IMG/VR virus record: IMGVR_UViG_3300032271_000680 | Coordinates: 1-36,276 of that record | Length of the DNA: 36,276 nt | Origin: a virus | Direction: 5' to 3' (one strand) | Shown here: in pieces, positions 1 through 36,276 of the stretch | Numbering within the stretch: the stretch's first letter is position 1 | Layout: the number at the start of each line of letters is the position of its first letter | Translations under genes and position numbers: made by a program | The notes under the pieces: model-generated | Databases searched by the model: none | Told to the model about the DNA's origin: nothing | What the model saw: the letters and a program-made list of their open reading frames with translations, nothing else

Positions 1-123
1 AATCAAGTTGGTCGGAAGCAACGATGACGCAGCCGCGGCCACGTCGCGGTTTCTTCGCGATGTCATCCGTTCTCCGCTATATCGCGCGATATTTCCGCAT
101 GTCACGCTGAAATCTGGCGAAGA
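1..123. repeat. Terminal direct repeat, left copy (circular junction)
   Basis: The first 123 bases are identical to the last 123 (36154-36276). The terminase reading frame continues without a break when the ends are joined there. This is what an assembler produces from a circular or circularly permuted genome, and it fixes the unique length at about 36,153 bp. A physical terminal repeat of this size is possible but less likely, because it would lie inside terL. Confidence 0.95.
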
Positions 124-1207
124 CACGATCATGGCGTGGTCGGTAACTGCGCCGGGCATGGTGGCGCGCCGGGATCCGTCCGTGCAGGCGTCCGGTATCT
201 TTGGCCGTACTGGCGGCCGTGCGGACGTGTTATGGGCCGACGATATCTGCGATTTGCGTAACGCTGTGCTGCAGCCAGCCTTACGCGAGCAAGTGAAAGA
301 AGCCTTGGCCAATATTTGGTTTCCGATGCTGGATCCGTCGGCATCGCATCCGGGGCGAATCTGGCGCACGGCGACGCCGTTCCACACGGATGACGTGACG
401 GCGGATTGGCGCAGGGAATGCGCGGCGCGTGGGACGTTGCTACGCCGTCCGTGTTACGGCACGGTATCCCCTTGGCCGGACGTGTTCACGCCTGAACTGT
501 TGGAGCGTAATCGGCGCGAGATGGGAGCGATGGCGTATGCCCGCGCGTATGAACTTGTGCCGCTGTCTTCGGACCTGCTGGTGTTCCGTGCGGAGTGGCT
601 GAAGTACCATCGCGGGGAACACTTGGGTACGCGGACGATTGCGGCGATGGACTGGGGCTATGGTCGCAAGCGTCAGGAGCGTGATGACCCGGACTACAGC
701 GTGTGCATCGTGGGGGAAGTGGATTCGAATCGGAATCTGTACTTGACGGACATCCTACGGGTGCGTGAGTCTTTCCCGGAGTTTGCAAGGCTTGCGCGGG
801 AACTGATTGAGCGTCGCGGGTGCGTGATGGCGATGGCGGAAGCGAACGGGCCGCAGAAGGGTGTCTTCGATCAATTCCGATCATCCTGTCGCATTCCGGT
901 GGTTCCGGTGGAGCGTGGGGCGGACAAGCACTTGCGCGCCGCGGGTGCGCAGCCGTTTGTTGAGCAGGGCAAGTTGCATTTCCCTTCGGGTGCGGATGGG
1001 CAGGTGTCGCGCGAATTCCGTCCGGTGGTGGACGAGATGTTGGCGTTCCCTGCGGGCAACCACGATGACACGGTGGACGTGGTGGTTGATTTGTGCAATG
1101 CGGCAACGAATGGATTGTTTGTCGCGCGTGGTGGAGCGATGACGGTGAAGACAACGCCGACACGGTTCTACGATTTGCGTCCGGTGAAGCGCAAGTTTTA
1201 CGATTGA
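1..1207 (+). CDS. terL: Terminase large subunit, C-terminal part (wraps around the junction)
   Basis: This is the continuation of the gene that starts at 35861; joined, it encodes 499 aa. The protein is the packaging motor: an N-terminal ATPase drives DNA into the prohead and a C-terminal RNase H-like nuclease cuts the concatemer. In joined numbering a Walker B-like stretch VLWADDICD lies near residue 174. The nuclease part carries acidic motifs AAMDWGYG (about 313), YLTDILR (about 343), MAEANGP (about 374) and NHDDTVDV close to the C-terminus. It ends 11 bases before the portal gene, as expected for a head gene cluster. Function is clear from motifs and position; the exact terminase subfamily is not. 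Confidence 0.93.
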   Translation, partial: IKLVGSNDDAAAATSRFLRDVIRSPLYRAIFPHVTLKSGEDTIMAWSVTAPGMVARRDPSVQASGIFGRTGGRADVLWADDICDLRNAVLQPALREQVKEALANIWFPMLDPSASHPGRIWRTATPFHTDDVTADWRRECAARGTLLRRPCYGTVSPWPDVFTPELLERNRREMGAMAYARAYELVPLSSDLLVFRAEWLKYHRGEHLGTRTIAAMDWGYGRKRQERDDPDYSVCIVGEVDSNRNLYLTDILRVRESFPEFARLARELIERRGCVMAMAEANGPQKGVFDQFRSSCRIPVVPVERGADKHLRAAGAQPFVEQGKLHFPSGADGQVSREFRPVVDEMLAFPAGNHDDTVDVVVDLCNAATNGLFVARGGAMTVKTTPTRFYDLRPVKRKFYD

Positions 1208-1218
1208 GTCATTAGACT

Positions 1219-2733
1219 ATGGCCGTGGAACAGCCGACCAACAACCCGCGAAACATTGCGCACCCTACGACGGGTGCGGGAACGCCGCCGAAGCGTAGGC
1301 CGCGTGCGCCGCTGCCTGCGCCTATTGAGCGTGGGCCGACCGCGCCGCTGGCGCTTCCGGTGGAAGTGCAGCGGACGTATTTCCGGACTGCTTCGCTCAT
1401 GCTGCGCAACAGCAGCATGGCGTATCGGCTTGATCCGACGTATCAGGCGATGATGCGTTATGACGCGGACGTGGAGGGCGTCTTGCGTGCGCTGCTTGTG
1501 ACGCTGGGTGGCGTTGAATGGGCGGTGGTGTCGGATGACGAAAACAATCCGCGCGTTGTTGAATTCGCCAATCGGATTACGGACATTGTGAACGCTATCC
1601 CGCGCCGCAGCGACATGTTCCGTGCGCTGCATGAGGCGGTGTGGTACGGCGTGAGCGCGGTGAACGTGGTGTACGAACGCGATGCGCTTCTGGGGATTCG
1701 GGTGAAGGAATGGGTTCCGTTCGCGGCGGATACGCTGGCGTTCGACCAGCGCGGCAATCTGGCCATGCGTGTGGGTAGCGCGTATATCAACGAAGCGAGC
1801 GTGACGGATCTTGGGTTTGATTCGCTTGTTCACCTGTTCAACGAGAACGAGCGGCGCTCGGTGATTCTGCATCGCGTGTTCACGACGGCGCCGAACTTCA
1901 TTGATCCGAACACGTCGGATCAGGTGTATCGCGGCGTTGGCGCGCGTGATGTGTGCTGGTATCTCTGGCTTCTGAAGCAGGAAATCCTTCAGAACGCCGC
2001 GGCATACGCGGAGCGATACGCGCTCGGCATTCGCGTCGGGTACTACCCGTCCGGAAATGATGCGGCGAAGAGCGAGATGCAGACGGTGCTGCAGAATCTC
2101 GTCAACGACAATTCGGTGGTACTCCCGCGTATTGGACCGAACGAGTCGATGTACGACATCGACATCAAGGATGCGAACAGCGGCAAGTCTGCCATCTTCA
2201 TGGAAATGATTGATTGGTGCGGCGAGAAGATTAAGGAATCCATCCTTGGTCAATCGCTGTCAAGCGAAGCAAATACAACGGGTATGGGTTCGAAGGTTGC
2301 CGAACTGCATCAAGACACGCTGTCGCGCATCATTCGGTATCACGCGGATTGCCTTTCTGAAAGCGTCACAACCGACTTTGTGCGTGTGATTGCGGTCATG
2401 CTGGGCGCCACGGAAGAGGAAGCGCGTCAGATTCAATTCACCTTTGCGCCGGAGCGCCCAAACACGAAGGAGCGCATGGAGGCGGTGCAGACGTTCGTGA
2501 ATCTGGGCGGTCGCGTGTCGGAGCAGGAAGTGCGTGACCTGCTTGGTCTTGCGCAGCCTGCCGATGGCGAAGCGGTGCTTGGTCGCGGCGGAGAAATGAA
2601 CGTGCAGGAGAACCCGCTGGAATCGGTGCTTGGGAAGGACGATTCGCGCGAGGGGGTTCCGCCGGAGGAGTCGCAGCCGAAGACGGTTTCGATGCGCCGC
2701 AGGAAGAGGAAGGCGGATAGCGAGGACGAATGA
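1219..2733 (+). CDS. Portal protein, Mu gp29-like (DUF935 type)
   Basis: 504 aa. The portal forms the dodecameric ring at the unique capsid vertex through which DNA enters and leaves. Support comes from position (directly after terL, directly before a Mu F-like gene), length, and the segment around residues 345-390 (ILGQSLSSE, GMGSKVAELHQD, RIIRYHADCLSE), which matches the conserved C-terminal part of DUF935 portals. The N-terminus (residues 1-50) is rich in Pro, Arg and Thr and probably disordered; the C-terminus ends in a basic/acidic tail. The stop overlaps the next start by 4 bases (ATGA). No clear ribosome site precedes the ATG at 1219, so an alternative start nearby is possible. Confidence 0.85.
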   Translation: MAVEQPTNNPRNIAHPTTGAGTPPKRRPRAPLPAPIERGPTAPLALPVEVQRTYFRTASLMLRNSSMAYRLDPTYQAMMRYDADVEGVLRALLVTLGGVEWAVVSDDENNPRVVEFANRITDIVNAIPRRSDMFRALHEAVWYGVSAVNVVYERDALLGIRVKEWVPFAADTLAFDQRGNLAMRVGSAYINEASVTDLGFDSLVHLFNENERRSVILHRVFTTAPNFIDPNTSDQVYRGVGARDVCWYLWLLKQEILQNAAAYAERYALGIRVGYYPSGNDAAKSEMQTVLQNLVNDNSVVLPRIGPNESMYDIDIKDANSGKSAIFMEMIDWCGEKIKESILGQSLSSEANTTGMGSKVAELHQDTLSRIIRYHADCLSESVTTDFVRVIAVMLGATEEEARQIQFTFAPERPNTKERMEAVQTFVNLGGRVSEQEVRDLLGLAQPADGEAVLGRGGEMNVQENPLESVLGKDDSREGVPPEESQPKTVSMRRRKRKADSEDE

Positions 2734-3794
2734 CGAAATCCTCGCTGGACAAGCATTTGCGGAATGTGCTGCGCGACGGGCAGCAGGCGTATCGAAAGGC
2801 GCTTGCTGCGGAAATTCGCGGCGAGGATTCGAATTCGCATTGGGATATCTTTCATCAAGCGTTGGCGGCGCTGCTGCTCTCGTCGTATCTCTTTGGCGCA
2901 AAGCAAGTTGTGTCTGGTTCTGGGATGACGGATGGCGCCATTCGGAACATTGCGGGAGAGCGCGAGGAATTTGCCTTGAATACGGGCGTGGTGCTGCGGG
3001 GCTTTGCGGCGGATTACCTGCGCCCGATTGCAAATTGGTTTCGCAATCGCGTCCCGATTACGCGATATGAATTTGATTCGTTGATGGAAGCGTGTCGATT
3101 GAGTGCGGGGGATGTCACACAACATGAACGAATGCATGCTCTGCAGGACATGCTGGAGCGAACGCCGGAATTGCGGGAACTGCTGCGTGGCGCGGTGCGG
3201 TACAAGACGGGCGGGAAGGGCGTCATGCGCGATACGTTCTACGTCACGGGAATGACGGCGCAGCAGACGAAGCAGACGCAGGAATTGATTGCGCGCGTCA
3301 TTGAGGAGCGTCCCGGTAAGTCCGTGGTGGGCAAGTGGATACGGAAGATGAATCTCGGTGACTTCGTGACCACGACGAAGGCGGTCACGGGGACGCATCT
3401 CACGACGGCGCGACTGGAAACGGTGTTGCGAACGAACACGAATCGGGCATCGACGGAAGGGCTTGCGGAGACGCTGCGGGATCCCAAGGTGCAGGCATTC
3501 GTGCCGTTGGTCGAATACAGCGCAATCAGGGACAACCGGACTCGCCCGACGCATGCGGCGTTTCACGGCTACATCGGGACCATGGACATGTTTGACCGCC
3601 AGCAATGCGCCCCCCCTTGTGGATTTAATTGCCGATGCAGTCTGATCCCTGTTCCTGCTGCGCGGGCGGTCGAACGCGGATGGACGGACATTGATGGCAA
3701 CGTCAATCATCGTGCGCTGGCGCAGCACAACCGCAAACAGCAAAAGTTGATTGATTCAGGACAGATTCCGGACCCCGGTTTCACGAATGCATGA
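2730..3794 (+). CDS. Head morphogenesis / minor capsid protein, Mu gpF-like
   Basis: 354 aa. Members of this family are minor head proteins bound near the portal and needed for head assembly. The C-terminal third has the family signature: a run from about residue 225 with LRTNTNRAST, then VEYSAIRDNRTRPTH, then a Cys-rich patch QQCAPPCGFNCRC at about 290-302, a likely metal site. The start overlaps the portal stop by 4 bases, so the two are probably translationally coupled. Family assignment rests on this motif order and on the usual portal-then-F gene order. Confidence 0.85.
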   Translation: MTKSSLDKHLRNVLRDGQQAYRKALAAEIRGEDSNSHWDIFHQALAALLLSSYLFGAKQVVSGSGMTDGAIRNIAGEREEFALNTGVVLRGFAADYLRPIANWFRNRVPITRYEFDSLMEACRLSAGDVTQHERMHALQDMLERTPELRELLRGAVRYKTGGKGVMRDTFYVTGMTAQQTKQTQELIARVIEERPGKSVVGKWIRKMNLGDFVTTTKAVTGTHLTTARLETVLRTNTNRASTEGLAETLRDPKVQAFVPLVEYSAIRDNRTRPTHAAFHGYIGTMDMFDRQQCAPPCGFNCRCSLIPVPAARAVERGWTDIDGNVNHRALAQHNRKQQKLIDSGQIPDPGFTNA

Positions 3795-3823
3795 AAGTGC
3801 ATAAACAACGGTAAGATATATCT

Positions 3824-4072
3824 ATGAACAATCCGTACAAGACTTTCTTTGATCGCATGTCCTCCCCAATGGGTGGTGCGGTTGAAAGTGAAGCCCTGCG
3901 ACACATGAACGCGGTGGAGAACGCCGCGGAGACTGTGAAGGAGGGCGATAAGTGGCTTATGGCGTCCGATCCTGCGGTCAGTCGCAAGATTGCAAAGTTG
4001 ATGGACGAGGGTTATCCGCAGGCGCAGGCGATTGCCATTGCGCTCGACATGAAGCGAAAGGGTGAAATTTAA
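3824..4072 (+). CDS. Small head-region protein with a C-terminal QAxAIAL motif
   Basis: 82 aa, function unknown. The last 30 residues (KLMDEGYPQAQAIAIALDMKR) match a short helical motif often seen at the ends of small phage head-cluster proteins. It is preceded by 29 non-coding bases, one of the few gaps in this late block, with only a weak ribosome site (GGTAAG). The next gene starts immediately after its stop. A structural or assembly-accessory role is inferred from position only. Confidence 0.7.
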   Translation: MNNPYKTFFDRMSSPMGGAVESEALRHMNAVENAAETVKEGDKWLMASDPAVSRKIAKLMDEGYPQAQAIAIALDMKRKGEI

Positions 4073-4567
4073 ATGCCAGACATCATTACTGCGCAGGGCG
4101 CCTACGGAAGCGTTATTCAGTCATCGTCGATTGCGACGACTTATACCGCCGTGACCGTGGCTTCATCGCCTGTCGGAAACACGATCTATCAGGACATCAA
4201 CAACTGCCCGAACTTCGTGCATGTGCAGCCGTTCAGCAGCGCATCGACGGGTTCGCCGGGATTCCGCATTGTTGGCTGGCGTCGGTATTACAACGCCGAC
4301 AATAGCGTTGTCTGGAGTCCGACCGTGCTTGCGGATTTTGCTCCGTCTTTCGGTGGAACCATCCCGACGGGCAGCATCAACGGCACGTCGTATAACTTCT
4401 TCAGCACGGTGACGCAGGGTTCCGGTACGCCGTCTGCGAATCTGTATAGCCCCGGAACTGGCGAAATTGCCTCTGTTGTCGTGGACGTGATTGGACACGC
4501 TGCGGTGACGGTGCAGTTCAAGGCTGCATCCGCGCCCACCATGGGCATTCTCTGGGCCTATCTGTAA
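4073..4567 (+). CDS. Unknown structural protein, Ser/Thr/Gly-rich
   Basis: 164 aa, not recognised. It is rich in Ser, Thr, Gly and Val with alternating hydrophobic residues, as in beta-sandwich virion proteins. It has no signal peptide, membrane segment or cysteine cluster. The ATG follows directly on the previous stop (TAAATG). Its own stop overlaps the next gene by one base (TAATG). Sitting between minor head protein and a carbohydrate-binding-like protein, it may be a head decoration or fibre-base protein (inference). Confidence 0.75.
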   Translation: MPDIITAQGAYGSVIQSSSIATTYTAVTVASSPVGNTIYQDINNCPNFVHVQPFSSASTGSPGFRIVGWRRYYNADNSVVWSPTVLADFAPSFGGTIPTGSINGTSYNFFSTVTQGSGTPSANLYSPGTGEIASVVVDVIGHAAVTVQFKAASAPTMGILWAYL

Positions 4568-5886
4568 TGAATCGAGGCAACCGCCCACGACTGTCACGCG
4601 TGACTGGATCGACTTACTCCAGTAAGTTGTTCCGTCCTGCTGGCGATGGCTCCACGCTGTCCCTCGACTTCACCACGGGCGTGCTGGATTCGCGATTGAC
4701 GTTTACGCGCAGCAGCACAACGGCGACCTATATCGACGGCAATAAATTTGTCGCATCGGCATCAACGAACATTCCGCGATTCGATTGCAGTCCATCAACG
4801 GGTGCGGTTCGTGGTTTGCTCATTGAGACAAGCGCAACCAACCTGCTCAACTGGAGCGAGACATTTGCCACTTCCGGTGGCGTGCAGAATTGGAATACGC
4901 CAGAAAACGCAACGCTTGGAACGCTTACGACAAGTCCGCGAAACGCAACGGATGCATATCCGATCAACGAAACGACAACCAATGGCGTGCATCGCCTGCG
5001 GACATATTCGCTTACCGGATTGAGCGGTGCGTATTCCCTGTCTGTTTGGGCAAAATGCGTTGACAGCAATACGCCACGGCGACTGTATATCAATGCGAAT
5101 ACCGCACTTGGAGCGGGTGCGCTGTTTGATCTGACGGCTACGGGGACTAGCGGCAATGCCGTCAATGTCTCTGGAACCGCAGGTAATCGCGCCGGAACGT
5201 GGGTTGCATATCCAAATGGATGGTATCGCTGCACGTTGATTGGAACACGCGCAGCCGATGGAACGATCTATTTGCAGATTAATCGGTCTACAAGCACCAC
5301 CGCTAGCGATGATTCTTTTGCGGGAAGTACGTCGAACGGAATCATCATGTGGGGGGCGCAGTTGGAGTCCGGATCGGCAGCATCGTCCTACATTCCAACG
5401 ACAGCAAGCACGGGTACGAGAAACCAAGACTTGTGCTACATGAGCGGCACGGGATTCTTGTCGTGGTTTGGATCATCAAGCGCAAGCGCGGGCACCCTGC
5501 TTGCCAGTTGGGATGGATTGGCTGCGTCAAGTGGTCGATTCGCAACAATCAACGACAATTCCTATACCAATCAGATTTGGGTTGGGCAAGCGGAATCGGC
5601 TATCTACATTGCGAGTGGACCCGGCTTCGTTGTGACGTTTGGTGGTGCAACTACCAATGGCGGAAAGGTCGCTATTGCGTATGACACCAATACAAGCAAC
5701 ACCGTTCGACCGCTCAACGGGAGTGTCGGTGCGGGACAGACCGCAAGTTCGCTTCCGACCAGTCTTTCCCGGTTGGACATTGGTAACAGTCAGGCAGGTA
5801 CGGCGAATGTTAACTGTTGGCTGAAGTCAATCAAGTTCTGGCCGACACGGCTGCCGAACACAACGCTTCAAAGCATTACCACATGA
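4567..5886 (+). CDS. Head-fibre-like protein with lectin/carbohydrate-binding-like domains
   Basis: 439 aa. Residues about 28-95 contain LDFTTGVLDSRLTFTRSSTTATY and GLLIETSATNLL, a block common to phage head-spike, fibre and tail proteins just ahead of concanavalin-like or carbohydrate-binding modules. The middle (YSLSVWAKC, GWYRCTLIGT, GIIMWGAQLESG) reads like such a beta-sandwich. The C-terminal 140 residues look like a second jelly-roll (lamin-G-like). It is encoded among head genes, so a capsid fibre that binds surface sugars is likely; receptor use is inferred. It overlaps the next gene start by 4 bases (ATGA). Confidence 0.75.
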   Translation: MNRGNRPRLSRVTGSTYSSKLFRPAGDGSTLSLDFTTGVLDSRLTFTRSSTTATYIDGNKFVASASTNIPRFDCSPSTGAVRGLLIETSATNLLNWSETFATSGGVQNWNTPENATLGTLTTSPRNATDAYPINETTTNGVHRLRTYSLTGLSGAYSLSVWAKCVDSNTPRRLYINANTALGAGALFDLTATGTSGNAVNVSGTAGNRAGTWVAYPNGWYRCTLIGTRAADGTIYLQINRSTSTTASDDSFAGSTSNGIIMWGAQLESGSAASSYIPTTASTGTRNQDLCYMSGTGFLSWFGSSSASAGTLLASWDGLAASSGRFATINDNSYTNQIWVGQAESAIYIASGPGFVVTFGGATTNGGKVAIAYDTNTSNTVRPLNGSVGAGQTASSLPTSLSRLDIGNSQAGTANVNCWLKSIKFWPTRLPNTTLQSITT

Positions 5887-6161
5887 TCGACTATTTTCTT
5901 CGCACCGACACGGAAGATGCTATGGATGCTGCGCTTGAAGCGGCAGGCATCTTGTCGGAACAAAACATTGGTGAAGGCGAAGTTGTTCTCTTGCCCGCGT
6001 ATGGCATGACGCTTGACCGAATTGGACCGATTCCGATTCCCAATGGCGATACTCGCTATCACGCCAATCTTCGCGTCACGGTTGATTTGACCGCAGAGCA
6101 GATTGCCGCGCTGCCGCTTGTTGATCCGCTGCCCACCGTCCCCTACCGGGTATTCATCTAA
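5883..6161 (+). CDS. Small protein between head fibre and protease, unknown function
   Basis: 92 aa (MIDYFLRTDTEDAMDAALEA to YRVFI). I chose ATG 5883, which overlaps the previous stop as ATGA, the habit throughout this genome; a TTG at 5817 would run 70 bases into the upstream gene and adds no recognisable sequence. The C-terminal half has NLRVTVDLTAEQIAALP followed by a Pro-rich end. It is possibly a chaperone or cap for the preceding fibre, judged from position only. The next gene starts on its stop (TAATG). Confidence 0.75.
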   Translation: MIDYFLRTDTEDAMDAALEAAGILSEQNIGEGEVVLLPAYGMTLDRIGPIPIPNGDTRYHANLRVTVDLTAEQIAALPLVDPLPTVPYRVFI

Positions 6162-7792
6162 TGGATATTGACCTGAAGCCAACCGAAGCGATGGCGCACA
6201 ACGCTGCGCGCGGACTGGAACTGCGCGAGAAGCATGGGCGTGGCGGCACGGAAGTCGGCGTTGCGCGAGCGCGGGACATCAAGAACCGCAAGAACCTGTC
6301 CCCGGACACGGTGCGCCGAATGCATTCTTTCTTTGCTCGTCACGAAGTGGACAAGACTGGAAAGGGATGGAAGGCCGGGTCGGAGGGATACCCGTCCGCC
6401 GGACACGTCGCGTGGCTTCTGTGGGGCGGAGACAGCGGCAAGGCATGGGCGGATTCGAAGGTGAATGCGCTGGATCGAAAGGAGAAAACCATGAACGAAC
6501 GTCCTAGCACGCCATCTCACGAAGTCATTGAAAATGGTGACAAGGCGATTGTTCGTCGCGTGGAACTGTTCATGGCATTTGACCCGTCCATTGATGACGG
6601 CGAGAACGATCCGGAACTGAAGCGATTCAACAACGAGCGCCTGAAGAAGATTGTTTCCACCACGCGAGCGCACATGGCGCGTGGTTCGTTCCCGCAGGTA
6701 GTCATCCTGCATGAGAAGCAGGGCGATGAGCCGAAGAGCGCCGTAGGACGAATTCCTGCAATCAATTACGAAGAACGCAATGGAATTGGCTACATTGTGG
6801 GAGACATGGAAATCAATAAGCCGATTTTCGACAAACTGATTGCGACCAATGCGTTTCCGCGCCGTAGTGCGGAAATCTGGTCCGAGAGCAATCATCTTTC
6901 GGAAATTGCGCTGCTTGGGCGCGAAACGCCGCGCCGTCCGCTGCCGGATACGCATTTCGAACGGCAGGGAAAAAAGATCACTTGTTCAAAGTCCAACTTC
7001 GATATGGTCGGCGCCGGAGGTGGACTGAATACTTATGTGCCGACCACAACGAAGGAGAACGCCGAAATGGCTACTCACGACGAGATCAGCAAGCACATGG
7101 AGGCCGCGAAGCGTTCCTTCGAAGCAATGTGCGAAGCGATCAAGACGAAGTTCGAGTCTCATGACGCCACGACCAAGGGTTATGAGGACTGGAAGGGCAA
7201 GTACGAATCCGAGGACGAGGCCGAAGACGCGCACGAAGCCAAGGAACACAAGAAGGACAATCCCTTTGAGGCGGAGTACGAGTCCGAGGAGGCTGACGCC
7301 AAGAAGCGCGTCAAGAAGCCCATGTCCGCCGAAGCGAAGCGCAAGATGGCCGAAGATACCGTCCACATTGACGTGGGCAGTCATCAGGGCGCTCCCGACA
7401 TGGAAGAGGAAGTGCTTGCTTCGCGCAAGTCTGCTTACTCCCTCCGTTCGGAGAACGCTCGTCTGAAGGACCGCATGAGCCGTCTTGAGGCCGAAATCAA
7501 GCGCGAGAAGTTCTCCCGCGACCTTGATTCGATGGCGCAGGATGGTTACCGGATCCCCGAGGGCCAGCGGGACAACCTGCTCATGACCCTCATGCATTCG
7601 CAGGATCCGGTTGCTCTGATTGAATCGTGGCGCGACCTGTTCGCTCGCGATCCCATCGGGACCAAGATCGACATGAGCCGCGCGGCTCTTCCCAAGTCCA
7701 TTACGCCGGATGACATCGGCGCTCTGGTCAAGCAGTTCGCTGGCAAGCCCGAAGAGTTTGCCAAGGCGATCAATTCTCGCATCAAGAAGTAA
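6161..7792 (+). CDS. Prohead protease-scaffold polyprotein (Mu gpI-like) with extra N-terminal domain
   Basis: 543 aa in three parts. Residues 1-110 are a small basic domain (GGTEVGVARARDI, VRRMHSFFARHE, AWLLWGGDSGKAWA) known as a stand-alone or fused phage module of unknown role. Residues about 120-300 resemble Mu gpI-like capsid maturation proteases: VVILHEKQGDE supplies the likely catalytic His, and RRSAEIWSES followed by EIALLGRETPRR supplies the likely Ser. Residues about 303-543 are charged, Lys/Glu-rich and coiled-coil-like, as in scaffolds that fill the prohead and are then degraded. Strong ribosome sites precede in-frame ATGs at 6491 and 7067. Catalytic residues are inferred from pattern. 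Confidence 0.82.
   Translation: MDIDLKPTEAMAHNAARGLELREKHGRGGTEVGVARARDIKNRKNLSPDTVRRMHSFFARHEVDKTGKGWKAGSEGYPSAGHVAWLLWGGDSGKAWADSKVNALDRKEKTMNERPSTPSHEVIENGDKAIVRRVELFMAFDPSIDDGENDPELKRFNNERLKKIVSTTRAHMARGSFPQVVILHEKQGDEPKSAVGRIPAINYEERNGIGYIVGDMEINKPIFDKLIATNAFPRRSAEIWSESNHLSEIALLGRETPRRPLPDTHFERQGKKITCSKSNFDMVGAGGGLNTYVPTTTKENAEMATHDEISKHMEAAKRSFEAMCEAIKTKFESHDATTKGYEDWKGKYESEDEAEDAHEAKEHKKDNPFEAEYESEEADAKKRVKKPMSAEAKRKMAEDTVHIDVGSHQGAPDMEEEVLASRKSAYSLRSENARLKDRMSRLEAEIKREKFSRDLDSMAQDGYRIPEGQRDNLLMTLMHSQDPVALIESWRDLFARDPIGTKIDMSRAALPKSITPDDIGALVKQFAGKPEEFAKAINSRIKK
6478..6493 (+). promoter_or_regulatory. Internal ribosome binding site and in-frame start for the protease
   Basis: AAAGGAG at 6478-6484 lies 6 bases before ATG 6491-6493, which is in frame with the larger gene (codon 111). 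It is a better ribosome site than the one for the full-length start at 6161, which relies on TAATG coupling. It would give a 433-residue protease-scaffold lacking the N-terminal module. Confidence 0.65.
7051..7069 (+). promoter_or_regulatory. Internal ribosome binding site and in-frame start for the scaffold
   Basis: GAAGGAG at 7051-7057 lies 9 bases before ATG 7067-7069, in frame (codon 303). It falls exactly at the change from protease to charged helical scaffold sequence. Confidence 0.7.
7067..7792 (+). CDS. Nested scaffolding protein (independent internal start)
   Basis: 241 aa, the C-terminal part of the protease-scaffold gene, translated from ATG 7067. The arrangement mirrors lambda C/Nu3 and Mu I/Z, where excess scaffold is made from an internal start in the protease gene. 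The sequence begins MATHDEISKHMEAAKRSF. It is rich in Glu, Lys, Asp and Ala, has no Cys after residue 20 and carries strong heptad character near residues 140-170 (SEKNARLKDRMSRLEAE-like segment). It would guide capsid protein assembly inside the prohead. Its existence as a separate product is inferred from the ribosome site and domain boundary. Confidence 0.68.
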   Translation: MATHDEISKHMEAAKRSFEAMCEAIKTKFESHDATTKGYEDWKGKYESEDEAEDAHEAKEHKKDNPFEAEYESEEADAKKRVKKPMSAEAKRKMAEDTVHIDVGSHQGAPDMEEEVLASRKSAYSLRSENARLKDRMSRLEAEIKREKFSRDLDSMAQDGYRIPEGQRDNLLMTLMHSQDPVALIESWRDLFARDPIGTKIDMSRAALPKSITPDDIGALVKQFAGKPEEFAKAINSRIKK

Positions 7793-7804
7793 GGAGACAT
7801 ACAA

Positions 7805-8197
7805 GTGTTTAACTACACCCCCCAGTTGATTTGCGGCTCGACGGATATCAACCCGTACCGCATCGTCAAGATGGACACCACGTCGTGGCAGGGCATTCCC
7901 GCCACCGCGAATGGTGATTATGTTGTCGGCGTGTCTGACGGAAGTGTTCGCCTGTTCAACGCAACCGTTCACGCGACCGCCAAGGATCCGATCACGTTCC
8001 AGCCTTCTCCGACCGTGCAGATTGAAGCCGGGACGGGCGGTTGGACCGCTGGTGCGGCTCTGAAGCCCAGCACGGGCGGCGTTGCCATCAAGACTACGAC
8101 TTCTGCCGATCTTGCACTTTATGTTGCTCTGGAAGATGCATCGGCAGGCGACATCGCTTGGGCCTATCGTCTTTCCGCAACCAAGGCAATCCCCTAA
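7805..8197 (+). CDS. Capsid decoration / head stabilisation protein candidate
   Basis: 130 aa, starting at GTG 7805 with AAGGAG eight bases upstream. Its size and place between scaffold and major capsid gene are those of decoration proteins (lambda gpD-like position, or the DUF2190-type cement proteins of Mu-like heads). The end (LYVALEDASAGDIAWAYRLS) resembles the small beta-barrel cement proteins. Such proteins sit on capsid threefold or quasi-threefold axes and resist internal pressure. Assignment rests mainly on synteny; the sequence itself is not diagnostic. Confidence 0.7.
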   Translation: MFNYTPQLICGSTDINPYRIVKMDTTSWQGIPATANGDYVVGVSDGSVRLFNATVHATAKDPITFQPSPTVQIEAGTGGWTAGAALKPSTGGVAIKTTTSADLALYVALEDASAGDIAWAYRLSATKAIP

Positions 8198-8220
8198 TTT
8201 AACTTAAAGGAGGCCACACA

Positions 8221-9285
8221 ATGGCTGTTTCTTTCATCACGGCTGGTGGCGGACTTGATGCTTATGTCCCGTCCACGAATGCCATCGTTTCTGGCGCACT
8301 TCAGGTGGAATTCACCCGCGCCATTAACACGTTTGCTATCACGCAGTACGCGCAGATTGTTCCCGTCAGCCAGATGACTGGCTACTACCTGCGCCTTAAT
8401 CCGGACGATAACGTCCGCATTAAGTCCAACAACGAGTTCAACTGGCCGCTGGGCGATTCGCGTCCGATGGGTAAGGAGAACGAGCATGCGTTCGTGCAGT
8501 TCACGACGCAGCGTTTCGCGTTCCCCTTCTTCATCCCGACCGAAACCCAGAAGCAGGCTGCTTGGGACATTGTTGCGGCGCATGCCCGCAGCAAGGCTCA
8601 ACTGGCGATGACGGCGCGTACTTCGCGCGCTGCCAGCGTCATCCTAAATTCCAGCAATGAGTTTGCCGATGTTGGCAATTATGCCGCCACGGCGGGCGCA
8701 GGCAGCGGCGGTCCCGGTCAGGGTTCGTGGTACTCCGGAACCGAAGGAAACGGATACATTCAGGGAACCATTCAGTTTGTCCTGCGCAAGATTGCGCAGT
8801 CCACCGCTGGTGCTGTCCGTCCGGAAGACATCAACATGGTTCTTAATCCCACGACTGCATACAAGATGTCGCAGTCGCCGGAAATCCGGTCTTACGTCAA
8901 GAATTACCCGGCGGCTCTGCCGTTCCTTCAGAATTCTGACATCTTCAGCAAGTATGGCCTGCCCCCGTACATCTTCGGCGTGAAGTTGGTTGTCGATGAT
9001 TCGGTGCTTGTCAGCACGCAGAAGAAGACCGGAACGCGTGCCGAAACCCGCACTTACGCTTGGGGCGACGATCAGGTTGCGTTCCTCTCGCGTCCGGGCG
9101 GTCTGGTTGGCGTCGAAGGTTCGACTTCGTTCAGCACGGTTCAGATCATGGCTTTCGAAGACATGACCGTGGAAAACTGGACGGATCCGAACAACCGTCG
9201 CATTGAAGGCCGCGTGATTGACAATAGCGTTGCCGCGATTGTCGCTCCGCAGTCTGGCTACTACATCGCCAGCGTCGCGTCCTAA
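8221..9285 (+). CDS. Major capsid protein
   Basis: 354 aa, preceded by AAAGGAGG, the best ribosome site in the late block, as expected for the most abundant virion protein. It lies right after scaffold and decoration genes and is followed by a strong hairpin. Length and composition fit an HK97-fold capsid protein of the Mu-like head type: an N-terminal arm (residues 1-40), a long mixed central region, and a C-terminal VIDNSVAAIVAPQSGYYIASVAS segment. A Gly-rich loop at about 160-180 may be an insertion or surface loop. Family-level assignment is by position, size and expression signals. Confidence 0.85.
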   Translation: MAVSFITAGGGLDAYVPSTNAIVSGALQVEFTRAINTFAITQYAQIVPVSQMTGYYLRLNPDDNVRIKSNNEFNWPLGDSRPMGKENEHAFVQFTTQRFAFPFFIPTETQKQAAWDIVAAHARSKAQLAMTARTSRAASVILNSSNEFADVGNYAATAGAGSGGPGQGSWYSGTEGNGYIQGTIQFVLRKIAQSTAGAVRPEDINMVLNPTTAYKMSQSPEIRSYVKNYPAALPFLQNSDIFSKYGLPPYIFGVKLVVDDSVLVSTQKKTGTRAETRTYAWGDDQVAFLSRPGGLVGVEGSTSFSTVQIMAFEDMTVENWTDPNNRRIEGRVIDNSVAAIVAPQSGYYIASVAS

Positions 9286-9306
9286 TTGGTTTAAAACCAC
9301 TCGGAA

Positions 9307-9338
9307 CAAGGGGCAGGGACTTCGGTTCCTGCCCCTTG
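9307..9338 (+). terminator. Very stable UUCG hairpin after the major capsid gene
   Basis: Arms 9307-9320 and 9325-9338 pair over 14 bp (one G-U) around a TTCG loop closed by C-G, the exceptionally stable C(UUCG)G tetraloop. No T-run follows, so it may be a partial terminator or a 3' mRNA stabiliser that raises capsid mRNA relative to downstream tail genes. It sits 21 bases after the capsid stop. Confidence 0.7.
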
Positions 9339-9355
9339 GACCATGAGGAAATCAC

Positions 9356-9850
9356 ATGCCTGCCTATGCGACTTATTCGGACTTGGAGGCATCGCTTGAC
9401 GCAAACGTGATTGCGCAGTTGTGCAGCGATACCGGGACTTCCAATCCAAGCGGATCGTCCATTGCTGTGGCGCTTCTGGGGCGTGCGTCCAGCATTGTGC
9501 AGGCCTATGCGCGAGTTGGAAACATTTATACGGACTTGGATTTGAACACGCTGGCCAGTAACAAAGATGGCCTGCTCATCATGATTACAACCGGGCTTGC
9601 GGCGGAACTGCTGTTTCAGCGTCGCGCTATGAAGATTCCGCCCGCCGTGGAAGCGCAGTTGACGCAGGTAAAGGCGATGCTGGAAGCCCTGCGTGACGGC
9701 AAGATGATTTTCGGGAATCTGTCCAAAGCAGCAAATGCGGGCGTTGGCGAAGTCTCTGCCGTGTCTGCCAACAATCTGTCGTGGTACAACAACATGAGCA
9801 GCAGCGCGTTCTTCAAGCCGCGCACAAACGACGTTTACCGCGGGGGATGA
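9356..9850 (+). CDS. Head-tail connector candidate (Mu gp36-like / DUF1320-like)
   Basis: 164 aa. Position directly after the major capsid gene, the YATYSDLEASLD start, and a mostly helical make-up with conserved-looking GRASSIVQAYARVG fit small adaptor proteins that extend the portal (Mu gp36-like). In such proteins the N-terminal helices pack against the portal and a C-terminal tail reaches the next ring. AGGAAA precedes the ATG. The last 40 residues (SWYNNMSSSAFFKPRTNDVYRGG) are of a kind seen at the end of such connectors. The exact family is uncertain. Confidence 0.6.
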   Translation: MPAYATYSDLEASLDANVIAQLCSDTGTSNPSGSSIAVALLGRASSIVQAYARVGNIYTDLDLNTLASNKDGLLIMITTGLAAELLFQRRAMKIPPAVEAQLTQVKAMLEALRDGKMIFGNLSKAANAGVGEVSAVSANNLSWYNNMSSSAFFKPRTNDVYRGG

Positions 9851-9853
9851 TGC

Positions 9854-10534
9854 ATGGGAAAGTGGGGAAAGAAAGTAGCGGCAGCACTTCTTGATCCCAG
9901 CGTGCAAAACGGCATTGCCGTTCTGGTGGCGCGATATTCGAAGGAACATATTGCGAATAGTGCGGGGCGGGGAGCCACGGGACAAGAAGCGGCGCTAAAG
10001 CCGCTGAAGTCCATTCGGGGCGAGTATTGGACTATCAAGAAGCCGAAGGACATGACTTCGGTGAAGCAGACTCGCAAGAAGACTGTCATTGAACTGACCA
10101 AGCAGGGGGATACGACGGTTGCCAAGGAAGTTCAGGTGACTGAATATCTGCTTGAAAGCGTGTCGTATCGCGAAGGCGGCAAGCCGCTGTTGGATACGGG
10201 ACAGATGCTTCGGGACATGGGAGCGAATAGCCATACTCGCGGCAAGGACATTCAGATCACGATTCGTGGTCCGCTGCATGCCATTTTCCATGAATCGGGC
10301 TTCAAGACCAAGGGGCCAAACTTCATACCGCTAACTAGAAATGCCAAGCGGAAACATGCCACGGGAAACAATCCGGCGAAGGAAGGTTTGCTGCAGGGCA
10401 AGGATTACATCATGGCATGGCGGGGCGTCACGGTCCCCAAGCGTCCATTCATGGTTCCGACGAACAACGAATGGGTAGAAATCGGAAAGTCCATTAGAAT
10501 GGGCCTAGCGCGAATCTTGAAAGGAAGAACGTAA
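9854..10534 (+). CDS. Virion morphogenesis / tail completion protein (Mu gpG-like)
   Basis: 226 aa, basic. GGKPLLDTGQMLRDMGA at about 110-127, followed by HAIFHESGFKTKG and then KRPFMVPTNNEW near 195-206, matches the motif order of the phage virion morphogenesis / tail completion family (an LxDTGxLxxS-like motif, then a loop with G, then RPF). These proteins act at the head-tail joint. It starts 4 bases after the connector gene, and its stop shares one base with the next ATG (TAATG). Confidence 0.72.
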   Translation: MGKWGKKVAAALLDPSVQNGIAVLVARYSKEHIANSAGRGATGQEAALKPLKSIRGEYWTIKKPKDMTSVKQTRKKTVIELTKQGDTTVAKEVQVTEYLLESVSYREGGKPLLDTGQMLRDMGANSHTRGKDIQITIRGPLHAIFHESGFKTKGPNFIPLTRNAKRKHATGNNPAKEGLLQGKDYIMAWRGVTVPKRPFMVPTNNEWVEIGKSIRMGLARILKGRT

Positions 10535-11034
10535 TGGCAATGAGCATCTTTGTTGCTGGTCCCACAAAGGTTCAGATTAATCTGACGGGTACTTGGCTTG
10601 ATTTGGGCATGACTGACAACGACAGCCTGCCGCAGATGACCTTTACCGACAACGTGCATGAAATCAAGACATCGGCATCGGGTGATGTTCCGGAAGAACT
10701 TGTCCTGCGAAATACGCAGGCGGTGGTGAGTTGCACGCTCGTCAAATGGGATGCGACGTACTACCTGAACATGCTGCAGCAGCAGCGATCCGGCTCTACC
10801 GATGGGTATAAGACTACGGTGGGACGCCTGCTGGTGTCTGGCGGCGGAACCTTTGGTCTGAAACTGCTGCCGACCATTTCGAATCGACCGACCTATACGT
10901 TTGGTACGGCATTCCTGATTGGCGATGCCGTGGCGCATTCGAATTTCGGAAACGTCGAGCAGCGTCTTGGCCTGACGTTCCGTTGCATCCCCACGCCCAG
11001 CACCAATCTTCTTATGGCTACGGGAACTTCCTAA
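10534..11034 (+). CDS. Tail tube (major tail) protein candidate
   Basis: 166 aa. It lies between the tail completion gene and the frameshifted tail chaperones, where siphoviruses carry the tail tube gene. The sequence looks all-beta, starting MAMSIFVAGPTKVQINLTGTWLDLGMTDND, with many Thr, Val and Leu and few charges, as expected for a self-assembling tube protein. The start overlaps the previous stop by one base, and its stop overlaps the next ATG by one base (TAATG). The assignment depends on order and composition. Confidence 0.65.
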   Translation: MAMSIFVAGPTKVQINLTGTWLDLGMTDNDSLPQMTFTDNVHEIKTSASGDVPEELVLRNTQAVVSCTLVKWDATYYLNMLQQQRSGSTDGYKTTVGRLLVSGGGTFGLKLLPTISNRPTYTFGTAFLIGDAVAHSNFGNVEQRLGLTFRCIPTPSTNLLMATGTS

Positions 11035-11288
11035 TGATTGACCTGAACGAAGATAATGATCCCCTGCTCTTCCGCGTGCAGATTCCCTCTGGCGCGCTGA
11101 TCGTTCAATGGACTGAAGTGTGTGCCGCCGCGCAGCCGACTTCGGATGCGGCGCCAAACATGCAGTCTCTTGCCGCGGCGGTTCGCAAGGTGTCGCGTAC
11201 GCCCGATGTTGCTGCGCAGGCCACGGACGAAGTTCTTGTCGCCGTCTGCGAGCGCATTGCACGGGCGATCAAGACTTCGGGAAACTGA
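11034..11288 (+). CDS. Tail assembly chaperone, short (gpG-like) product
   Basis: 84 aa from ATG 11034. The start overlaps the upstream stop (TAATG). It ends at TGA 11286-11288, which directly follows the slippery heptamer GGGAAAC. In lambda the equivalent G protein binds the tape measure and recruits tail tube protein, and is absent from the virion. The sequence (MIDLNEDNDPLLFRVQIPSG at the start, then helical to RIARAIKTSGN) is not diagnostic; the assignment rests on the frameshift architecture and the gene order tube - chaperones - tape measure. Confidence 0.75.
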   Translation: MIDLNEDNDPLLFRVQIPSGALIVQWTEVCAAAQPTSDAAPNMQSLAAAVRKVSRTPDVAAQATDEVLVAVCERIARAIKTSGN

Positions 11289-11542
11289 CACGGGAGGCCG
11301 CGCTGTTCCTCGCGGTTTACGGGCGTCCTCCCAGCGACTTTGACAAGGAAACTGCGATGGGTCTTGCTCAAAACATCCCCATGATTGAAGCAAGACTGAG
11401 CCTTGCATTGGCCCGAGGTATTGCCATTGCGTTTGGTTCAGGAGAGGCCGCACAGCAGGCGGTGCTGGCTGCGACTGGAAACGCCGAACTGGCGTGGAAG
11501 GTTCGCATGCAGGCTGAACATCAGAAGGCGGTGATGCAATGA
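11034..11542 (+). CDS. Tail assembly chaperone, -1 frameshift fusion (gpGT-like) product
   Basis: 169 aa when ribosomes slip back one base on GGGAAAC at 11279-11285. They then read CTG ACA CGG from 11285 instead of stopping, adding 85 residues (LTREAALFLAVYGRPPSDF to HQKAVMQ). The downstream open frame lacks a start codon with a ribosome site of its own, which supports expression only by frameshifting. In lambda the fused T domain binds soluble tail tube protein. The stop at 11540-11542 overlaps the next ATG. Frameshift efficiency cannot be judged from sequence. Confidence 0.82.
11279..11285 (+). promoter_or_regulatory. -1 ribosomal frameshift heptamer GGGAAAC
   Basis: Codons in the 0 frame are G GGA AAC, a canonical X XXY YYZ site, differing from lambda's GGGAAAG in only the last base. 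The 0-frame stop TGA follows at once, and the -1 frame stays open for 255 bases. I saw no strong stem-loop immediately downstream. Confidence 0.88.
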
Positions 11543-11991
11543 GTACCAATTCCGCGGTTTGGAATGAATTGCTTGCCGAAATTCAGGCGTGGATGATCGA
11601 TAACGGTTTCGGAAATTCTGTGTATCTGTCCGAAGCGCCGGGAGAAGAAACGATCAGCCAATATGCCGTGCAGGTGATTCCGGGCGGTGATACTGCCTTG
11701 CATTGGCGTAGCGGCGTTGCGCTTCAAGAAGCAAAGATTGACATCGTGGTTTGGTGGCGCAATCTTCTTGATCCAACCAATCGTGCGACCTATCGAATTG
11801 CCGGAACTGCGGGCATCGAGTCATTCATTGATGGTCTTCGAATCCTTTTAAATCAAAATGATTTGAACGGCCAGTTGACCATTCCATTGACGTGGCGTTC
11901 TGGTGGTCAGGTCGAGCAGGTAACGGACTTGGTGGGATGGATGCGCGGCACGGAAACATTTGTGTGCGCCTTTGAGAATATGGGAGCGTAA
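11539..11991 (+). CDS. Tail-region protein, unknown (possible tail terminator or chaperone-linked)
   Basis: 150 aa, not recognised. The ATG overlaps the stop of the frameshift product by 4 bases, so it is translated with the chaperones. It has an N-terminal helix (SAVWNELLAEIQAWMIDNG), then mixed alpha/beta sequence with IDIVVWWRN near residue 71 and a C-terminal strand-like VCAFENMGA. Size and fold impression are close to tail terminators, but those usually precede the tube gene, so this remains a guess from neighbourhood. Confidence 0.65.
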   Translation: MSTNSAVWNELLAEIQAWMIDNGFGNSVYLSEAPGEETISQYAVQVIPGGDTALHWRSGVALQEAKIDIVVWWRNLLDPTNRATYRIAGTAGIESFIDGLRILLNQNDLNGQLTIPLTWRSGGQVEQVTDLVGWMRGTETFVCAFENMGA

Positions 11992-11993
11992 CC

Positions 11994-12776
11994 ATGCAAG
12001 ACCTTGGGCGCATCATTATTGACATCAATGAGAATGGCGGAGGCGGGAAGGCTGAAGGCGTCAGCGGCGTTGGCGACATGGCAAAGACGGCGGAATCCGC
12101 CGCGAGCGAAGCAGCAGCGGGAACCGAATTTGAGGCGCTAGAAGCCGCGGTGAGCGCGACCGGGGCGGCATTCGTGGCGATTGGTGCTGCAATTGAAATC
12201 GGCGTTGCCGCAATTAAAGGCATGGCCAAGGCCATTGCGTTTATGCATAATCAGATTATGGACTTTGCCGCCAGCATCAAGGACTTTAGCCCAGCCGTTG
12301 CGGTGGCGGACATGGAGAATGAAATCAAGATGATGGCCACCAAGTTCCGCATGGGGGCTGCGGTTGGTGGCGCCGTCGGTGGATACATTCAGGAAGTCGG
12401 CGGACTGGAACGAAGCCTTACCGAACTAAAGGGCTATGCATCGGGTCTGCTGTCGATCATTCTGAAGCCGATGCTCAAGGCTATCAATGCCGGATTGGAC
12501 TTCTTGAAGCAATATCTTCCGGCAATCTTGGAAGGTATTGCCAAGATTATGGAAGTGATTGCCATGGTCTTCAATCAGATTGGTGGCTATCTGGTTGGTC
12601 AAGGCGGATTGTTCGCGGCGGCGGGTGTGGTGTTCAATGTGATTGCAGCAAACGTCTATCAAATGTCGCGAGACGTTCGCGCCATCAAGACCAATACATC
12701 GCCCGATCCGGACTTCTCTCAGATTAATCAGGGCTTCTTGAATGACCTTCGCTTGATGGGAGCAAAGATTCCATGA
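11994..12776 (+). CDS. Tape measure protein candidate, unusually short
   Basis: 260 aa. It follows the tail chaperones, where the tape measure gene is expected. It is almost wholly helical with Ala/Gly-rich hydrophobic stretches (residues about 55-80 and 120-135, and GGYLVGQGGLFAAAGVVFNVIAANV near 197-221, quoted from parts), typical of tape measure cores. Such proteins set tail length and enter the host membrane during DNA ejection. At roughly 1.5 angstrom per residue this would give only about a 40 nm tail. GGAG lies upstream of the ATG; its stop overlaps the next start (ATGA). Confidence 0.65.
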   Translation: MQDLGRIIIDINENGGGGKAEGVSGVGDMAKTAESAASEAAAGTEFEALEAAVSATGAAFVAIGAAIEIGVAAIKGMAKAIAFMHNQIMDFAASIKDFSPAVAVADMENEIKMMATKFRMGAAVGGAVGGYIQEVGGLERSLTELKGYASGLLSIILKPMLKAINAGLDFLKQYLPAILEGIAKIMEVIAMVFNQIGGYLVGQGGLFAAAGVVFNVIAANVYQMSRDVRAIKTNTSPDPDFSQINQGFLNDLRLMGAKIP

Positions 12777-14638
12777 GCATTGCAACCGGAAATGCATACG
12801 TCACAATCACTTATGCGGGAACTGATTACTATCTTCAGTTCGCCAATGTGACTTCATATGACATGAAGCCCGTATATGCCGAAGATGGCTATACGACCAT
12901 TCGATACGACCGCATCATTTCCGGAACAGCAGTAGTTTCAGATGGCTATCAGACATTTCTCGGATTGCAGTTGCTTCTTGCCAACGCATCGGGAAAAGTT
13001 GACAGCGTTTATGTGAAACTCAATCAAGGCACGACGGAAATCCTTGTGGGAGCAGAAGCCCCGGACGCGCTGAATGGTCCGTTGGTCGCACTTAGTGTCA
13101 CGGAATTGAATGGCCGTCGAACAGCGGTTGTCACATTCAGCATTCAAATATCGACAACGAGCGGTCTTGCATCTTCGTCGACTGATTCCAATCCGATTGT
13201 TGCGCACCGCTGGGTATCGTCGTTTGCACTCGATGAATCAGGTGTTATCACGCGTACCGTGACTGGAACACTCATTCTGTCGCTCGACAAATATCGCGGC
13301 GGAACAAGTCAAACCCCGGCAACCGGATCGAATGTTGGGGCTGCAAATGGCAAGGCGCCATGGGCAGACCTGTTCCGAAAGGCTGTCAGTCCGTTGTTTT
13401 CCAGCGATACTCCGACTGCAGCAAATGTATGGCGTCGTGCTTCGCAGACGTATGCATACAACGAATCAGGAAATTCGCTTATCTATACCATCGTTGATAA
13501 GCAGGCCAAAATCAATCTTCCGGATGCGGCCATTACCGGAACTGCGGAATTTAGTTATGAGCGGTCGCTTTCAAATTGGTCATGGGCAACCTTCCGATTC
13601 AACTGCGAACTGACGGGAACCATGACCACGACCACGCGTTCTTTGGTGGACGCGGCGGTTGCTCTTGCGACAAGTCGAATTGATTTCAAGAAGTCGCGAT
13701 TTGACCGATTGAGCGTGACTGAATCGGAAATGCTCGACAAGCCGAAGATTCGGTTTGAACTATCGGTCCTGTATCCGGCTGCTTCGGGGGATGGTGGCGT
13801 CGGAACGGCCAGCGCGGTGGTTCTTGCGGGACAACTTGGCAAGCATTTCTCCGTTCTTCGTAACTGCCCGTGGCAGGTTCCGGCGTATGGTGATGGCGTC
13901 AACGGCGGCGTTGCGGGAATTCCTCATTGGTACGACAACACAATGTCGGCCAAGACAACGAATTCCGTGCTTCCGACTCCGGTGGCCGATGTCATTGCCA
14001 CGCTGAGCGAAGCGTGCGAGCCGGGAACTCCAACAATCATCATGGCTGGATCGGATCCGTCGTTTGATGCAGCGAACGCGGAAATGCAAGCGGGTCCGTA
14101 TTCAGGACTATCGCAAACCACGTTTGAAGCAGGCGGCTGGCCCGCCACGGTTGAGCGAGCATCGACGGTAACAAGCGTCTCAACAGATACGCGCATGCAT
14201 CGACTGCAGACGCTTTACACGCAGGGAAGCGATTTCGTGTTCCAAGCGGGCAAGGCGGATGTTGTGGTAGAGGAAGTCAGCACGGTTAAGCGTGTCAATG
14301 ATCCGCCCAATCGTGTGTTCCGTCCTGTTCCCTCTGGGTTTATCGTCATTAAGGACGATTGGAAAGTCAACTTTGGCGATGTTGATCCGGCAGGACATCG
14401 CACCTATATTGGGGTGTACACACGAACCCTTCGATCCGTGGATACGGGCGGCGCAACCACGTCCGGCGGATATTCCACGGTTTCCGGAAGACGGCAATGG
14501 TGGCCAAGTTCGCAGAAGGTAACTGCACCGCTTGTTCTCGGTTATGAACCGGGCTCTGATGGACAAAATCAATCTGTGTCCGTCTTTGGAACTACTCCGC
14601 AGTCTTATCTGCTTGGATCGCCGCAGGCATACGCATGA
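12773..14638 (+). CDS. Large tail protein, unknown (distal tail / hub region)
   Basis: 621 aa, not recognised at family level. It is predominantly beta-like (alternating T, V, S, Y), opening with AYVTITYAGTDYYLQFANVTSYDM, and has no signal peptide, membrane segment or Cys cluster. Its place right after the tape measure candidate suggests the distal tail or baseplate hub, where siphoviruses encode the Dit and Tal-type proteins. It overlaps both neighbours by 4 bases (ATGA). No enzymatic motif was seen. Confidence 0.75.
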   Translation: MSIATGNAYVTITYAGTDYYLQFANVTSYDMKPVYAEDGYTTIRYDRIISGTAVVSDGYQTFLGLQLLLANASGKVDSVYVKLNQGTTEILVGAEAPDALNGPLVALSVTELNGRRTAVVTFSIQISTTSGLASSSTDSNPIVAHRWVSSFALDESGVITRTVTGTLILSLDKYRGGTSQTPATGSNVGAANGKAPWADLFRKAVSPLFSSDTPTAANVWRRASQTYAYNESGNSLIYTIVDKQAKINLPDAAITGTAEFSYERSLSNWSWATFRFNCELTGTMTTTTRSLVDAAVALATSRIDFKKSRFDRLSVTESEMLDKPKIRFELSVLYPAASGDGGVGTASAVVLAGQLGKHFSVLRNCPWQVPAYGDGVNGGVAGIPHWYDNTMSAKTTNSVLPTPVADVIATLSEACEPGTPTIIMAGSDPSFDAANAEMQAGPYSGLSQTTFEAGGWPATVERASTVTSVSTDTRMHRLQTLYTQGSDFVFQAGKADVVVEEVSTVKRVNDPPNRVFRPVPSGFIVIKDDWKVNFGDVDPAGHRTYIGVYTRTLRSVDTGGATTSGGYSTVSGRRQWWPSSQKVTAPLVLGYEPGSDGQNQSVSVFGTTPQSYLLGSPQAYA

Positions 14639-16431
14639 CCCTTCAGGCTTACATTACCGTTGGAACTACTGATATTCCCGTGTTGTTTCCCTCGGATCGA
14701 ATGAGGGAGACTGCGCGGCAGATTGGAATTGATGAAGCCGATTTGTTTCGAATTGATAATCCCGCCGGATTGTCAAGGCATTTTCGCGCATCGCTCATGA
14801 TCGCCAGTACGCAGTTGGCGACGCTTTATGCGGATTCGGTATATGTGTCGTTGACTCTTGATGATGGTAGTGGTTTTCCGGTGGTGTATTCGCGATTGAC
14901 CGCACGCCCACCGCAGCCATTGTTCTATGGCCAACAAGGCGGAACTGTGCTTGTCGAATTGGTTGATGACAGATGGGCATGGAAATTTAGTACAGCAGCG
15001 ACGGGAAACGCGCTGTATTCGGCATGGTCATCCGATGGCCGATGGGAAGTAAACGACCTGCCGGATATTGGCACATTGACGGCCGCGATTAGCACGGCAG
15101 CATCATCGTTTGCTTTGCAAATGCCGTTTGGGTATACGACTCCGCCGCTTGATCCGATTACTCGCCTGTCCGATTTTGTTGGATCACCCAATATCAGTCT
15201 TGCGTTGCTGCTTGATGCCATCGCCGTAGCAAGTTCGCAAGTCATTATTCATGCGGCAAGTCCGGCTGATCCGACGCAAAATCCGTTGATTTATGTCAAT
15301 AGAGATAGTTTATTCAGTTATTACGACGATTACATGCGTCTGTATAAACGCGCAATTCGTGGGGGATGTGAACCGACTGCGGGCGTTGCTGGTGGAAATG
15401 ACGCGCTTGTAAATCTGTGGAACACATATGGATATCAGCGCAGATGTCCGGGTGGAACCTACGTCATTTATCCCTCCCGTTATGTAGAAGGAATGACAGT
15501 TTACGACAATTGCGCCTTGTCAAACACAATTCCTTCGCAGCGAAATTTTGCTACAAATTCCCTGTCATTCAACTATCAAGTGCCAGTTTGGAATCGCATT
15601 GGTGTTGGTCCGGGTGTGGCGTGTTTGACGGAATCGGCAGTTGTTACCAATTCTTCTTCCGGGGTTCTTAAAACGCCACCGGGATGGGATCCTGCGGCTT
15701 TGACAGCCGCAGTTGCACAGCAATATGCGGGACGATATAGAAATGTTCCGTTTGGTCGAACGGTTTGGGCAGGATGGTTGAATGCCTATGCCGAAGGACT
15801 GTGCATTGGACAAATTGGTTGTGTGTCATATCGACTTGCGATTATTGATGGCGAATTGTCGCCATACACAATTTCCATTGCAGACGAAAACGACTGGATT
15901 TTTGGAGCGCCGGGATACGCCGAGACGGATCCGGCAAAGGTAATTACGGCCAAGGGGAAGGCGCAGGCTTATCGCAACTGCGTTGGTTCAACCATCATTG
16001 ATGCACCGCCTCCCAATACTCGTGTCTTCCCGGCGCGCATTACCAGCGCCGAACAATATGCAACATGGAAATGGCGTTACGGATTCGTCGAAGTTGAGCC
16101 GGAACAATCAATTCCCGGCCATCTGGGCAAACAAGCCGTTGATATTGGTTCATATGCTCGTACTGGAGACGTTGCCATTAACATGTCAGAAAATGGCAAC
16201 ATCTTTGTATCCAATGGAAATATTGGAAATGTCATTGCGCCCGGAGTGAATCAATCCGATTACGGCAACGGTCAAGTTGTGTATGCCAAACCAATTTCTG
16301 CGGGAACGATTGTCATGATGTGTGAGCATTTCCCTACGGTATCAGTTGCCAATCAATTGGCAACAGCAACATTTAAACCGCAATATTGGTTCTCGATGGC
16401 CAATGCCGTACTTGTGACGTGCGGCGCGTAA
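14635..16431 (+). CDS. Large tail protein, unknown (tail hub / tip candidate)
   Basis: 598 aa, not recognised. The N-terminal half looks globular with helical and beta segments; the C-terminal half carries VSNGNIGNVIAPGVN-type beta repeats. A cluster of Cys (GGCEPT, RRCPGG, DNCALS, VACLTE, GLCIGQIGCVSY) between residues about 245 and 400 is unusual for a tail hub and recalls the Cys-rich gene at 19838. It starts inside the previous stop (ATGA). A role in the tail tip or adhesion device is inferred from position. Confidence 0.75.
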   Translation: MTLQAYITVGTTDIPVLFPSDRMRETARQIGIDEADLFRIDNPAGLSRHFRASLMIASTQLATLYADSVYVSLTLDDGSGFPVVYSRLTARPPQPLFYGQQGGTVLVELVDDRWAWKFSTAATGNALYSAWSSDGRWEVNDLPDIGTLTAAISTAASSFALQMPFGYTTPPLDPITRLSDFVGSPNISLALLLDAIAVASSQVIIHAASPADPTQNPLIYVNRDSLFSYYDDYMRLYKRAIRGGCEPTAGVAGGNDALVNLWNTYGYQRRCPGGTYVIYPSRYVEGMTVYDNCALSNTIPSQRNFATNSLSFNYQVPVWNRIGVGPGVACLTESAVVTNSSSGVLKTPPGWDPAALTAAVAQQYAGRYRNVPFGRTVWAGWLNAYAEGLCIGQIGCVSYRLAIIDGELSPYTISIADENDWIFGAPGYAETDPAKVITAKGKAQAYRNCVGSTIIDAPPPNTRVFPARITSAEQYATWKWRYGFVEVEPEQSIPGHLGKQAVDIGSYARTGDVAINMSENGNIFVSNGNIGNVIAPGVNQSDYGNGQVVYAKPISAGTIVMMCEHFPTVSVANQLATATFKPQYWFSMANAVLVTCGA

Positions 16432-16446
16432 ACTACGGAGGAAGCC

Positions 16447-16803
16447 ATGGATACCGTCTGGAACATCATCTTTCAGCAGGGCGCCGAATTTCAAGCAACC
16501 GTGTCGGTTGATAATTGGCCGAGCAATTATCCAGCCCTATCTACGGCTACGGATTGGCGCCTTCGCGTCGCTCAACCCGGTGGAACGGCATTTCTGACGG
16601 CAACGACCGCAAATTACATTACCCTGAATGGCGCAAAAACTTCTGCGACCATTATTGTTCCACAGCAGATTACTTCCGGGTTTCCTGCGGGACTTGGTTA
16701 TTACGACCTAGACATCATCTTTCCGGGATCGCCTAATAATGTCATCAAGCGACTTATTTCGCTTGGACAGGTGCAGACCAACATTTATGCGGGGTCAACG
16801 TAA
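16447..16803 (+). CDS. Small beta-rich protein preceding the tail fibre
   Basis: 118 aa with ACGGAGGAAGCC before the ATG, a strong ribosome site. The pattern (WNIIFQQGAEFQATVSVDNW at the start, then WRLRVAQPGG and YYDLDIIFPG) matches short beta-sandwich proteins often encoded next to receptor-binding fibres in siphovirus baseplates. Their usual role is to connect fibres to the baseplate. The stop overlaps the fibre gene start by one base. Function is inferred from location and shape only. Confidence 0.7.
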   Translation: MDTVWNIIFQQGAEFQATVSVDNWPSNYPALSTATDWRLRVAQPGGTAFLTATTANYITLNGAKTSATIIVPQQITSGFPAGLGYYDLDIIFPGSPNNVIKRLISLGQVQTNIYAGST

Positions 16804-18917
16804 TGGCCGATCAGGTTTCCATTTCGATTGTCAATAACGGCGCGACAATCAATGCGGGCGCTGTCACGTCGGTTACGGCAGGCACAGGACTGACGGGCGG
16901 AACGATTACGTCATCGGGAACGATTTCGGCGAATTTTGGAGTCGCGTCCGGGACAATTTGCCAAGGCAATGATTCCAGACTGTCGGATTCGCGCACGCCT
17001 ACTGTGCATGCAACAAGTCATCAATCTGGTGGCAGCGATCCAATTACGATTGCGGAAAGTCAAGTTACCAATCTAACGACAGACCTTGCGGCGCGGGCGC
17101 TTACCACGACATCCATCAACACGGGAACTGGATTGTCTGGCGGCGGTACGCTTGCTGCGGACAGAACGCTTTCGGTCATCTTTGGAACGAGCGGCTCTTC
17201 TGCATGCGCCGGAAACGATTCGCGTCTTTCCGACGCGCGCACGCCGACTACGCACGGATCCACGCATTCATATGGCGGGTCAGACGCCATTCCCGATAAC
17301 GGTCTAGCACAATCGCAAGTGTCCGGTCTTACAACGGCTCTTGCTGGGAAGGTTCCTACAACCCGAAGCGTCATTGCGGGCACGGCACTTACGGGCGGCG
17401 GATCGCTTGGAAGCGATGTGACGCTCAATGTATCTTTTGGAACGACATCGACCACGGCATGTGCGGGAAATGATTATCGGCTTAGCAATACGCGTCAACC
17501 GCAAGCGCATGCGCCAAGTCATGCCGCGGACGGATCGGATCCGATTACGATTGACGTTGAGCAAGTCAACGATTTGAATGCGTATCTGAATTCCAAAGTT
17601 GACGTTTCTCGCGCGGTCAATAGCGGAACGGGTCTTTCTGGCGGTGGTACGTTGAATGTTGATAGAACTCTTTCTGTCAACTACGGAACGACATCGACAA
17701 CGGCTTGTGTGGGCAACGATTCCCGTTTGAGTGACGCGCGGACTCCGACCTCGCATGCGTCTACGCATGCTGCGGCTGGTAGCGATCCTCTGACGCTTTC
17801 GCAAAGTCAGGTCACGAATCTGACCAGCGATTTGTCTGCGCGCGCATTGACGGCAACATCCATCACCGCTGGAACTGGCTTGACTGGTGGCGGAACGCTT
17901 GCGGCCAATCGAACGCTTGCTGTCTCGTTCGGAACAAGCAGTTCAACGGTTTGTGTTGGAAATGATTCACGCCTATCTGATTCTCGTACGCCTACGGGTA
18001 CGGCGTCTGGCGATTTGAGCGGTACATATCCAAGCCCGACCGTTAACAAGATTCAGGGCGTTGGATTGTCCGTTAGTTCTCCCAGCGATGGCGACATTCT
18101 TCGGTATGTTGCCAGCACGGGTCTTTGGACATCAGGCGGATCCGAAGACGTGCAATTGTTCACGTCTTCTGGCACATGGACCAAGCCTCTTGGCTGCAAG
18201 TCAATCAACATTATTTGCATCGGTGGCGGCGGCGGGGCAGGCAGCGGACATGCGGATAATTCCGGAACCCGTGGCGGCGGCGGCGCTGGCGCGGGTGGCG
18301 CAATTACGGAACTTACATATCGCGCAAGTGCAATTCCGGCAACGCTGACTGTTACTGTTGGTGCTGGCGGTACGGGTGGTGCGGGCGTTTCGTCAGGAAC
18401 AAATGGAAACAACGGAACGGCGGGCGGAGCATCGTATGTCGCATTGAGCGGCGTGCAGTACGCCTATGCCAACGGCGGAAATTATGGCGCTGGCGGAACG
18501 GGTTCTGGTGGCACAGGCGGAGCGGCGCAGACTAATGGATCAGGAATGTGGCTTGGGGAAGCGGGTGGTTCTGGTGGTGGCGCCGCCGCTGGTACAGCGG
18601 GAGACATTTCGCATGGCGGTCCCGGCGGTGGCGGCGGTGGGGGAATCAGTACCAGCGGAACTGTTTATAACGGTGGCAATGGTGGCACGCGACTGTATAT
18701 CGGAACTGGCGGTAGTGGTACTTCTGGCAGCGCCGGGTCTAATGTGGGTTTCTACGGTTCGGGCGGTGGCGGCTCGCCGTCGGCTATTGGAACAAGCGCG
18801 GCAGGTGGCGCTGGTGGCTATGGCGCGGGTGGTGGCGGTTCGGGCGCAGGTGTGATTGCAACGGGCGCAGGCGGTGCTGGCGGCGGCGGGATTGTGTGCA
18901 TCATTTCTTCGTGGTGA
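16803..18917 (+). CDS. Tail fibre with five tandem repeats and a glycine-rich tip
   Basis: 704 aa. Residues about 23-410 hold five repeats of roughly 82 residues, each with a GTGLxGGGTL-like strand, an FGT turn and CxGNDSRLSDxRTPT followed by a variable segment, a repeat widespread in phage tail fibres and likely a trimeric beta-rod. The fifth repeat runs into SGDLSGTYPSPTV, another fibre motif. From about residue 473 the sequence is dominated by GGGG/GAGG runs, as in adhesin tips built from polyglycine helices that carry receptor loops. Each repeat keeps one Cys just before GND. It most likely determines host range. Confidence 0.85.
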   Translation: MADQVSISIVNNGATINAGAVTSVTAGTGLTGGTITSSGTISANFGVASGTICQGNDSRLSDSRTPTVHATSHQSGGSDPITIAESQVTNLTTDLAARALTTTSINTGTGLSGGGTLAADRTLSVIFGTSGSSACAGNDSRLSDARTPTTHGSTHSYGGSDAIPDNGLAQSQVSGLTTALAGKVPTTRSVIAGTALTGGGSLGSDVTLNVSFGTTSTTACAGNDYRLSNTRQPQAHAPSHAADGSDPITIDVEQVNDLNAYLNSKVDVSRAVNSGTGLSGGGTLNVDRTLSVNYGTTSTTACVGNDSRLSDARTPTSHASTHAAAGSDPLTLSQSQVTNLTSDLSARALTATSITAGTGLTGGGTLAANRTLAVSFGTSSSTVCVGNDSRLSDSRTPTGTASGDLSGTYPSPTVNKIQGVGLSVSSPSDGDILRYVASTGLWTSGGSEDVQLFTSSGTWTKPLGCKSINIICIGGGGGAGSGHADNSGTRGGGGAGAGGAITELTYRASAIPATLTVTVGAGGTGGAGVSSGTNGNNGTAGGASYVALSGVQYAYANGGNYGAGGTGSGGTGGAAQTNGSGMWLGEAGGSGGGAAAGTAGDISHGGPGGGGGGGISTSGTVYNGGNGGTRLYIGTGGSGTSGSAGSNVGFYGSGGGGSPSAIGTSAAGGAGGYGAGGGGSGAGVIATGAGGAGGGGIVCIISSW
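16869..18000 (+). repeat. Five tandem ~246-bp coding repeats in the fibre gene
   Basis: Repeats share the encoded core GNDSRLSDARTPT or close variants, at about 16966, 17212, 17464, 17713 and 17956. They have diverged at the DNA level but keep phase and length, so they are old duplications under protein-level selection. They are a possible site for copy-number change by recombination. Confidence 0.8.
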
Positions 18918-18920
18918 GTC

Positions 18921-19184
18921 ATGACTACAGAAACAGCACAGGCAATCGACCGATGGCATAAGACCATGCAGACAAGCGTTGCCTTTATTGCGCTGATTGG
19001 GGCGTTTATTTATGCGGGGCAACGCAGCGAGCGCGATGAGCAGCAGACACGGGCGTTGGATCGAATGGCATCGGAAATGCAGAAGATGCAAGAACAGGCC
19101 GGGGAGGGCAACGCCCAAATCCGCGTGTTGAATGTGCGAATGGGTGTGCTGGAGGAACGCGTATCGCGGATCGAACGAAAATGA
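18921..19184 (+). CDS. Small membrane protein with one TM segment and a coiled coil (holin/spanin-like candidate)
   Basis: 87 aa. A short N-terminus leads to one hydrophobic segment (TSVAFIALIGAFIYAG, about residues 18-33). A charged coiled coil follows (MASEMQKMQEQAGE to LEERVSRIERK). This layout is like i-spanins and some single-pass holins: membrane anchor, then a helical periplasmic or cytoplasmic rod. It follows the fibre gene by 3 bases and overlaps the next start by 4 (ATGA). A lysis role is inferred from topology and from a partner lipoprotein next door. Confidence 0.7.
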   Translation: MTTETAQAIDRWHKTMQTSVAFIALIGAFIYAGQRSERDEQQTRALDRMASEMQKMQEQAGEGNAQIRVLNVRMGVLEERVSRIERK

Positions 19185-19684
19185 GCCGCGTATGGTTATT
19201 GGCAACAATAACGATGCTGTTGGTTATATGCGGTTGTAGTGCAACGCAACATATCGCAACCGGAGCAAATGAAATTCGCGCCGAAGCGCGACAACTTATC
19301 AATCATGGAAACGCCACGAACGATCCGGAAGTGGTTTCGCGTGCCGAACATATCGACACGTTGGCAGCGGGGATTCATGCGGACCTCGCGGGTACGACGG
19401 ACAAAATCCCGGCGTGGGTATCCATGCTTACATGGATTGCCATCGCGGTGGTGGGAATAGCGATGTTGCTGATTGGGTGGCAATCTGGAATCTTCAGCGG
19501 ATTACGATTGCTTATTGGCTGGTTGCCACGGAAAAAAGTATCTCAAGCGGAACTGGCCGTTGATATGCTAGACCCAAATCGCCCCGAAGGGGAGCGAGAG
19601 TATGTAGCAGCAATGCGGGCGCAGGATCCCGAATTCGATGCGGCATTCCGTGCCGCCCAAGAACGCAGAAAGGCTAAGACATGA
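19181..19684 (+). CDS. Lipoprotein-like membrane protein
   Basis: 167 aa. The N-terminus MSRVWLLATITMLLVICGCSA has a positive residue, a hydrophobic core and a lipobox-like ICGC, so Cys19 may be lipidated. A second hydrophobic segment (MLTWIAIAVVGIAMLLIGW) lies at about 86-104, and the C-terminal 60 residues are charged. It lies immediately after a single-TM coiled-coil gene, as spanin pairs do, but it is longer than a usual o-spanin and has an extra TM. It could also be a superinfection or membrane-effector protein. It overlaps both neighbours by 4 bases. Confidence 0.68.
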   Translation: MSRVWLLATITMLLVICGCSATQHIATGANEIRAEARQLINHGNATNDPEVVSRAEHIDTLAAGIHADLAGTTDKIPAWVSMLTWIAIAVVGIAMLLIGWQSGIFSGLRLLIGWLPRKKVSQAELAVDMLDPNRPEGEREYVAAMRAQDPEFDAAFRAAQERRKAKT

Positions 19685-19794
19685 TCCTTGCAGACTTCTC
19701 GTCTTTTCTCGGTTCGGTGTGGTTCGCTTTGATGCTTTGCGCCGTTGGTGTTGGCGTGGGCGTGTATCTCTGTAAGAGCGGGCGGATTAAGTGA
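19681..19794 (+). CDS. 37-residue single-TM peptide
   Basis: The frame begins MILADFSSFLGSVWFALMLC and ends YLCKSGRIK, with a hydrophobic segment over residues 9-31 and a positive C-terminus. The ATG overlaps the previous stop (ATGA) and the stop overlaps the next ATG (TGATG), so it fits the coupled gene chain. The size fits a small holin, but there is no family evidence. Confidence 0.65.
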   Translation: MILADFSSFLGSVWFALMLCAVGVGVGVYLCKSGRIK

Positions 19795-19841
19795 TGAAGT
19801 TCTTTGTCATCTTGATTTCCGCATTGGTCATGGTGGCGTGA
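19794..19841 (+). CDS. 15-residue signal-peptide-like mini-ORF
   Basis: The frame encodes MKFFVILISALVMVA and then stops (TGA 19839-19841). It is a classic signal-peptide start (Lys, then hydrophobic core), but on its own is too short to be a protein. It overlaps the preceding stop and overlaps the GTG of the Cys-rich gene as GTGA. Either it is a leader peptide that couples translation, or it is the true N-terminus of the Cys-rich protein separated from it by a frameshift. Confidence 0.5.
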   Translation: MKFFVILISALVMVA

Positions 19842-21238
19842 GCGGGGAGACGGCGGCATCTTGTTGCTGCACCAAGCCTTCATTGTGGTATAGGGCTTTG
19901 CTGTGCGCGTCTTCATGCGTAGACAAAACAAACTGTCCGCAACCATGCGCGCCTGAAATTGGATTTTGCGACACATACCGTGCAGCAATGGGAATGCCGT
20001 ACCCCATGCTGGTGGATCAATGCTATTTCGTGTCCTATCAGGGATGCATCTATCAGGTGTATGCCCCGGTCAATGTGCCGACTTGCCCGCCAAGCACATA
20101 CATCTATCCTAAAAATGTCGGTCAGTATGTCGGGACATTTCAAACCCCGGAAGACGGATGCTGCACGGTTGATGCTTTCTATAAGGTAAACGAGCCGTGG
20201 AATGGTTGGTTTGCCTGCGGCAGCACGTTTACCGTCAATATCAACTGGCCAACGGTCTACTACGACAACAAGTTGCTGAACTGCGCCGGGGATTTGGATT
20301 GCGGCAAGCCTGCAGATTGTGTGACTGTGTTTCCGTGCGGCACGCGTCGACCCCTGCTTTACAGCGCAGCGGTTGGTAGTGTTGGATCACAGACATTCCA
20401 TGGCGTCGTGCAGATGAATTACGGACCGCAAGCAGTCATGCTCAATTCGCAGTTGTGCAACAGCACGCCCGCGGCGGCGTGCAACTGCAATACAGGGACG
20501 GTCTATGTTGGCTCTTCTCCAAGTGCAACTAATTATGGGAGTAATTGCAATACGCAATATCCCAATCAAGTTTGCTGCATTGATGGTCAAGGCAGACCAA
20601 ACAAAGTATCAACCTGCGGCGTAACCATGTCATGGGGGCGTGATTACTCGCGTAACTTTGTTACATCACTAACCCTGACGCGGTCTTGCCCAGCAACATC
20701 CAATTATTGGGCAAACATCGTTAGCAATCAAGTCATCATTGATGGATGCGTTTTTGAAGTCAACGCACGCGCTAGCACGCTAGCAAGTCAAATCAATTTG
20801 ATTTTGAAAGACCTAGTGACTGCTTCCGGCAATTCTGCTTGGATTGGAACAGCATGTCCGAAATACTCCAATGCATGCAACAACTGCCTGCCCGATCAGC
20901 CGTATGAATGGCAACTGGCATCATCCACTCCTACGTCGGTAGTGTTTGAGGCTCGGCCAATTCTGTCTGCATATGTGACAATTAGTTTCGGATCGCAACC
21001 GGGATGCGCATATTCGTGCGATTATGGAACCATTTCGCCTTTGGTGTGCAACAGCACCGAACCAAATAATCACCTTATTGGCGCATCATGGCAATCTGCA
21101 AATGGTCTATTTGCTGAATATGGCGTTCCGGTAACCATGTCCATGTTTGCTCTGACGCTGCAAAGCGAATCACGATCAACGGGCAATAATTGCTACCCAA
21201 TTAGTCAACAAAACGGCCAGAATGCGATTCTTGGATGA
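19838..21238 (+). CDS. Cysteine-rich protein (34 Cys), probably exported or disulfide-linked
   Basis: 466 aa from GTG 19838. I count 34 Cys (about 7%), starting VSGETAASCCCTK and spread over the whole length in pairs and as CxC, CC and CxxC. The rest is rich in N, S, T, Y and P, like extracellular beta-rich proteins. No family was recognised. The frame is open further upstream, but only through the 37-aa gene, so GTG 19838 (GTGA overlap with the mini-ORF) is the best start. If the mini-ORF signal peptide were joined by a -1 shift, the product would be secreted. It could be a virion surface or host-envelope protein. Confidence 0.72.
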   Translation: MSGETAASCCCTKPSLWYRALLCASSCVDKTNCPQPCAPEIGFCDTYRAAMGMPYPMLVDQCYFVSYQGCIYQVYAPVNVPTCPPSTYIYPKNVGQYVGTFQTPEDGCCTVDAFYKVNEPWNGWFACGSTFTVNINWPTVYYDNKLLNCAGDLDCGKPADCVTVFPCGTRRPLLYSAAVGSVGSQTFHGVVQMNYGPQAVMLNSQLCNSTPAAACNCNTGTVYVGSSPSATNYGSNCNTQYPNQVCCIDGQGRPNKVSTCGVTMSWGRDYSRNFVTSLTLTRSCPATSNYWANIVSNQVIIDGCVFEVNARASTLASQINLILKDLVTASGNSAWIGTACPKYSNACNNCLPDQPYEWQLASSTPTSVVFEARPILSAYVTISFGSQPGCAYSCDYGTISPLVCNSTEPNNHLIGASWQSANGLFAEYGVPVTMSMFALTLQSESRSTGNNCYPISQQNGQNAILG

Positions 21239-21651
21239 CGCAAGAAATCAAGACAAGTGAAGGCGTATTCCCGGTCCCGCAATGCTCGTCATGGCAGTTG
21301 AAGGACGGAAGGCCATCATGCGGACTGGGATTAACAATCGAAGGCGATAGTTGCGCTCGCTGCAACCAACGAACCGAAGGCGAACCCAATACGGGATTGC
21401 CTCAAATGCCGACGCTGCCGTCAATGCAAGTGCGTCCCTACTCAACTTCGTCCAGTCAGTTTCGCGGCGTTGGCGATGTCATTGCAGCCGCGACAAAGGC
21501 CGTTGGCATCAAGCCATGCTCTGCATGCGAGAAGAGACGCGAAGCACTCAATCGACTCATGCCGTTTGGAAATGAAAACCCCCCGTCCGACAGCCAACTT
21601 CCTGCGGCCATGGACGGGGGGGAGAAGAAACCAGCAGACAATACTACTTGA
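21235..21651 (+). CDS. Small Cys-motif protein, unknown
   Basis: 138 aa. The N-terminal half has CSSWQLKDGRPSCGLG and GDSCARC, a likely metal-binding or disulfide knuckle. The middle ends in VGIKPCSACEKRREALNRLMPFG, a short motif (hydrophobic helix, then CxxCxxR, then LN) found in many small phage proteins of unknown function. The C-terminus is low complexity. The ATG overlaps the Cys-rich gene stop by 4 bases. It is the last gene of the rightward late block and meets a leftward gene tail to tail with an 8-base overlap. Confidence 0.72.
   Translation: MTQEIKTSEGVFPVPQCSSWQLKDGRPSCGLGLTIEGDSCARCNQRTEGEPNTGLPQMPTLPSMQVRPYSTSSSQFRGVGDVIAAATKAVGIKPCSACEKRREALNRLMPFGNENPPSDSQLPAAMDGGEKKPADNTT
21579..21622. 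terminator. GC-tract hairpin at the convergent gene ends
   Basis: CCCCCCGTCC at 21579-21588 pairs with GGACGGGGGG at 21612-21621 over 10 bp, with a 23-base loop. It lies inside the 3' end of the rightward gene and just beyond the leftward gene's stop. No T-run follows on either strand. A bidirectional terminator or transcription roadblock between late and early transcription is inferred. Confidence 0.5.
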
Positions 21652-22153
21652 TGCGCAGGCTTGTTCCGCGTTCACGGAGCGAGCATCCCGGAATGGTAGC
21701 GCCGTTCTCCAAAGCAATGCGAATTGCTTCGCGGTTTGGTTCCGTAATAATCTTGCGGAACGGGGGATCCCAAGCATTCATATGCGACGCATCAACATCG
21801 AGTGGTTGAGCGCCGCCATTGTTAGAAACAGACAGACGGAAACGATTTGTTTCAATCTTCAGTTTCCCGCTGGCTTCCATAGCCGCCTTCAGGCGCTCCT
21901 TTAGGCGATCCGCAAGGGCTGCGTCTGCCGTTGCAAGGGCGCGAATTCGGTCTGCTTCTTCTTTTCGCGCCTTGGCTCGCAGTTCAAGTTCGCGAATAAA
22001 GCCTGCGTAATTCTCTGCCTTGGATTCAAGGGCCGCGTCAAGGCCAGCCAAATGCTCGTTTAAGGCATCGTTGGCTTCCGGACTGTCAATGCCATTCACC
22101 AACATGGCATCAAGCACGGCATTGATTTCTGCACTAATAGCGTAAAGGCTCAT
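21644..22153 (-). CDS. Gp157-like protein (siphovirus Gp157 type)
   Basis: 169 aa from ATG 22153 (TTG 22165 would add four residues). The sequence is a long charged helix (LESKAENYAGFIRELELRA, DRLKERLKAAMEASGKLK) followed by a small beta domain (RFRLSVSNNGGAQPL). This order matches the Siphovirus Gp157 family, often encoded beside Bet/RecT or other single-strand annealing genes. Its role is not established; it probably assists recombination or DNA handling. It is the last gene of the leftward unit beginning at the promoter at 23188-23215. Confidence 0.75.
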   Translation of the reverse strand: MSLYAISAEINAVLDAMLVNGIDSPEANDALNEHLAGLDAALESKAENYAGFIRELELRAKARKEEADRIRALATADAALADRLKERLKAAMEASGKLKIETNRFRLSVSNNGGAQPLDVDASHMNAWDPPFRKIITEPNREAIRIALENGATIPGCSLRERGTSLRIK

Positions 22154-22165
22154 GCGTATATCCAA

Positions 22166-23140
22166 TCAGAAAGGAAGCGATTCGTCTGCAACAGCGGCAG
22201 CGACAATGGGGGCAATCCACCGCATGATCGTCAACGTGTTACCAACGCGTGCCAGTTCAAGCCGGACCTTGGTATCCACGGACGCGCGAGCAAGCGCGAC
22301 ATATTCGGCCACAGGAAAGGAAACCCATGCCTTGCCATGCTCGCCATCCACCTGCACGGCGCATGGCTTGCCGTCGCGGCACACAACGCGCAGAATCGTT
22401 ACTTCGCCTTCGTATTCTTCGGGATACGAATCGACCGGAGCGACTTCTGCGGGCGCGGCAATAGCCTTCGTCGCAGAAACGGTTGCAGTAACAGGCTTGG
22501 GCAACTTCCGCTTTACGGCAACGTCATTGTTGGAATCCGCATGCTGCGAAGGAAGTGCAGGAACGGCAGTTGCTTCCACCGTCACGGGTTCCGATTGACT
22601 CATTTCTTCGGCGCTATACAGGCCGGACAGTTCTGCCGGGAAAGCCTTGCGAAGCGCCAGCATTTCTGCGCACTTGGAAATCATGACCGCGGGCATCTTG
22701 GCCCACATGGCCGTTAACTTGCCTTCCTTATTTCGCTGCGCGTATTCCTCAAACAACGCAACGCCATACAGCGGCGCGGAAAATCCGCGACGCATGACGC
22801 CCACGCGCGCCGCAACGGGCAAGTCATCGGACAGCCACACGTCCCGCCAAACGCCATCCTTGCCGCACCAATACGGTCCGTCCTGCCCAGCGTATTCCCC
22901 GCTGCGCTGCGCGGTCAGGCGTGCGCCATCAATGCTTACCTGCGTCTGCATAACTTCTCTTCCGGTCGCGCGGTCCCAACGCTTGATGGCGTAAATCTGC
23001 CGTGCAAACGGATCAAGTCCCGTGCGTTCGCAAATGCCGATAAACAGCGCCAATTCATCATCGGTTGCACCCTTGCAAATGGTGCGAGCAATCAGGGCGC
23101 GCTGTTCGGACGCGATAACGGTTCGTGCCAATTCGTTCAT
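22166..23140 (-). CDS. bet: Single-strand DNA annealing protein Bet (RecT/Redbeta family)
   Basis: 324 aa. The N-terminal 185 residues carry the Bet signature: GATDDEL (24-30), [17 protein letters not shown] (39-55), [19 protein letters not shown] (67-85), WCGKDG, and [16 protein letters not shown]. Bet anneals complementary single strands during phage recombination, concatemer formation and repair. Residues about 200-250 form an Ala/Pro/Val-rich linker, then a C-terminal beta-like domain that may bind host SSB or a partner. No exonuclease partner was recognised nearby. GAGGAG lies 7 bases before ATG, under its own strong promoter with a palindrome. Confidence 0.93.
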
Positions 23141-23147
23141 GTTGAGT

Positions 23148-23215
23148 CTCCTCGTTGAGTGTCACGCACCGTGCATGACGCGACATCATTATACTGCCGG
23201 GTACGGCGCTGTCAA
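23148..23215 (-). promoter_or_regulatory. Early promoter cassette of bet (P1) with operator-like palindrome
   Basis: On the minus strand: TTGACA (23215-23210), 16 bp, TATAAT (23193-23188), then the imperfect palindrome GTCATGCACGGTGCGTGAC (23179-23161) just past the expected start, then GAGGAG (23153-23148) before the ATG at 23140. The -35 box overlaps the stop codon of rusA. The core GCACGGTGC is shared with the cassette at 25940-25995. Confidence 0.88.
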
Positions 23216-23619
23216 GGGAAGATGACGGAAATGACGGTGCAAGACGTGTCCGCGTAGCACTTGCGCGCGGACCATTCGACAATCTGCGAATCGTCGTGAT
23301 AGACAACGCCCGTCAATGCGTCGCCAACCGCGCGACAAAGTTTGTCCAAATCTGGCTTGGCGGGATAATCCGGCGCAGTTGATCGAAGTGATCCCGATGC
23401 CACATAATGACTTTTGGGACGTTCGAAAGTGAACGTGACTACCATTCGTATCGGTCCATCGCAAACCTTTGTTCCTGCGGCAACTGCCGCAAGTGCAACG
23501 GAAGAACGGTATGGCTTCAGTTTGGCGCTGGATTCAACAAGAGCAATGCGACCAGACTTTGTTCGGAAAGCGCGCTTGCTTCCTTGCGGAGCAGCGACGC
23601 CCGGAACGGTGAATGTCAT
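23212..23619 (-). CDS. rusA: RusA-type Holliday junction resolvase
   Basis: 135 aa from ATG 23619. RusA cleaves four-way junctions symmetrically as a dimer and helps resolve recombination and packaging intermediates. Motifs seen: FTVPGVAAPQGSKRAF at the start, RPKSHY (67-72), and KPDLDKLCRAVGDALTGVVYHDDSQIVE (parts of 88-115), with Asp90, Asp92 and Asp109/110 as probable metal ligands. ATG 23619 overlaps the upstream stop as ATGA, the usual coupling here; ATG 23646 would add nine residues and overlap the upstream gene by 31 bases. Confidence 0.92.
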   Translation of the reverse strand: MTFTVPGVAAPQGSKRAFRTKSGRIALVESSAKLKPYRSSVALAAVAAGTKVCDGPIRMVVTFTFERPKSHYVASGSLRSTAPDYPAKPDLDKLCRAVGDALTGVVYHDDSQIVEWSARKCYADTSCTVISVIFP

Positions 23620-23807
23620 TTCGTGAATCTGTATTGGCTTCGACATAAATCCAGTTCCCGTTGAAGTTCATTCCCGTTTCGAATCATCGTTGCCATTTCT
23701 TGTCGGATCCGGATCAGTTCCCGCATCGCTTCAATCGTAAGCGCATCCGCCGTATGGCTTGTGCGGATCTTGTCTACGATGTCCTCGTCCTCCTCCGGGC
23801 GTGGCAT
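23616..23807 (-). CDS. Small charged helical protein, unknown
   Basis: 63 aa, starting MPRPEEDEDIVDKIRTSHT. It is acidic at the start and basic at the end, with a likely long helix (TIEAMRELIRIRQEMATMIR). AGGATAAAT precedes the ATG. It sits 2 bases after its upstream neighbour and couples to rusA by ATGA. No family was recognised; it may be a partner or regulator of recombination genes (position only). Confidence 0.6.
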   Translation of the reverse strand: MPRPEEDEDIVDKIRTSHTADALTIEAMRELIRIRQEMATMIRNGNELQRELDLCRSQYRFTK

Positions 23808-23809
23808 AT

Positions 23810-24028
23810 TTATCCTTCGCCTTCATAAAGCAGACGTGCAATGTGCTTTGGCAGAACATTCCTGCATTTCTGCAAGTCTTGCTCCATGGCCGATGCTCGC
23901 GCCATCCATGTTGTTCCGGTTGGATTTTCAATGCTGGGACGGTCTGCATAGACCAGCAGTTCCAATCGGGCCACCAACGCTTCAGCGCAGATAGCACGCG
24001 CGCGCCAGTCGCACGTTTCGTCACTCAT
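23810..24028 (-). CDS. Small unknown protein of the recombination operon
   Basis: 72 aa from ATG 24028 (MSDETCDWRARAICAEALVA), with AGAGGA just upstream. The frame is open further, to ATG 24121, which would give 103 aa with an added CDICNGENRG segment, but the shorter form has the better ribosome site and an ATGA overlap with a possible membrane peptide. It looks helical and ends in LPKHIARLLYEGEG. Function unknown. Confidence 0.6.
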   Translation of the reverse strand: MSDETCDWRARAICAEALVARLELLVYADRPSIENPTGTTWMARASAMEQDLQKCRNVLPKHIARLLYEGEG

Positions 24029-24108
24029 TGGTCCTCTGTTCTCGCCATTGCAAATATCGCACCAATCACGGCGGCGAACATTGCGGCTGCATATTTCATC
24101 GGAAGCAT
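24025..24108 (-). CDS. Possible 27-residue membrane peptide
   Basis: The frame begins MLPMKYAAAMFAAVIGAIFA and ends MARTEDQ: a single hydrophobic helix with a charged tail. Its stop overlaps the next start as ATGA. No clear ribosome site is visible, and the same DNA is open in the frame of the 103-aa alternative product, so only one of the two readings may be used. Confidence 0.35.
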   Translation of the reverse strand: MLPMKYAAAMFAAVIGAIFAMARTEDQ

Positions 24109-24125
24109 GTGAAGCATTCATGTCA

Positions 24126-24419
24126 TTATCCGTTGGCGGTCATAACTTTGCGGGAGCCGACAGTCTTACCCTTGATGATTCTGTAAACCGTTGATTTGTC
24201 AAGATTTGTGCGCTTGACGATATCCATGGGCGCTTCTCCATTTGCAAACGACCGCTGAATATCCAGCATGGTCTGCGGCGATGTTCGATGCGATCCGCCC
24301 ACGATGCGGCTGATCGTCGCTTGGCTTACTCCCGTTCTGGCAGAAATTTCTTTCTGCGTGATTCCGGTGGTTCCAAGTTGTCTGATGCGGTCAAGAACAT
24401 GGTCTGCAATTCGCTGCAT
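24126..24419 (-). CDS. Transcription regulator with two helix-turn-helix motifs
   Basis: 97 aa. The first HTH is at about 20-40 (GITQKEISARTGVSQATISRI) and is of a Cro/XRE-like kind. A second is at about 63-83 (APMDIVKRTNLDKSTVYRIIK) and is resolvase-like. Two DNA-binding helices in such a small protein would let a monomer contact two half-sites or a dimer bind a long palindrome. AAGGAACC lies before the ATG. It is the best candidate in the window for the regulator of the palindrome-bearing early promoters, but that link is inference. Confidence 0.78.
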   Translation of the reverse strand: MQRIADHVLDRIRQLGTTGITQKEISARTGVSQATISRIVGGSHRTSPQTMLDIQRSFANGEAPMDIVKRTNLDKSTVYRIIKGKTVGSRKVMTANG

Positions 24420-24431
24420 ATGAATGGTTCC

Positions 24432-24623
24432 TTACGTCTTTGTTTCACGGCGAACATTAATGCGCTCGGCGACTTTGAACACTAGCCGCGCGCGGGACGG
24501 AAATTTGTCATTGACAAATACGCTGGCAATGTCATTGCCATCACTATCACGCAAGACAACCACGGTTTGATGTCCAACCGTGATGGCAATGTTTTTGCAA
24601 CTTTCGATGTCAGGAATTGGCAT
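24432..24623 (-). CDS. Small unknown protein
   Basis: 63 aa, starting MPIPDIESCKNIAITVGHQT. It has a beta-like centre (VVVLRDSDGNDIASVFV) and a basic C-terminus (RINVRRETKT). A long purine-rich ribosome site (AAGGAAGGAAA) precedes the ATG, suggesting real and fairly strong translation. It overlaps the upstream gene by 14 bases. No family was recognised. Confidence 0.6.
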   Translation of the reverse strand: MPIPDIESCKNIAITVGHQTVVVLRDSDGNDIASVFVNDKFPSRARLVFKVAERINVRRETKT

Positions 24624-25050
24624 CTGAATTTCCTTCCTTCATTTCACAAGAAATGATTTCCGGGTCTTCGTTGAATGCTTTGGCGAGGAATCGACCGACG
24701 TTGGCGAGGAAATCAAACTTGACGGATTCGGCGGTATCACCGTCATTCACCATGCCATGAGATGCAAGCACGTTTGCAACAATGGTTCCGTTTGCCTTGC
24801 TGTTCACGATGTCAAGCATCAAAACTCTGACAACCCAGTACGAATACGGCGGTCCCGGAAATACGGAACTCATCTGTTCGGCGTGGCACGCCAAACAAAC
24901 AACGGGGAAATAATCACCCGACTGCCGATCAATGTTCAATGCGACATTCACTTCATCCAAATCCACATAGGTCGGCGCATACTTTTCGCGCCATTCAACT
25001 TCGATGATGGTTGGCTCGCACCAACGATTGTGCGGAATCTCCATAGTCAT
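24610..25050 (-). CDS. Unknown protein of the recombination operon
   Basis: 146 aa, acidic overall, not recognised. It contains one CLAC motif (PVVCLACHAEQM, about 50-61), possibly a metal or redox site but without a second pair nearby. The C-terminal 60 residues look helical (VKFDFLANVGRFLAKAFNED). The start overlaps the upstream stop by 4 bases, so it is coupled. No clue to function beyond co-transcription with recombination genes. Confidence 0.65.
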   Translation of the reverse strand: MTMEIPHNRWCEPTIIEVEWREKYAPTYVDLDEVNVALNIDRQSGDYFPVVCLACHAEQMSSVFPGPPYSYWVVRVLMLDIVNSKANGTIVANVLASHGMVNDGDTAESVKFDFLANVGRFLAKAFNEDPEIISCEMKEGNSDANS

Positions 25051-25367
25051 GATTGTTCTCCCGGCCCCGTGGCTTCTAGAAACTTTCGAATACGGCTACT
25101 GATCGTGCAGGCATTGATAATCGCTTGCATCGGAAAATCACTCGGTAGTGTTTCTTCGGTCAGCAATACGCCGTTGAAATACAACTCTGCCAATTCCCAA
25201 TCCAGCAAGCGCGGTCCACTAGCGGCGTGCTGCCAACGCGCACGAATGGTGGCAACGATGTCATGGGATCCGACATATTCCGCAACATCGTTCAATGTCA
25301 TCAAGTCCGTTGTCAGATTGACAAGATGATTGACGGTAAAAATTCCCTTGTTGATGATGTTGTCCAT
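25047..25367 (-). CDS. Unknown helical protein
   Basis: 106 aa from ATG 25367 (MDNIINKGIFTVNHLVNLTT). The frame is open upstream to 25640, but that part is an Arg/Ser-rich shadow of the next gene and is excluded. TLNDVAEYVGSHDIVATIRARW near residues 20-42 has the look of a small helical or HTH-like segment. It begins 5 bases after the upstream stop and overlaps the downstream start by 4. Function unknown. Confidence 0.65.
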   Translation of the reverse strand: MDNIINKGIFTVNHLVNLTTDLMTLNDVAEYVGSHDIVATIRARWQHAASGPRLLDWELAELYFNGVLLTEETLPSDFPMQAIINACTISSRIRKFLEATGPGEQS

Positions 25368-25372
25368 GACGA

Positions 25373-25663
25373 TTAGTGAAATAGAGTTGCGGGAATTGGG
25401 ACGGCGCAAACGATCCGCGCTCGACCTGCGGAACCATTTCGAACATATCCCGTATCTACGATCAAGCCTTCGGCCCGAAGTTCGCTGCAACGCTTCCACC
25501 AACATCCCTTGGCGCCAGCGATGGAGGCTGCTTCTTCGTCGGTCAGTCCGTTCGGATAATCGGCGTAGGCGGCAAGAATTGCCTCGCGTTGACTCTTGGC
25601 AGTTTGCCGAATGCTGATCGCTGCGGCATGACTCGTCCACGGATCGGAATGACGGGCGGTCAC
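25373..25663 (-). CDS. Winged-helix-like small protein
   Basis: 96 aa. The pattern DPWTSHAAA (7-15), then REAILAAYADYPNGLTDEEAA, WWKRCSELRAEGLIVDTG and GRARIVCAVP matches a common small phage protein. That protein resembles a winged helix: three helices, then a beta wing after a TG turn. Such proteins may bind DNA or recognise replication components; no function is established. It overlaps the gene upstream by 4 bases (ATGA). Confidence 0.75.
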   Translation of the reverse strand: MTARHSDPWTSHAAAISIRQTAKSQREAILAAYADYPNGLTDEEAASIAGAKGCWWKRCSELRAEGLIVDTGYVRNGSAGRARIVCAVPIPATLFH

Positions 25664-25911
25664 AGCGTCATCTCCGTATTGGCGTGAACATCCAAGAACA
25701 CGCGTTCGGCTTCGTCACGCTCATCACACGCGCGATACCACGCTGGTTCGTCATCCGGATCAACGGCATTCATCGCTTCATTAGCGCGAATAACCCGCAT
25801 TGCAAAACTATCTGACAGTTCGTAAGCGCACGCCAGAACAACATTTGTGTATCTGGTTCGCAGGCTTGGGTAATCCGCCACCAGCCTTTCTACCGTGTCT
25901 CTGATTTTCAT
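25660..25911 (-). CDS. First gene of the leftward recombination operon, unknown
   Basis: 83 aa, starting MKIRDTVERLVADYPSLRTR; helical and acidic toward the C-terminus. AGAGGA lies 5 bases before ATG 25911, and the gene follows a strong promoter with a perfect palindrome. It begins a chain of overlapping or closely spaced genes running to rusA. No family was recognised. Confidence 0.68.
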   Translation of the reverse strand: MKIRDTVERLVADYPSLRTRYTNVVLACAYELSDSFAMRVIRANEAMNAVDPDDEPAWYRACDERDEAERVFLDVHANTEMTL

Positions 25912-25939
25912 TGCGTCCTCTCAATCAGTCTGCGCATCG

Positions 25940-25995
25940 GTTGCACCGTGCAACTCTTGCGCGGCAGTTATACGATCAAGTATCGGGCGTGTCAA
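25940..25995 (-). promoter_or_regulatory. Early promoter cassette (P2) with perfect palindrome
   Basis: On the minus strand: TTGACA (25995-25990), 17 bp, TATAAC (25972-25967), then the perfect 15-base palindrome GTTGCACGGTGCAAC (25954-25940) a few bases past the expected start. A repressor bound there would block the promoter; as RNA it would be a 7-bp hairpin at the 5' end. Same core (GCACGGTGC) as the bet promoter. Confidence 0.88.
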
Positions 25996-26070
25996 TGGGG
26001 AATCTTGAATGTTGGCGAAGATTTTTTTCGTTAGCGGAATCGGAAAGGCGCCGTTGTACGGTGGTTAGGC

Positions 26071-27009
26071 ATGGGCAAGCGACCTACTACCCGTGCAAAG
26101 ACTTGGACTGCGACGCATTACGGACAGAACGTCCACGTCATTCAGACGCATCGCAGACCGTCGCCGGGATGGGAGCAATGGATCTTTCTGCGATCGGATG
26201 CGCACACGGATAATCCGAAGTGCAGGCGCGATCTGGAAGCAGAACATCTTGCGGAAGCAGTCAAGCGGAACGCAATCATTATTGATCTAGGCGATGCGCT
26301 AGATTTGATGCAGGGCAAAGGCGATAGGCGCGCATGCAAAGCGCAGTTGCGTTCGTCGCAGTTGGCGGCGGCATATTTCGACAAAGTGATTGAGGAAGCC
26401 GCGGAGTGGTACGCGCCGTACTCGTCCCATTGGGCTGTACTTGGACAGGGCAATCATGAATCGGCGTGGTTGAAGTTTCACGAAACATGTCCAACAACCA
26501 ATTTGGTTCGGGCAATCAAGATGCTCAATCGCGAAAGTCCGATCAGCGCCGGGGGATATGGCGGATGGGTCAAGGTGCAATGTGACATCAACGGACACAA
26601 GTTTGCATGGACGCTTCGATATGCTCATGGCTCCGGCGGCGGCGGCATGATGACGTTCGGCACGCTTGATACGCGGCGCATGTTCTCGTGGATTGAAGGC
26701 GCAGATATGATTGCCACCAGTCACGTTCATGACTCCAACGTGGTTGGCATTGCTCGCGAATATCTGGAATCCAAGAATGGCATGTATGAGATTCGCACGA
26801 AGCATTGTGACTTCGTGCGTGTCGGAACATACAAAGACGATTGGCAGAATGGCGTAGGTGGGTGGGCGGTTGAAAAGGGTGGTGGTCCCAAGCCGCTGCG
26901 CGCGAAGTGGATTCGATTGTTTCTTCGTTATGACGGGGATCGTCCGCGGAATTCGACGAGTGACGGCGGAGTGCCTCGCCTTTGTTGGGACGTGATGGAC
27001 GCCCAGTAA
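26071..27009 (+). CDS. Calcineurin-like metallophosphoesterase
   Basis: 312 aa with all the metal-binding motifs in order: SDAHTD (Asp43, His45), DLGDALD (Asp75), GQGNHES (Asn128, His129), RYAHGSGGGG (His186) and SHVHD (His218, His220). The family hydrolyses phosphoesters with two metal ions; phage members may be DNA or nucleotide phosphatases or nucleases. The N-terminal 30 residues are basic. It lies divergent from the recombination operon, 160 bases away, with no obvious promoter in that gap. The ribosome site is weak (GGTGGTTAGGC). Confidence 0.88.
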   Translation: MGKRPTTRAKTWTATHYGQNVHVIQTHRRPSPGWEQWIFLRSDAHTDNPKCRRDLEAEHLAEAVKRNAIIIDLGDALDLMQGKGDRRACKAQLRSSQLAAAYFDKVIEEAAEWYAPYSSHWAVLGQGNHESAWLKFHETCPTTNLVRAIKMLNRESPISAGGYGGWVKVQCDINGHKFAWTLRYAHGSGGGGMMTFGTLDTRRMFSWIEGADMIATSHVHDSNVVGIAREYLESKNGMYEIRTKHCDFVRVGTYKDDWQNGVGGWAVEKGGGPKPLRAKWIRLFLRYDGDRPRNSTSDGGVPRLCWDVMDAQ

Positions 27010-27019
27010 GGAATGCCCT

Positions 27020-27301
27020 ATGCGCGTGCGCTTGGGTGGAAAGTATTGGACGCTGCGCTTTGCCGCCAACATGCGCGACTATGGCGACATGGTTGATCCC
27101 GGCAAGGCATCCGGCAGGTTGATTCGAATCGGAACATGGCAGGCCGAAAGCGATAGGTTGGATACGGTCATTCACGAAGCGATCCACGCTATTCGTCCTG
27201 AACTAGATGAATCTGCTGTGGATTCGACCGCACGCGACATATCGCGTTTGCTCTGGCGTCTTGGGTATCGTCGCGTGCAGGATGGCACGATTCAAGAATG
27301 A
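27020..27301 (+). CDS. Small HExxH protein (minimal zinc peptidase-like fold)
   Basis: 93 aa. LDTVIHEAIHAIRPELDES (48-65) has the HExxH zinc motif with an acidic residue five to seven positions later; RLGGKYWTLRF at the start gives the expected beta-hairpin. Similar small phage proteins (SprT-like or toxin-like metallopeptidase minimal folds) are common and uncharacterised. AAGGA precedes the ATG, 10 bases after the phosphoesterase stop, so the two form one unit. Confidence 0.75.
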   Translation: MRVRLGGKYWTLRFAANMRDYGDMVDPGKASGRLIRIGTWQAESDRLDTVIHEAIHAIRPELDESAVDSTARDISRLLWRLGYRRVQDGTIQE

Positions 27302-27632
27302 AGCGCGTATACTGAAAGCGCGAAGGTGCGAGTGCCAGCCGTAAGGAAGCCAACGGCCTATTCTCGCTCGGGACGCGCCAGAAGGCCGCAAGGTACGCCG
27401 CGCGTCGATATCACCGATGGGGTAACGAATTGTCAGCCTCTCGCCGGGGCAGGACGCGCGCGGAACGAGCGTGTTGCTGCCCACTTGTGATGTTTCATCA
27501 CGCCGTAAGCGTTTCGGTAAGTCGCGGCCTCGCCGTAAGCAGAAAGCAAAACGCATAAGAGTTTCTTACGGGATCGTTTCCGCCATACTTGTTTTGATAT
27601 GTGGCAGAATCGCTCCAAGCAACCCGGCAAAT
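27302..27632 (+). ncRNA. Non-coding stretch rich in inverted repeats; candidate structured RNA
   Basis: There is no convincing gene in these 331 bases between convergent genes. A TATACT box (27308-27313) lies just ahead of a nested hairpin: GCGCG/CGCGC (27318-27322, 27374-27378), GCGAG/CTCGC (27328-27332, 27363-27367) and GCCGT/ACGGC (27338-27342, 27353-27357), with short internal loops. Further pairings are CGCGCGTC/GACGCGCG (27399-27406, 27453-27460), GTGATG/CATCAC (27487-27501) and CCGTAAG/CTTACGG (27533-27539, 27565-27571). CGCCGTAAGC occurs twice, 30 bases apart. No -35 box or T-run terminator was found, so strand and limits are uncertain. Confidence 0.4.
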
Positions 27633-28052
27633 TCAAATGAATTTTGTGAACTTGCTAATCGGGATATAGATGACTTGTTCCATGTCGCGCGGATCGTTTC
27701 GATCAACGCGACCGCCGTGTCCCTCTTCGAATGGCCCATCATTGAGCCAGACCCATCCTGCTGTATCAGACCATTGAACGATCAGTAGCGGCGAGAGGGA
27801 TAGTGAGGCGCAAGCCTGCACAATCGCATCGGCTTTCATCTTTGAAAGCAAGTACGTTGGATACTTGCACATGGCGTTACGTCGACACTTCACTTCAGCC
27901 AAAGCAACGATCATTTCATTACGCCAAATCTCATAATCCCAGTTGCACTTTGCGGGCATCTCGACCAACTGACATTGATAGCGTCGTTGAAATGCGTCCA
28001 TGACAGCACGCTGGCGCAATCGGTCTTGGGCGGTTTCATAGAGCGGTCGCAT
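27633..28052 (-). CDS. PD-(D/E)XK nuclease-like protein
   Basis: 139 aa. WDYEIWRNEMIVALAEVKCR (38-57) gives Asp39 followed by Glu53-Val-Lys55, the D-x(n)-ExK active site of the PD-(D/E)XK fold. This is followed by a helix (YLLSKMKADAIVQACASL) and a strand (PLLIVQWSD) in the expected order. Phage members serve as resolvases, homing or recombination nucleases; the substrate is unknown. The ATG sits one base after the T-run of an intrinsic terminator, so expression needs read-through. The only purine-rich ribosome site is inside the terminator's 3' arm. Confidence 0.68.
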   Translation of the reverse strand: MRPLYETAQDRLRQRAVMDAFQRRYQCQLVEMPAKCNWDYEIWRNEMIVALAEVKCRRNAMCKYPTYLLSKMKADAIVQACASLSLSPLLIVQWSDTAGWVWLNDGPFEEGHGGRVDRNDPRDMEQVIYIPISKFTKFI

Positions 28053-28090
28053 ATAAAACGCGCCCCGGACCTTGCGATCAACGGGGCGCG
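28053..28090 (-). terminator. Intrinsic terminator just before the nuclease start codon
   Basis: On the minus strand CGCGCCCCG (28090-28082) pairs with CGGGGCGCG (28067-28059) over 9 bp with a 14-base loop, followed by TTTTAT (28058-28053) and directly by the ATG at 28052. It is the clearest rho-independent terminator in the window, and its position between promoter and gene is the mark of attenuation. Confidence 0.8.
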
Positions 28091-28158
28091 CTTCCGGGGG
28101 CTAAAGAGTCCGGCTCGGGCAGCACAAGCGAACCCGCCACGCAAATGGAGCGCCGGAC
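28053..28158 (-). ncRNA. Compact folded leader or small RNA ending in an intrinsic terminator
   Basis: From the promoter at 28165-28192 the transcript should start near 28158, exactly at a 7-bp stem (GTCCGGC 28158-28152 with GCCGGAC 28114-28108). It then runs through a C/G-rich segment into the terminator at 28090-28053, giving about 106 nt. It may be a free small RNA or an attenuator/riboswitch controlling the nuclease gene. No known riboswitch class was recognised. Confidence 0.5.
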
Positions 28159-28164
28159 GCTCGC

Positions 28165-28192
28165 ATTATACTCCGGCGTTCGTGCGTGTCAA
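28165..28192 (-). promoter_or_regulatory. Leftward promoter of the folded leader and nuclease gene (P3)
   Basis: On the minus strand TTGACA (28192-28187), 16 bp, TATAAT (28170-28165): a near-perfect sigma-70 promoter. Unlike the other leftward promoters it has no GCACGKTGC palindrome downstream. It is divergent from the rightward promoter at 28214-28242, with 21 bp between the two -35 boxes. Confidence 0.85.
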
Positions 28193-28213
28193 GTGCCTAT
28201 TTCAAAAATTCGG

Positions 28214-28242
28214 TTGACAAGATGATACGCCCGTGATACCAT
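28214..28242 (+). promoter_or_regulatory. Rightward promoter of the replication genes
   Basis: TTGACA (28214-28219), 17 bp, TACCAT (28237-28242). Expected start near 28249, leaving a leader of about 117 bases before the ATG at 28367. It is back to back with P3, so one regulator bound between them could set both directions. Confidence 0.75.
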
Positions 28243-28272
28243 CATCGCAACGCTGGCCACGGTGGCGAGCGC

Positions 28273-28338
28273 GAGCGGCTTGGCAGCACGCTCAACATCT
28301 CAACCGGGCGCGGGCGGCGTAGTTACGCCAAGCCGCTC
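28273..28338 (+). promoter_or_regulatory. Folded 5' leader of the DUF1376 gene
   Basis: GAGCGGCTTGGC (28273-28284) and GCCAAGCCGCTC (28327-28338) are perfectly complementary over 12 bp and enclose 42 bases. The rest of the 117-base leader is also GC-rich and can extend the stem. It may hold a regulatory RNA structure or, as DNA, a palindromic site. No start codon with a ribosome site lies within it. Confidence 0.55.
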
Positions 28339-28366
28339 CGCCGTCCGCCCCGGCTTTGGATCATTC

Positions 28367-28867
28367 ATGGCTACACAATTTCCGTGGTTTCCGTTCTATG
28401 CGGCTGATTGGACGCTTTCCGTCATCGGAATGAATGCGACCCAGCGAGGGATCTACATATCTTTATTGGCTTATCAATGGGCGAACGGGTATGCGCCCGC
28501 ATGTCCGGAGCAATGCGGACGCATAGCCGGAGCATTGCCAATGCATCCCGATGATTGGGAAATTGTGCGAAGCAAATTCGTGGCCAATAAAGTTGGCATG
28601 GTGAATATGCGATTGGAAGAATGCCGCGAAGTTTGTAAGTCTAGGTCTGACAAGGCAAAGCGTGCTGCGGACAGAAAGTGGGCAGATGCTCGGAGCATGC
28701 GAACGCAATGCTCGGGGGATGCGAACGCATCGCTGGAGCAATGCAAGTCAGAGTCAGAGTCAGAGTCAGATATTAAACCCCCCATAGCCCCCCCTTCAAA
28801 GGGGGGGCAGCGAGGGCGACGAACTAAACGAGCGGACTTGATGGATCCGAACTGGTCTCCATTCTGA
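28367..28867 (+). CDS. DUF1376 / YdaU-like replication protein
   Basis: 166 aa from ATG 28367; the frame is open to 28262, but that part is the folded leader. MATQFPWFPFYAADWTLSVIG followed by NATQRGIYISLLAYQWANG and then PMHPDDWEIVRSKF matches the DUF1376 domain (residues 1-90), found in phage replication initiators or helicase-loader partners. The C-terminus is a linker with four SE pairs and a PPIAPPSKGGQRGRR tail, usual in this group. It is the only recognisable replication gene, so the phage probably relies on the host replisome. The longer C-terminal domain seen in some relatives is missing. Confidence 0.8.
   Translation: MATQFPWFPFYAADWTLSVIGMNATQRGIYISLLAYQWANGYAPACPEQCGRIAGALPMHPDDWEIVRSKFVANKVGMVNMRLEECREVCKSRSDKAKRAADRKWADARSMRTQCSGDANASLEQCKSESESESDIKPPIAPPSKGGQRGRRTKRADLMDPNWSPF
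28747..28808. repeat. Short tandem repeat and G/C-tract palindrome in the DUF1376 gene
   Basis: GTCAGA is repeated four times at 28747-28770 and encodes the SE linker. It is followed by arms GCCCCCCCTT (28787-28796) and AAGGGGGGGC (28799-28808) separated by two bases, encoding APPSKGGQ. Seven-base C and G homopolymers beside a hexamer repeat are slippage-prone, and the palindrome could pause or stop polymerase. Confidence 0.65.
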
Positions 28868-28874
28868 AAGGACC

Positions 28875-29336
28875 ATGAACATGGAAACGGCAGCAACGTG
28901 GGGCGAGAACAAGAAACTGCTTTGTTCGCTTTGGCCGAAGTGGAAGCCGGATGCGGATCTAGGGTCTATCCTGAACGAGAAATGGGGACTGTTGAAGCAG
29001 GACGTTCTGCGCGATTGCATTCGCCAGCATCGAATGACGCGCGATGCGAAGCCGGACATTTCCGCAATTCATAAAGCGTATTGCGATATCACTAGCCCAA
29101 AGGATCTAGGCGGACATGTCAATCCTGACATCGCGCGCACGCGTGAAGACGCGGAACGATGCCAGCCAATCACCGCAGAGGAATATGCCGAATGGGACGC
29201 TTGGGCGGAGGAAGTACTGCGCGATGTCACCAACGAAGAACGCGCCGCCGTTCCAGCCTATCTCGGCTTTGTGCCCGCATCGCGGCGTATCCTCGCCGTG
29301 GCAGTTGATTACCTTCGGAGGAATCCGCGCAGGTAA
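28875..29336 (+). CDS. Unknown protein following the replication gene
   Basis: 153 aa, with AAAGGA 4 bases before ATG 28875. The first 70 residues look like a helical domain (LLCSLWPKWKPDADLGSIL, DVLRDCIRQHRMTRD, ISAIHKAYCDI), resembling small helicase-loader or primosome-accessory folds, but no diagnostic motif was seen. The C-terminal part is acidic and helical, then ends in Arg. Co-transcription with a DUF1376 gene supports a role in replication (inference). Confidence 0.68.
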   Translation: MNMETAATWGENKKLLCSLWPKWKPDADLGSILNEKWGLLKQDVLRDCIRQHRMTRDAKPDISAIHKAYCDITSPKDLGGHVNPDIARTREDAERCQPITAEEYAEWDAWAEEVLRDVTNEERAAVPAYLGFVPASRRILAVAVDYLRRNPRR

Positions 29337-29346
29337 ACTGCAACGC

Positions 29347-29646
29347 ATGGCCAAACGTCGCAAGGCGCAAGCGGTTCTCCTCGCCGGATTCGACGATTGC
29401 CTTCTCGGCGTTTGCTATCCCCGTGCCGGGGAATCTGGCATACCCGTCGCCGTATATTCCGCCGACATGATTGCCGCGCGTCTTCGTGATGATGGCAACA
29501 TGACGAGCGCGGATGCACGTTCATTCGTGGCCGATCAAATTGAAGGCGAATGGATTGGCCCCGGCACGCCGCGAATCGTTTGGGCAGCGTCGGCGATTGA
29601 TTTCGGCGTACAGCCGGATCCGCCGACGCCGCCGCAAACGGCATAG
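29347..29646 (+). CDS. Small unknown protein
   Basis: 99 aa from ATG 29347; the frame is open upstream to 29116, but that part overlaps the preceding gene and looks like shadow sequence. MAKRRKAQAVLLAGFDDCLLG is followed by RAGESGIPVAVYSADMIAARL and a Pro-rich end. This is the pattern of a small phage alpha/beta protein of unknown role, often seen in early regions. It ends 5 bases before a leftward gene; weak inverted repeats (AGCGT/ACGCT, 29645-29665) separate the two. Confidence 0.65.
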   Translation: MAKRRKAQAVLLAGFDDCLLGVCYPRAGESGIPVAVYSADMIAARLRDDGNMTSADARSFVADQIEGEWIGPGTPRIVWAASAIDFGVQPDPPTPPQTA

Positions 29647-29651
29647 CGTTC

Positions 29652-29900
29652 TTACTTGTTACGCTCGCGTAGCACGATATCGAATCCGGCAGCGTTGGCC
29701 ACTTTCAGTACCGAATCGAAAGTGGGCTTGCGCTGGCCGATCACCGTGCCGGGTGATCCAAGCAGGCAGCGAACGGTATGGGCGCGAAGCAATCCACGCT
29801 CTTCCATCTCGCGCGCAAGACCGGACCGAGTATTGCCGCGCGCTTCGATGGCGCGGGAAATGGTTGCCTTAAACGTATCGTAGTTATGAACTTCGGTCAT
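29652..29900 (-). CDS. Small DNA-binding-like regulator (XRE/antitoxin-like)
   Basis: 82 aa from ATG 29900, which overlaps the upstream stop as ATGA. TFKATISRAIEARGNTRSGLAREMEERG leads to TVRCLLGSPGTVIGQRKPTFDSVLKVANAAGFDIVLRE (quoted in parts of the chain). The pattern is a Cro-like five-helix domain with the final KPTFDSVLKVANAAG helix typical of XRE-family regulators and addiction antitoxins. No toxin-like partner lies next to it. It is last in the nine-gene leftward operon. It is a possible early regulator. Confidence 0.68.
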   Translation of the reverse strand: MTEVHNYDTFKATISRAIEARGNTRSGLAREMEERGLLRAHTVRCLLGSPGTVIGQRKPTFDSVLKVANAAGFDIVLRERNK

Positions 29901-30040
29901 ACTTCGGAGCATATCCAAGTTGCTACCCATGCGGATAGCGCAAGTATCGAAAGCACGAAGAAAATCGCGGCGACTCCGATAACCCGATCATGAAATCGGA
30001 ATTCGGAACAGATAGGGCAGTTGCAATCTTCAATATTCAC
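29897..30040 (-). CDS. 47-residue membrane peptide with a CxCxxC motif
   Basis: GTG 30040 opens VNIEDCNCPICSEFRFHDRV, then one hydrophobic segment (VIGVAAIFFVLSILALSAW), then ICSEV. A small N-terminal cysteine knuckle is followed by a single TM helix. It overlaps the upstream frame by 11 bases and couples to the next start by ATGA. It is probably real because it fills the operon exactly. Confidence 0.6.
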   Translation of the reverse strand: MNIEDCNCPICSEFRFHDRVIGVAAIFFVLSILALSAWVATWICSEV

Positions 30041-30188
30041 GCGCTTCGAATTCCTGAAGTTGCGACAGCAGTTTCACATTTCGTTCCCGACATTCGCGAA
30101 GTTGCTGGCGCAACGTGTCGATCTCATTAACGAGCAGCGTATTGCGCGCCGCTAGTCGATTGCATTCTTTTTGTAGTTCCTCGCTCAC
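30030..30188 (-). CDS. 52-residue coiled-coil peptide
   Basis: GTG 30188 opens VSEELQKECNRLAARNTLLV and runs as one charged helix (NEIDTLRQQLRECRERN) to FEAREY. The start overlaps the upstream stop as GTGA. Leucine spacing fits a short coiled coil that could dimerise. Function unknown. Confidence 0.62.
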   Translation of the reverse strand: MSEELQKECNRLAARNTLLVNEIDTLRQQLRECRERNVKLLSQLQEFEAREY

Positions 30189-30379
30189 TTGCCGTCCTCC
30201 TCATTCCCGCCTCGGATGATTTGTTCCAGTTGGTAGATGCGGTGGAACATGCGATCACCAGTAGCAATCAGTTTGTATTCCACGTCTCGGTACGTTTCCA
30301 TTGCCTGATAAAGCACTTTAATCTGCATTTCGATTCGCTTGAACTTTGTGACTTTAGGATTACGCTTCTTGTTGCTCAC
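30185..30379 (-). CDS. Small basic helical protein
   Basis: 64 aa from GTG 30379 (VSNKKRNPKVTKFKRIEMQI), which overlaps the upstream stop as GTGA; an open frame to 30406 lies within the upstream gene. The N-terminal 20 residues are strongly basic and the rest is helical (YQAMETYRDVEYKLIATGDRM). It may bind nucleic acid (inference from charge). Confidence 0.6.
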   Translation of the reverse strand: MSNKKRNPKVTKFKRIEMQIKVLYQAMETYRDVEYKLIATGDRMFHRIYQLEQIIRGGNEEDGK

Positions 30380-30636
30380 TTGCCTTCCCCCTTGAAGCAG
30401 TCCCAATTTTGTTCGACTGCAATGAACTTCAACGCGGAATCGACATCACTTGGTTTCCACTCTTTGTAATTAGATGGCAAGGCTTGGCAGCAAACACATC
30501 GCCTCGCCTCATCGCGCTCCTTCAGCGCGGTTGCCACGCCGATGCGGAGCAGTTCGATTTCGTCTGCCGCCTGCTGCATGAGTGTCGGCGCGTAGGCTTC
30601 GGGATTCGCCCGAATGATTGTCACGATGTCTTTCAT
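30376..30636 (-). CDS. Small unknown protein
   Basis: 86 aa from ATG 30636 (MKDIVTIIRANPEAYAPTLM), overlapping the upstream stop as ATGA, with GGTGGAGG upstream. The N-terminal half looks helical (QQAADEIELLRIGVATALKERDEA-type segment). A CVCC cluster follows, then WKPSDVDSALKF. It resembles small phage proteins with an IELLR...ERDEA helix of unknown function. Confidence 0.62.
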   Translation of the reverse strand: MKDIVTIIRANPEAYAPTLMQQAADEIELLRIGVATALKERDEARRCVCCQALPSNYKEWKPSDVDSALKFIAVEQNWDCFKGEGK

Positions 30637-30917
30637 CGCCTCCACCTTTCAAGTGCGGCCACGTTGAGGACGCCGGGATCCTCCAACGCGTAGCCGCGCG
30701 CGTACTTCGGATCGCTGTAAAGATAAACGCCATAGACCGTACGCGCGTGTTCGATCACATAGGACACGGCGCGCGGGGACATTCTCCATCGACGAGAAAG
30801 ACATTGCCGTGTCGGAAATTCGCGATTGTGCGCGAGCAGTACCACGTCGACAATGCGCGCGAACAAATCCGCGGTTGTGTGTCGCGTTCCGGATCGCTTT
30901 CGTTTAGTGGTTAACAC
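30633..30917 (-). CDS. HTH-like regulator candidate
   Basis: 94 aa from GTG 30917, with AAGGGGG upstream. PTRQCLSRRWRMSPRAVSYVIEHAR (35-59) has helix-turn-helix spacing (recognition helix SPRAVSYVI), followed by a beta-like GVYLYSDPKYARGYALED segment that could be the wing, and LNVAALERW. The protein is basic. It overlaps the upstream gene by 14 bases. DNA binding is inferred. Confidence 0.62.
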   Translation of the reverse strand: MLTTKRKRSGTRHTTADLFARIVDVVLLAHNREFPTRQCLSRRWRMSPRAVSYVIEHARTVYGVYLYSDPKYARGYALEDPGVLNVAALERWRR

Positions 30918-31164
30918 TCCAGCCCCCTTCGTGCATGCAGTCTTCGTAGCAAGTTCTGCAGATTCGATCGCTACCGTAAATGATGGAACGCTCTTTGGTT
31001 CGGTAATGCTCGCACCGATCGCACTTCATGATGGCGCATTCTGTCATCACTTTCCAAAGTAAATCATTCATGGCCCGCCGATCCGGATCGCGCGGGAGCG
31101 TGTTCACCATGAAACAATCCATCGCATCGCACAAATAGCAAGCCTCTTCGGTTGTGATGTTCAT
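30904..31164 (-). CDS. Small zinc-ribbon-like protein
   Basis: 86 aa. CDRCEH (48-53) and CRTCYED (69-75) form two CxxC knuckles 17 residues apart, with hydrophobic residues between them (SIIYGSDRI), the layout of a zinc ribbon or treble clef. The N-terminal 45 residues are helical and contain two more Cys. It could bind DNA or a host protein. It overlaps the upstream gene by 4 bases (ATGA). Confidence 0.68.
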   Translation of the reverse strand: MNITTEEACYLCDAMDCFMVNTLPRDPDRRAMNDLLWKVMTECAIMKCDRCEHYRTKERSIIYGSDRICRTCYEDCMHEGGWSVNH

Positions 31165-31493
31165 CGCGTTCCCTCCGTCGCGGTTGTTTCTAGATACCAG
31201 CGTCCAACGGGATTCCGGATGACACGCTCGGCGTTTCGTGCCGCGTCCGTGATGCGCGCAACAAGTGCGAGCGCCTCATCCGCCGTAACGGATTCAAGTT
31301 CCATCCCTAGCATCACAATATCGATGCCGTAACGCTCCAGCGTATCGATAGCCTCAATCGCGCTATCTGAAACTTCATCCCCGAAATCGTACGCGTCCAC
31401 AACATCGCGCGCGACGCCTTGCATCTTCCGAATCGTGTCGCGCGTAAAGCGTTCCACCATTTCGGGAACGCCATCGGGCATGAAGCGATTCAC
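31161..31493 (-). CDS. Unknown acidic helical protein
   Basis: 110 aa, starting MNRFMPDGVPEMVERFTRDT. Almost wholly helical and acidic, with VTADEALALVARITDAARNAERV as the last long helix. It overlaps both neighbours by 4 bases. No family recognised and no motif seen. Confidence 0.62.
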   Translation of the reverse strand: MNRFMPDGVPEMVERFTRDTIRKMQGVARDVVDAYDFGDEVSDSAIEAIDTLERYGIDIVMLGMELESVTADEALALVARITDAARNAERVIRNPVGRWYLETTATEGTR

Positions 31494-31906
31494 GCTGCAC
31501 CGCCCTTCGCGTTGGCGCGTCCCAAATCACGCTCGGCGCGTTCGTGGACAATGCGCGCCAGTTCATGGTAGTTCGCATCTTCCAGAATGCACGCGGCCAT
31601 AAAGGCGGCATGCTCCAGCGTGTAGCCGTGCGCGCCATTCCATCGCGCGGCGACGCGGCGCGCGTCCACGCGCTGTCCGATCGTGATGCCATCCCAGTAG
31701 GAAGGCGGCATCGGACGATGCGTGTAGACAACTTCGACGGGTTCGCCCAGCGGCGAGCAGACATGCACGCCATTCTGATCCGCGTCCAGATACGTTTCCC
31801 AAATTGTGCCGCCGTCGGATTCGTGATGAATGCGGGTTGCGCCTTGCCGCGCAAGGCTTGCGCGCGCGCTGTCGATGGTCGAATAGGTTTCGGAAGTTGC
31901 GTTCAT
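31490..31906 (-). CDS. First gene of the nine-gene leftward operon, unknown
   Basis: 138 aa from ATG 31906 (MNATSETYSTIDSARASLAR), with GAGAGGAAACC directly before it; the frame is open to 31939, but that part lies in the leader. The N-terminal half looks like a small beta domain (HHESDGGTIWETYLDADQNG). The C-terminal half is helical and has DARRVAARWNGAHGYTLEHAA. It is expressed from cassette P4. Function unknown. Confidence 0.66.
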   Translation of the reverse strand: MNATSETYSTIDSARASLARQGATRIHHESDGGTIWETYLDADQNGVHVCSPLGEPVEVVYTHRPMPPSYWDGITIGQRVDARRVAARWNGAHGYTLEHAAFMAACILEDANYHELARIVHERAERDLGRANAKGGAA

Positions 31907-31934
31907 GGTTTCCTCTCGTTGTTGGTCGCGGGCA

Positions 31935-31985
31935 GGCAACGTGCCATCCGCAATAGTAGTATACGCGAGCGTAGCGCGATGTCAA
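31935..31985 (-). promoter_or_regulatory. Early promoter cassette (P4) of the nine-gene operon
   Basis: On the minus strand TTGACA (31985-31980), 16 bp, TATACT (31963-31958), then the palindrome GGCACGTTGCC (31945-31935). The -10 box is preceded by CGCG, as in P5 and close to P6. All nine genes down to 29652 follow without a further promoter that I can see. Confidence 0.87.
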
Positions 31986-32000
31986 GTGCGCCGGATGAAA

Positions 32001-32396
32001 TTAGGGAAGATTCTCCCAGATATGCGGACCGCCGATAACGCACATAACGCGAGCCCAGCATCCACTTTCCCCGATACGGTGGCAGGCATCTCTGGAATGC
32101 GCGCGGATATCGCTGGGAATCGTGCTGGCAAACCATGACAGCATCTCATGATGACGCGCGGCGCTGAGATATGCGGCGCGCTCCACGATGGCATCATGAA
32201 TCGCGACGGCATCCATTCCGGCGAGATTGGCCGCGACATCGATCATGGTGGAAACGTAGCGATGGCAACCGTCGCCGTACTGCCCCTCGGCAATGGCGCG
32301 CGCGGCGCCTTCCATCAGTTTGAGCGCGTCGTGATAGTCGGTCGGAGTAGGGGAGGAATAAACGGCAGGGGAGGCGGTCTTAGACTTGGCAGACAT
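32001..32396 (-). CDS. Unknown protein
   Basis: 131 aa, starting MSAKSKTASPAVYSSPTPTD, then helical: LMEGAARAIAEGQYGDGCHRY and DAIVERAAYLSAARHHEML. Ends CVIGGPHIWENLP. AGGA lies 6 bases before the ATG. There is no cassette promoter in the 74 bases upstream, only a strong hairpin, so it probably depends on read-through from the DUF932-like gene. Function unknown. Confidence 0.65.
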   Translation of the reverse strand: MSAKSKTASPAVYSSPTPTDYHDALKLMEGAARAIAEGQYGDGCHRYVSTMIDVAANLAGMDAVAIHDAIVERAAYLSAARHHEMLSWFASTIPSDIRAHSRDACHRIGESGCWARVMCVIGGPHIWENLP

Positions 32397-32431
32397 TGTT
32401 AGTCCTATCTGAAATGGGGGGAATGGGAAGA

Positions 32432-32460
32432 GGGGGAACGCTCGCGGGCAGCGTTCCCCC
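32432..32460 (-). terminator. Hairpin between the DUF932-like gene and the next gene
   Basis: GGGGGAACGCT (32432-32442) and AGCGTTCCCCC (32450-32460) pair over 11 bp with a 7-base loop. On the minus strand no T-run follows, so it may be a partial terminator or an mRNA 3' stabiliser rather than a full stop. Confidence 0.6.
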
Positions 32461-32470
32461 CCAGTATGGG

Positions 32471-33487
32471 TTACTTCACGAGTGCCGCGGCCGTGTCCAG
32501 CGCGGTGGACACGTCATCCGACACGCTTCCATCCCACGCGGCATAGGCGCGAACGGCGGAATCCTTCGTGCGAACGGATCCAACGGAGCGCGAGTGCTGG
32601 ATCCAGTTCGTGACAGCGTTCGCGGCCACCCAGAGATTCGCGCCGAACTTCTGGGACTCGATATCGAAGACCCGCGCGGCATGCGCAAGACCGGACACGG
32701 CACGCTCCCGGCGGTTCTCTTCCCAGCCGTTCTTCGGGTTCTGGGGAATGTCGCCATCCAACTTGGTGATGACGTCGACCCAAAGAGACTGGATAGCCTC
32801 ACGCGTGACGGGCGTACGCGCCATCGCACGCGCGACGGTAGCGCCTTGCTCGATAGTGTTATTCCACGCCTTGATGCATCGCGCGAGTTCCTCGACGCGC
32901 GTATTTAGGTTCAGGGTATGCCGGAAGGAAACGGCATTCCGGCGAGCGCCCAGCGCGAGATGGAAAGTGTTGCTGCAGACAACCCGCACACCCGTAGGAA
33001 TCGCCTTGAGCGCGAGCGTGCCATCGTGGCCATTCGCGAGGAAGAGATACGGGACGGTTTCGTCTCCCGGCGCGCCGAATTCGACAGACTTGCCGCGAAG
33101 CAGCATCCACACGCGGCGGCCGCCGCGAATGCTCCCGGCCGTCTCCACTTCGGCCATGCCGTCAGCGTTCGCGCGCAGGGCATCGGCCAGTTCGGCCAGT
33201 TGCGCATTCTGGAAAGGCGAGTAGTCGGGGCCAACGATGCCCAGCACGCTCTTATCGTCGCTGCGAACCAGCACCTTGCCCGCGTCGGTCGAGACGCGGA
33301 ATTCGCCGTCCTCGCCGGGATTGAAGACGCCCGTAATGCTGGCGGACTCTTCGACCGTCCATTCCAATCCGGCAAGGCGCAGCGCCGCGTAGGGGTTCAT
33401 CGCGCCCTTGACCACCGTACCCATGCCATGCCATGCGCCAGCGTCGGCGAGCGCGAGTCCGTCATTCGTGTGCAGTTCGTGTGCCAT
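32471..33487 (-). CDS. DUF932 / phage-plasmid-like protein
   Basis: 338 aa from ATG 33487 with GAGAGGAACACACA before it; the frame is open to 33562 only through the promoter leader. The N-terminus AHELHTNDGLALADAGAWHGMGT, then DKSVLGIVGPDYSPFQNAQLAEL, GRRVWMLLRGKSVE and GVRVVCSNTFHLAL, are hallmarks of the DUF932 family (phage/plasmid-like protein TIGR03299). It is widespread on phages and plasmids and of unknown function, though often highly expressed early. It has its own cassette promoter P5. Confidence 0.88.
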   Translation of the reverse strand: MAHELHTNDGLALADAGAWHGMGTVVKGAMNPYAALRLAGLEWTVEESASITGVFNPGEDGEFRVSTDAGKVLVRSDDKSVLGIVGPDYSPFQNAQLAELADALRANADGMAEVETAGSIRGGRRVWMLLRGKSVEFGAPGDETVPYLFLANGHDGTLALKAIPTGVRVVCSNTFHLALGARRNAVSFRHTLNLNTRVEELARCIKAWNNTIEQGATVARAMARTPVTREAIQSLWVDVITKLDGDIPQNPKNGWEENRRERAVSGLAHAARVFDIESQKFGANLWVAANAVTNWIQHSRSVGSVRTKDSAVRAYAAWDGSVSDDVSTALDTAAALVK

Positions 33488-33523
33488 TGTGTGTTCCTCT
33501 CGTTTCGTTGTTGTGCATCGTCG

Positions 33524-33576
33524 GCAACGTGCTTCCGATGTTGAGTGAAGTATACGCGGCAATACAATCCGCGCAA
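33524..33576 (-). promoter_or_regulatory. Early promoter cassette (P5) of the DUF932-like gene
   Basis: On the minus strand TTGCGC (33576-33571), 16 bp, TATACT (33554-33549), then core GCACGTTGC (33532-33524). This is the only cassette whose -35 departs from TTGACA, and the flanks of its core are not symmetric. An AATTTC-rich element lies upstream (33577-33605). Confidence 0.78.
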
Positions 33577-33601
33577 GGGGTAAGTCTAGAAATTTCTCAA
33601 A

Positions 33602-33976
33602 TTACGACATGGTCCCATATTCGACGCCCGTCGCCGGATCGGCATCGGCGCACGCGAGCATGGCATCTTCGCGGGACTCGCGAACCAATTCGCGAGCAAG
33701 GCGCCAAGCCTCAAGGCCGCGCACCATGCCCATGGTCACTTTGTAAATCTCTCGCGCGGGAATATAGCCATAGGTGAGTTGACGGATGCCGCCTTCGGCG
33801 TTCATCATTTGCACCAACTGCCAGCCGCCGTAGGCGTTCTCGGCATAGACCGTGCCAATGTTGGCCTGCAGGCCATTCCCGACGCGCGTCCAAGGCGCGG
33901 TGTTCATGCCCATTTCCTCGTTGAGGATGGCGACAGCGGCGGAGACATCCTTAGCAGTGATTCGATAGTTGCTCAT
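33602..33976 (-). CDS. Unknown protein
   Basis: 124 aa, starting MSNYRITAKDVSAAVAILNE. A helix, then TAPWTRVGNGLQANIGTVYAENAYGG, then WQLVQMMNAEGGIRQLTYGYIPAREI, the pattern of a small alpha/beta protein recurrent in phage early regions. The C-terminal helix is acidic (ARELVRESREDAMLAC). GAGAGGAACACA precedes the ATG, nearly identical to the site of the DUF932-like gene. Expressed from cassette P6. Confidence 0.68.
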   Translation of the reverse strand: MSNYRITAKDVSAAVAILNEEMGMNTAPWTRVGNGLQANIGTVYAENAYGGWQLVQMMNAEGGIRQLTYGYIPAREIYKVTMGMVRGLEAWRLARELVRESREDAMLACADADPATGVEYGTMS

Positions 33977-34004
33977 TGTGTTCCTCTCGTTTCGTGACGG
34001 GCCG

Positions 34005-34059
34005 CGCGCAACGTGCGCGGGGCATGCGTGTAGTATACGCTGGGGTATCGTGATGTCAA
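34005..34059 (-). promoter_or_regulatory. Early promoter cassette (P6)
   Basis: On the minus strand TTGACA (34059-34054), 16 bp, TATACT (34037-34032), then palindrome CGCGCACGTTGCGCG (34019-34005). The upstream AATTTC-rich element lies at 34060-34095. Leader end and ribosome site (CGAAACGAGAGGAACAC) are nearly the same as in P5. Confidence 0.9.
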
Positions 34060-34102
34060 GTAGGGTGAATCGAAATTCGAAGAAATTCCTGAGATTGAGT
34101 TA

Positions 34103-34534
34103 TCAGGAATTCGCGAGGAAGTACTTAAGGCGCGTTTCGATTCCGGGGATGTACTTCGCGAATGCGGCGCGACGATTGAATTGGCGATAGAATCGTACGT
34201 CCTCCATCACACGTCCCATTTCGCCACCCATGGTATACTCGATGGGCGTATAATCCGCGGCGCGAATGCTGTCGGCGATGTCCTGCGCCAGCGTGACGGC
34301 GGCGCAGATTTCCCCGGCAAGCATGTCGCGACGGTCCCCCATAGCATCTTGTTCGCCGCACCACATGGACTGCGCCTTCGCGCGCCCCTCCGGCGATGAC
34401 CAATAGGCATCCTCGCGGGCAAGCGTGATTTCATCGAGGGTAGCGCGCGCAAGCGTTCGCACGCGGAGAGTCTGCAGGACGTGAACGGGCAGAACGGCGG
34501 TCGCGCGGAGAGCGAAAGAATTGAGGGTAGGCAT
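34103..34534 (-). CDS. Unknown protein
   Basis: 143 aa, starting MPTLNSFALRATAVLPVHVL. Mostly helical, with a run LARATLDEITLAREDAYWSS and MEDVRFYRQFNRRAAFAKYI. AGAAAGGAACACACA precedes the ATG. Driven by cassette P7. No family recognised. Confidence 0.65.
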   Translation of the reverse strand: MPTLNSFALRATAVLPVHVLQTLRVRTLARATLDEITLAREDAYWSSPEGRAKAQSMWCGEQDAMGDRRDMLAGEICAAVTLAQDIADSIRAADYTPIEYTMGGEMGRVMEDVRFYRQFNRRAAFAKYIPGIETRLKYFLANS

Positions 34535-34565
34535 TGTGTGTTCCTTTCTCGGTTTCGTGCGGACC

Positions 34566-34619
34566 GCGCAACGTGCGCAACCCGCGTCTAGATGATACCC
34601 CTAGATATAATGCTGTCAA
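34566..34619 (-). promoter_or_regulatory. Early promoter cassette (P7)
   Basis: On the minus strand TTGACA (34619-34614), 16 bp, TATCAT (34597-34592), then palindrome GCGCACGTTGCGC (34578-34566). An AT-rich upstream element with AAGAAATTCGA lies at 34620-34655. Confidence 0.86.
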
Positions 34620-34671
34620 GGGGTGAGCATCGAATTTCTTCGATTTATTTGAATGTCACGCGCGCCACAAT

Positions 34672-34715
34672 GCCGCGCATCCGGCCCCCTCCGGAGAGGG
34701 GACACGGTGCGCGGC
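34672..34715 (-). terminator. Two-level hairpin after the 34720-35019 gene
   Basis: The outer arms GCCGCGCA (34672-34679) and TGCGCGGC (34708-34715) pair over 8 bp. Inside, CCCCTC (34686-34691) and GAGGGG (34696-34701) pair around a 4-base loop. It lies 5 bases after the leftward gene's stop and before the next promoter. There is no T-run. It is a likely terminator that insulates the P8 and P7 units. Confidence 0.6.
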
Positions 34716-34719
34716 ACGG

Positions 34720-35019
34720 TTACGCAGAGAAAGCGGACTCCCCTACATCAAACCCGCGAGCGTGCATGTTCGCGCGAAGTTGAATCAACACGCTACGCTT
34801 ATTGCCCTTGAAGCCGTAGCGTGACTTCACGGTGGCGTAGGCAGAGGGGCCGCGACTCAACTTCATGCCCGTGCGGACTTCAAAGTCGAGGGCCTGAAGA
34901 GTCATCAATTCCGCGAACGCGCGCACGTTGTCTTCACCCACAATGCTGAAGCCGCCGGAAGGGCTTTCGGTAACGGTGAGAGGAGAGGAGGGGCGAGTGT
35001 TGTTGTTGTTGCTGCTCAT
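34720..35019 (-). CDS. Unknown protein, first gene of the leftward early region
   Basis: 99 aa. The N-terminus is Ser/Asn-rich and disordered (MSSNNNNTRPSSPLTVTESP). The middle GFSIVGEDNVRAFAELMTLQALDFEVRTG is followed by a basic segment (VKSRYGFKGNKRSVLIQLRA) with possible DNA or RNA contact. GAAGGAACCCGACA precedes the ATG. Driven by cassette P8, next to the late/packaging region. Confidence 0.66.
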   Translation of the reverse strand: MSSNNNNTRPSSPLTVTESPSGGFSIVGEDNVRAFAELMTLQALDFEVRTGMKLSRGPSAYATVKSRYGFKGNKRSVLIQLRANMHARGFDVGESAFSA

Positions 35020-35048
35020 TGTCGGGTTCCTTCAATTCGGGATTAGGT

Positions 35049-35096
35049 CGGCAACGTGCCGATACGGTAATATACCACGCCATATATCGATGTCAA
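35049..35096 (-). promoter_or_regulatory. Early promoter cassette (P8)
   Basis: On the minus strand TTGACA (35096-35091), 16 bp, TATATT (35074-35069), then palindrome CGGCACGTTGCCG (35061-35049). The upstream AATTTC-rich element spans 35097-35135. In this cassette the palindrome is closest to the -10 box (10 bp from box to core, against 14-17 in the others). Confidence 0.88.
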
Positions 35097-35270
35097 TACG
35101 GTAGAATGGAAATTCTGAGAAATTTCTACAATCGATAAACGTGGCCGTATAACGGTTAGGCGAAAGTACGGTACTACCCCTAGTGGTACTGTAGAACCCA
35201 CAACACAACATATAGATATCGACTACGATGGCTCCAGCAGCGTTTCTAGCGCGAACTTGGGTAGTCAGTC

Positions 35271-35345
35271 ATCCGAAATTCGGACTCGTCCTAGGGCATC
35301 CTAGGCCGTTTAGCGTCCAAAGTGCCAATAATCCGAAATTCGGAC
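35271..35345. repeat. Pair of ATCCGAAATTCGGAC repeats, 60-bp period
   Basis: Two identical 15-base copies at 35271-35285 and 35331-35345. The core TCCGAA-A-TTCGGA is a perfect inverted repeat with a central A. A spacing of 60 bp is close to six helical turns, so proteins bound to both would face the same side of the DNA. Confidence 0.85.
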
Positions 35346-35383
35346 ACCGAACGCATGCCGAACGTGACGCCCGCGTATCGCGT

Positions 35384-35391
35384 GCTATGAT
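35384..35391 (+). promoter_or_regulatory. Possible late promoter with extended -10 element
   Basis: TGC-TATGAT (TATGAT at 35386-35391) fits an extended -10 box; no good -35 is present 16-18 bp upstream (GTGACG at best). It would start RNA near 35398, almost at GTG 35400, giving a leaderless or nearly leaderless message, so it is only a candidate. Confidence 0.35.
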
Positions 35392-35399
35392 CCGGGCGA

Positions 35400-35864
35400 G
35401 TGAGTGGTGAGAGAGAGAATGATCAGCGCCCCGCGTCCAATCCCCCGCCGATGCGCGGGGTAGGGGACTCGCTATCGGACGCGGACCAGCGCGAACGCCG
35501 CATGCACTTGTGGGCGCTGGAGCGCGCGGTCTACGGTGGGTGGGACATTCCCGATAACGCTAGGAAGGATGCTCCCGCGTTCTTGGTCGACCTAGCGAAT
35601 GACCCCAGCGCCAACACGCGTAACCGGATCCGCGCTATCGAAGTGCTCGCGGCGCTGTCGCGGGACCGCGTGGACGCCACCGTCCAACTCGACCGCATCT
35701 ATCGCCTTGACGACGGCACGGCCACCGACCGCGTGGAAGTTGTGTCCGATATGCCCGATAGCGCGTTGGAGGCTGTCGCGCGGTCCATCGTGTCCTCGCC
35801 GCATCCGGCGCTCCCATCGCCGGAGTGTGTCAATCCGATAACCCTGCCCAAGTTGGACGCGTGA
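35400..35864 (+). CDS. terS: Terminase small subunit candidate
   Basis: 154 aa from GTG 35400. Small terminases recognise the packaging site and hand DNA to TerL. Size, position directly before terL and a 4-base overlap (GTGA) support this. The core is helical (LWALERAVYGGWDIPDNA, PAFLVDLANDPSANTRNRIRAIEVLAALSRDR). The N-terminus (1-30) is charged and disordered, and the C-terminus Pro-rich. A classic N-terminal HTH is not obvious. The start is uncertain: ATG 35451 would remove 17 residues. Confidence 0.72.
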   Translation: MSGERENDQRPASNPPPMRGVGDSLSDADQRERRMHLWALERAVYGGWDIPDNARKDAPAFLVDLANDPSANTRNRIRAIEVLAALSRDRVDATVQLDRIYRLDDGTATDRVEVVSDMPDSALEAVARSIVSSPHPALPSPECVNPITLPKLDA

Positions 35865-36276
35865 CGGACCCGGATAACGGCGCGCTATCGGACACGCTGC
35901 CCGTCGTGGCCGCCGATGCGCCCGCGGCGATCCCGGCGCTCACGCCAGCCGCGGCCGTCGCCGCAGCGCGCGATAACCCAGCCGCATTCGTTGCGCTCAT
36001 GCTGGGCAAGGCGGTTTCCCCGCTACAGCGCGAACTTATCGCGCATGCTCTCGCGCATCACTCGTGGTACGGAGAGATTCCCCGCGGACACGCGAAGACG
36101 TCAACGCTTACTTACCTATGCGCATGGTGGCTAGGCAAACGTCCGGGAACGCGAATCAAGTTGGTCGGAAGCAACGATGACGCAGCCGCGGCCACGTCGC
36201 GGTTTCTTCGCGATGTCATCCGTTCTCCGCTATATCGCGCGATATTTCCGCATGTCACGCTGAAATCTGGCGAAGA
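35861..36276 (+). CDS. terL: Terminase large subunit, N-terminal part (continues at position 1)
   Basis: Starts at GTG 35861 overlapping the small terminase stop (GTGA) and runs off the window end in frame with 1-1207. Residues 74-81 (PRGHAKTS) are the Walker A-type ATP-binding loop of phage terminases, preceded by AVSPLQRELIAHALAHHSWY, the usual adenine-motif region. An Ala/Pro-rich N-terminal tail (10-40) precedes the ATPase. No ATG is available nearby; the GTG with coupling is the natural start. Confidence 0.92.
   Translation, partial: MTDPDNGALSDTLPVVAADAPAAIPALTPAAAVAAARDNPAAFVALMLGKAVSPLQRELIAHALAHHSWYGEIPRGHAKTSTLTYLCAWWLGKRPGTRIKLVGSNDDAAAATSRFLRDVIRSPLYRAIFPHVTLKSGE
36154..36276. 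repeat. Terminal direct repeat, right copy
   Basis: Identical to positions 1-123; marks the overlap of a circular assembly. Features in this stretch are the same DNA as the start of the window. Confidence 0.95.

Follow-up and report, generated by a model that had tools for sequence, protein, structure and literature searches.

The stretch of viral DNA analysed here (the window; 36,276 nucleotides, positions 1 to 36,276 of IMG/VR record IMGVR_UViG_3300032271_000680) most probably carries an autonomous small-RNA gene, belonging to a new phage RNA family without an entry in Rfam, that merely happens to lie in front of a nuclease gene in this phage (probability about 0.75; promoter, start and termination are predicted). 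Comparison among related loci shows, at the level of sequence, one transcription unit with a conserved structure that is independent of the gene downstream. A strong host-type (sigma-70) promoter would give rise to a transcript of approximately 106 nt, extending from the base of a stem designated P1 to its own intrinsic terminator, and this RNA would be tripartite, with a 5' domain folded as a three-way junction, then an exposed linker rich in C (GCCCCCGGAA), and lastly the terminator hairpin. The features concerned, all on the minus strand, are:

28165..28192, minus strand: sigma-70 promoter of the small RNA (TTGACA, 16 nt, TATAAT; 12/12), with equivalent -35/-10 boxes in P1-type relatives
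28053..28158, minus strand: predicted small RNA gene of ~106 nt, with a three-way-junction domain, a single-stranded linker and a terminator (covariance model; covariation over 33 members)
28108..28158, minus strand: 5' domain, in which P1 (GUCCGGC/GCCGGAC) surrounds P2 (CCA..UGG) and P3 (CGGG..CCCG) (predicted fold; relatives show two-sided changes in both P1 and P3)
28092..28107, minus strand: linker UCUUUAGCCCCCGGAA with the conserved motif of the family (mostly unpaired in the predicted fold)
28053..28092, minus strand: intrinsic terminator hairpin with a 5' UU bulge and a TTTTAT tail (d-score ~ +35; compensatory changes along the stem)
27633..28052, minus strand: PDDEXK_14 phage endonuclease gene (PF24579; Pfam E = 2.2e-35), the cargo gene behind the RNA

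Promoter, fold and terminator of the proposed small RNA

The first-pass annotation of this region, made from the letters alone, had proposed a consensus promoter that starts RNA at the first base of a 7-bp stem, a perfect intrinsic terminator some 106 nt further on, and a nuclease start codon one base beyond the terminator. The promoter (28192-28165) does match the sigma-70 consensus TTGACA-16-TATAAT at 12 of 12 positions, and the window contains two such perfect promoters compared with 0.00 expected from shuffled sequences. The predicted start of the RNA (~28158) is likewise the first base of the 7-bp stem P1, which encloses the two hairpins P2 and P3. The fold of the 107-nt stretch has a predicted energy of -54.5 kcal/mol (z = -2.97), equalled by one of 200 shuffles, and the linker UCUUUAGCCCCCG, between the 5' domain and the GC-rich terminator hairpin, is mostly unpaired in the predicted fold.

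The terminator also exists and ends in TTTTAT as described, but it is not perfect, since its structure is GCGCGCCCCG-UU-GAUC-GCAA-GGUC-CGGGGCGCG with a 2-nt UU bulge in the 5' arm. A simple terminator scan overlooked it because that scan requires five T in eight. The nuclease ATG (28052) directly abuts the TTTTAT, with zero bases rather than one between them, and GGGG, correctly placed within the 3' arm of the terminator, is the only Shine-Dalgarno-like run before the nuclease.

A short 5' bulge (UU, UC or UA before GAC or GAU) is common to most terminators of the family, the hairpin of the window (28056-28088) included. It is unusual for a plain terminator, and is perhaps a binding site.

Five more promoters of the form TTGACA-16-TATNNT are found on the minus strand of the window (35096, 34619, 34059, 31985 and 23215). 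Each has a short hairpin at the start of the transcript, followed by a ribosome site, making up a repeated promoter/5'-hairpin module; the hairpins contain CACGTTG in four modules and CACGGTG in one (for example, CGGCACGTTGCCG).

Conservation and covariation of the RNA family

A covariance model trained on eight relatives, the window being left out, has a single match in the window, at 28051-28158 on the minus strand (50.9 bits, E = 2e-9). The family consists of 83 loci, many of them closely related: the window and 82 further IMG/VR loci, which are those left after pattern scans had been filtered for a terminator hairpin and complemented by a third scan, this one with the 5' domain as its anchor. 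Among the phages related to the window phage by terminase, G006 and G025 carry a related element detected by DNA similarity, and others share the string CCCCCGGAA followed by a terminator hairpin.

The stems are conserved in relatives. In an alignment of 33 members, itself fitted to the structure, two-sided changes that keep the pairing occur at 28 of 36 pairs, and pairing holds in 96.8% of cells; the covariation score of 0.371 compares with 0.03-0.07 (maximum 0.071) for slid structures and is reached by none of 500 shuffles. RNAalifold, applied to an independent MAFFT alignment of eight sequences, identifies 12 compensatory pairs. Over the pairs of the family there are 101 G-U pairs versus 9 A-C mismatches, which indicates that the minus strand, as proposed, is the strand of the RNA.

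Because most members were found by means of motif patterns, sequence conservation within the family is partly a product of how its members were selected, a bias that is reduced by two of the scans. The P1-anchored scan, in which the linker motif was not used, returned 19 members, all of which possess both CCCCCGGA and a terminator; CCCCCGGA is also found in the variant G021/G027. A scan for AGCC-NNNNNN-GGCT, which leaves the hexaloop unspecified, returned 12 real members, every one with ACGGAC as the loop. This hexaloop hairpin, located between the 5' domain and the linker in many relatives, is missing in the window RNA as well as in L168, L183, L200 and other members. Among real members, natural variation of the hexaloop was seen only in L196, where it reads AUGGAC, with the change at the N of ANGGAN.

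In each well-resolved member of the P1 type, a -10 box (TATACCAT, TATAGT, TACCGT and similar sequences) precedes the P1 stem by 6-7 nt, and almost every member of the family has a positive terminator score at its end (d-scores from +9 to +42). Shorter members (L204, L231, L245 and L263) are without P1 and begin at the ACGGAC hairpin. The element can therefore be described as a promoter followed by an interchangeable 5' domain and a fixed linker and terminator. A second P1-type RNA in one phage (L175:874-984, minus strand, of record G007; 40 bits) has the terminator and lacks the CCCCCGGAA linker; thus, the 5' domain and the linker are separable.

No family of Rfam 15 (c4, abiF and others) matches the RNA above its gathering cut-off, and relaxed thresholds bring up noise only. 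A search with the exact terminator pattern gave no match, and tRNA genes were not found in the family loci. A hammerhead ribozyme, considered on account of the conserved CUGACGA, was rejected, as its core does not fit on inspection and it has no Rfam match.

Gene neighbourhood

The locus is bounded by two genes conserved in relatives, together with a promoter facing away from that of the small RNA:

28214..28242, plus strand: predicted divergent extended -10 promoter of the replication genes (TTGACA-17-TACCAT)
28262..28867, plus strand: primosomal/DUF1376-like gene, the divergent neighbour
27020..27301, plus strand: gene for a small HEAIH-motif protein, the convergent neighbour

Divergent replication genes (primosomal/orf28875/orf29116) are upstream of the RNA in 69 of the 83 loci, and the convergent HEAIH-motif gene is downstream in 52, in the same arrangement as in the window. 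The cargo gene between varies: across the 83 loci it encodes the MPRHANLP protein in 53, a PAPS-reductase-like protein in 14, and the nuclease in three, including the window. In L200 and L203 the RNA and the convergent gene have no cargo homologue between them; the next gene after the RNA in G007 is a convergent ORF of 548 codons. Nine loci have the RNA placed after a DUF932 gene instead. Three others (L204, L239 and L245) have a fresh promoter (TTGACC/TTGCAC-TATAGT) for the next gene, located after the terminator.

One PAPS-reductase-like cargo gene behind the RNA (L188:10784-11602) matches the defence-system model SspD of PADLOC (E = 3e-13). On the plus strand of the window, the leader of the primosomal gene (28243-28360) contains a perfect 12-bp inverted repeat (GAGCGGCTTGGC/GCCAAGCCGCTC).

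The nuclease and its link to the RNA

The nuclease of the window is 139 aa in length, and its start codon matches the family alignment of its homologues; the nuclease alone, as a probe of viral contigs, found no match, whereas the alignment as query succeeded. Relatives in isolate phages (Pseudomonas phages) are operon genes that, as far as annotation exists, immediately follow another gene. The RNA model was run on 84 nuclease loci and matches only L006 (same record as G001), weakly; among 29 nuclease loci that were inspected, most start codons overlap or trail an upstream ORF, and many have AGGAG-type ribosome sites. Thus, in most phages the nuclease comes without this leader. A distance of 3-4 kb separates the nuclease gene from the RNA in four loci (L245, L247, L260 and L263).

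In the window phage, with the flanking genes on the other strand and the start codon abutting the terminator, read-through is almost the only way in which the nuclease gene could be transcribed, and the only evident promoter for it is that of the small RNA. It is probably read by leakage through the terminator only, so that a low, leaky level of nuclease, made from read-through transcripts, would be expected, an expectation that concerns this phage only. The first-pass annotation had offered a stand-alone small RNA, with the nuclease reached by antitermination, as one of two possibilities: the stand-alone RNA is strongly supported and read-through is forced by the layout in the window phage, but there is no sign of a dedicated antitermination factor or ligand.

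Alternative explanations

The other possibility offered was an attenuator or riboswitch, a leader in which the sensing of a ligand or protein would open the terminator and so permit expression of the nuclease, for which the window makes a case: both the start codon and the only Shine-Dalgarno-like run are tied into the terminator, and the RNA is 1-200 nt upstream of the nuclease in the window phage, G001 and G025. Nevertheless, this explanation is very unlikely, because the RNA is conserved without the nuclease and most relatives of the nuclease are without the RNA. The nuclease is not directly behind the RNA in 80 of the 83 loci, where the members precede unrelated genes, a new promoter or a convergent gene, and most nuclease relatives follow another ORF, many with ordinary Shine-Dalgarno sequences, and have no such leader. 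An antiterminator is not conserved either, as the CCCCGGA/UCCGGGG pairing of the window is not kept in G006 and G025 by inspection. ToxIN-type units consist of a promoter, an RNA, an intrinsic terminator and a nuclease in that order. The same order in the window, with a leaky terminator, suggests a type III toxin-antitoxin-like unit, in which the RNA would be the antitoxin of a toxic nuclease; this is extremely improbable given that the RNA is without tandem repeats (none of at least 7 nt), that the nuclease belongs to PDDEXK_14 rather than to ToxN, CptN or TenpN and has no PADLOC match, and that the linkage of RNA and nuclease is absent in relatives.

The put RNAs act in cis on downstream operons (PMC9378689). 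An RNA of this kind, which modifies RNA polymerase to pass terminators, would resemble the window element in that putL and putR of phage HK022 are structured RNAs of ~70-110 nt in two structured parts, located at the start of a phage transcript, and in the window a terminator comes immediately after; however, the terminator is itself conserved within the element, and many members have a single exchangeable gene, or no same-strand gene at all, rather than an operon downstream, which makes put-like antitermination highly improbable. There is a comparably slight chance that the RNA is a decoy for a protein of the CsrA/RsmA type. CsrA/RsmA proteins bind at ANGGAN, which the ACGGAC hexaloop fits, and a second GGA is present in the linker; the constancy of the loop in the 12 members from the unspecified-loop scan agrees with such a role, as does the single variant, which alters only the N. 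On the other hand, at most one ANGGAN loop is seen per RNA and none in the window RNA, and the CCGGAA of the linker is a poor CsrA site. The hairpin being missing from the window RNA and from other members, binding of CsrA is not a function that the family could share.

Comparison with known phage RNAs

The OOP RNA of phage lambda is a short phage small RNA that has a promoter and an intrinsic terminator to itself and is encoded beside the replication genes and divergent from them. By analogy, the autonomous small RNA proposed here would have its nearest functional counterparts in OOP and other short phage RNAs of the autonomous kind, and it shares with OOP its length, a promoter and an intrinsic terminator of its own, and a position adjoining divergent replication genes. 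Unlike OOP, it overlaps no gene that it could silence, and it differs in sequence and structure, having a conserved three-way junction and a C-rich linker. Small RNAs of phages have been reviewed (PMC12197685).

The c4 antisense RNA of P1/P7 (RF01695) is similarly a structured phage RNA of ~100 nt upstream of a protein gene, but the window RNA has no Rfam match to RF01695 at E up to 10, and its complementarity to the downstream mRNA is not above background. The phage cis-regulatory RNAs of the manA/wcaG type, which are located in the leaders of the genes that they regulate (PMC2864571), are also structured RNAs near exchangeable auxiliary genes, whereas the window RNA stops short of the cargo gene, and the cargo gene often has a promoter of its own.

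Possible action in trans

The small RNA would act in trans, and its working part is likely to be the conserved single-stranded GCCCCCGG linker, joined in many members by the ACGGAC hexaloop. Among seven phage genomes searched for antisense targets, only the RNA's own complement is enriched, and pairing with the leaders of the divergent and downstream genes shows no excess (means of 10.3 and 10.5 nt for a phage's own leaders versus 10.4 and 10.2 nt for unrelated pairs). A host RNA or a host protein is therefore left as the partner: most likely, the linker would pair with a G-rich site in a host RNA, or alternatively a host RNA-binding protein may recognise the loop and the linker.

No match among isolate phages, plasmids and bacterial genomes is a real family member. 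The search of isolate phages with the DNA of the leader gave only chance matches of 35 nt in mycobacteriophages, and none of 78 pattern matches in bacterial genomes resembles a real member.

A second conserved element

The locus contains another conserved noncoding feature:

27307..27492, strand not assigned: second conserved, covarying element

This element of ~180 nt, which ends in AGTATAC and is not in Rfam, is present in 49 of the 69 loci with enough sequence, where it lies either on the side of the cargo position that faces the convergent gene or on the side that faces the RNA. Compensatory changes occur in 20 of its 35 predicted pairs. Wobble is rare on either strand (5 G-U and 11 A-C among 558 cells), unlike in the small RNA, and the element may act as a DNA structure (origin-like) or as a plus-strand RNA. 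The two elements together could form the replication-control locus of a large group of uncultured phages, in which the RNA would prime or limit the firing of an origin-like structure, the whole being placed between helicase-loader and recombination genes; this broader proposal is speculative and rather unlikely.

Significance

With the proposed autonomous small RNA, phages that are known from metagenomes alone gain an RNA family that Rfam lacks and that covariation strongly supports. Its consensus, with a fixed linker and terminator module and interchangeable 5' domains, is sufficiently defined for testing. The RNA also points to a conserved noncoding locus in which cargo genes can be exchanged, among them those for the nuclease and the PAPS-reductase-like protein with the PADLOC match to SspD. 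A conserved, autonomous RNA of this kind probably has a constant feature of the host as its target.
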